Shown here: positions 1 through 33,012 of the stretch, one piece after another | Layout of the letters: each line of letters begins with the position of its first letter | Numbering within the stretch: position 1 is the stretch's first letter | From: Verrucomicrobiota bacterium | GTDB taxonomy: Bacteria; Verrucomicrobiota; Verrucomicrobiia; Palsa-1439 | DNA: 33,012 bases | Direction: 5' to 3' | Assembly: GCA_003152315.1 (NCBI GenBank) | Contig: PLZV01000046.1 | Span: 1 to 33,012, forward strand | Notes under the pieces: model-generated | What the model was told of the DNA's origin: nothing | Databases searched by the model: none | What the model saw: the letters and a program-made list of their open reading frames with translations, nothing else | Translations under genes and position numbers: made by a program

Positions 1-330
1 TCATATATTCATTCCGAGTCCCGTCATCCGACGGGATCCCGCAGAATTGCGGGACTTGTCGAGGGATCTCGCCGTTCCCCGTAGAACGGGCGTCCCGCGC
101 GTTTATCCTCTCCCCCTTCGGTCCCCCTGTAGCCGCGGCGTGCCGCCATTCGGCGGCATCCACGGTTCCGAGACCGGGACTCCGTCGGCGCGCTCCGCAA
201 GCTGCTCCCCTCTCCCCTTGGGGGGAGCCGAGTCCGCGAGACGCCGTTGTCGTGTACGGCAAAGGATTAAGGTGAGGAGTTCCCGTGTGTCTCTCCCTGT
301 AGCCGCACGGCTTTAGCCTGCGTCCGCAAA
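1..330. repeat. Mosaic of small palindromic, REP-like repeats
   Basis: No convincing gene is visible here. The stretch is a string of short hairpins with small loops: CCCGTC/GACGGG near 20-36, TCCCGCA/TGCGGGA near 37-55, CCCGT/ACGGG near 77-90, GCCGCC/GGCGGC near 141-156 and CTCTCCCC/GGGGAG near 209-226. CCCTGTAGCCGC occurs at 125-136 and again at 295-306. GCCGAGTCCGCGAGA at 227-241 recurs, inverted, at 5764-5778. The opening bases (TCATTCCGAG ... TCGAGGGATCTCG) resemble the intergenic repeats common in PVC and candidate-phylum genomes, which is recollection and not a search result. The ORFs that cross it have repeat-like, low-complexity products. Confidence 0.6.
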
Positions 331-345
331 TCTCCCCCTCAAATG

Positions 346-381
346 GATCTTGATCTGATCACCGATCCTATGGATCTGATC
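346..381. promoter_or_regulatory. Cluster of six GATC sites before the methyltransferase stump
   Basis: GATC occurs at 346, 352, 357, 364, 373 and 378, six times in 36 bp, where about one per 256 bp would be expected. It lies directly before the GTG start of a DNA methyltransferase remnant and in the same locus as a DpnI/Dam-replacing-type endonuclease remnant. DpnI itself recognises methylated GATC. The cluster could have been a methylation-sensitive control site for the locus (inference). A plain alternative is an Asp-Leu-Ile-rich coding fragment in another frame starting at 343. Confidence 0.35.
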
Positions 382-386
382 AGCTT

Positions 387-707
387 GTGGCGAGCAAACC
401 CAAAAGACGCAAGGCCGGTCTGGCCCCTGTCAATTATTCCGCCCCTCCCGAACGCCTCATCGCAAAGGACAGCATCCCTGTCCGCCGTAGCCTTGGCGAA
501 GGAGGAAATCCCCTCGACGGCATCGTCATGGAACCCGGCGCGCTCGCACCACTCAATTGCGTTTACCGCGACGACCCGCACGGCATCTTCCTCTACCAGG
601 GCGACTGCCTCGAAGTCCTCGACGCCATCGCCGCCAAACACCCCGACGGCTGTTTCGACATGATCTTCGCCAACTCGCCCGAACGAGTAAACTGGCTTTT
701 TCGATGA
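387..707 (+). pseudogene. Truncated site-specific DNA methyltransferase (N-terminal stump)
   Basis: The 106-residue product carries the start of an adenine/cytosine-N4 DNA methyltransferase. The signature LYQGDCLEVLDAI at about residues 69-81 is followed by CFDMIFA, which in intact members leads into the catalytic (D/N)PPY motif. Here the chain goes to NSPERVNWLFR and stops, so the catalytic tetrapeptide, the SAM-binding half and the target-recognition region are missing. Homology seems to end near 672-680. The start is a GTG without a clear ribosome binding site. The gene also contains an in-frame dispersed repeat at 478-506. Together with the endonuclease tail at about 3148-3254 it looks like one end of a broken type II restriction-modification locus. 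It is almost certainly non-functional. Confidence 0.7.
478..506 (+). repeat. Dispersed repeat inserted in frame in the methyltransferase
   Basis: The segment GTCCGCCGTAGCCTTGGCGA followed by AGGAGGA encodes SLGEGG on the plus strand and FAKATAD on the minus strand. I recognise this pair of peptides from dispersed repeats in PVC and candidate-phylum genomes, where they often read through genes. No second copy was found in this window, so the repeat status rests on recollection. It sits between IPVRR and NPLDG of the methyltransferase stump without breaking the frame. Confidence 0.45.
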
Positions 708-786
708 AGTTCCAGTAATCTGCGCAACGTGAGGGCGTTCAGACCAATCGACATTGCTCTAAGATTTGGGCCCAAACAACGCCGCT

Positions 787-1713
787 ATGCCTAACCCGAT
801 TCGAACACGGTTTGTCGAAGACCTGAAAAGCCGATTTGGCGTCGTCCGAAAACTGGAGGGCAGCGAATCTTTATATGAAGTAGGAAGTAGTGGTGCCCGT
901 GTTTACATCCGATACTCGCGCGTTCATAACAATAAGCGGGGATTCTACGGGCTAAGACACAGAGACCTGCAAGACTTAGAGGGGCATCCTTCGGTGGTGT
1001 GTTTCCTTTGGGACAAACAACAAGAACCGCTGCTCGTACCGTTTGCGGAGTACGAAGACTTGTTTCATACCCTCTCACCTGCAAGCGACGGCCAGTTCAA
1101 AGTGATGGTATATCCCCAAGATGAAGGTACCCAGCTTTACATAAACAATGTTGGTCGATTTAGTGTCGAAGGTCACTTTGGATGGGACAATCTCTCGGCC
1201 ATCGTAGGTTCATCCCGCGTTACCACAATTCCCGACCTGTCTCACTCCCAAGTGCAGACGCTTCTCGGCGCCATTGGCTGTGCGAAAGGATTCGATATTT
1301 GGATTCCGCCCAACAACCACTCTACGCTGGATTGGACTGTCGCCAATCAATTTAAGTGCCGCGGAAAATTCCCATCGGGCTTGGAGGCAGTTGCTGCTGT
1401 CGCGCAAGAAATCGATGTTATGTGGATAAAAAAGGGGTCGAACGATCCCCAGTCGTTGTTTGAGGTTGAGCATTCAACCCCAATCTATTCCGGGTTACTT
1501 CGATTCAACGACCTGCACCTCATTACCCGCAATCCAAAACTGCGCTTCAGTATCGTTGCCAATGATGCAAGGAGATCGGTTTTCGCCAGGCAATTGGGTC
1601 GACCAACATTTCAGACGAGTGGACTAATGGAGCTCTGCACTTTTTTTGAATACGGCGACGTGTTCGCGTGGCATAAACGAATCATGGAAGAGAAGGAGAG
1701 GGCACATCAATGA
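787..1713 (+). CDS. Predicted PD-(D/E)XK-type nuclease (restriction-like)
   Basis: A 308-residue protein with no firmly known function. The C-terminal half holds EIDVMWI at about 214-220 and FEVEHSTPIYSGLLRF at about 230-245. An Asp followed about 15 residues later by an E-x-E on a hydrophobic strand is the spacing expected of a PD-(D/E)XK nuclease core, and the FEVEHST...YSGLLR block is one I associate with restriction-type proteins (recollection). The N-terminal part (VYIRYSR, FYGLRHRDL) could be a recognition domain. ATG 787 is used; a TTG at 766 would add seven residues, and neither has a good ribosome binding site. The stop overlaps the next start as ATGA, so the two genes are translationally coupled. 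Its base composition looks lower in GC than the purine genes, which suggests transfer. It lies inside the broken restriction-modification locus. Confidence 0.6.
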   Translation: MPNPIRTRFVEDLKSRFGVVRKLEGSESLYEVGSSGARVYIRYSRVHNNKRGFYGLRHRDLQDLEGHPSVVCFLWDKQQEPLLVPFAEYEDLFHTLSPASDGQFKVMVYPQDEGTQLYINNVGRFSVEGHFGWDNLSAIVGSSRVTTIPDLSHSQVQTLLGAIGCAKGFDIWIPPNNHSTLDWTVANQFKCRGKFPSGLEAVAAVAQEIDVMWIKKGSNDPQSLFEVEHSTPIYSGLLRFNDLHLITRNPKLRFSIVANDARRSVFARQLGRPTFQTSGLMELCTFFEYGDVFAWHKRIMEEKERAHQ

Positions 1714-1889
1714 ATCGCAAAAGAAAGCGACGACCAATCTGGATTGCAGTCCAGGTTTGGCGAGGAATCCCAGTCGAAGTGAAAGCATTTCACGATCGTC
1801 AACTCGCTGAGAAGCGCGAATCCGCTTGGCGGAAGAAGATGCACGTCGATTACGACGAGACAGGGCTGTTCGCGGTCCGAGTTCAGTAG
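1710..1889 (+). CDS. Small basic protein coupled to the predicted nuclease
   Basis: This 59-residue ORF (MNRKRKRRPIWIAVQVWRGI at its start, ending LFAVRVQ) begins in the ATGA overlap with the preceding nuclease-like gene, a strong sign of translational coupling. Its N-terminus is highly basic (MNRKRKRR), followed by a beta-rich stretch WIAVQVWRGIPVEVKAF and an acidic segment near MHVDYDETGLF. There is no membrane segment or signal peptide. I do not recognise the family. It could be a nucleic-acid-binding accessory or regulatory partner of the nuclease-like protein (inference from coupling and charge). The reading frame is open for exactly this length and the next bases leave it quickly. Confidence 0.6.
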   Translation: MNRKRKRRPIWIAVQVWRGIPVEVKAFHDRQLAEKRESAWRKKMHVDYDETGLFAVRVQ

Positions 1890-1936
1890 TGCCGGTTTTC
1901 CGCCAATCTCGTCCGTTCGGGTCGGAGATTCTCGCG

Positions 1937-2062
1937 ATGAAATCCATGCAGCAAGAGCTCTACTCCGGGCCGAGATACTACGAGGGCGAGCTTTACAACA
2001 TCATTCGTCACGGACGCGGCGTGCCCGCTGTGCCATTAGTGCTTGTCGGCGTTGAGCCGTAA
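1937..2062 (+). CDS. Possible 41-residue small protein or gene fragment
   Basis: A short ORF starting MKSMQQELYSGPRYYEG and ending in a hydrophobic LVLVGVEP. GGAG nine bases before the ATG is an acceptable ribosome binding site. The same frame is open upstream to 1826, so it may be the tail of a longer broken gene instead of a true small gene. It lies 47 bp after the coupled nuclease-like pair and 14 bp before the stop of the convergent gene. The family is not recognised and no function is proposed. Confidence 0.3.
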   Translation: MKSMQQELYSGPRYYEGELYNIIRHGRGVPAVPLVLVGVEP

Positions 2063-2076
2063 CCGCACCTAACGAG

Positions 2077-3075
2077 TCACACCTCAACGCCCCTTGTTTC
2101 CCACGGCAACTCAACTCCAAGTTCTCCTCGAGCATACTCCGATCCGGATGCAACGTCAGAGGCGAGCCTCAATCGGTCAGCATCGAAGAGTTCTGCAACC
2201 TCCAGTGTAAACTCGCGCGGTAATTCCCTGCATATTTCTATGAACTTCTCACCGGTCTGATCGGAAGAAACTGCGGCGCAACGAGCGGCCCACACGATGA
2301 ACCGCAAAATCCGTTTGTCGCGTTCATTCTCGAAATCATCTTTACAGAAACATGTCCTCTGAAAAACCGCGCGCGTTATCATTGCTAGCGTGCTCCAACC
2401 GTGAGGCAATGCTAGTGAAGTGGGAGCGGTTTGCTCCAGGTCGCAACAAATTCTAATCCAGTGCGGAAGTAGCTTGGAAGAGTTATTGGCAGGAGCCGCG
2501 TTAGGCCAGAGAACGTCGATATACTGGGTTTCGGGCAGCGGCCAAGGTAGCACGCACGTCATCCGAACAGCATTTATCTCCAATTCACTGTGTCCTCTAA
2601 CCAATTCCGAGTCGATGTAAAGGCGGTTACCCGGCTCGCTTTTCTCCGCCAGCGCCACCTTCAAACCTGCCAATGCGTAGTTGCGCAGAAACACCTGGCG
2701 GTTCGCCTCATCTTCCTTCTTCTCCGAACGCTTCCCGAAGGGCACTAACTGTTCTTCGCCGTGCACCAGTGCTCCTCTGATCCACAATGGGTCATCCGGA
2801 GTATCGAGATTGTCGAAAGAAGCAAACAGATAAAGCGTCGCAAGCTCTAGTAGTGGCGCGTAGGGCGTGAGTTCGGCGCCCCGCCAAGTGACAACAAGCG
2901 AGTCACTGAAAATCTGTGCGTCATCGGGATAGACTGAAGTTCCTTCTAATGCCCACCGCTCGCACAATCTTGCGAATCGTTCAATTCTGGATTTCCCTTT
3001 TTCAATGTCGCGACCTAAAGCTGAACGCGTGCCCAGCAAATCGACAATTCCCAGCATAAACGGTTGGGCCAACAT
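2077..3075 (-). CDS. Predicted divergent class III cyclase-like palm-domain protein
   Basis: A 332-residue protein without an obvious named family. Three N-terminal features match the class III nucleotide cyclase/GGDEF palm fold. IVDLLG has an Asp at residue 12. FSDSLVV at 56-62 has a second Asp at residue 58, and the 46-residue spacing is close to that of the two metal-binding Asp residues in class III cyclases. RGALVHGE at 100-107 sits where cyclases have a VRIGIHTG-like strand. NYALAGLKVAL followed by RLYIDSELV resembles the next helix and strand. Whether it makes a nucleotide is unknown; the C-terminal half is unassigned. It has no signal peptide or membrane helix. It is convergent with the nuclease-like pair and sits inside the broken restriction-modification locus, so a defence role is possible but unproven. 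ATG at 3075 is used; Met7 is an alternative. Confidence 0.5.
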   Translation of the reverse strand: MLAQPFMLGIVDLLGTRSALGRDIEKGKSRIERFARLCERWALEGTSVYPDDAQIFSDSLVVTWRGAELTPYAPLLELATLYLFASFDNLDTPDDPLWIRGALVHGEEQLVPFGKRSEKKEDEANRQVFLRNYALAGLKVALAEKSEPGNRLYIDSELVRGHSELEINAVRMTCVLPWPLPETQYIDVLWPNAAPANNSSKLLPHWIRICCDLEQTAPTSLALPHGWSTLAMITRAVFQRTCFCKDDFENERDKRILRFIVWAARCAAVSSDQTGEKFIEICRELPREFTLEVAELFDADRLRLASDVASGSEYARGELGVELPWETRGVEV

Positions 3076-3147
3076 GGTCTTGGATTACATTCCGGCCATT
3101 ACTCGCACAGATGCAAGCCAACTTTCGCGCACGAACCAGAGTAGTTT

Positions 3148-3254
3148 CACCTGACAATCGCCACGTCAAAGACAAAATCCGCCAGCAACTCCAAGTCCTC
3201 CGCGACACCGGTTTCCTCTCCCACGTCGAGCGCGGAGTATGGTCGATCCGCTAG
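3148..3254 (+). pseudogene. C-terminal stump of a DpnI/Dam-replacing-type restriction endonuclease
   Basis: The plus-strand frame ending in TAG at 3252-3254 reads PDNRHVKDKIRQQLQVLRDT and then GFLSHVERGVWSIR. The block HV(R/K)DKIRQQLQVLRD followed by a short glycine-containing strand is the signature end of the winged-helix domain in DpnI C-terminal/Dam-replacing restriction enzymes. The upstream in-frame sequence (about 3075-3147) does not resemble the family, so the gene has lost its catalytic part and start. The stop codon overlaps the stop of the minus-strand gene at 3251 as CTAG. It mirrors the methyltransferase stump at 387-707. It is too short for a normal gene call. Confidence 0.7.
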
Positions 3255-3712
3255 TCTTCGGCTTCCAGAGCCTGTTTTTGGGGCGTCTCTACCGCGACGG
3301 AAGGCGATGCTGCCTTCGGTAAGTGGTCCACTTCGTATTGAAGTTTCTCCAATTGCAACCGCATCATCTTGTCCTGATCAGGCTGCACCTTCCAGTGCCA
3401 CATCGAAAACCCGAAGGCCATTATAACCAAACCAAATCCGGCGAGTACTCCAAGTGCTTTGTCAAAAAACTGTCTGTCCTGAACCGCTATTTCGTAACGC
3501 CTTTCCAAAACCTTTTTCTTGGCCAACACTTCTGGCGACGGGTTGGTGGTCTCCGGAATTGCCGCGTTTTCGATAATCGTTTGGAACACGGTTTCATTGG
3601 CTGTGCGTGCGTTGTAAACCGACGAGCCAATGCTAAATACAAACAGCAGCAATCCAAACAACGCGTAGAACTTGTAGATATTGTCCGTCGGAAGCGGGAT
3701 TCGGCTTTCCAT
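3251..3712 (-). CDS. Hypothetical two-helix membrane protein
   Basis: A 153-residue protein with two hydrophobic segments, about residues 13-33 (FYALFGLLLFVFSIGSSVY) and 86-106 (ALGVLAGFGLVIMAFGFSMW). They are separated by a charged, probably helical loop containing EVLAKKKVLERRYEIAVQDR. A charged tail with a short heptad-like stretch (MMRLQLEKLQYEVDHL) follows. It looks like an inner-membrane protein with an extracytoplasmic loop. No family is recognised. Copy A of the duplicated palindrome unit lies just upstream of its start and could carry its control region. The stop overlaps the stop of the endonuclease stump. Confidence 0.6.
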   Translation of the reverse strand: MESRIPLPTDNIYKFYALFGLLLFVFSIGSSVYNARTANETVFQTIIENAAIPETTNPSPEVLAKKKVLERRYEIAVQDRQFFDKALGVLAGFGLVIMAFGFSMWHWKVQPDQDKMMRLQLEKLQYEVDHLPKAASPSVAVETPQKQALEAED

Positions 3713-3739
3713 AACGCCACCCTATCAACCCGGCCCGCG

Positions 3740-3907
3740 ACTTTCCAGCTTTACACAACCTGTCGCCATACTCGTCTCTCCTGCTGTGCCTGATACATAT
3801 CTAAGATATGTATCACCTCCCTCCCATCGCTGATACATGGTAGTACCATGTATCGACAGTACACACCGTTTCCCGTCGCCTCCGGGGATATTGGCGGTGC
3901 GCTTGGA
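3740..3907 (+). repeat. Duplicated intergenic unit, copy A
   Basis: This ~170 bp unit is repeated in direct orientation at 4100-4272. Shared parts in order are a CTTTCC-GCTT-ACACAACC-GTCGCC block, the palindrome with arms TGATACATATC, a second palindrome with arms GATACATGGTA, then CCGTTTCCCGTC followed by CTCCGGGGA-ATTGGCGGTGCGCT. The copies differ at scattered positions and in the spacer between the palindromes, so the duplication is not recent or is under selection only at the palindromes. It lies directly upstream of the membrane protein gene that starts at 3712. Confidence 0.7.
3791..3854. promoter_or_regulatory. Paired GATACAT palindromes, copy A
   Basis: Two perfect inverted repeats. 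At 3791-3815 the arms TGATACATATC/GATATGTATCA flank TAA. At 3832-3854 the arms GATACATGGTA/TACCATGTATC flank a single G. Both share the outer half-site GATACAT. Their centres are 40 bp apart, near four helical turns, as expected for cooperating dimeric DNA-binding proteins (inference). No regulator gene is adjacent. Confidence 0.55.
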
Positions 3908-4099
3908 AAAGGACGATTACATCATCGACGTCTTCGACAGCGCCATCGAGTCCGCTGACGACGCCCATCTCACCACCCACACCTGCGACACCTTCCGCCG
4001 ACGCTGAAGCTCTGGCGGACGGGGGGAACAAGTCCTCGCCTTCTGCACCCACTACGACGGCATTTCCGTACTCTGATCGCCACCGGCCTTGTTCCTGCT
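3908..4099. other. Spacer between the two duplicated units, no clear gene
   Basis: A GTG-started frame at 3897-4007 would encode a 36-residue peptide rich in acidic residues (EKDDYIIDVFDSAIESADDA). It has protein-like composition and could be a gene remnant, but no family is recognised. The rest (TCTGGCGGACGGGGGGAACA and onward) shows no open frame or RNA structure that I can support. Confidence 0.3.
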
Positions 4100-4272
4100 G
4101 CTTTCCGGCTTCACACAACCCGTCGCCCTGCATTCATTCTCCCTTCCAGCCCTGATACATATCTAAGATATGTATCATGCCGTTCTACGTTCCTGATACA
4201 TGGTAGTACCATGTATCGACGGTACATGCCGTTTCCCGTCTCCTCCGGGGACATTGGCGGTGCGCTGGAGAG
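4100..4272 (+). repeat. Duplicated intergenic unit, copy B
   Basis: Direct repeat of 3740-3907, offset by about 362 bp, with the same order of blocks: CTTTCCGGCTTCACACAACC, GTCGCC, two palindromes, then CCGTTTCCCGTCTCCTCCGG and GGCGGTGCGCT. It ends a few bases before the stop of the small membrane-protein gene at 4284. Conservation is complete in the palindrome arms and looser outside them. Confidence 0.7.
4153..4217. promoter_or_regulatory. Paired GATACAT palindromes, copy B
   Basis: The same two perfect palindromes as in copy A, at 4153-4177 (TAA spacer) and 4195-4217 (single G spacer), with centres 41 bp apart. The sequence between them differs from copy A while the arms are identical, which points to selection on the arms. 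Confidence 0.55.
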
Positions 4273-4283
4273 CGACGGCTAGG

Positions 4284-4478
4284 CTACTTGGGAGGCAACG
4301 GCTGACCGGGATGAATCTTCTTGGGCTTGCGGCCACCGGTCAGCGCCACGAGGATGGCGACGACAAGCAAAACCGCCATCGCGATCTTGGCCAGGATCAA
4401 ACTCACGAAGTAGAAGAGGATCAAGCCGATCATCAGTACCGCCATCAAGGCGATCGCCAGGCGTTTGATTGGGTTCAT
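4284..4478 (-). CDS. Small membrane protein
   Basis: A 64-residue protein starting MNPIKRLAIALMAVLMIGLI, with a continuous hydrophobic region from about residue 7 to 46 that can form two tightly spaced membrane helices. A short basic tail follows (GGRKPKKIHPGQPLPPK). ATG 4478 is chosen because GGAAGG lies about seven bases upstream; a TTG at 4496 would add six residues. No family is recognised. It is flanked downstream by copy B of the palindrome repeat. Confidence 0.6.
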   Translation of the reverse strand: MNPIKRLAIALMAVLMIGLILFYFVSLILAKIAMAVLLVVAILVALTGGRKPKKIHPGQPLPPK

Positions 4479-4521
4479 GACTACACCCTTCCGCAAGCAG
4501 CCTTGAATTGCAAGGGTGATC

Positions 4522-4541
4522 GCCCCGAAAGCATTCGGGGC
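4522..4541. other. Hairpin, 8 bp stem
   Basis: GCCCCGAA and TTCGGGGC are separated by AGCA. On the plus strand the hairpin is followed by an A-rich run, not a T-run, so it is not a standard intrinsic terminator for any neighbouring gene. It may belong to the small palindromic repeats seen elsewhere in the window. Confidence 0.35.
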
Positions 4542-4588
4542 AGAAAAATAGAGCTGAGAGGGAAACTAGCTTCGTGCGCACTCCCCGA

Positions 4589-4616
4589 TTACTACTCCTC
4601 TCGGCTATTGTATAAT
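4589..4616 (+). promoter_or_regulatory. Candidate sigma-70 promoter for the VTT/DedA-like gene
   Basis: A perfect TATAAT lies at 4611-4616, preceded directly by TTG. The best -35 candidate is TTACTA at 4589-4594 with a 16 bp spacer, only a weak match. The gene it would serve starts at 4743, giving a leader of roughly 120 bases. The AT-rich patch stands out in the GC-rich surroundings. Confidence 0.4.
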
Positions 4617-4742
4617 ATACGCCATATCCAGCCGAATGCAACCCGAGCCCCTGAGAGCGGCGAGCCGAGTCACACGAGGGCCTGTGTATTATTAGCATTC
4701 AAGGGATGGCGTTTTCCGGCGAATTGAACGAAGGTATACAGA

Positions 4743-5330
4743 ATGTGGTATCTCGTCGTCTTCTTGTCAGCGCTCACGGTCGACTTCGTTCCCTTCATCG
4801 CGCCCCCTGCGTGGACGATCATGGTATTCCTGCTGGTAAGATTCCACCTGAACCCCTTGTTCGTGCTGCTCGCCGGCGTTCCCGGGTCCACCCTCGGCAG
4901 ATACCTGATGGGCCTCTGCGTCCCCAGGTTCTCCAACCTGTTCATCAAACGCAGCAAACACATTGAACTGGAATTCGTCGGGAAAAAATTGAGCGCGAAA
5001 CTCTGGCAGAGCTGGCTCTTCGTTTTCCTCTACACCCTGACTCCCCTCTCTTCCACGGCCCTCTACACCGCCGCCGCCATCGCGAAAGTGAAGACGATCC
5101 GCGTCGTGCCGCCCTTCTTCTGCGGCAAATTCCTGACCGACGCCATCATGCTTCTCATGGGGCGCTACGCCATCGAAAGCTTCACCACCATGTCGCACGG
5201 CGCCTTTTCCTGGAAAGGGGTTTCCACCCTCGTTGGCGGCACCGCGCTCGTGGGCGTCCTGCTCTTCCTCGACGGCCGCGCCCTCCTCCAACAAAAGAAG
5301 TTCACCTTCAATTTCAAAATCTGGAAATGA
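4743..5330 (+). CDS. VTT/DedA-like integral membrane protein
   Basis: A 195-residue membrane protein with about five hydrophobic segments. It starts MWYLVVFLSALTVDFVPFIA and contains LAGVPGSTLGRYLMGLCVPR at about residues 43-62. This is the small-residue, Gly-rich pattern typical of VTT (SNARE-associated/DedA) proteins, which act in membrane homeostasis and lipid carrier recycling. A second polar block (TPLSSTALYTAAAIAKV, then PPFFCGKFLTDAIMLLMG) fits the re-entrant region of that family. The family call is from pattern and is moderate. The ATG at 4743 has AAGG about eight bases upstream. The gene stands alone, ending 22 bp before the stop of the convergent DUF486 gene. Confidence 0.6.
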   Translation: MWYLVVFLSALTVDFVPFIAPPAWTIMVFLLVRFHLNPLFVLLAGVPGSTLGRYLMGLCVPRFSNLFIKRSKHIELEFVGKKLSAKLWQSWLFVFLYTLTPLSSTALYTAAAIAKVKTIRVVPPFFCGKFLTDAIMLLMGRYAIESFTTMSHGAFSWKGVSTLVGGTALVGVLLFLDGRALLQQKKFTFNFKIWK

Positions 5331-5352
5331 AGGGGAGCCCGAGCACGACCCG

Positions 5353-5700
5353 TCACGCGCGGAACATAAAATACGCGGCGCCGACCAGGCAGAGACCGGC
5401 CCACAGGAAGTCCAGCTTGAGCGGCTGGCGCATGTAGAAAAAGGCAAACGGGACGAACACGGCGATCGTGATGATTTCCTGTATCACTTTCAATTGCGGC
5501 AGGCTCATCGTCGTGTGCCCGATGCGGTTGGCGGGGACCATGAGCAGATACTCGAACAGCGCAATGCCCCAGCTCAACACCGCCGCGATATACCACTTCT
5601 TGTCGCCCCAGTTTCGTAAGTGGGCGTACCACGCGAAGGTCATGAATGTGTTCGAGCAGGTCAACAACAGCACGGTCCGGTACACGATGGGTAAATTCAT
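5353..5700 (-). CDS. DUF486 (DMT-superfamily) small membrane protein
   Basis: A 115-residue protein with four hydrophobic helices. The pattern matches DUF486, a short relative of drug/metabolite transporters: SNTFMTFAWYAHLR near the start, SWGIALFEYLLMVPANRIGH in the middle, then LPQLKVIQEIITIAVFVPFA and a final LDFLWAGLCLVGAAYFMFRA. Length equals the usual family length. No substrate is established for the family. The start is ATG 5700; the longer open frame to 5847 runs through a palindromic repeat and is not credible. It is convergent with the VTT-like gene. Confidence 0.85.
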   Translation of the reverse strand: MNLPIVYRTVLLLTCSNTFMTFAWYAHLRNWGDKKWYIAAVLSWGIALFEYLLMVPANRIGHTTMSLPQLKVIQEIITIAVFVPFAFFYMRQPLKLDFLWAGLCLVGAAYFMFRA

Positions 5701-5734
5701 GGCGTCAGGATAATAAAATCCCGTCCGCTTTCGC

Positions 5735-5842
5735 AAGTCCGAGCGTAGCCCTGGCTGCGCAGATCTCGCGGACTCGGCTTCGCCGCAACCAAGGCCGATC
5801 CGAGCGGGCACGAGCGCGTGCAGCCGAGGCTGCCATGCGGTG
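5735..5842. repeat. REP-like palindromic stretch, shares a 15-mer with the left edge
   Basis: This intergenic stretch holds several overlapping inverted repeats: GCGTAGCC/GGCTGCGC near 5743-5760, AGTCCG/CGGACT spanning about 5736-5774, and GCAGCC/GGCTGC near 5819-5832. TCTCGCGGACTCGGC at 5764-5778 is the exact reverse complement of 227-241, so the two places carry members of the same dispersed repeat. Confidence 0.5.
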
Positions 5843-5880
5843 AACACCCCATTGTTTCGCCGGACGGTGGGGCTAAGCTA

Positions 5881-6330
5881 ATGGTAGTTCAGAACGATCA
5901 AACTACAAAACGAACGGAGAAAGTCTTGAAACAAGTAAAACAATTGTGCCTGTCGCTGGCCGTAATGGTCGGCGTCGGTGGATTCGCGATGATCACACCC
6001 CGCGTTTCGGCAGCAGACGTTATTATCCAGATCGGACCGCAACCAGCTCCCGTAGGGACCGTGTATCATTATACGTATTATCCAGACGAGGAAGTATACT
6101 TCGTGCCGGAGACGCGTGTCTACTGGTGGTCCGTCGGCGGGGAATGGCGTTCGGGACCCCACGTGCCGGATGGCCTCAAGCTGGGAGCGAGCATAAATCT
6201 TGGCGTGGATGGCCGGGATCCGTGGCGGCATCATGAGATGATCGTCAAGCAGTACCCGCACCGCAAGCAAGAGGACCGCGACCGCGAAGACAAGCACGAC
6301 CGGGACGACAAGCACCGTGACCACGACTAG
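5881..6330 (+). CDS. Secreted hypothetical protein with charged tail
   Basis: A 149-residue protein with a signal peptide: basic KRTEKVLKQVKQ, hydrophobic LCLSLAVMVGVGGFAM, and cleavage probably after VSA before ADVI. The mature part has an aromatic-rich core (YHYTYYPDEEVYFV, RVYWWSVGGEW, HVPDGLKLG) resembling small secreted proteins with a Y-x-Y-Y-P pattern often seen in Proteobacteria and Planctomycetes. The tail from about residue 125 is almost entirely Asp, Arg, Lys, His and Glu. No enzymatic motif is seen. ATG 5881 is used. A TTG at 5926 has a better ribosome binding site (GGAG, six-base gap) and gives a more standard signal peptide, so it may be the true start. Confidence 0.7.
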   Translation: MVVQNDQTTKRTEKVLKQVKQLCLSLAVMVGVGGFAMITPRVSAADVIIQIGPQPAPVGTVYHYTYYPDEEVYFVPETRVYWWSVGGEWRSGPHVPDGLKLGASINLGVDGRDPWRHHEMIVKQYPHRKQEDRDREDKHDRDDKHRDHD

Positions 6331-6424
6331 AACACTATCTCAAATGCCTGACCTCAGCCCGACGGTGGCGTGATCGTTGGTGAACGACATTGCCGCAGGT
6401 TACAATTGCCGGGCTATCGGTGTT

Positions 6425-6922
6425 CTAGAGCAGAAGCTCGTAGTAGATCAGGGGCGCGCCACGATAGGTGACGCGTCCCTTTTCCCGGTAACCGCACTTG
6501 GCGTAGAACTCGCCGCCACCACCGGGCAAATCGTAGGCATCCAGCCGAATGGCATCACCGGGCGATGCCTTGACGACGCGTTTCACGTCCTCGATCATGG
6601 CGTGACCAATCCCACGGCGCTGCCGGTCCGGTGCGACGGCCATCGCGAGAAGATAGAGCGGCCGCTCACACTTGCTGAAGTACGATCGATCGTGCGCCCA
6701 CGGTTTCGTCGTGGTCAACTGAAGAGTCCCGATGATCGTGCGCCCGTCCCGCGCCACGTAAACCCGTCCTGCGCGCATGCCATACAAGACGCCTTTGTCC
6801 GTCGCCGTCGACGACCACGGCCCACGCCCAAAGTCACGGGTGAGTTTCTCGTTGGTCGCCATCCGCAGCCTCGCGATGGCCACGGCCTGTGCTGTCGTCG
6901 CCGGTTTAAGCGTGACCTTCAT
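6425..6922 (-). CDS. GNAT-family N-acetyltransferase
   Basis: A 165-residue single-domain acetyltransferase. Motif A is clear: LYLLAMAVAPDRQRRGIGHA at about residues 89-108, where QRRGIG is the acetyl-CoA pyrophosphate-binding R/Q-x-x-G-x-G/A loop. An upstream strand (RTIIGTLQLTT, about 61-71) and a C-terminal FYAKCGYREKGRV block complete the fold. The substrate cannot be told from sequence. The start codon lies 18 bp after the stop of the upstream DUF5069 gene on the same strand, so the two are probably co-transcribed from the promoter at 7359-7386. Confidence 0.85.
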   Translation of the reverse strand: MKVTLKPATTAQAVAIARLRMATNEKLTRDFGRGPWSSTATDKGVLYGMRAGRVYVARDGRTIIGTLQLTTTKPWAHDRSYFSKCERPLYLLAMAVAPDRQRRGIGHAMIEDVKRVVKASPGDAIRLDAYDLPGGGGEFYAKCGYREKGRVTYRGAPLIYYELLL

Positions 6923-6940
6923 CTCGACGCGCGGTACGGC

Positions 6941-7342
6941 TCAAAGCCGGCCCTCTTCGTCGTCGTACACGTCGAAGAAGAAACGGACGCGGTTCGGATG
7001 CGGACAGAATTGCGGGATGTACGTCTCGTAGTAGGTGAGGTAACTGTCCGCCAGATCGCTGAGCAGCTTGCACTTCATCTCATGATTCCAGCGAATGATC
7101 GCCGCGGCATCCTTCACTTTGGATTGCTCGCGGAACCATTGCGCCACCTCGTCGTCGCCGGCGCCGGTGGCGACGAATTCCTTGAACGGGGTGGGCGCAA
7201 TCCCCGTGAATTGCCACAGGAACGCGCGGCATTTCACAAGGCTGCGCATGGCAATGACGTAGCCACCGAGTTTTTCATGCGGGCTGGGCGGCGGTTGTTT
7301 GCGGAGATCCTGGGCAAGGGCCTGGAGCTTCGGTGTATTCAT
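6941..7342 (-). CDS. DUF5069 family protein
   Basis: A 133-residue protein that matches DUF5069. It opens with LAQDLRKQPPPSPHEKLGGY, followed by KCRAFLWQFTGI and FKEFVATGAGDDEVAQW, the usual core of the family, then ETYIPQFCPHPNRVRFFFDV. The function of the family is unknown. ATG 7342 is chosen over the open extension to 7435 because GGGAGGA lies nine to ten bases upstream and a promoter with a perfect -10 lies just beyond. It leads a two-gene unit with the acetyltransferase. Confidence 0.85.
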   Translation of the reverse strand: MNTPKLQALAQDLRKQPPPSPHEKLGGYVIAMRSLVKCRAFLWQFTGIAPTPFKEFVATGAGDDEVAQWFREQSKVKDAAAIIRWNHEMKCKLLSDLADSYLTYYETYIPQFCPHPNRVRFFFDVYDDEEGRL

Positions 7343-7358
7343 GGCTCTTTGTCCTCCC

Positions 7359-7386
7359 ATTATACGCAATTCCTCGTCTACGTCGA
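7359..7386 (-). promoter_or_regulatory. Promoter for DUF5069/GNAT unit
   Basis: On the minus strand a perfect -10 TATAAT (7364-7359) is preceded by a 16 bp spacer and the -35 TCGACG (7386-7381, four of six matches). Transcription would start about 13 bases before the ATG, just ahead of the GGGAGGA ribosome binding site. It is divergent from the promoter at 7414-7442. Confidence 0.55.
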
Positions 7387-7413
7387 GCGCATCGCGGCAG
7401 TTTTCATTTGCGA

Positions 7414-7442
7414 TTGACACGGGGAAGGGCGTCACGGATTAT
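7414..7442 (+). promoter_or_regulatory. Promoter for DUF4870 gene
   Basis: A perfect -35 TTGACA at 7414-7419, a 17 bp spacer and GATTAT at 7437-7442 (four of six -10 matches). The expected start of transcription, near 7450, leaves a leader of about 70 bases to the ATG at 7520. Confidence 0.5.
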
Positions 7443-7519
7443 CGGCAGCAGGGCGTTTGGAATCCGCGGGAAACCAGTGAGTGAGGAAACCCTCGAAACC
7501 TGAGGAGAAGGAGATTGCT

Positions 7520-7915
7520 ATGACCGACGCGACGACACCCCCTCCATCAACCGGCTCTCAACTCTCACAGCAGGAAATCGACAGCGGCAAGACCATGGCG
7601 ATCCTGGCCTACATCCCCATCGCTCTGATCGGCCTGATCGTGTCGATTATCTCAATCTCCTCGAAGAACAACGCGTTTGCCCTCTATCACGCGAAGCAGG
7701 CCCTCACCCTGTACATCTGCGCCGTGGTCGCCGGCCTGTGCTGCGTCCCGCTTTTTCTTATCTGCATCGGGATACCGTTGCTGATTGCCGTGGAAGTGGG
7801 TGCGCTGGTGCTGTGCATTATGGGGATTATCAACGCCAGCTCCAACCAATGTAAACCGTTGCCCCTAATCGCCAAATTCGTCGACAAGCTCTTCGGGAAA
7901 ATCCAGAAGGTCTAG
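7520..7915 (+). CDS. DUF4870 (Tic20-like) membrane protein
   Basis: A 131-residue protein with a Pro/Thr/Ser-rich N-terminus and about three membrane helices. SGKTMAILAYIPIALIGLIV and then NNAFALYHAKQALTLYICAV are the characteristic DUF4870 pattern: first helix, short polar turn, then the YHAKQAL motif leading into the second helix. The final helix ends before NASSNQCKPLPLIAKFVDKLF. The function is not established; the family is distantly related to Tic20. ATG 7520 has AAGGAG six bases upstream, so the open extension to 7481 is rejected. The stop lies four bases from the stop of the convergent dehydrogenase. Confidence 0.85.
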   Translation: MTDATTPPPSTGSQLSQQEIDSGKTMAILAYIPIALIGLIVSIISISSKNNAFALYHAKQALTLYICAVVAGLCCVPLFLICIGIPLLIAVEVGALVLCIMGIINASSNQCKPLPLIAKFVDKLFGKIQKV

Positions 7916-7919
7916 CCGC

Positions 7920-8939
7920 TTACTGACCCGTCGTGAGGACGACCCGAAACCGGGCTTTGCCGCTCATCATGCGGTCGTAGGCTTCGCTGACCCGTTCCAG
8001 CGGGAAGACCTCATTCATCGACCGCACGCCGGCGAGCACGCTGAACGAAAGCGTGTCCTGCGAGTCAATCGACGTCCCGGAATACCAGCCCCTGATCGAC
8101 CGCTTCCCCGAAATGAGCGGATAGGGTGACACCGTGAGCGACGGCGGAGCGCCAAGGATCATCAACGTCCCCCCGACGCCCAAACCGCCAATGGTCGCAC
8201 TCATCGCTTCGCCGTTCGTCACCGTGGCGAGAACGACCTTCGCGCCGCCCAGTTTCGTCAGCTCCGCCGCCGGGTCCTGCGTCTGGCTGTCAATGTAATG
8301 CCACGCGCCGAGCTGCCGGGCCAGCGGTTCCTTGTCCTTCCCGCGGGCAATGGCCACCGTCTTGAAACCCATCTTCACCGCGAACTGTACGCCCAAGTGA
8401 CCGAGTCCGCCGATCCCAAGAATCGCCACCAGGTCGCCGGCCCGCGCACCGCTGTTGCGGAGGGCGTTGAATGTCGTGAGCCCGGCGCACATCAGCGGCG
8501 CTGCCTCGACGCCTGACAAGCCCTCGGGAACCCGCGCGAGCGCTTCGGCAGGAGCAATCATGTAATCAGCGTAACCGCCGTCGCTCGTGATCCCGGTAAT
8601 CTGGGTGGCCGTCTGGCACGCAAAAAAATCACCGCGCCGGCAATTATCACAGTGCCCGCAGTGCCCCCCATGCCAACCCACTCCCACCCGCTCGCCCGGC
8701 GTCCATCCGCTAACACCGGGGCCGACGGCATCCACAAGCCCGATGACCTCATGCCCGGGAACTCGCGGGTATTGGATGCCCGGCATGCCTCCCTCTTTGG
8801 TCAGCACGTCACTGTGGCAGACGCCACAGGCCTGAACTTTGACGCGCACCGATCCGGCGCGGGGCGCCGGGATTTCGCGTTCAACGATTTCAAATGGCCC
8901 CTTCGGGCGGGAAACCTGTGCCACTCGCATCTTCGCCAT
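7920..8939 (-). CDS. Zinc-dependent alcohol dehydrogenase (MDR family)
   Basis: A 339-residue medium-chain dehydrogenase that would oxidise an alcohol or reduce an aldehyde with NAD(P). The catalytic zinc site is C41-H42 in ACGVCHSD with GHE at 62-64. The structural zinc site is C94, C97, C100 and C108 (GGHCGHCDNCRRGDFFAC). The Rossmann fold carries GIGGLGHLGVQFA, followed by KMGFKTVAIARGKDKEPLAR. The layout fits the AdhA/AdhP-type subgroup, common in soluble ethanol or aldehyde dehydrogenases, but substrate is not decided. ATG 8939 has GGAGG five bases upstream; the open frame to 9002 is not needed. It is the last gene on its strand before the convergent DUF4870 gene. Confidence 0.9.
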   Translation of the reverse strand: MAKMRVAQVSRPKGPFEIVEREIPAPRAGSVRVKVQACGVCHSDVLTKEGGMPGIQYPRVPGHEVIGLVDAVGPGVSGWTPGERVGVGWHGGHCGHCDNCRRGDFFACQTATQITGITSDGGYADYMIAPAEALARVPEGLSGVEAAPLMCAGLTTFNALRNSGARAGDLVAILGIGGLGHLGVQFAVKMGFKTVAIARGKDKEPLARQLGAWHYIDSQTQDPAAELTKLGGAKVVLATVTNGEAMSATIGGLGVGGTLMILGAPPSLTVSPYPLISGKRSIRGWYSGTSIDSQDTLSFSVLAGVRSMNEVFPLERVSEAYDRMMSGKARFRVVLTTGQ

Positions 8940-9071
8940 AATCGCCTCCAATCGTCTTCTCAACCAGTCGTTGCAGCCGAATAGTAGCCCCAGAATAAAC
9001 ACGGCGCAAGGTGCCGCGAGTCGCTTCGGTTTGCTTGTCGGGAATTTGGGGGGGATATCGCCCGTCGGCTT

Positions 9072-9125
9072 CCTTAACGCGGAGGGACGGTTCGCAACTA
9101 CCCACCGTCCCTCCGCTATGTAAGG
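9072..9125. other. Long perfect hairpin between dehydrogenase and PepSY genes
   Basis: GCGGAGGGACGG (9079-9090) pairs perfectly with CCGTCCCTCCGC (9105-9116) around a 14-base loop. CCTTA (9072-9076) and TAAGG (9121-9125) extend the stem past a small internal loop. It lies downstream of the minus-strand PepSY gene and could block transcription or protect the mRNA end, but neither side has a T-run. A mobile palindromic element is an alternative. Confidence 0.6.
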
Positions 9126-9225
9126 AACTCTCGCCTATCTACGAGACACACAATAGACGCGCCATGTGGAGAGACGATTGCGGAATCGTTACAAATGTGT
9201 GAAGCCTGACCGTCCTCGAGCCCTC

Positions 9226-9786
9226 CTACGGCTTCTCGTACCCGCCGCCCTTGGGTTCGCCATTTCGCGGCAGGTCTTCACTTCGGATCTCGGGCAGGCG
9301 GGCCTGGTTGTCGGGTATTTGGGTGTCGATGAGTTTGCCGTCGGTGCCGATGATAAACGTTTTTTCCTGGCCGTTGAACGTCACGGCGGCCTCATAATAC
9401 GACTGGCCATCTTCGGTAACATCGGCGATGGACTCGATCTTGCCGTTGGTGGCGCTTTGCTGGATGGTCTTTTGCACTGCGGCAGAGAGATTGGTCAGAG
9501 CCATCTCCTCGGCCCGCAACAGCAGTTTGCCGTCGGGGGCGACCTCGATCTGCCACTTCCTCCCGTCTTTCGCGCACTCCACGCCATAGGCGATTCGGCG
9601 ATCCACGGTCTCCTTCCGCATCTTCACAATCTTGCCGTCAGCAACCTGTTCCTTGACGGTTTTCTGGACCGCTTTGGGGAGCTTGGAGACATCGAAGACC
9701 TCATCGCTCTTCGCAAAGGAACTCGTCGCCAGGCCTGCGGCAAGAATCAATGTGACCAGCCTGGATACAATACGATAGTGGCGCAT
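9226..9786 (-). CDS. Secreted protein with two PepSY-like repeats
   Basis: A 186-residue protein with a signal peptide (MRHYRIVSRLVTLILAAGLA, cleavage probably after SFA). Two tandem repeats follow. The first runs from LPKAVQKTVKEQVADGKIV through DRRIAYGVECAKDGRKWQIE to VAPDGKLL. The second runs from LSAAVQKTIQQSATNGKIE through YYEAAVTFNGQEKTFII to GTDGKLI. A helix followed by an antiparallel sheet ending in DGK(L) is the PepSY/BLIP-like pattern. Such proteins often bind or inhibit envelope proteases, but no partner is shown. A metallopeptidase gene lies 24 bp upstream on the same strand, so a protease/propeptide-like relationship is possible (inference). The tail is Pro/Gly-rich. Confidence 0.75.
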   Translation of the reverse strand: MRHYRIVSRLVTLILAAGLATSSFAKSDEVFDVSKLPKAVQKTVKEQVADGKIVKMRKETVDRRIAYGVECAKDGRKWQIEVAPDGKLLLRAEEMALTNLSAAVQKTIQQSATNGKIESIADVTEDGQSYYEAAVTFNGQEKTFIIGTDGKLIDTQIPDNQARLPEIRSEDLPRNGEPKGGGYEKP

Positions 9787-9810
9787 GGCATGCCTCCGCG
9801 TCGCAACGGC

Positions 9811-10722
9811 TTATTCCTTTGCCTTGACCAGATAAGCAATGAATTTGTTTTCGAATACCTGCGGGTCGCTCGATTTCGTACCGTACACGTCCCGCCATGC
9901 GGAATCAAATCGCGCACCCTCACTCTGGAGCTTCAGAAATCTCATCAACGGCTCCCTCCCGCCATGTTGGTAGTACAGGAAATTGATCAGCCGCTCCGAT
10001 TCGGTGTAGAACGCCGTCACCTCGTCGGTCGACCTCGGGTAATCGACCGCGCTGGTCAGGCTGTCCAGCGGAATGTATTGGTCGCGCTCCAGATGGTCGC
10101 GGACATTTGGCAGGGTGTAATTGCGCATCTTGAGGTACGTGCGATACAGGCGAAAGCCTTCGAATTCGGCTAGCCCTTCATTGAGCCACAGCGGAATGTC
10201 GCCGCCCACGAACCGATGGAGCACAAGATGGGTCATCTCATGCGGCAGCGTGGTGCCCTGAAACTTGAAATTCGGACGCGACCAGAAAAAGAGTTCGCGT
10301 CCCGTGCACCAACCGCCCGTCCATGGTTCCATCTTGCCTTCGCCGATAAAGTGTTGCCAGGCCGGTTGGTTGAGGAACACGTAAACGTGGCATTTGCGCT
10401 CAAACGAATCCTGGGTGATCCCCAGGTCCTTCTTGATCTCCGCATACGACCACTCCGCCACACCCACGAGCTGAGTCACCGCAAAGCCCACCTCGGTGTG
10501 AAAAATGAAATGGTCGGACTCGCTGTGCTGCCAGGTGATGCTCTTGATCCCGAGGGCCATGTCGCCCTGCCGCGACACGCTGTGCTCGCTCATTTCTTCC
10601 AGCGTCCCCAGCTTGAGACGATACACGCCCGCCGGCAAAGCGTCGTCCTCGCCTTGCGCCACGGGATACACCCCACAGAGAATTGCGCCAACCAAACCCA
10701 CGAGCGCTCCGACGCGTTTCAT
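9811..10722 (-). CDS. Secreted zinc metallopeptidase (gluzincin, peptidase MA-like)
   Basis: A 303-residue protein with a signal peptide (MKRVGALVGLVGAILCGVYP) and a gluzincin active site: HEMTH at 161-165 inside TTLPHEMTHLVLHRF, and the third zinc-ligand region WLNEGLAEFEGF at 179-190. The N-terminal domain (about 60-130) and the C-terminal helical part with YYQHGGREPLMRFLKL fit the peptidase MA/DUF1570 group. Substrates are not known. The ATG at 10722 is chosen because the longer frame to 10917 runs through the neighbouring gene and has no signal sequence. It probably shares a transcript with the PepSY-like gene 24 bp downstream. Confidence 0.8.
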   Translation of the reverse strand: MKRVGALVGLVGAILCGVYPVAQGEDDALPAGVYRLKLGTLEEMSEHSVSRQGDMALGIKSITWQHSESDHFIFHTEVGFAVTQLVGVAEWSYAEIKKDLGITQDSFERKCHVYVFLNQPAWQHFIGEGKMEPWTGGWCTGRELFFWSRPNFKFQGTTLPHEMTHLVLHRFVGGDIPLWLNEGLAEFEGFRLYRTYLKMRNYTLPNVRDHLERDQYIPLDSLTSAVDYPRSTDEVTAFYTESERLINFLYYQHGGREPLMRFLKLQSEGARFDSAWRDVYGTKSSDPQVFENKFIAYLVKAKE

Positions 10723-10802
10723 GGGCCTGTGTATAAATGCCGTCCGCCGCGAGTTCCAGTGAAATCGACTACGACGGCAGGAACCACGCACCACGGCGCG
10801 GC

Positions 10803-11111
10803 CTACTTCCGGGGTGCGTCGGGGTCGAGGTCCCGCAGGTATTGGAACGACAGGATGCCCGAGGCATGGCCGTCGCCCCATTGCGGCTGGATGGCATAGC
10901 CGCCCACATACTGCCAACTGCGCAATTCAAAGCTGGCGGGCGTGAGCTTCTGGGGAGGCGGCTTGTACTCGACCATGACGTTGGTCTCGCCCTTGCACAT
11001 CGCGCACGGACAGGCGCGCCGCAGCGTCTCGAAGTCAAAATAACTCTCATGCCCATCCTCCCATACGATGGCGAGAATGTTGTTCACGGTTTCGATGTTC
11101 TTCGCTTTCAC
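10803..11111 (-). CDS. DUF971 family protein
   Basis: A 102-residue single-domain protein of the DUF971 (GBBH-like N-terminal) family. LAIVWEDGHESYFDFETLRR near the start is followed by ACPCAMCKGET, the conserved Cys-containing loop that probably binds iron or an Fe-S cluster. YAIQPQWGDGHASGILSFQY near the end is the usual family C-terminus. The family is often found near ParA/Mrp-type Fe-S carriers; here it is behind nth, an Fe-S enzyme gene, which fits an Fe-S theme (inference). The GTG at 11111 overlaps the nth stop as GTGA and is preferred; an ATG at 11135 would add eight residues. Confidence 0.85.
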   Translation of the reverse strand: MKAKNIETVNNILAIVWEDGHESYFDFETLRRACPCAMCKGETNVMVEYKPPPQKLTPASFELRSWQYVGGYAIQPQWGDGHASGILSFQYLRDLDPDAPRK

Positions 11112-11767
11112 TTCGCCTTCGTCTTCCCCGGCCATGGGCAGAGCTTGTTAATCGAACAATTCGGGCAGTCGGGATTTCTTGCCCGGCACACGCGCCGCCC
11201 GTGGAACTGTAGCAGGTGACAGAATTTCGTCCACTCCTTCCGCGGCACGAGGATCACGAGGTCGGCCTCGATCTTGTCGGGCGCATCCTGGTTCGTCAAC
11301 CCGAGCCGCTGCGACAGACGCCACGTATGCGTATCGACCACAATGGCCGGTTGCCCAAACGCATTCGCGAGGATGGCGTTGGCCGTCTTGCGTCCGACGC
11401 CGGGCAGCCGTAAGAGATCGTCGATGTTGTCAGGCACCTGGCTCCCGAAATCTTTCACCAACATCGCGCACGCTTGCTGGATCGAGCGCGTCTTTTGACG
11501 ATAGAAATTGATCCGGCTCACCTGTTTCTGGAGCACCGATTCCTTCTCGTTGGCGTAGGCGGCGGCGGTACGGTACTGGGAGAACAGTTCCGGCGTCACG
11601 ACGTTGACGAGGTCGTCACGCGCCTGTGCGGCGAGGATGAGCGCGACGAGTAACTGGAGTGGATCTGAGAAATCCAGCGCCAGCTTCGCGTCCGGATGCG
11701 TGCGTTTGAGAAGCGCAACGATTTTCCTGACGCGAACCTGCTTCGCTCCGTGAGACTCCCTCGCCAT
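11108..11767 (-). CDS. nth: Endonuclease III (DNA glycosylase/AP lyase)
   Basis: A 219-residue base-excision-repair enzyme that removes oxidised pyrimidines and nicks abasic sites. The helix-hairpin-helix is LPGVGRKTANAIL at 121-133, with catalytic Lys at 127. The catalytic Asp is in VDTHTWRLSQRLGL at 144-157 (D145). The Fe-S cluster is held by C194, C201, C204 and C210 with the standard 6-2-5 spacing. The start is ATG 11767; upstream extension is ruled out by overlap with the DUF2723/TPR gene, which ends seven bases earlier. The close packing with DUF2723 upstream and DUF971 downstream puts it inside the long minus-strand unit. Confidence 0.95.
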   Translation of the reverse strand: MARESHGAKQVRVRKIVALLKRTHPDAKLALDFSDPLQLLVALILAAQARDDLVNVVTPELFSQYRTAAAYANEKESVLQKQVSRINFYRQKTRSIQQACAMLVKDFGSQVPDNIDDLLRLPGVGRKTANAILANAFGQPAIVVDTHTWRLSQRLGLTNQDAPDKIEADLVILVPRKEWTKFCHLLQFHGRRVCRARNPDCPNCSINKLCPWPGKTKAK

Positions 11768-11774
11768 GGCGCAT

Positions 11775-14700
11775 TTAAGGAGAGGCGACGATCTGTTGAA
11801 ACCGCGGGTTGCCGCGCAGACTGGTGAATTGCTGGTCGTTGGCGGCCTGGGCCCGGAGCTGCGGCGCCAGTGCAATGGCCTTCTCCAGCATGGGGAGCGC
11901 TGCGTCGGCGTTATTCTCCATTGCGTGCATCATCGCCAGGAAGTAATAGGCCCGCGCGTCCTGCGGAAAGTGCTGCCCCATGAGTTCCAGCGATTTCAAG
12001 GCCGCGTCGTGCTGACCGATGTTCCAGTACGCTTGCGCCGCCTGCAAAAAGGCGTCGGCGGGGATGTCCTTCTGCGTCAGGTAATTATTCAACAGCATGA
12101 CAATGCGGTCATTCTGGCCGGCCTTTGAGTACGCTTGCGCCAGCTGGGACAACAACCCGAAGTCGCGCGGATTTTTCGCGTAAGCCGCTTCCAGTTGTGG
12201 GATGTCCTGACGCGACTGCTTGATGCCCTTGATTTGGTCGATGGCCCCCGTGATTTTGTCGTTGAGCGGGTCCAGCTTCTGTAACGCCTCCAGCGTGGCC
12301 AGGGCGTCTTCCGTGCGGTTAAGTTCCATGTAAAGTTGCGCGAGACGGAAATTGCCTTCGGGACTTTCAGGACAAAGCTGGAGCGCCTGCTTGAACGCGT
12401 ATTCCGCTTCGACCGCCATCTGCCGCGACGCGTAGAGCCCGCCAATGGCCGAACGCAGTTTGGAGAACGTCTTTTGCGCGTCGCTGTCGCGGTGGAACTG
12501 CGGGCGCGCGTTGAGCTCTTCACAAAGCTTGTCCCAATAAGCCTTGTCGCGACTGACGATATCCGCCCAAAGCTTCGGGTCTTGCTGGGGACTGGCCAGC
12601 GGGTCGCGGTTGATCTTCATGATGATCCCGGCCGGCGTGAGGTACGGATACATCCATGGAATGACATAGCTCTCCTCGACGTAGAACGAGTGCTTGTCCT
12701 TGGCATGGTCGAAAATCCACTTGGTGAGGATGCCGTTGATGTTCATCACCCCGGCCACGCCGCGCACTTGCACGGCACCACCTTCGACTGTGACATTCTC
12801 GTCGGCGCTGAGATGCTCGCCGTGCGCCTGGCGGGTCTGCACGTTGTTGATGTACTCCTGAAACGCATGTTGTGTGTCCGTTTCGCTGGGAATCCAGATC
12901 GGTTCCTTGGGATACATGGTATCGCGATGGAGGTGGGTCCAGCCCCAGCGGAACAGCTCCCGCTGCCAGGGCAGGCGGCGTTCGAGCGTCTGCGGGTTGT
13001 TGGGATCCGGCCGCGTGTAATCGTAGTGGTCGCGGATGTACGACATGTACGTGCTGTCGGCCAGCGCGTTTTGGGTGATGATGTACACGTCGCGGCGGTC
13101 AAAATTCGGGCTGCCCTCCGAGTCGAAATGCGGATCGCGGTAGCGATCTTTGGGGGGAACGCGACTTTCGCAGAAAATCATATACGTCGGCACGAAGCGG
13201 CCCGGATCAGTCCCGCCGTAGAGGACGGCGTCTCGATCCATATCCGGATAACCCCCCAGCGGCCGGAACATGCGGTAGCCAAACTGGTAGCCGAAGTCGT
13301 GGTCGCGCTGGTCGCAACTCCGCAGGTTTCGTTCGAAGGAAATCAGCGGCAACGCCAGCGACGCCACGCACAACCCGCGCATCAGCCCGCGCGGAAACTG
13401 CCGCCAACGGTTCAACACCCATGCCGCCGCCAGTGCCAGTCCGTACCCGATCATCATCGCAAAGAACCCGTGCGCGGGCGCGAAAAACTTGATGTTGATC
13501 TCCTGGTTCTGTTTGTCGACGCCTGGATTGATGATCGTCAGCAGGCCGAACCCTGTCGTCAGGAACGACAGCCATACGAAGATCAGCCAGGCGCGGGCGC
13601 GCCCCTGCAGATCTTTCCACATGCCGATCAGCACCGCCAGCGTGGCAAACGCGAACAGGACGATCGGCAGGCCAAGCAGGAAATCGTAGTCTGCAAGGGC
13701 CGGCCAGTTGAGCTTGTGCGCTACGGACTCAAGCGACAGGCTGAACTGCTGCAACAACGCGCGCGCGAAGAGCCAGGCCTGGACCCAGAACCCCTTGCGC
13801 CATGGTGGGGATAAATTCAGCCTCTCGTATTGGCCACGCGTGAAGGTATGGAGGAAACCCTGTTTCGTGTACGCATAGCCCCAATTCATCGGCGGATTCG
13901 TCGACGACGCCACCGACATGTAGAAGTAGAAACTGCAGCCGACGAGAAACGCCGCGGTACAGATCAGCGCGTTCTTTCGGCTCAGCCACCCTTCATTCCC
14001 CATCCAGACCAGCAGCAGTACGGCCAGCGCCGCCGGCATGAATATCAAGGCCGTCGCCGCAATCGGCGGACCAAAAAGAATGAACATGTTCACTTTCTGT
14101 GACAGGACCTCGCTATTGGGGGTCGTCTGCAACCACGCGTCGACGTACGCGCTCGCCGCCAAACCGAGCAGGGCCGCAACCACGAGTTCCCAAAATGCGG
14201 ATAACGCCGGCATTACCACGGCCATCCGCCATGGCTGCCGGTCCCACACCGACAAAAGTCCCAGGGCGAGTGCGCCTGCCATGAACGGCGCCGCCATCAC
14301 CACGATGGTCTGGTGATTGGCGATACCCAGCGCATACATGAGGATCGTCGCGTACAGAAATCCGTGCCGCTGTGGCCGCATCATCCACGCAAAGAACGTG
14401 CACGCGGTGATGATGAACATGAACACATTCAAGACCCGCATCTCGGGCACGCAGGCCCACAACCATACGCCACGGTTGAATCCGAAGAGCAGCGCCACCG
14501 CTGACCCGATCGTCAGCGCCATCCAGTGCTTCATGGAATCTTCCAGGTCCTTCGCCCAGGTCACCGAGCGCAGCAACATCATGATCGAACGCGTCATCAA
14601 TAACGTCAGCACGCCGACCACCAACGCGCCGGTCAGCACCGACATCAGGCAAATCCGATACGCCGGATTGCCGAACGGCACAAAATGGCGCCACACCCAT

Positions 14701-14987
14701 CCCAGGAAGGCCCACAGCGGATACCCCGGCGGATGCGGCACGCCGAAGTTGAACGCGCCCGTCACCAGTTCGCCGGAATCCTCCAGCGTCACCTCGGGCG
14801 ACATAAAGTAAAGAAACGCAAACCCGGAAATCAGGAACGTGACCACCGCCGCGATCCAGTCCTCGGGCGTGAAGAAAGCGTGATAACTTTGTGGCGGTTC
14901 CGGCGGGGCTGCGGGCGCCGGCGCGGCCTTGACCGGAGCGGCTGGGGTGGTCGTTGGTGTTGTCGGCTTACGGTTTTTCTTGCCCAT
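11775..14987 (-). CDS. DUF2723 (TMEM260-like) membrane protein with C-terminal TPRs
   Basis: A 1070-residue membrane protein. Residues 1-35 are a Pro/Ala/Thr-rich cytoplasmic tail. The first helix leads to PEVTLEDSGELVTGAFNFGV and PHPPGYPLWAFLG (about 64-95), the signature of DUF2723, a GT-C fold family that includes the human O-mannosyltransferase TMEM260. About ten or more further hydrophobic helices run to roughly residue 565. A soluble domain follows. From about 840 to 1050 tetratricopeptide repeats are visible (AEYAFKQALQLCPESPEGNF, DAALKSLELMGQHFP, AALPMLEKAIALAP). It probably transfers a sugar to lipids or proteins at the outer face of the inner membrane (inference from family). It sits between the anti-sigma and nth genes in the long minus-strand unit. 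Confidence 0.85.
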   Translation of the reverse strand: MGKKNRKPTTPTTTPAAPVKAAPAPAAPPEPPQSYHAFFTPEDWIAAVVTFLISGFAFLYFMSPEVTLEDSGELVTGAFNFGVPHPPGYPLWAFLGWVWRHFVPFGNPAYRICLMSVLTGALVVGVLTLLMTRSIMMLLRSVTWAKDLEDSMKHWMALTIGSAVALLFGFNRGVWLWACVPEMRVLNVFMFIITACTFFAWMMRPQRHGFLYATILMYALGIANHQTIVVMAAPFMAGALALGLLSVWDRQPWRMAVVMPALSAFWELVVAALLGLAASAYVDAWLQTTPNSEVLSQKVNMFILFGPPIAATALIFMPAALAVLLLVWMGNEGWLSRKNALICTAAFLVGCSFYFYMSVASSTNPPMNWGYAYTKQGFLHTFTRGQYERLNLSPPWRKGFWVQAWLFARALLQQFSLSLESVAHKLNWPALADYDFLLGLPIVLFAFATLAVLIGMWKDLQGRARAWLIFVWLSFLTTGFGLLTIINPGVDKQNQEINIKFFAPAHGFFAMMIGYGLALAAAWVLNRWRQFPRGLMRGLCVASLALPLISFERNLRSCDQRDHDFGYQFGYRMFRPLGGYPDMDRDAVLYGGTDPGRFVPTYMIFCESRVPPKDRYRDPHFDSEGSPNFDRRDVYIITQNALADSTYMSYIRDHYDYTRPDPNNPQTLERRLPWQRELFRWGWTHLHRDTMYPKEPIWIPSETDTQHAFQEYINNVQTRQAHGEHLSADENVTVEGGAVQVRGVAGVMNINGILTKWIFDHAKDKHSFYVEESYVIPWMYPYLTPAGIIMKINRDPLASPQQDPKLWADIVSRDKAYWDKLCEELNARPQFHRDSDAQKTFSKLRSAIGGLYASRQMAVEAEYAFKQALQLCPESPEGNFRLAQLYMELNRTEDALATLEALQKLDPLNDKITGAIDQIKGIKQSRQDIPQLEAAYAKNPRDFGLLSQLAQAYSKAGQNDRIVMLLNNYLTQKDIPADAFLQAAQAYWNIGQHDAALKSLELMGQHFPQDARAYYFLAMMHAMENNADAALPMLEKAIALAPQLRAQAANDQQFTSLRGNPRFQQIVASP

Positions 14988-15019
14988 AATTGTTGCTCGT
15001 CAGTATTGCAGGTGTCGCC

Positions 15020-15412
15020 TTAACGGCGAATTTGAATATTCGTCAGTATCGATGGTGAACGCAGCACGGCAACGGTGTTCTCGCCCATGGGGCAAGCCGC
15101 CGCAAGTTTGGTCTCCCAAAGAGCCAGCGATGGCAACAGCCCGTTACTGGCCACAATCTTCGCCGGATTGGCGTGGGATACCGGTCGAAGTGACCGGGAC
15201 AGCCACTGCCACCCCACCAGCAACGTCAGTGACAGGGCGCCGGCCAGCGCGACCTGAAAACCGATGCGGTGACCGAACTGCCAGAACGCCCACCCGTGTC
15301 CGGTTACCGGTCGTTGCATTTCGTGCAAGATGGATCGCCGCGCCGTCGCCGGCAGACGCGCCGGACGAAGTGCGTTAAGTTGATCTTCCAACGTGTCGAA
15401 TGGTGTACTCAT
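15020..15412 (-). CDS. Putative membrane anti-sigma factor
   Basis: A 130-residue protein with a short cytoplasmic N-terminal part (MSTPFDTLEDQLNALRPARL), one membrane helix at about 58-76 (VALAGALSLTLLVGWQWL) and a periplasmic tail. The start overlaps the stop of the ECF sigma gene as ATGA, the classic arrangement of a sigma factor and its anti-sigma. No zinc-binding HC2 motif is visible; a conserved anti-sigma domain cannot be shown from sequence alone, so the role is inferred from position and topology. The longer frame to 15535 is only the sigma gene read in another frame. Confidence 0.65.
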   Translation of the reverse strand: MSTPFDTLEDQLNALRPARLPATARRSILHEMQRPVTGHGWAFWQFGHRIGFQVALAGALSLTLLVGWQWLSRSLRPVSHANPAKIVASNGLLPSLALWETKLAAACPMGENTVAVLRSPSILTNIQIRR

Positions 15413-15978
15413 GGTTTGCCTGCCTTCTCGAGGTGTTGCCGTAACGCGGCGAGTGCCAACCGGTAGCGGGAGGCGACCGTGTTGGGCGATTCGTCGGTCA
15501 CCGTGGCAATCTGTTGAAATGTCAGTTCGCCCCAAATCTTCAGCGTGAGGACCTCCCGTTGCTCAATCGGAAGTTCACGGACCGCCATCTCCAGTTTGGC
15601 GTGCTCTTCGGCCTTCTCCAGGGATGATTCAAACAACGGCGGCTGCTCGTAGAGGGACTCCCCGGCTGCGACCTCACGCCGCCAGCGTCGGGCCGCTTGT
15701 CGCTGACGGTCGAGCACCGTAAAGCGTACGGCGGAATAACAAAGCGCCGGCAGATCCGGTTCGGTAACGCCGTTGTTCGAGTGTTTGCGCCAGACGCGGA
15801 GAAACGCTTCCTGCACCACGTCGGCGGCATCGGCGTCGTTGTGGCACAACTGGCGTGCGTACAAAAACAGTCCATCTCCACACTGGTGAAGCATCCGCTG
15901 CCACATGGTCCTGTCTGTTGCGTCGTCGATCACTCGGTTGGCGCCTTGCCAAATGCTAATCGTCGCCGAGGGCGTCAT
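15409..15978 (-). CDS. ECF RNA polymerase sigma factor
   Basis: A 189-residue sigma factor. Region 2 is recognisable in LFLYARQLCHNDADAADVVQ and EAFLRVWRKH at about 37-65. The variable linker holds an acidic/Glu-rich segment. Region 4 is at about 135-185, with LPIEQREVLTLKIWGELTFQ and SPNTVASRYRLALAALRQHL forming the helix-turn-helix that reads the -35. It is coupled by ATGA to the putative anti-sigma factor and preceded by a single-domain response regulator 19 bp upstream. Likely target genes are not evident. Confidence 0.9.
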   Translation of the reverse strand: MTPSATISIWQGANRVIDDATDRTMWQRMLHQCGDGLFLYARQLCHNDADAADVVQEAFLRVWRKHSNNGVTEPDLPALCYSAVRFTVLDRQRQAARRWRREVAAGESLYEQPPLFESSLEKAEEHAKLEMAVRELPIEQREVLTLKIWGELTFQQIATVTDESPNTVASRYRLALAALRQHLEKAGKP

Positions 15979-15997
15979 TTGTCACCACAAGCACAAT

Positions 15998-16486
15998 TCA
16001 TCGTCGGTTCGCTGGTTCCTGGTTTACGGGCTGCTCCAGGCGGCGCATCGCCTGCAGGTTCTTGACGTACGCTTCGAGCCGCTTTTCTTCGTCGGCAATG
16101 TGGCGCACCCGCAGGATCGAGCGCACCCGTACCATCAACTCCAGCGCATGGATCGGTTTCGCAAGAAAATCGTCAGCCCCTGCGATAATACTCTCTTCCA
16201 GGGCCCGTTTCGAGTCCAATCCCGACACGACGATAATGCGAATGTGGCGCGTGCGCGGATCCGCGCGCAATTGCTGGCACACCTCGATGCCGGACATTTC
16301 GGGCATCATGATGTCCAAGAGCAATAAATCCGGTTGTTGCTCCCGCGCTATTCGCACGGCTTCGACGCCATCACTGGCCGTAAGCACCTCGTGCCCCAAC
16401 TCCGCCAGCAAACCGCTTTCGTATTCGCGAATCGGCGCTTCGTCATCCACCACCAAAATTCTTGCCCGCATCGGTGCTCGGTTCAT
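15998..16486 (-). CDS. Single-domain response regulator (CheY-like)
   Basis: A 162-residue receiver protein. Acidic pocket D14-D15 (ILVVDDE), phospho-acceptor D58 in LLLLDIMMPEMSGIE, a Ser/Thr switch residue near 88 (VVSGL) and Lys at about 110 in FLAKPI complete the domain. After the receiver, VRVRSILRVRHIADEEKRLE starts a helical, charged tail of about 45 residues without a DNA-binding domain. The second of two adjacent ATGs (16486) is used because AAGGA lies six bases upstream. It sits 19 bp after purH and 19 bp before the ECF sigma gene, so it may act on that sigma/anti-sigma pair (inference). Confidence 0.85.
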   Translation of the reverse strand: MNRAPMRARILVVDDEAPIREYESGLLAELGHEVLTASDGVEAVRIAREQQPDLLLLDIMMPEMSGIEVCQQLRADPRTRHIRIIVVSGLDSKRALEESIIAGADDFLAKPIHALELMVRVRSILRVRHIADEEKRLEAYVKNLQAMRRLEQPVNQEPANRR

Positions 16487-16505
16487 CATCGTTCCTTGTA
16501 TCGTC

Positions 16506-18077
16506 CTAGTGCCGGAAATGCCGGATTCCAGTGAAGACCATCGCCACATTACGTTCATCCGCCGCCGCAATCACCTCGGCGTCGCGGACGCTGCCACCCG
16601 GCTGGATGACCGCGGTCGCCCCGGCTTCGACCGCCGCGATCACACCGTCGGGGAACGGGAAAAAGGCGTCGCTGGCAACCACGCTGCCCTTGAGATCAAG
16701 CCCGGCTTCTCCGGCTTTCCAGACCGCAATCTTCGAGGAATCCACGCGACTCATTTGACCCGCGCCCACGCCCAACGTTCGACTCCCACGGGCGTCGAAT
16801 CGCGCAAAAACGATGGCGTTGGACTTTACATGTTTGACCACCCGCCAGGCGAACAAGATCGCATGCCGCTCCTCGTGCGTCGGATGCCGCAGGGTCACGA
16901 CCTTCATGTCCGCTGCCGAGACCAGTCGCGTATCGCGCTCCTGGGCGAGCAATCCACCCGTGACCGAACGGAACGCCAGGCCCGCACCAGCCGGCCGCAG
17001 GTTCTTGAGGAATCGCAAATTCTTTTTCTTCTGGAGGATGGCGAGGGCCCCGGGTTCAAACTCCGGCGCCACAATCACCTCGCTAAAAATCTCTGCGATG
17101 GCCGACGCGATGGCTGCGTCGAGTGGACGGTTCACCGCAACCACACCGCCGAAAGGCGCCTGTTTGTCGGTCGCATACGCCAGGTTCCACGCCTCGAGCA
17201 AGGTCGTCGCGCTGCCCACGCCGCACGGATTGGTATGCTTGATAATCGCCACCGTGGGCTCTTCAAATTCGGCCACCAACTCGGCGGCGGCGGTAAGATC
17301 GAGAATATTATTGTAGGAAAGCTCCTTGCCGTGGAGTTGCTGGAAGTGCCCAAAGAAATTACCGTACAACGCCGCCTGCTGGTGCGGGTTCTCGCCGTAA
17401 CGCAAGTCCTGCGCCTTTTTCAGCGACAGAGGCAGGATCTCAGGTAGTTCATTCCTCTCCTTTCCTGTTCCCCCCTTCGCCCGCATGCGCGCGGCGTGCA
17501 GGTATTGGGCAATGGCCCCATCATAACGCGCCGTCGTCTCGAAAGCCTTCACCGCCAGCTTCCAGCGGAACATCTCGCAGGTGTTGCCGCCGTGTTCCTT
17601 GAGGTCCTTGAGTAGCGCGGGGTAATCGGCGGGATCGACGACCACCGTGACGCTGGCGTGGTTCTTCGCCGCGCTGCGCAACATGCTCGGTCCGCCGATG
17701 TCGATGTTTTCGATAGCGTCCGACAGCGAAACATTCGGCTTGGCGACCGTTTCTTCGAACGGATAAAGGTTTACCACTACGAGATCGATGGGTTTGATGC
17801 CCTGTTTGGCCGCTTGCGCTTCATGCTCGGCGTTGCCGCGAATATAAAGCAGACCGCCGTGCACTTTCGGATGCAGCGTCTTCACGCGGCCATCGAGCAT
17901 CTCGGGAAAGCCGGTGAACTCGCTGATTTCGACGACCGGAATGCCGGCGTCCTTGAGGGTGCGAGCCGTCCCGCCCGTCGAAATTATCTCGACCCCAAAC
18001 GCCTGCAATTCCTTCGCAAAATCAACCAGCCCCGTCTTGTCCGAAACGCTGATTAGCGCCCGTTGGATTCTGCCCAT
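16506..18077 (-). CDS. purH: Bifunctional AICAR transformylase/IMP cyclohydrolase
   Basis: A 523-residue enzyme that makes the last two steps to IMP. The N-terminal cyclohydrolase domain starts [20 protein letters not shown], with [13 protein letters not shown] and [15 protein letters not shown]. The transformylase domain has [35 protein letters not shown] (the catalytic Lys-His pair) and [14 protein letters not shown], and ends [10 protein letters not shown]. Length and motif order are those of intact family members. A Gly/Lys-rich stretch between the domains ([12 protein letters not shown]) is short and harmless. It is 34 bp from the upstream membrane-anchored protein and leads directly into the response regulator gene. 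Confidence 0.95.
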
Positions 18078-18111
18078 AACCTGCTAAGGGTAACGGATGG
18101 CGGGTCGACCT

Positions 18112-18570
18112 TCAATCGAATTTCAACTCGGGCGATTCGACCCGGATGAGCTTCCAGGTGGAATCATTTTTACGGAAATACAGGCGAAAACGTTCCGAGC
18201 GAATTTCACTCTCGGAAAGGCTGCCCTTGGCCTTGGCGAGAACTTTCGCGATAAACACTGCCCGCGCTTTCTGGTGGTCGGGATCGATGGTGACGGTCAG
18301 GTCGCTGAGGTGAATAAAGATTGCGTCGTATTGGGCGCGAAACGAGCTGACCCCGCCCAGCAGCATGGACTTGTCCATTCCCCAGTCATCGCTGTAGTCG
18401 GCGGCTACCGCATCCGCCAGTTGCAGCAGTTTGCCCTTTTCCACTGCATTCTCCATGACACCGATCTGTTTCTTGACCCTCGCCTCATCGGTCACAAACA
18501 CCCGTTGCCAAACCTGCCAAAGCACGAACGCAGCGATTCCGACCATGGCGATTCGTAGTAGCCATTTCAT
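18112..18570 (-). CDS. Membrane-anchored hypothetical protein after lepB
   Basis: A 152-residue protein with an N-terminal anchor (KWLLRIAMVGIAAFVLWQVW) followed by a soluble domain rich in helix and strand: RVKKQIGVMENAVEKGKLLQ, then FRLYFRKNDSTWKLIRVESP at the end. The topology and the C-terminal strand pattern resemble small NTF2-like/DUF4440-type envelope proteins, but I cannot name the family. It starts in an ATGA overlap with the lepB stop and has a GGAGG ribosome binding site, so it is translated with lepB. It lies 34 bp before purH. Confidence 0.7.
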   Translation of the reverse strand: MKWLLRIAMVGIAAFVLWQVWQRVFVTDEARVKKQIGVMENAVEKGKLLQLADAVAADYSDDWGMDKSMLLGGVSSFRAQYDAIFIHLSDLTVTIDPDHQKARAVFIAKVLAKAKGSLSESEIRSERFRLYFRKNDSTWKLIRVESPELKFD

Positions 18571-19046
18571 CGGTTCCACCTCCAATGCCAGGCCATTCGC
18601 GATCGTACCAATCGGGTGGCGACAGGCCCCTTCACGTAGTCCTCAAGATCAAAGTCGCGGTTGTCACCCACGACAAAAATTCTTCCCGCAGGGAGTGGTA
18701 TCGGTTCCATCTGCCAATCGGGGTTGATCGTGGTGTACGGCTCGGATAACGGCGCACCGTTGATCTTGAATACACCATGGTCCATGGACACGGTCTCGCC
18801 GGGCAATGCGATTACGCGTTTCACAAAGTACAATGGCGGGTCGTCCGCCGTGCGAAACTCCACAATGTCGCCACGGCGCGGTTCGTAATGCCACACGCGC
18901 TGCATGACGCATAGTTCCCATGACTTCAGCGTCGGCGACATGCTGTCGCCATACACAATGCGTGGCACGGCAACGAATTTGACCACGAGGAATACGCTGA
19001 CACCGATGACCAGCAGCCTTAACAGAGATTTGGCGCCGAGCCTCAT
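18567..19046 (-). CDS. lepB: Signal peptidase I
   Basis: A 159-residue membrane-bound protease that cleaves signal peptides of exported proteins. An N-terminal anchor (LLRLLVIGVSVFLVVKFVAV) precedes GDSMSPTL with the catalytic Ser at residue 35. FVKRVIALPGE holds the general-base Lys at 76, and VVGDNRDFDLE is the conserved C-terminal box. This is short compared with the Enterobacterial enzyme and lacks its second helix, as in many Gram-positive-like and PVC enzymes. It lies 40 bp after purM and is coupled to the next gene by ATGA. Other copies in the genome are likely, so the name is at family level. Confidence 0.9.
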   Translation of the reverse strand: MRLGAKSLLRLLVIGVSVFLVVKFVAVPRIVYGDSMSPTLKSWELCVMQRVWHYEPRRGDIVEFRTADDPPLYFVKRVIALPGETVSMDHGVFKINGAPLSEPYTTINPDWQMEPIPLPAGRIFVVGDNRDFDLEDYVKGPVATRLVRSRMAWHWRWNR

Positions 19047-19086
19047 ATCGTAACTTCGTCCAGAATGTCAGAAAAGAAAGTGGCTG

Positions 19087-20127
19087 TCAGGTGATTACAA
19101 CCACCGGCTTGCCCTTACGAACTTCACCGATGAGATAAGATTTCACACCCGCGCGTGAAGCGACCTTCTGGAGTGCCGCCACCGATTTCGGATCGACGAT
19201 GCACACCATGCCGATGCCCATGTTAAACACGCGATGCATCTCCTCACCGGTCACCCCGCCGCCTTCTTGGAGCAGTTTGAAAATCGGCAGCACATCCCAC
19301 GAACCGCTGCGAATGACTGCCCCACAATTCCTCGGCAGTACCCGCGGAATGTTGTCATAAAACCCGCCACCGGTGATGTGCGCCACCCCATGCAATGATT
19401 TTCGCGCTTTCTTGATGATGGGCCAGTAGTTGCGGTGGACCTTGAGCAGTTCTTCGCCGAACGTACAACCAAGACCGCTGTGGTAATCATCCAACCGCCC
19501 CCGCATCTGCGCGAAAAGAATCTGCCGGGCCAGGGAATAGCCATTCGTGTGCAGCCCTGTGCTGGCCAGGCCGAGGATCGCGTCCCCCGGACGGATACGC
19601 GAGCCGTCGATGATCTGGTCGCGTTCCACCACGCCGACAATCGTGCTGACCAAATCGTAATCACCTGCCGCATACATACCAGGCATCTGCGCCGTCTCGC
19701 CGCCGATCAACGCGCAACCCGCTTCCACACACGCCTTGACCAGGCCATCGATAATCTGGTTGAACACGCGCGGCGACAATTCGCCCATGCCGATGTAATC
19801 CAGGAAAAACAAGGGTTCTGCGCCGACCGCGGCGATGTCGTTGACGCAATGATTAACAAGGTCCTGCCCGACCGTGTCGTGTTTGTTCAGCGCGACAGCA
19901 ATCTTCAGCTTCGTCCCAACGCCGTCCATACTGCTCACCAGCACCGGCCGTTTGTGTTTCTTCAGGTCGAGCGCAAACAGCCCGCCAAACCCGCCAATGG
20001 AACCGAGGACTTCAGGGCGCAGGGTCTTGCGGACTTTCTGCTTGAGCCCACCCTTCAGCGTGTCCGCGAGATGGATGTTTACGCCCGAGTGGGTGTAAGC
20101 ATCTTTTGTTGTGCCTTGTTGATTCAT
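19087..20127 (-). CDS. purM: Phosphoribosylformylglycinamidine cyclo-ligase (AIR synthetase)
   Basis: A 346-residue enzyme that uses ATP to close the imidazole ring, giving aminoimidazole ribotide from FGAM. Motifs include YTHSGVNIHLADTLKGGLK at the start, GVGTKLKIAVALNKHDTVGQ, CVNDIAAVGAEPLFFLDYIG, GGETAQMPGMY and the late HITGGGFYDNIPRVLP. Length and order are normal. The start overlaps the stop of the WapI-like gene as ATGA, so purF, that gene and purM are one translation-coupled set. Its substrate FGAM comes from the PurL/PurQ/PurS enzyme encoded further right in the window. Confidence 0.95.
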   Translation of the reverse strand: MNQQGTTKDAYTHSGVNIHLADTLKGGLKQKVRKTLRPEVLGSIGGFGGLFALDLKKHKRPVLVSSMDGVGTKLKIAVALNKHDTVGQDLVNHCVNDIAAVGAEPLFFLDYIGMGELSPRVFNQIIDGLVKACVEAGCALIGGETAQMPGMYAAGDYDLVSTIVGVVERDQIIDGSRIRPGDAILGLASTGLHTNGYSLARQILFAQMRGRLDDYHSGLGCTFGEELLKVHRNYWPIIKKARKSLHGVAHITGGGFYDNIPRVLPRNCGAVIRSGSWDVLPIFKLLQEGGGVTGEEMHRVFNMGIGMVCIVDPKSVAALQKVASRAGVKSYLIGEVRKGKPVVVIT

Positions 20128-20555
20128 GGCTTGCGAACGGGAAACCCAGCGATGACTTTTTCAAGCTCATGCATCGACCTTCCGAGTTGTGACTGATCGA
20201 AGCGCAAAATAAAGTTGAGTTGATTGCCAGTACCCGGTTCGTCCATGACCTCGCCATCAAGTTCAATATGTCCCTTGCCATCACCGACGAGTCGCATATG
20301 TACTTGATCTTCTGTTGTCGTGAACTCCGCCGAACCATGTAGCGTTTCAAAGAGCGGACGCACTTGATTCATAAACGTGACTAATTCGTCTGTGACAATT
20401 GCTGCATCGAAACTGCCACGAAACCCGCCAGCCTGAACTGATATGCGCACGGTTAACCAGTTGTCGTCGTGGTACTCGCCAGCCGGCTTCCGTTCGTAGC
20501 GAAGCACATCAACCTCGATGCGTTCACGTTCTGATTCACCGAAGGAGAAGGTCAT
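20124..20555 (-). CDS. WapI-like family protein between purF and purM
   Basis: A 143-residue cytosolic protein. DDNWLTVRISVQAGGFRGSF and, later, GDGKGHIELDGEVMDEPGTG, NQLNFILRFDQSQLGRSM and a terminal AGFPV form a pattern that I recall from proteins annotated as WapI-family immunity proteins. WapI neutralises the contact-dependent toxin WapA in Bacillus. Many members lie away from toxins, so immunity may not be the ancestral job. No toxin gene is seen here. The start lies seven bases after the purF stop and the end overlaps purM as ATGA, so it is a true member of the purine unit. ATG 20555 has only a weak GAAG ribosome binding site. Family call moderate. Confidence 0.65.
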   Translation of the reverse strand: MTFSFGESERERIEVDVLRYERKPAGEYHDDNWLTVRISVQAGGFRGSFDAAIVTDELVTFMNQVRPLFETLHGSAEFTTTEDQVHMRLVGDGKGHIELDGEVMDEPGTGNQLNFILRFDQSQLGRSMHELEKVIAGFPVRKP

Positions 20556-20562
20556 GACTTCT

Positions 20563-22050
20563 TCATAACAACGGTCGCTGCGTATCGTCATGCACCAGAT
20601 CGGAGACGGGGCGGCGGTATTTGGTGCGGCGTTGTTCCATGACGAACTTGTCCATTTCGGATTCGACGGGTGAGGGATATTGGCCGGTGTAGCAGGCGGC
20701 ACAGAATTCGTTTGCGGGCAACCCGGTAGACGCGATCATGCCGTCGAGCGAGAGGTAGCCGAGAGAGTCGGCGCCGAGAAATTCGCGGATCTGTTCCTGC
20801 GAATTGTTCGCGGCCATCAACTCCTTGCGCGTCGGGAAATCGATGCCGTAGGCGCAGGGCCATTTGTGCGGCGGGCAACTGACGCGCATATGGACTTCCT
20901 TCGCGCCGGCTTCGCGTAGCGTAACCACCCGCGCGCGCGCGGTCGTGCCGCGCACAATCGAATCGTCCACTACCACGACACGCTTGCCCACGACCATTTC
21001 CTCGATGAGGTTGAGTTTCACCCGCACGCCGAAATCGCGGATGAGCTGGGTCGGCTGCAGGAAGGTCCGTCCCACGTAGTGATTGCGGACGAACGCGTTA
21101 CCAAAATCGATCCCGCTTTCTTCCGCGAACCCCATCGCCGCCCAATTCCCGCTGTCGGGCACGGGAATCACGAGGTCCGCCTCGATGGGATGCTCGCGGG
21201 CCAACTGGCGGCCCAGATTGATCCGGACCTGCGCGACGTTCTTGTTGAAGATGTCGCTGTCGGGTCGCGCGAAGTAGACGTACTCGAAAATGCAGAACGC
21301 GTGCGGTTGCTGCGTGCCGGCCCAGGGATTGACCGAGCGCACGCCGTGCTTGTCGATGACCACGATTTCGCCGGGGGCCAGGTCGCGCACGTAATCAGCG
21401 TGAATGAGGTCGAGCGCGCACGTTTCGCTGGCCAGCACGTAGGCGACGCCGCCTTCGCTGCCGTCTTCCTTCGGCGCGGCCAGTTTGCCCAGCACCAGCG
21501 GACGGAATCCAAACGGATCGCGGACGCCGATGAGTTCATCCTCACCCATGATGACGAGCGAATACGCGCCCTGGATCTTGCGCATGACCGCTTCAAGCGA
21601 ATGCGCCCGGTCGTCCTTGGACGGCTGCGCGAGCAGGTGCAGGATGATTTCACTATCGACGGTTGTCTGGAAAATCGAGCCCTGCTCTTCGAGTTCGGCG
21701 CGCAGGCGCGAGGCGTTGGTGAGATTGCCGTTGTGACCGATGGCGATCTGCCCGCGCGCGCAATCGACGACCAGCGGCTGGGCGTTCTTGATGTTGGAAC
21801 TGCCGGTGGTGGAGTAGCGGACGTGACCGATGGCAAGAGGGCCGGGCAACGAACGCAGGATGTTCTTGTCGAAGACCTGGCCGACGAGCCCCATGCCCTT
21901 GTAGGTCCGCAAGTCGATGCCGTCGGAGGCCGTGATCCCTGCGCTCTCCTGGCCGCGATGCTGCAGCGCGTACAACCCGTAATACGTCAGCTCCGCCGCA
22001 TTCGGGTGCCCGTAAATCCCAAACAGCCCGCAATAATGACGGGGCCGCAT
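20563..22050 (-). CDS. purF: Amidophosphoribosyltransferase
   Basis: A 495-residue enzyme that starts purine synthesis by moving the glutamine amide to PRPP. The glutaminase domain begins at C7 (HYCGLFGIYGHPNAAEL) after a six-residue propeptide that must be removed to free the nucleophile. ALQHRGQESAGI, HVRYSTTG and GHNGNLTN mark the domain. The PRPP site is VVVDDSIVRGTTARARVVTL. Cysteines in CPPHKWPCAYGID and the EFCAACYTGQYP block agree with the Fe-S cluster type of PurF (as in Bacillus). ATG 22050 is used because AGAAG lies five bases upstream; ATG 22068 would lengthen the propeptide by six residues. It is the first gene of the long minus-strand unit. Confidence 0.95.
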   Translation of the reverse strand: MRPRHYCGLFGIYGHPNAAELTYYGLYALQHRGQESAGITASDGIDLRTYKGMGLVGQVFDKNILRSLPGPLAIGHVRYSTTGSSNIKNAQPLVVDCARGQIAIGHNGNLTNASRLRAELEEQGSIFQTTVDSEIILHLLAQPSKDDRAHSLEAVMRKIQGAYSLVIMGEDELIGVRDPFGFRPLVLGKLAAPKEDGSEGGVAYVLASETCALDLIHADYVRDLAPGEIVVIDKHGVRSVNPWAGTQQPHAFCIFEYVYFARPDSDIFNKNVAQVRINLGRQLAREHPIEADLVIPVPDSGNWAAMGFAEESGIDFGNAFVRNHYVGRTFLQPTQLIRDFGVRVKLNLIEEMVVGKRVVVVDDSIVRGTTARARVVTLREAGAKEVHMRVSCPPHKWPCAYGIDFPTRKELMAANNSQEQIREFLGADSLGYLSLDGMIASTGLPANEFCAACYTGQYPSPVESEMDKFVMEQRRTKYRRPVSDLVHDDTQRPLL

Positions 22051-22226
22051 GCTTTCTTCTGGGTTCATTCCTGGGTTAACTCGTCTCGACGAACGCAAGC
22101 CGTCGAAAGTTCCACCTCGGGAAAACGTTTAGTCGAACAGGAGACAAATAGCAAGGGGCAACCCCGTGCGGAGTGGAATTATCCGGGTTGACGAAAACGC
22201 ATCTCTCGTCGGCGCGTGAAGATGGA

Positions 22227-22727
22227 CTACTTGGAGGCGGAAACCGGGGCTTTGCCGGCGGAAGTGCCTTCGATAACTTCCTCCACGGTCTTCAGCAGTT
22301 CTTCATTGTTGAAGGGCTTGGAGACGAATCTCTCGACGCCGTGGTGGAAGCTTTCCGGAAGCTCGGCCACGCGGAACCCGGACACGGCCACAACTTTCAG
22401 TCCAGGGTTCAGCTTGCGCAGGAACTCGAGGGTCTCGGCGCCGTTGAATCGTGGCATATTGTAGTCGAGCAGCACAAGGCGGACATCTTTGGGGGCATAC
22501 CGCACCATGTCGAGGCCCTTCGGGCCGGTGCTGGAAGTTAGCACGTTGTATCCCGCTTCGCGCAAAACAAGCCGGACCGCATCCAGGAAAGTCGGGTCGT
22601 CATCGATGACCAGGACCGTGCCTTTCCCTTCGTTCTCGTCACTGGAAGCGGCGTCGCGAGGCCGTTTTTCCCGTTGGCCCACGCCGCCATTGGTTAATAA
22701 CGAGACTGCTGCGGTGAAGATGCCCAT
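22227..22727 (-). CDS. Single-domain response regulator
   Basis: A 166-residue receiver protein. The first 36 residues are a low-conservation tail; the receiver begins GTVLVIDDDPTFLDAVRLVL, with phospho-acceptor D88 in LVLLDYNMPRFNGAETLEFL, VVAVSGF as the switch strand, and K137 in FVSKPFNNEELL. There is no output domain. ATG 22727 has AAGGA nine bases upstream. It follows the second ECF sigma/anti-sigma pair on the same strand with a gap of 187 bp, mirroring the response regulator before the first pair. Confidence 0.85.
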   Translation of the reverse strand: MGIFTAAVSLLTNGGVGQREKRPRDAASSDENEGKGTVLVIDDDPTFLDAVRLVLREAGYNVLTSSTGPKGLDMVRYAPKDVRLVLLDYNMPRFNGAETLEFLRKLNPGLKVVAVSGFRVAELPESFHHGVERFVSKPFNNEELLKTVEEVIEGTSAGKAPVSASK

Positions 22728-22914
22728 ATGGTTATTTCCTTAATCGACTATAAATTCACACGGCAACCAGGGCTAGATAGTGCAGGGTCTATGCCAGAAA
22801 AACTACAACCGTGCGGCGACATGTTTATGGCCCCAAAGGACTTCAACTCGCTTGTGTAAACAACTGCCTGTCAGTCAGTTGTCGAAGGAGATCAATCGGC
22901 TGGAAACAACGAAT

Positions 22915-24078
22915 TCATTGGCCGATAAGGATGATCGAGCCCTCGGGAGTTGACACGCCGCCAGTGTTTTCGACCGTGACGGCAAACTTATCGATACACG
23001 CGATATCCTTGGCCAGCTTGACCCGTAAATTGCCACTCCCAGACTCGTCCGTCCAGCCGATGCCCGCCGGAACAGGCGGTTCGCTGCCGCAGATTGCCCA
23101 AATTTCGAGGCACTTCCCTTGACCCTCCACGACAGGTGTGAGACTGGACACAACCATGAGCCCCGTCTTTTTCTCGCTCTGCCAGTAAACCTTGGCGGTC
23201 GCTTTCGTCTCCCCCTTCGGGTCGGTCAGCGGCGCAATACGAATCGCCGGATCCGTCAAGACCTCGAGTGAGGCGGTTTGTTCGTTGGCCTTCTTTAAGA
23301 GTGAGGCGGTCTGCAGAATCTGCTGCTCGAGTTGTTCGCGCATCCGGTCCGCGGCGCGTTGCAACTGGACCTTTTCAGCGTTGAGTTCCGTGTGGGCCGC
23401 GCGCAAGGTTTTAAGGCTCTGCTGCTGCTCGGCGTTCTCGACGCGAAGCTTGTCGACTTGTTCCTGAAACTGCTGCGCCTGGGCGGAGGACTCCCTGGTC
23501 TGGGCATCGAGGCGGGCGGCAAGATTGGTGATGCCGCCATGCTGCTCGTCATTCTTGGCGAGAAGCTTGTTGTAGTCATCCGTCAGCGCCCGCCGCAAAC
23601 GCGTCATCTCTCGAAGTTGGCCGTTCGCGCTGATCAACATAAATGCCAGCACGGCGGCGGCCGCCCAGGGAATGCCGCGGAGGATGAGCAGGCCGAGGTT
23701 GAGACCTTTGCGCTCGCGGCGTTCGGCAACTGGCACAGACACGGGCGCAGACACTGGTGCAGGCGCGAACGCAGGCGCGGCCACAGGGACGCGCACAGGC
23801 ACACGCGTCGGCGCCACCACGGGAGCCGGTGCGGGCGCTTCTGCTGGATATTTCTTTTCTTCTATCGCCGTCAAGATGCGGCCGTACACCATCGGTGATG
23901 GCTGTGCGAACGGAGCGGCCAGCGCCATTTGGTCGGCAATCGCCTGGTACTCCGCAATCTCGATCCGGCAGAGTTCACGGTTCTCCGCGATGTAACGCTC
24001 GAAATGATACAGTTCGTCGCCATCGAGCGCGCCAATCACGTAGAGCGGAAGCATCTCGCGAAATGTCTCGTGCGTCAT
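22915..24078 (-). CDS. RskA-type anti-sigma factor with coiled coil
   Basis: A 387-residue membrane protein. Residues 1-75 (LPLYVIGALDGDELYHFERY, then CRIEIAEYQAIADQM) are the sigma-binding helices of the RskA/ChrR type. Residues 80-120 are a Pro/Ala/Val-rich linker with imperfect repeats (VPVRVPVAAPAFAPAPVSAP). A membrane helix lies near 133-150. Residues 155-275 form a long coiled coil rich in Gln, Glu and Arg. The C-terminal domain (about 285-387), with KVYWQSEKKTGLMVVSSL, GKCLEIWAICGSEPPVPAGI and FAVTVENTGGVSTPEGSIIL, is the RskA periplasmic domain. It overlaps the ECF sigma stop as ATGA. It would hold the sigma factor until regulated proteolysis. Confidence 0.85.
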   Translation of the reverse strand: MTHETFREMLPLYVIGALDGDELYHFERYIAENRELCRIEIAEYQAIADQMALAAPFAQPSPMVYGRILTAIEEKKYPAEAPAPAPVVAPTRVPVRVPVAAPAFAPAPVSAPVSVPVAERRERKGLNLGLLILRGIPWAAAAVLAFMLISANGQLREMTRLRRALTDDYNKLLAKNDEQHGGITNLAARLDAQTRESSAQAQQFQEQVDKLRVENAEQQQSLKTLRAAHTELNAEKVQLQRAADRMREQLEQQILQTASLLKKANEQTASLEVLTDPAIRIAPLTDPKGETKATAKVYWQSEKKTGLMVVSSLTPVVEGQGKCLEIWAICGSEPPVPAGIGWTDESGSGNLRVKLAKDIACIDKFAVTVENTGGVSTPEGSIILIGQ

Positions 24079-24689
24079 GCCGTTCGCCCCTCTTTCCCAG
24101 CGGTGACGCTGCCGAGTTGCTCGCGGAGACGGATCATGCCAGTGCGAATCCTGGTTTTCACGGTGCCGAGTGGTTGGCTGATTTTTTGGGCAATTTCAAA
24201 TTGGGTCAACCCGCCGAAGTAAGCCATCTCGATGGGCACCCGCTGGTCGTCAGGCAGTTTGCCCAGGGCATCTCGCACGGTCCGTTGCGCCTCGGAGGCG
24301 ACTGCGTCGGCGGCGGGCGTCGTGGACGTCGTGATTTGCGTTTCTTCTTTCCCAACCGATTCGGCGAGACGAGCGCGCGTCTTGCGTGACCGGAGACGGT
24401 CGATGGCGCGGCTCCGCGTAAGCATGATAAACCAGCCGAGCGGTTTGCCGCGCTGGTCATCAAACGAGACGGCGGTTTTCCAAACCTGGACAAACGTTTC
24501 CTGCAAAACGCCTTCGGCCTCGGTCCGATCACTGAGAATCTTCACCGCGAGGGAGAAGAGCAGCGGACTATGGCGCGCATAGAGCTGCTGAAACGCGTCT
24601 TTGTCGCGAGTGGCCACGGCGCGCAGCAACGCACCATCATCCCGGATCTCCGTCGAAGAGACATTCCCGCCGCTTTGGCCATCGGACAT
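24075..24689 (-). CDS. ECF sigma factor (SigK-like)
   Basis: A 204-residue sigma factor. Region 2 is in DAFQQLYARHSPLLFSLAVK, then RTEAEGVLQETFVQVWKTA and PLGWFIMLTRSRAIDRLRSR. A Thr/Ala-rich linker follows. Region 4 has ALGKLPDDQRVPIEMAYFGG, LTQFEIAQKISQPLGTVKTR and the recognition-helix end IRTGMIRLREQLG. The partner downstream is an RskA-type anti-sigma, so this is an ECF/RskA module of the SigK class. ATG 24689 is chosen because the open extension to 24983 reads as low-complexity shadow sequence. Confidence 0.9.
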   Translation of the reverse strand: MSDGQSGGNVSSTEIRDDGALLRAVATRDKDAFQQLYARHSPLLFSLAVKILSDRTEAEGVLQETFVQVWKTAVSFDDQRGKPLGWFIMLTRSRAIDRLRSRKTRARLAESVGKEETQITTSTTPAADAVASEAQRTVRDALGKLPDDQRVPIEMAYFGGLTQFEIAQKISQPLGTVKTRIRTGMIRLREQLGSVTAGKEGRTA

Positions 24690-25245
24690 AGCGGCAATGT
24701 AACAATCGCGCGAAAAGCTTGCGAGTGAAAAAGTTTCGGACGCGCCGGCGGAAACACGTGACCTGTTATGAGGGCGAGTGGCAACCGTCAGATGCCCGTG
24801 AACTCGGTTTCGGCCAACCTGCTGCAAGGCGTCGCAGCCTCGTGATCGACCAAACGAAACCGATCGTCGCCATTGCGCTTGAGGAAGCACCCGGTCGAAC
24901 GAGGTTGTCCGCGGAGGGAACAGATCATCCCCGTGCGTTGGCGCAGGCGGAGATTCTGTGTATGGGTGTCGTGCGAAATACATGAATGAACCTGCTTCGG
25001 CGTTGGCGCCCCGGCCTCCCGATCGTGACCTTCACGGGCCACGAAAGGGAGACCGTGAACACAACGGGCACCGAACACTGTCGACGCGGATGGGGCAGTG
25101 GTCGTTCCGCTTCTTCGAGGCGGCCACGGAAGACGTTCCAGTTTCGGTTCATGCGTCTCATCCTTGTTTCCGACGGCATCGTCAGTCCCGTTGTTCAATA
25201 GATACTACGCGGGCCGCAGCGGCATGGATTGCCCGGCAATTGAGT
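24690..25245. other. Intergenic region, no supported gene
   Basis: Several open frames cross this stretch on both strands, the longest 136 codons on the minus strand (24788-25198). Their products are rich in Arg, Thr, Ser, Cys and His with no hydrophobic pattern or family likeness, and none has a good ribosome binding site. I see no tRNA, terminator or repeat here. It is the control space between the divergent sigma gene and the lipoprotein gene. Confidence 0.5.
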
Positions 25246-25274
25246 TTGACCGTTCTGCTCGCGCTGCCTATCCT
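25246..25274 (+). promoter_or_regulatory. Sigma-70 promoter of the lipoprotein gene
   Basis: TTGACC at 25246-25251 (five of six), a 17 bp spacer and TATCCT at 25269-25274 (four of six). Transcription would start near 25281, which makes the ATG at 25300 the likelier start of the gene (leader about 19 bases) and disfavours the ATG at 25288. Confidence 0.6.
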
Positions 25275-25299
25275 GTGCAAAGACGGGATGAGCAAAGCT

Positions 25300-25662
25300 A
25301 TGAAAAGGTTTGTGTGGATGCTGGTTGTGGCGTTGGGCGCATCATTGGCCATCACCGGCTGCGGTCACAAGGGCGCGGTGAGCACTTCCGAGTTGCGGAG
25401 CAGTTTCAAGTCGGCCGAACCAGCCATGCAGACCCTGGTCGATAACACGGTGGCGTCTGTCAAATCCAACAACTACCCTGAAGCACTCAGCGACCTGCAG
25501 GTCCTGTCGCACAAGGCCAGGTTGACACCCGATCAGCAACAGTCCCTCAAGAACACCATTGCGGCGATCCAGAATAAAATCTCCAGCACGACCAACAAAC
25601 CCGCGGCCGAACCACATAAGCAGCCCGACTATCTCCAGAAATTGTTGGGGAAGCCGAAATAA
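25300..25662 (+). CDS. Small lipoprotein
   Basis: A 120-residue lipoprotein. The signal peptide MKRFVWMLVVALGASLAITG leads to the lipobox LAITGC, giving a lipidated Cys at residue 21. The mature part is mainly helical (LRSSFKSAEPAMQTLVDNTV and YPEALSDLQVLSHKARLTPD, then QQQSLKNTIAAIQNKI), with a Pro/Lys-rich end. The helical pair resembles a small TPR-like hairpin, with no family that I can name. Start ATG 25300 is chosen by the promoter position; ATG 25288 adds four residues. It ends 10 bp before the stop of convergent purL. Confidence 0.75.
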   Translation: MKRFVWMLVVALGASLAITGCGHKGAVSTSELRSSFKSAEPAMQTLVDNTVASVKSNNYPEALSDLQVLSHKARLTPDQQQSLKNTIAAIQNKISSTTNKPAAEPHKQPDYLQKLLGKPK

Positions 25663-25672
25663 CCCACATCAC

Positions 25673-27943
25673 TCAGGCGTCCATCAGGCGCCCGATGGCG
25701 TTCCACCAAACATCCCGCATATGGACCAGGTCCCACGACAACTCGCCACGGGACGTTTTAATATTCAGCGCCTTGCCACCCGTAACTCCGAGACGGGTCA
25801 CCGGTAAGCCCGAACGCAGGATTTCCTCCGCGTGCTTTGCCGGGCAACTGAGCACGATCCGCGATTGCGTTTCGCCAAACAGCACAGCGTCCAATCGTCC
25901 TGGAAACTTCGACGAGTCCACACTCGCGCCGATCATTGCATCGCCGTTGCTCATGCAGCATTCCGCGAGTGCCACGGCCAGGCCGCCCTCACTGCAGTCG
26001 TGCGCGCTCTTAACCCAACCTTTGCGAATGCTCCCCAAGGTGAAATCCGAAATCTGTTTTGCCAACGCCAAATCCATCCGCGGCGATTTGCCGGTTTTAA
26101 GTCTGTGAATCCGTTTCAGGTATTCGCTGCCGCCAAGTTCATCCCCGATTTCGCCCAACAGCAGAACTACGTCGCCCTCGTCCTTGAACCATTGGGTTGT
26201 GATGTGTTTCGGGTCGTCGATCAATCCCAGCATGCCGATCGTCGGCGTCGGGTCAATCGCGCCCGCGGGCGATTCGTTGTAGAAGCTGACGTTGCCACCG
26301 GTGACCGGCGTATCGAATGCCTGGCACGCTTCGCAAATGCCTTCCACGCAACGGCGAAACTGCCAGAACACTTCCGGTTTCATCGGGTTGCCGAAGTTGA
26401 GGTTGTCGGTGATGGCCAATGGCCGTGCTCCGCTACAGACCAGGTTGCGCACGGCTTCCGCCACGGCAATCTTGCCGCCCTCAAACGGATCGAGATAGCA
26501 GTAGGTCGAATTGCAATCGGTTGTGAATGCGATGAACTTCTCGCCCGTCGCACCGGGTGCGCCGAGGTCGGGCCGTGAAAGGTTGATGCGAACCACTGCC
26601 GCGTCGCTGCCGGGCGCCACGATCGTCCCATCCTGAACCATGTGATCGTACTGTCGATACACCCAGTTCTTGGAGGCAATCGTCGGCGAGCCGAGTAGCT
26701 TTAGCAGGACTTCCCCGCAATCGCGTGGTTCAATGACGTTCCGGATTTCGAAATTCGCGTTTTGGATTTCCCAATCCGGTTGTTTTGCTTCGCGATGGTA
26801 AATCGGCGCGTCTTCGGCAAGTTGCCTGGCGGGAATCTCCGCTGCGACAACGCTGCCGAATTTCACGCGCATCATGCCGTCGTCCGTCACGCGACCAATT
26901 GTGACACCGTGCAGGTCCCACTTCTCAAAGATCGCCTCGACTTCCTTCTCGCGGCCCTTCTGCGCGATGAGCAACATCCGTTCCTGTGATTCGCTGAGCA
27001 GGATCTCGTACGGCGTCATGCCCGTCTCGCGTTTCGGCACGAGGTTCAGGTCAATCTCATTGCCCGTGCCGCCACGGCTCGCGGTTTCGCAGGTCGAGCA
27101 CGTCAGCCCCGCCGCGCCCATGTCCTGAATGCCCACGACGAGTCCGTTGGTGCGCATCACTTCGAGGCAGGCTTCCAGCAGTAGTTTTTCCATGAACGGA
27201 TCGCCCACCTGCACCGCGGGTCGGTCTTGCTGCGATTCCTCCGTGAGTTCTCGCGACGCAAACGCGGCGCCGGCCAGCCCATCGCGGCCCGTCGCGCTGC
27301 CCACATAGATAACGGGGTTGCCGACCCCCGCGGCTTTGCCGCGCTTGATCTGGTCGTGGCGCAACACGCCCAGCGAGAGGGCGTTGACGAGCGGGTTGCC
27401 ATCGTACGATTCGTCGAAATACACTTCGCCACCCACCGTCGGGACCCCGATGCAGTTGCCGTAATGGGCAATCCCGGCCACAACTCCCGCAAACAGCCGG
27501 CGGTTCTGCGCCGCCTCCACCGAGTCGCCCTCGATAGGACCAAACCGCAGCGAGTTCATATTGAGAATCGGGCGTGCGCCCATCGTGAAAATATCGCGGA
27601 TAATCCCGCCCACTCCTGTCGCCGCGCCTTGAAACGGCTCCACGGCGCTCGGGTGGTTATGGGACTCGATCTTGAACGCGATCGCCCAGCTGTCGCCGAT
27701 ATCCACGATCCCGGCGTTCTCTTCGCCTGCCTTCACAAGAATGAATGGCGCTTCGCGCGGAAATTTCTTCAGTTCGGGTCGCGAGTTCTTGTAGCTGCAG
27801 TGCTCGCTCCACATCACGGAAAAGATGCCGAGTTCCGTGATGTTCGGGGCGCGGCCCAGGATCTTCTCGATGGATCCATACTCCTCCGGCGTGACCCCAT
27901 GCTTCGCGATAATCTCCGATGTGATCTCGATGTCAGCTTTCAT
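25673..27943 (-). CDS. purL: FGAM synthase II, large subunit
   Basis: A 756-residue enzyme that converts FGAR to FGAM with ATP and ammonia. The length is that of the short PurL, which lacks its own glutaminase and PurS-like domains and works with PurQ and PurS, both encoded nearby. Motifs: [40 protein letters not shown] and [15 protein letters not shown] in the first half, and [15 protein letters not shown] and [20 protein letters not shown] in the second. ATG 27943 is the start; the open extension to 28009 has no support. A variable loop at about residues 388-402 carries a palindromic insertion-like sequence (26741-26779). The gene is divergent from the aldo/keto reductase over a 98 bp gap. 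Confidence 0.95.
26741..26779. repeat. Short element with inverted ends inside purL
   Basis: CCGGATT (26741-26747) and AATCCGG (26773-26779) bracket an AT-rich 25-base centre, in frame in purL, where it encodes the loop [13 protein letters not shown]. Intact PurL proteins have a variable loop of similar length here, so it may simply be the native loop; the NFEIRN-like peptide recalls dispersed repeats of PVC genomes. Confidence 0.3.
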
Positions 27944-28041
27944 CAGCAACGCGCAAAGTTTAATACATGCCTTGCAGAAAACCAATAACCGGCTCGACAG
28001 TACCCTCACAATGTCACACAGTTGTCACGGAACCAAACTCT

Positions 28042-29028
28042 ATGAACTTTTCCGAAAATCGCTACGAAACCATGCCGTATCGGCGTTGCGGCCGCAGCGG
28101 GCTGAAGTTGCCGGCCCTGTCGCTCGGCTGCTGGCACAACTTCGGCGGTCGCGCCGACCACGCCGAGGCACGCCGCATGTTGCATCGCGCGTTCGACCTC
28201 GGCATCACGCACTTCGATTTCGCCAACAATTATGGGCCGCCACCGGGTAGCGCCGAGTCGTTCGCCGGGCAGGTCCTGGCGGAGGATTTCAAGGGCTATC
28301 GGGACGAACTCATCATCTCATCAAAAGCCGGGTACGGGATGTGGCCCGGTCCTTATGGCGAGTGGGGTTCCCGCAAATATCTGTTGGCCAGTCTCGACCA
28401 ATCGCTCCAACGACTCGGCTTGGATTACGTGGACATTTTTTACTCGCACCGGCCCGATCCCGACACGCCGCTGGAGGAAACCATCGGCGCGCTCGATAGC
28501 GTCGTTCGACAGGGCAAAGCCCTGTACGTTGGCATCAGCAGTTACAATGGAGCTATGACCGAAGCGGCCATGAAGGTCGCACAGGAATTGCGCACGCCGC
28601 TAATCATTCACCAGCCTTCCTATTCCATGCTCAACCGCTGGATCGAATCCGACCTGCTGCCGCACACGCGGAAACTGGGGCTCGGTGTGATCGCGTTCTG
28701 TCCCCTCTCGCAGGGGTTGTTGACCGATAAATACCTGGCCGGTATCCCGGCAAACTCGCGCGCGGCCAGCGCGGATGGCTTCCTTCGTCCGGAACACGTC
28801 ACCCCGGAGGCGGTCGCAAAGGTGAAGCAATTGAATGCGCTCGCCCAGCGTCGCGGTCAAAGCATGGCGCAGATGGCGTTGGCGTGGGTACTGCGGGATG
28901 AAGCCGTAACCAGCGCGTTGATCGGCGCCAGTCGCGTCAGCCAGATCGACGAAAATGTCGCTGCGCTGGCCAATCTGAAGTTCTCCGACAAAGAACTGCA
29001 GGAAATCGAACGTATCCTCGCGGGCTAA
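28042..29028 (+). CDS. Aldo/keto reductase, YghZ/Gpr type
   Basis: A 328-residue NADPH-dependent reductase closely patterned on E. coli YghZ (L-glyceraldehyde 3-phosphate reductase). THFDFANNYGPPPGS holds catalytic D59 and Y64, IISSKAGYGMWPGPYGEWGS holds K95, and YVDIFYSHRPDPDTPLEET holds H136. GKALYVGISSYN, LIIHQPSYSMLNRWIESDLL and MALAWVLRDEAVTSALIGAS follow in the usual order. The likely job is clearing reactive aldehydes such as methylglyoxal or L-glyceraldehyde 3-phosphate. ATG 28042 fits the family start. The stop overlaps the stop of the convergent methyltransferase as CTAA. Confidence 0.92.
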   Translation: MNFSENRYETMPYRRCGRSGLKLPALSLGCWHNFGGRADHAEARRMLHRAFDLGITHFDFANNYGPPPGSAESFAGQVLAEDFKGYRDELIISSKAGYGMWPGPYGEWGSRKYLLASLDQSLQRLGLDYVDIFYSHRPDPDTPLEETIGALDSVVRQGKALYVGISSYNGAMTEAAMKVAQELRTPLIIHQPSYSMLNRWIESDLLPHTRKLGLGVIAFCPLSQGLLTDKYLAGIPANSRAASADGFLRPEHVTPEAVAKVKQLNALAQRRGQSMAQMALAWVLRDEAVTSALIGASRVSQIDENVAALANLKFSDKELQEIERILAG

Positions 29029-29768
29029 ACCTTGCGCGCAACGGCGACAAGACGTGGCGCATCAGGGCCATACGGTTGGCCATCGAAGTCCCCGTACAAC
29101 TTCACCTGGGAGAACCCGGCTTGTTGGAGCCGATCGCTGAGTTCCTGACCGGAATACATGGTGTGATGGAACTTGAACCGCTTTGCCCGGTTGCCCTTGA
29201 TGAGGATCCATTCATTGCGAATGCGCGTCCAGTCGTCAAAGATCTCGTGCATCTGGACCAGCAACGCGCCGTTGGGACACCGCGTCACGGTCGCGGGATG
29301 CATGATTTTGGCGAGACGTTCCTTGCCAAATACATCGATGACACACACGCCGCCGGGCTTGAGGCTTTCGAAAATATTGCCCAGGGCACGGCGGTCGTCG
29401 TTTTTGTTGTCGAAATAACCGAAGGACGTCCACAGATTTAGCGCGAGCCGGTAGGCGCCGGGCCGCACGAAATCACGCATGTCGGCGCGGACGAATTCCA
29501 CCCGGGCCCGAGACGATTTGGCGTGGCGCCGGGCCTTGTTCAGCAAGAACCGCGTGCGATCCACGGCGGTGACCTTAAACCCGCGCTTCGCCAGGGCCAC
29601 GGAATGCCGCCCCGGGCCGCAGCAAAGATCTAGCACTGCTCCGCGGCGGATGCCGGTCAATTTGAGAACCTTGCGGACCTGTTCGTCAGCCTGCGCAAAG
29701 CGATTGTCGTCGAACATGTACGGGTACAGCTCCCGCCAGAACGACTCGTCCTCAAACCATTCCGTCAT
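29025..29768 (-). CDS. SAM-dependent methyltransferase (class I)
   Basis: A 247-residue enzyme with a Rossmann-type SAM domain. Motif I is AVLDLCCGPGRHSVALAKRG at about 44-63, the ribose-binding acid is D70 in KVTAVDRT, and motif II/III are seen in VRADMRDFVRPGAYRLALNL and LKPGGVCVIDVFGKERLA. The substrate cannot be told; the C-terminal YSGQELSDRLQQAGFSQVKL is the common cap of small-molecule methyltransferases. ATG 29768 is used because the frame to 29924 runs back through the neighbouring gene. It ends the purB-purS-purQ unit, starting two bases past the stop of the unknown gene. Confidence 0.85.
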   Translation of the reverse strand: MTEWFEDESFWRELYPYMFDDNRFAQADEQVRKVLKLTGIRRGAVLDLCCGPGRHSVALAKRGFKVTAVDRTRFLLNKARRHAKSSRARVEFVRADMRDFVRPGAYRLALNLWTSFGYFDNKNDDRRALGNIFESLKPGGVCVIDVFGKERLAKIMHPATVTRCPNGALLVQMHEIFDDWTRIRNEWILIKGNRAKRFKFHHTMYSGQELSDRLQQAGFSQVKLYGDFDGQPYGPDAPRLVAVARKV

Positions 29769-29770
29769 AA

Positions 29771-30541
29771 TCAATCTTCTGTTGTGAGTGGAACCTGCAT
29801 ACAGCAATTCATTACCGGTGTCACCTCGGTAAACACGCCGCAGATGGCTTTGACCAATTCGTAGCCGGTGCTGGCGCGGACTTCGCGCTCGGGCATGGGG
29901 TAGTAGAGTTGGAAGCCCGCCCACTCCTGCCGCTTCGGATATTTCTTTGCCGCGTCGCGAATTTGGCGGGCAGACTTGAAGTTCTTGGCATTGAAAACGG
30001 CGTTCGCTTCAAAGTTGCCAACTTCAGCCACAAAACCCTCCCGCTTCAACAACCGGCGCAGTTCATCGTCGAGTTTAGTGCCGGCGGCACACTGTTTGAT
30101 GAGCCGATGCCAGTCCCAATCGGGTTTCAACAGGCAGCCGGGATACGGCTCGGGTTCCTGCGTGTAGCCGCGCTCGATTTGCAGTCCGCTCTTGAAGATT
30201 TTTGTATCCGTGTCAGCCGAGATGAAGAGCTTGGCGCAACCGAAATTCACGTCGTGCGAGATCGGCTTGGCCTCGCGATTGGCGCGCGGCAGCCAACAGA
30301 TCCATTGCCAGTACACGCCACGTCCCCAGCGGTCCGTGACGAAGGAGGTATGGTAACGTTGTTCGAGATAGAACTTCAGGATCTGCGTGATGCGCTCGTG
30401 CGGTTCGATATTGCCGACGCGGATCCCGTGTTCGAAATCGATCCACTCGCTGCGAAACGCCTCGCCCGTGGGCAACTCCGCCACGCGCCCCGTGCCCTTC
30501 GCCAGCGGCAGCCAGTCTTTAGCTGACACGGACCGCTTCAT
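29771..30541 (-). CDS. Hypothetical protein in the purBSQ operon
   Basis: A 256-residue soluble protein that I do not recognise. It is rich in aromatic residues and Lys/Arg. Its centre has [20 protein letters not shown], then [20 protein letters not shown] and [13 protein letters not shown]. The last third has [20 protein letters not shown]. No membrane segment, signal peptide, nucleotide-binding loop or metal site is obvious. The start overlaps purQ by 23 bp and the stop is two bases before the methyltransferase start, so it is transcribed with both. A link to purine metabolism is possible only from context. Confidence 0.6.
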
Positions 30542-31238
30542 GGCGTCCAGCTTTCGTGTGTTGAAGAATCGAATTAAAAATCAATTTTCCATCTTCGCTG
30601 CCGAGCAGGAGCTCGCAGGCGCGTTCGGGATGCGGCATCAGGCCGAAGACGTTGCGGCGTTCGTTGCAGATGCCGGCGATATTATCGAGCGAACCGTTCG
30701 GGTTGGCGTCATCGGTGATCGCGCCGTCCTTCGTGCAGTAGCGGAGGAGGACGCGGTCTTCGCGTTGGAGTTGCTCAATCACAGACGGCTCCGCGAAATA
30801 GTTCCCCTCTCCGTGCGCGATTGGGATGCGCAAGACCTGGCCCTTGCGGCAAGCGTTGGTGAACGGCGAGTTGGTCGTTTCGACGCGCACATGAAGGTAT
30901 TCGCAGCGGAGCTTGAGTCCGCGGTTGCGAATCAGCGCGCCCGGCAACAGGTGAGCTTCGCAGAGAATCTGGAAGCCGTTGCAGATGCCGATCACGAGTC
31001 CGCCAGATTCCGCGTGCGCGATTACCGCCTTCATCGCGGGCGAGAAGCGCGCGATGGCGCCCGTGCGCAAGTAGTCACCATAACTGAACCCGCCGGGGAC
31101 GACGACGCAGTCGACATCGCCCAGGGTTGTGTCCTTGTGCCAGATATAACGCGTGGGTTGACCCAAAACATCTACCAACGCGTGATACGCGTCCTGATCA
31201 CAATTACTACCGGGAAACTGGATGACTCCAAATCTCAT
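30519..31238 (-). CDS. purQ: FGAM synthase glutaminase subunit
   Basis: A 239-residue class I glutamine amidotransferase that supplies ammonia to Pur[21 protein letters not shown] at the start, [20 protein letters not shown] in the oxyanion region, and nucleophile C86 in [20 protein letters not shown] are followed by H203 and E205 of MPHPERA. All three catalytic residues are present. It lies nine bases after purS, and its end overlaps the following unknown gene. PurL is encoded separately at 25673-27943. Confidence 0.95.
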
Positions 31239-31247
31239 AACACGAAC

Positions 31248-31490
31248 CTATTCGTGGATCTCAAAGGTGTACTCTTCGATGACCGGATTGCTCAAGAGCT
31301 TGTGGCAGGCTTCGTCGATCTTCTTCTGCAGCTCGGCCTTGTTGCCGCCCTCGAGTTCGATCTCCATGAATTTTCCGATACGCACTTCCTTGATGCCGGT
31401 GAAATTCATCGACTCGAGCGCGTGCTTGACGGTCTTTCCCTGCGGATCCAGCACGGTCTTCTTTGGCATGACGATGATCTTCGCTTTCAC
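31248..31490 (-). CDS. purS: FGAM synthase subunit PurS
   Basis: An 80-residue subunit that bridges PurL and PurQ. KTVLDPQGKTVKHALESMNF at the N-terminal part, VRIGKFMEIELEGG in the middle and KLLSNPVIEEYTFEI at the end are the standard PurS elements, and length is normal. The start overlaps the purB stop as ATGA. It lies nine bases before purQ, so purB, purS and purQ form one transcript. Confidence 0.95.
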   Translation of the reverse strand: MKAKIIVMPKKTVLDPQGKTVKHALESMNFTGIKEVRIGKFMEIELEGGNKAELQKKIDEACHKLLSNPVIEEYTFEIHE

Positions 31491-32770
31491 GCGATCCCAA
31501 CTTTCTTAAAGGTGGCATCGACCTGACGCAAATGGATGTCCAAGTCGAACGCGTGTTCAATCTCGCGTTTGGTGAGATGCCGCAAAACTTCCGCGTCTTT
31601 GAGCAGAGAGTCCTTGAATGTCCCGGCACCAGTCCCCGTCTTCATCGCGTTGCGCTGGACGAGCGCGTAGGCTTTCTCACGCGTCAGCCCTTTCTTCGTG
31701 AGCGCGAGCAGGATCCCTTGCGAATAGATCAGGCCCTTGCTCGATTCGAGATTCGATTTCATGCGCGCGGGATATACCAACAACTTGTCCACCACGTTGG
31801 TGAGCGTCACGAGCATGTAGTCGAGGAGTGTGGTTGAATCGGGCAGGATGATGCGTTCGACGCTGCTGTGAGAGATGTCGCGTTCGTGCCAGAGGGCGAC
31901 GTTCTCCATCGCCGCGAGCGCGTTGCCGCGCAGCACGCGGGCGAGACCGCAAAGCCGCTCGCAGGTGATCGGGTTGCGTTTGTGCGGCATGGCGCTGCTG
32001 CCCTTCTGTCCCTCCGCGAAAAACTCCTCGGCTTCGAGCACCTCCGTGCGCTGTAGATGACGGAACTCCAGCGCCCAACGGTCGATGGAACAGCCGACGA
32101 GCGCAATTGCGCTCATGTATTCGGCGTGACGATCGCGCTGGATGATCTGCGTGGAAATATCCGCCGCTCGGAGGCCGAGCCTCCGGCAGACGTATTGCTC
32201 AACCTTGGGATTCATGTGCGCGTAGGTGCCGACGGCGCCGGAGATTTTTCCGACGGCAACGATGTCGCGGGCCAGCGCGAGCCGTTCGAACGCGCGACAG
32301 AATTCGTCGTACATCAGCGCCATCTTCAAGCCGAAGGTAATCGGCTCGGCATGAACGCCGTGCGTGCGCCCGATCATGGGAACGTATTTGTATTTCTTCG
32401 CCTTCTTCGCGACAACGGCGCGCAACTTCCTCACATCGTCGAGAAGAATGTCCGCCGACTGCACCATTTGTACCGCCAACGCGGTGTCAACAACGTCGGA
32501 TGACGTAAGCCCTTCGTGGATATGCCGCGAAGCCGGGCCGACGTGTTCGGCGACATTTGTGGTGAACGCGATGACGTCGTGGTTGGTAGTACGCTCGATC
32601 TCGCGAATGCGCTCGACGCTGAATTTCGCGCGGCGCTTGATGGTCGCGAGGTCTTTGCGCGGAATCTTGCGCGCCTCACAAGCCAGAATCTCGATCTGGA
32701 GCCAGATGGAGAACTTGTTCTCCTCCGTCCAAATCTCGCGCATCGCCTCGCGGCTGTATCGGCGAATCAT
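31487..32770 (-). CDS. purB: Adenylosuccinate lyase
   Basis: A 427-residue enzyme of the fumarase/aspartase superfamily that cleaves SAICAR to AICAR and adenylosuccinate to AMP. The superfamily signature GSSAMPHKRNPITCE at about residues 256-270 holds the flexible catalytic loop with its Ser. An upstream EHVGPASRHIHEGLTSSDVV and GRTHGVHAEPITFGLKMALM carry further active-site residues. Length matches the Bacillus-type short form. It is the first gene of the purB-purS-purQ unit, with a consensus -35 just upstream and a very short leader. Confidence 0.95.
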   Translation of the reverse strand: MIRRYSREAMREIWTEENKFSIWLQIEILACEARKIPRKDLATIKRRAKFSVERIREIERTTNHDVIAFTTNVAEHVGPASRHIHEGLTSSDVVDTALAVQMVQSADILLDDVRKLRAVVAKKAKKYKYVPMIGRTHGVHAEPITFGLKMALMYDEFCRAFERLALARDIVAVGKISGAVGTYAHMNPKVEQYVCRRLGLRAADISTQIIQRDRHAEYMSAIALVGCSIDRWALEFRHLQRTEVLEAEEFFAEGQKGSSAMPHKRNPITCERLCGLARVLRGNALAAMENVALWHERDISHSSVERIILPDSTTLLDYMLVTLTNVVDKLLVYPARMKSNLESSKGLIYSQGILLALTKKGLTREKAYALVQRNAMKTGTGAGTFKDSLLKDAEVLRHLTKREIEHAFDLDIHLRQVDATFKKVGIA

Positions 32771-32779
32771 GTTGCCACG

Positions 32780-32808
32780 AGGCTACGAACTCCCGCGCTG
32801 GTTGTCAA
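32780..32808 (-). promoter_or_regulatory. Candidate purB promoter
   Basis: On the minus strand a perfect -35 TTGACA (32808-32803) is followed by a 17 bp spacer and TAGCCT (32785-32780, three of six -10 matches). The start of transcription would be only a few bases from the ATG at 32770, so the mRNA would be nearly leaderless; this makes the site plausible but not certain. Confidence 0.4.
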
Positions 32809-32819
32809 CGCGGGGGGAA

Positions 32820-32969
32820 ATGATACACTTACCCCTCGACCCCTTCGATGGCCAACCGTTGCGGTACAAGAAGCTCCCCAAAGGATACGTCGTCTACAGC
32901 AACGGCGAGGATGGCAAGGACGACGGCGGGGACGAGAAGAAGGACATCACCTTCACGGTCGAGCGGTGA
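32820..32969 (+). pseudogene. C-terminal fragment of a PVC-type secreted-protein family
   Basis: A 49-residue frame whose product reads LPLDPFDGQPLRYKKLPKGY then VVYSNGEDGKDDGGDEKKDI. The block DPFDG(K/Q)PLRY followed by YS.G.DGKDDGG is the conserved C-terminus of a family I recall from Planctomycetes and Verrucomicrobia hypothetical proteins. The N-terminal bulk is absent because the frame runs into the divergent purB gene. It is probably a remnant left after a rearrangement, or the end of a gene whose start was deleted. The GGGGGG before the ATG is not a real ribosome binding site. Confidence 0.55.
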
Positions 32970-32988
32970 GTCCTGCTGCATGAAAAGA

Positions 32989-33012
32989 CAGAGATTCTTC
33001 GCTTCGCTCAGA
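32989..33012. repeat. Likely start of a dispersed repeat, cut by the window edge
   Basis: AGATTCTTCGCTTCGCTCAGA reads, inverted, as a TCTGAGCGAAGCGAAG-type repeat, the same kind as the TCATTCCGAG...GGGATCTCG block at the left edge. The copy is cut off at 33012, so its length cannot be judged. Family membership is recollection. Confidence 0.35.

Follow-up and report, generated by a model that had tools for sequence, protein, structure and literature searches.

Stacked remnants of restriction genes in a GATC methyltransferase locus of a Verrucomicrobiota bacterium

The DpnI and DpnII cassettes of pneumococcus alternate as whole cassettes. In Neisseria, a DpnI-like gene, drg, replaces the GATC methyltransferase at its own locus (PMC516771). 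The locus described here resembles both systems. It shares with the pneumococcal cassettes the swapping of GATC-methylating and methyl-GATC-cutting systems (compare PMC3573125), and with drg the substitution of a DpnI-like gene for a GATC methyltransferase (PMC516771). In contrast to DpnI/DpnII, both old genes are kept as stumps, with further restriction genes between them. In contrast to drg, the DpnI-like gene is itself broken, only its 3' end being left, and members of its clade lie beside a full methyltransferase in six loci. Events of this kind are thus already known from DpnI/DpnII and drg. What is unusual is the stacking, together with the occurrence of a DpnI-like clade beside a full methyltransferase. 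A literature search (best matches, titles and openings of abstracts) found no description of such stacked remnants, which is no proof of absence.

The window, i.e. the whole stretch of DNA analysed, is the entire contig C42 (33,012 bp), one of the 62 contigs of a 4.89-Mb draft genome. The locus lies 0.3-3.3 kb from the contig end, and since the window coincides with the contig, there is no sequence to be read left of position 1. Below, M denotes the DpnA-like adenine methyltransferase (which we take to be of the M2.DpnII type), D the DpnI-like and B the BglII-like endonuclease. From left to right, the locus contains a GATC-dense element, the M stump, a nuclease with a 59-aa ORF, the C-terminus of B, a convergent ORF, the C-terminus of D and a convergent neighbour (Table 1). 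It is probably a slot anchored on M, where one restriction gene after another was replaced. The left end of the slot would be the GATC-dense element with the 5' end of M, and the right end the 3' end of D next to neighbours common to the same-genus genome G002.

Table 1. Features of the locus (coordinates in the window)
Feature	Coordinates	Strand	Remarks
Promoter-like element before M, conserved	336..394	+	six GATC in 346-381; runs into GTG start
N-terminal stump of DpnA-like N6-adenine DNA methyltransferase (M)	387..683	+	~98 codons; ORF 387-707
Apparently intact nuclease, 308 aa	787..1713	+	motifs IDVMW and FEVEHST..SGLLR; GC3 0.53
59-aa protein	1710..1889	+	overlaps nuclease by ATGA
Scar: C-terminal end of BglII-like endonuclease (B)	1916..2062	+	profile E 1e-21
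Convergent ORF, 332 aa, no family match	2077..3075	-	low GC3 0.55
Scar: C-terminal winged-helix end of DpnI-like endonuclease (D)	3120..3254	+	stop and one-base deletion
Convergent neighbour, synteny anchor	3251..3712	-	relative adjoins end of intact D in G002

The GATC-dense element, a candidate promoter, is 96.6% identical over 59 bp to its counterpart in G002. Its six GATC sites fall within 36 bp, a number reached by none of 300 shuffled versions of the window (first-order Markov; maximum 4). In our reading of the locus scan, which covered 31 M loci, 14 have a GATC cluster (at least four GATC within 60 bp) directly upstream of M and 17 do not, and several M loci have a second cluster near the end of M. 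These clusters may provide control by methylation. In two loci of G010 (L053 and L067) GATC is sparse, with 7 sites in 6.5 kb and 16 in 8.4 kb versus 25 and 33 by length/256.

The M stump matches its profile at 516-680 (E 4e-18) and has matches in 22 of 188 genomes, the window's own counted. Approximately residues 40-98 match M of the same-family genomes G008, G009, G005 and G010, the four best others, at 72-83%. The DNA homology extends through the codons that correspond to DPP in motif IV (DPPY) and no further, and thus the break falls inside this motif; the stump predicted to end near 680 is real, whereas its break does not precede the catalytic motif. Where the family has DPPYFLSNGG and further homology, the window reads NSPE with nothing beyond, and the stump is a non-working member. 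M is broken at the same codon in G154 and a few codons later in G053. No close match to the remainder of M was found elsewhere in the window's genome. PF02086 has no match there, nor does M at E<=1e-30; weaker methyltransferase-like matches are present. Relative to its relatives, the stump contains an in-frame insertion VRRSLGEGGN at 480-509, which may resemble a repeat.

At the right end, the D scar belongs to the Dam-replacing HTH domain family PF17726 (E 2.4e-12, profile positions 31-68 of 70). It matches the D profile at 3120-3245 (E 9e-17) and was matched in 11 of 188 genomes, the window's own counted. The catalytic domain of DpnI, with its catalytic residues, is absent from the window. 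The C-terminal stump of the DpnI/Dam-replacing kind, originally placed near 3148, is thus real and begins about 25 bp earlier. It is a decayed remnant, because the alignment to G002 reveals an in-frame TAG, followed by the loss of one base. G002 itself carries a full 255-aa D gene that ends next to a relative of the window's convergent neighbour, and the similarity continues downstream, with gaps, to window position 6353. With the same GATC-dense element, an intact D and the same right neighbours, G002 represents the orthologous site: both outer ends are shared and the contents between them differ. In place of M, G002 has a 475-aa gene with no Pfam or PADLOC match. The stretch examined in another genome of the genus, G001, contains neither M nor a DpnI-like gene, and a D12 methyltransferase lies beside the syntenic gene. 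Further downstream, window 3788-4225 contains repeated short inverted repeats, part of which are present in G002.

Since features begin 0.3 kb from the end of one contig of 62, assembly or binning could be suspected of having joined unrelated pieces. This is very unlikely, as the left element and the right neighbours both match the one orthologous site, in G002, and other versions of such loci occur in other genomes. G283 (L101, L102, L103) contains many dispersed fragments of a DpnI-like gene, mostly its 3' end, between other genes. A similar origin of the D scar as a dispersed repeat was considered and rejected, because its position and neighbours match the intact gene of G002.

A third remnant lies between these two. 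Region 1916-2062 matches the C-termini of BglII-like endonucleases: in G068 it aligns with the last part of a 239-aa frame (80% over 41 residues), G154 matches at 75%, and a further comparison gave 73.6% over 53 residues. The window holds only the last ~48 residues of the BglII endonuclease domain PF09195 (163 positions) and not the whole domain. Thus what had been listed as a possible 41-residue protein is the C-terminal remnant of B. As this third stump lies within the interior, the latter is no single cassette. The nuclease, the 59-aa gene and the convergent ORF were found together in no genome in gene-by-gene searches of different samples, and the self-contained set of the original prediction is not supported.

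One could still assume that an already mosaic piece, comprising the nuclease, the 59-aa gene, the B scar and the convergent ORF, entered in one event between codon 98 of M and codon ~212 of D. Such an event needs only two junctions in the old genes, and the nuclease and the convergent ORF both have low GC3, the two lowest values among the 16 mechanical ORFs above 250 aa in the window. However, the GC content of the B scar (0.578) is above that of the nuclease (0.497) and of the convergent ORF (0.527), and G029 and G185 have pieces of M, B and D in this order but none of the other genes. We consider a single event improbable. Replacement inside a restriction-modification locus, as first proposed, is well supported, whereas replacement of one module by another in a single step is not: given the B scar inside and the M/B/D order in G029 and G185, more than one step is likely.

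Candidate occupants of the slot are the nuclease and its partner, whose ORFs overlap at ATGA just as predicted. Residues 134-276 of the nuclease match the PADLOC profile PDLC03534 (type II restriction enzyme, E 1.8e-10), and a profile of seven relatives, built with the window left out, scores it at 93.8 bits. The motifs of its family, which carries the annotation type II restriction enzyme, are retained; most relatives share the C-terminal domain only. Its single-sequence structure prediction has a mean pLDDT of 36.2. Matches occur in 173 plasmid records, none over 80% of the query; no match was found in phage records, in viral contigs or in one scan of genome contigs. The 59-aa protein has one clear relative, in L140, beside restriction genes; it was matched in one other genome of 246 (E 0.007) and in no plasmid. 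The last event would also have removed about two thirds of M, so that no intact M, and probably no cognate methyltransferase, is left beside the nuclease. As a tentative guess, the nuclease would be either modification-dependent or kept harmless by its 59-aa partner.

The convergent ORF has no place in the explanation by a slot. It exists as predicted; the likeness to cyclases is unsupported, as no cyclase domain and no family match were found in Pfam, PADLOC and NCBIfam. The mean pLDDT of its single-sequence structure prediction (35.6) is too poor for use. One other genome of 188 gave a weak match with stops, and there was no match to plasmids or viral contigs.

Relatives contain full, partly replaced and scarred versions of the locus. 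M at E<=1e-30 is present in 31 of 384 genomes of the class, and the stretch was scanned in all 31, some being cut by contig ends. Full D beside M was found in four of them (G173, G251, G265, G345) and D remnants in four (G028, G029, G185, G248); the remnant in G029 is weak (E 0.01), and that in G248 was missed by the profile scan, found in a separate search and aligned. In all, a full M is followed on the same strand by a full D, in an operon-like arrangement, in six loci (L050/G173, L074/G251, L149/G265, L154/G345, L133, L195). This order of intact M and D supports the original reading of the two stumps as ends of one module. In L202, M is nearly full and D is frameshifted.

The C-terminal scar of D behind another gene, as in the window, was observed in G028 (GmrSD-like gene), in G248 (MutH-like R, the scar containing TAG), in G029 (the weak remnant) and in L131 and L138. 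The latter two come from the DpnI search and have a full M, another gene (REase_II in L131) and then the scar. The order M, B pieces, D pieces is that of G029 and G185. In G185, B lacks its C-terminus (profile positions 1-121 of 163) and the D remnant covers residues 28-78, with two ORFs between, so that both are without their 3' ends. Because G185 keeps the front parts of B and D, the survival of 3' ends as scars is no rule.

G287 carries, directly behind M, a member of the nuclease family found in the window (32.7% over 101 residues). The link of this family to M is thus seen in one locus, and that of B in two. Across the relatives scanned, M of this family is followed by MutH-like, R2, R3, DpnI-like, BglII-like or window-family nucleases. 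In these relatives the restriction gene next to M varies from locus to locus, whereas the window unites parts of three such partners at a single site.

A C-terminal extension of M was observed in 12 distinct loci of those examined, five of which are source rows of the extension profile; it is followed by D in nine, by B in two and by the nuclease family in one. The extension is in frame with M in L106, L217, L050, L219, L099, L100, L133, L074 and L202, follows M in a frame of its own in L195, and occurs alone before D, without an M match, in L057 (G031) and L161. It was looked for in the window and is absent. The M proteins closest to the stump are same-family proteins without the extension, followed by R of other types (MutH-like, R2, R3). 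Hence the stump may not descend from an extended M of the kind that pairs with D, B or the nuclease.

Less probably, a DpnI-like gene first invaded and truncated an incompatible M-R locus and was itself broken by later genes. The M and D stumps would then be layers and not partners, which is compatible with the slot. Among at least 484 relatives in the DpnI_C survey, 80 loci were kept; among the matches listed, a truncated M immediately precedes a full DpnI in seven of the 80, and three of these seven retain the C-terminal end of a MutH-like R behind DpnI. These seven loci demonstrate another route, DpnI itself truncating M. G002 likewise has an intact D and no body of M, and replacement of dam by drg is known (PMC516771). 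However, the endonucleases differ at one of the catalytic residues of DpnI, Asp53, Glu64 and Lys66 (PMC4117772). Among the matches listed, the Glu64 site is E in 7/7 DpnI behind a truncated M and Q in 6/6 D with a full M, which are in the clade of G002. D of G002 has Q as well. In a midpoint-rooted tree of 75 sequences among the matches listed, 20 have Q, and 18 of these group in a single clade (support 0.99) including all six full-M D and G002; the remaining two, L200 and L203, lie apart. But M is not the rule in this clade, its other 12 members having no M match in the stretches scanned. The methyl-binding Trp of DpnI (PMC4117772) is retained in 75 of 77 DpnI-like rows among the matches listed, so that a changed methyl dependence of the Q clade is no more than a hypothesis. 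A 63-aa ORF follows DpnI in L151, L165, L173 and L197.

Returning to the slot anchored on M, the DpnI-like gene would have come first and the BglII-like gene second, followed by today's nuclease and its 59-aa partner. Both losers would have left only their 3' ends in the window, ordered by distance from M. The mechanism may have been homologous recombination on the conserved M side and illegitimate joining on the other side. A broader interpretation, which we offer tentatively, is that one-sided recombination anchored in the GATC methyltransferase often leaves 3' scars of the genes displaced by newcomers, and that D of the Q clade acts alongside a GATC methyltransferase that is active; such cooperation would be the reverse of classical DpnI. 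If a newcomer beside M often leaves the 3' end of its predecessor, the succession of earlier enzymes can be recorded in the scars. Sequence alone would then reveal some of the history of restriction enzyme replacement, and the locus points to testable relatives of DpnI that may have lost or reversed the dependence on methylated GATC.

Follow-up and report, generated by a model that had tools for sequence, protein, structure and literature searches.

We found that the reading frame at positions 2077-3075 of the window, the whole 33,012-nucleotide stretch of Verrucomicrobiota DNA analysed here (contig PLZV01000046.1), encodes a far-diverged member of an unnamed protein family, recognisable above chance. 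This family is common in bacteria and prophages and has no Pfam or NCBIfam name that we found; its members share the predicted fold of class III nucleotide cyclases, a conserved pair of metal-site aspartates followed by an arginine, and a frequent placement in defence loci. With somewhat better than even confidence, we interpret the window protein as a Mg-NTP-binding accessory enzyme of defence loci. The object of interest is the family and not the single divergent copy in the window: it shares fold and metal site with cyclic-nucleotide enzymes but lacks the residues that define their chemistry, and it occurs repeatedly in restriction operons. Should the family produce or sense a nucleotide, an unrecognised layer of nucleotide signalling would be added to type I restriction and to ParA-like ATPases.

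The first-pass annotation had singled out D12 in IVDLLG, D58 in FSDS, 46 residues further on, and RGALVHGE at residues 100-107, and had likened their order and spacing to the palm-domain elements of class III cyclases. The translation agrees at every one of these residues, and the distance of 46 compares with 44 in all 16 class III cyclases from related genomes; in the unnamed family this distance ranges from 39 to 87, with a median of 53. From Asp to the RxG motif, the window protein has 42 residues and the 16 class III cyclases have 42-54. The frame has 332 open codons on the minus strand, opposite a plus strand with stops throughout, and a G+C content by codon position of 0.59/0.44/0.55, a difference usual in genes. 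The reading frames of the surrounding cassette (766-3075) have a G+C content of 50-53%, versus 59% in the rest of the window, which suggests imported DNA. The gene would have been acquired horizontally, and its product would be a far-diverged representative of widespread small soluble proteins with the palm fold.

Table 1. Features at and around the cyclase-like gene
Feature	Position	Strand	Details
Possible DNA methyltransferase, N-terminal remnant	387..707	plus	YQGDCLEVL...PDGCFDMIFANSPE, by eye; breaks off at cassette edge
Type II restriction-endonuclease-like ORF	766..1713	plus	315 aa; TTG start; PADLOC REase_II 1.8e-10
Small ORF, no family	1710..1889	plus	59 aa; start codon (ATG) in a 4-nt overlap with the end of the REase-like ORF
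Cyclase-like palm-domain protein	2077..3075	minus	332 aa, from ATG (3075) to stop (2077); D12 and D58 as metal Asp; Arg100 of RGALxxGE motif; palm domain, residues 1-160; low-confidence C-terminal part, residues 165-332
DpnI-like restriction enzyme, C-terminal remnant (Dam-replacing HTH domain)	3102..3254	plus	Pfam DpnI_C 2.1e-12

Searches with the window protein yielded no BLAST-level relatives in GTDB contigs, viral contigs, plasmids, phages, 57 relatives or 388 genomes of the phylum, and no match in Pfam (the class III cyclase model PF00211 included), NCBIfam, PADLOC, PHROGs or a PDB sequence search; among the PHROG models, no family was matched at E values up to 10. The bridge to the family was provided by a bait consensus, modelled on a common kind of hypothetical protein that has similar motifs; its sole use was to retrieve real sequences, and the profiles that tested membership did not include it. 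This bait retrieved real proteins in 21 of the 388 phylum genomes, in 21 plasmids and in one phage. Against a profile of about 30 members, built without bait or window protein, the window protein scored 10.2 bits, compared with 5.5 for the best of 2000 shuffles; with 148 members, and again without the window protein, the scores were 11.9 and 4.5. Among the 291 window ORFs, the window protein was the sole clear match to the family profile (E 0.0022; next 0.88). One apparently unrelated protein among 419 real neighbour proteins reached 10.0 bits, so the profile score alone is not proof of membership. A class III profile on its own did not detect the window protein, so its sequence does not place it among the class III cyclases.

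Alignment added positional detail. In a 27-row alignment, D12, G15, D58 and G101 are invariant columns and L14, S57, R100 and G106 nearly so; in this and in a 104-row alignment, the family motifs DxLG, [FI]SD[ST] and RG[AG]xxxG occur in order in the window protein, with D12, G15, S57, D58, R100, G101 and G106 all present. The family's GxAxxxAYxLE helix is less certain, as RNYALAGLKVALAE of the window protein can be aligned to it in more than one way, and a C-terminal Lys that is 84% conserved in the family has no clear counterpart there. The sequence evidence for membership is real but thin, and it leans on the bridging family and the structure model.

The family itself is well populated. Among GTDB contigs, 247 loci were confirmed in a scan, of which 80 were kept (Bacteroidota, Pseudomonadota, Bacillota, Planctomycetota and others), and a further 35 viral contigs carry a family gene. 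Almost all aligned members (94 of 99; best E 4e-65) match PHROG_23933, a cluster with no function given, and hence belong to the same family; no Pfam or NCBIfam family covers them, and Guanylate_cyc was matched weakly by six members (best E 0.0053). Searched against the PDB, the family profile retrieved mostly class III enzymes, both adenylate and guanylate cyclases (best 4e-4), and its comparison with a class III cyclase profile drawn from related genomes gave an E value of 5e-8, aligning the D, D, R.G and G....A..LE motifs. Two members drew separate attention. In Spirosoma, the annotated gene Slin_6686 (L060 5119-6930) encodes 603 aa, with an extra N-terminal part of ~270 aa, and on an Acinetobacter plasmid an IS3-family element splits the family gene (L063 4391-4684 and 5965-6450), the copy in L057 being uninterrupted.

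Structure prediction supported a palm fold of the class III cyclase type for both the family and the window protein, and the different fold that would have spoken against the first-pass annotation was not what the models gave. The model of a family representative (pLDDT 90) superposed on soluble guanylate cyclase with a Z score of 16.1 (3.1 A over 161 residues). For the window protein, block means of pLDDT were 72-94 over residues 1-110, confidence was low over the C-terminal half (165-332) and residues 165-227 were unmodelled; compared with class III cyclases, the model gave a Foldseek E value of 4.6e-5 and a Z score of 12.4 (3.3 A over 155 residues). Its Foldseek matches include the uridylate cyclase 8jsz and the cytidylate cyclase 8jsf, and the GGEEF domain 6eib ranked below class III cyclases. 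The alignments used for modelling left out plasmid- and phage-derived rows, and since AlphaFold was given the family alignment for the window protein, with a possible bias toward the family fold, that model is not fully independent of the family.

Conservation of the active site is split between metal binding and catalysis. Both metal aspartates are 99% conserved in the family, rather than lost in most homologues. For the first, this is partly a product of selection in the GTDB and viral loci, which were scanned with the motif DILG taken from a closer sequence set; the second lies outside that pattern. The Arg of the RG motif is R or K in 146 of 148 members (91% R, 7% K). In class III structures, the Arg in the R.G strand contacts the triphosphate, which makes NTP binding by the family a plausible prediction. 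By contrast with class III cyclases, the family does not conserve the catalytic residues: the column of the transition-state Asn holds I or V in 102 of the 148 members and N in five, that of the transition-state Arg holds mostly E, L, K or Q and R in nine, these being family counts, with the local alignment of the window protein ambiguous at both columns. The base-selecting residues (Lys/Asp or Glu/Cys) are not kept either: at the position of the Lys (D2-4), K occurs in 12 of the 148 members, and the window protein has Q54. Canonical cAMP or cGMP synthesis is therefore not supported. Cyclase-like proteins that have lost only the Asn exist (DUF2652, and Rv1900c as cited in PMC4886424), but the joint loss of Asn, Arg and base residues argues for other chemistry or for none. 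The proposal of a nucleotide cyclase is accordingly supported for fold and metal site but not for canonical cyclase chemistry.

We extended the analysis to the gene neighbourhoods of family members, where restriction and other defence genes are often adjacent. In the 80 GTDB loci, with genes called by a simple ORF picker and figures given as counts of matching models or members rather than as a formal test, the immediate neighbours matched 473 PADLOC models (many of them redundant, e.g. HsdS) versus 44 for more distant genes on the same contigs; Pfam families among the immediate neighbours were HsdS, N6_Mtase, Eco57I, PDDEXK_4, AAA_21, TIR_2 and ResIII. Three Clostridia loci (L180, L188 and L167) share the order hsdR-hsdS-cyc-hsdM; in another (L084), the family gene lies between an upstream HsdS and a downstream HsdM-related ORF; and a genome of the same class as the window (L262 1205-10485) carries an operon of HsdM, DUF262, HsdS, the cyclase-like gene and a Rad50-like ATPase, with 4-nt overlaps. 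In addition, Dsr1 lies upstream of the family gene in Agrobacterium, and an AbiU2-type HEPN gene adjoins it in L075. The restriction associations fall on several separate branches of the family tree. In one of the Clostridia loci, a tandem pair of family genes (L167 7947-8792 and 8961-9785) sits between HsdS and HsdM within one type I restriction operon.

A second arrangement was observed in seven loci (L085, L091, L092, L144, L163, L182 and L184), where a ParA-like ATPase gene stands directly upstream of the family gene and in most of them ends within a few nucleotides of its start, abutting or overlapping it. These ATPases form one family, 42-70% identical among the loci, and the linked cyclase-like proteins form one clade (support 0.96) drawn from viral contigs, Gammaproteobacteria and Bacillota; the two genes may constitute a two-gene system. 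The recurrent partners are thus type I restriction operons in several lineages and an overlapping ParA-like ATPase in one clade; many other members are solo, with no defence neighbour, among them plasmid copies beside metal-resistance genes. Neither the family nor a ParA-cyclase module is described in the literature that we found, the nearest being DUF2652 (PMC4886424).

At the window locus, database matches bear out the restriction-like neighbours that had been reported (Table 1). Relatives of the REase-like ORF cover only residues ~155-298, and its C-terminal half is common to six related genomes; none of these six loci has a family gene within ~1.5 kb of the restriction-enzyme homologue. 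The DpnI-like remnant corresponds to the last 50 codons of the enzyme and lies just beyond the start of the cyclase-like gene. A genome of the same genus (G002, L260 3182-3958) has an intact 258-aa DpnI-like gene beside a 486-aa gene, and the window matches it at 79% over the remnant and at 85% over 3642-3719; with an intact enzyme and a matching flank in that genome, the place looks like a site of defence-gene swapping. For the methyltransferase-like remnant, Pfam and PDB searches were not significant. The cyclase-like gene converges with the REase-like ORF and the 59-aa ORF and does not form one operon with them; it has no type I restriction operon beside it, and no ParA-like partner was found among the 291 window ORFs. 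The genome also carries an ordinary class III cyclase elsewhere.

Among known systems, class III cyclases (PF00211; Ma1120, Rv1264, soluble guanylate cyclase) share with the family the palm fold, the order and spacing of the metal aspartates, the R.G....G strand motif and the G....A..LE helix motif; besides lacking the conserved transition-state and base-selecting (Lys/Asp) residues, the family differs in having its own C-terminal helices with a conserved Lys. Members match PHROG_23933, whereas the window protein does not. DUF2652 proteins (PMC4886424) are likewise soluble and class III-like, keep the metal aspartates and have Ile for the transition-state Asn; unlike the family, they retain base residues, as Lys-Glu or Glu-Lys, and in most cases the Arg, and DUF2652 is not among the Pfam families listed for family members. 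The mCpol protein of Panoptes, related to the Cas10 palm (PMC12657230), is also a minimal palm-domain nucleotide enzyme in defence loci, but it has a di-glycine di-aspartate active site of Cas10 type and a 2TMbeta effector, whereas the family, which aligns to class III cyclases, carries FSDS. The GG[DE]EF motif of diguanylate cyclases is absent from the window protein, which has FSDS at the second metal Asp.

According to the favoured reading, Mg-NTP would be bound between D12, D58 and R100 and either turned over or used as a switch, with the protein serving the neighbouring defence genes as an accessory enzyme. As the family lacks the Asn/Arg pair of class III enzymes and their purine-selecting residues, the protein probably does not make cAMP or cGMP in the standard way; a different cyclisation, a nucleotidyl transfer or an NTP-gated regulatory step on a partner could take the place of that reaction, the regulated partner being a restriction complex or a ParA-like ATPase. 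For the window protein, the adjacent REase-like gene is the likely partner; because the genes are convergent and not one operon, a solo role is also possible. A broader version, which we put forward only tentatively, holds that the family consists of undescribed palm-domain NTP enzymes with non-class-III chemistry that serve as defence regulators or signal makers, with the window protein pairing with the REase-like gene; it includes the ParA-like ATPase and cyclase-like genes as a coherent module and the cyclase-containing type I restriction operons.

The loss of consensus at the Asn, Arg and base-Lys columns, together with the recurrent physical coupling to HsdS/HsdM or a ParA-like ATPase, would also fit a pseudo-cyclase that has kept fold and metal site for nucleotide or metal binding and regulates the restriction complex or the ATPase as a non-catalytic sensor or scaffold. 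We regard this as rather unlikely: the Asp residues (99%) and the Arg (98% as R or K) are conserved across diverse members to a degree beyond what binding usually demands, and atypical cyclases that dispense with the Asn exist (Rv1900c, as cited in PMC4886424).

A true second-messenger synthase of a defence system like Pycsar or CBASS, the systems to which the first-pass annotation drew a comparison, would have as its effector either the restriction-like neighbour or a protein encoded elsewhere; we judge this reading improbable. The class III-like fold of the window protein, which PycC shares, and its defence neighbourhood are consistent with such a role, as is the spacing of its metal aspartates, 46 residues compared with 44 in both PycC enzymes described (D102/D146 and D62/D106; PMC11224242). 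Unlike PycC, however, the window protein has no linked CNBD effector. A CNBD profile that detected 30 of 30 control loci found no such gene, either among the 291 window ORFs, where the best E value was 0.31, or in 125 family loci, which agrees with the earlier failure to find a nucleotide-sensing effector and leaves Pycsar or CBASS membership unsupported. No recognised effector is adjacent, no PADLOC or Pfam cyclase model matches the protein, and the family does not conserve the Asn/Arg pair. With respect to the pol-beta-like CD-NTases of CBASS, class III cyclases make up the listed fold matches and the protein matched no PADLOC model; absence from these lists does not amount to exclusion.

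A decaying gene, or an unrelated orphan protein whose short motifs match by coincidence, is very improbable, for although BLAST relatives are lacking, residues 165-227 are unmodelled and the neighbouring remnants show decay at the site, all 332 codons are open, four invariant family columns are in register, and profile rank and fold matches agree.

Beyond the cassette, the minus strand at 3251-3712 encodes a 153-aa protein that matches phrog_19745 (2.7e-20; no function given) and has two hydrophobic stretches by eye. Further on, at ~3790-3860, we observed a palindrome, tgatacat...atgtatca, of which L260 has copies at several sites and on both strands; it is perhaps a MITE or REP-type repeat of the genus.
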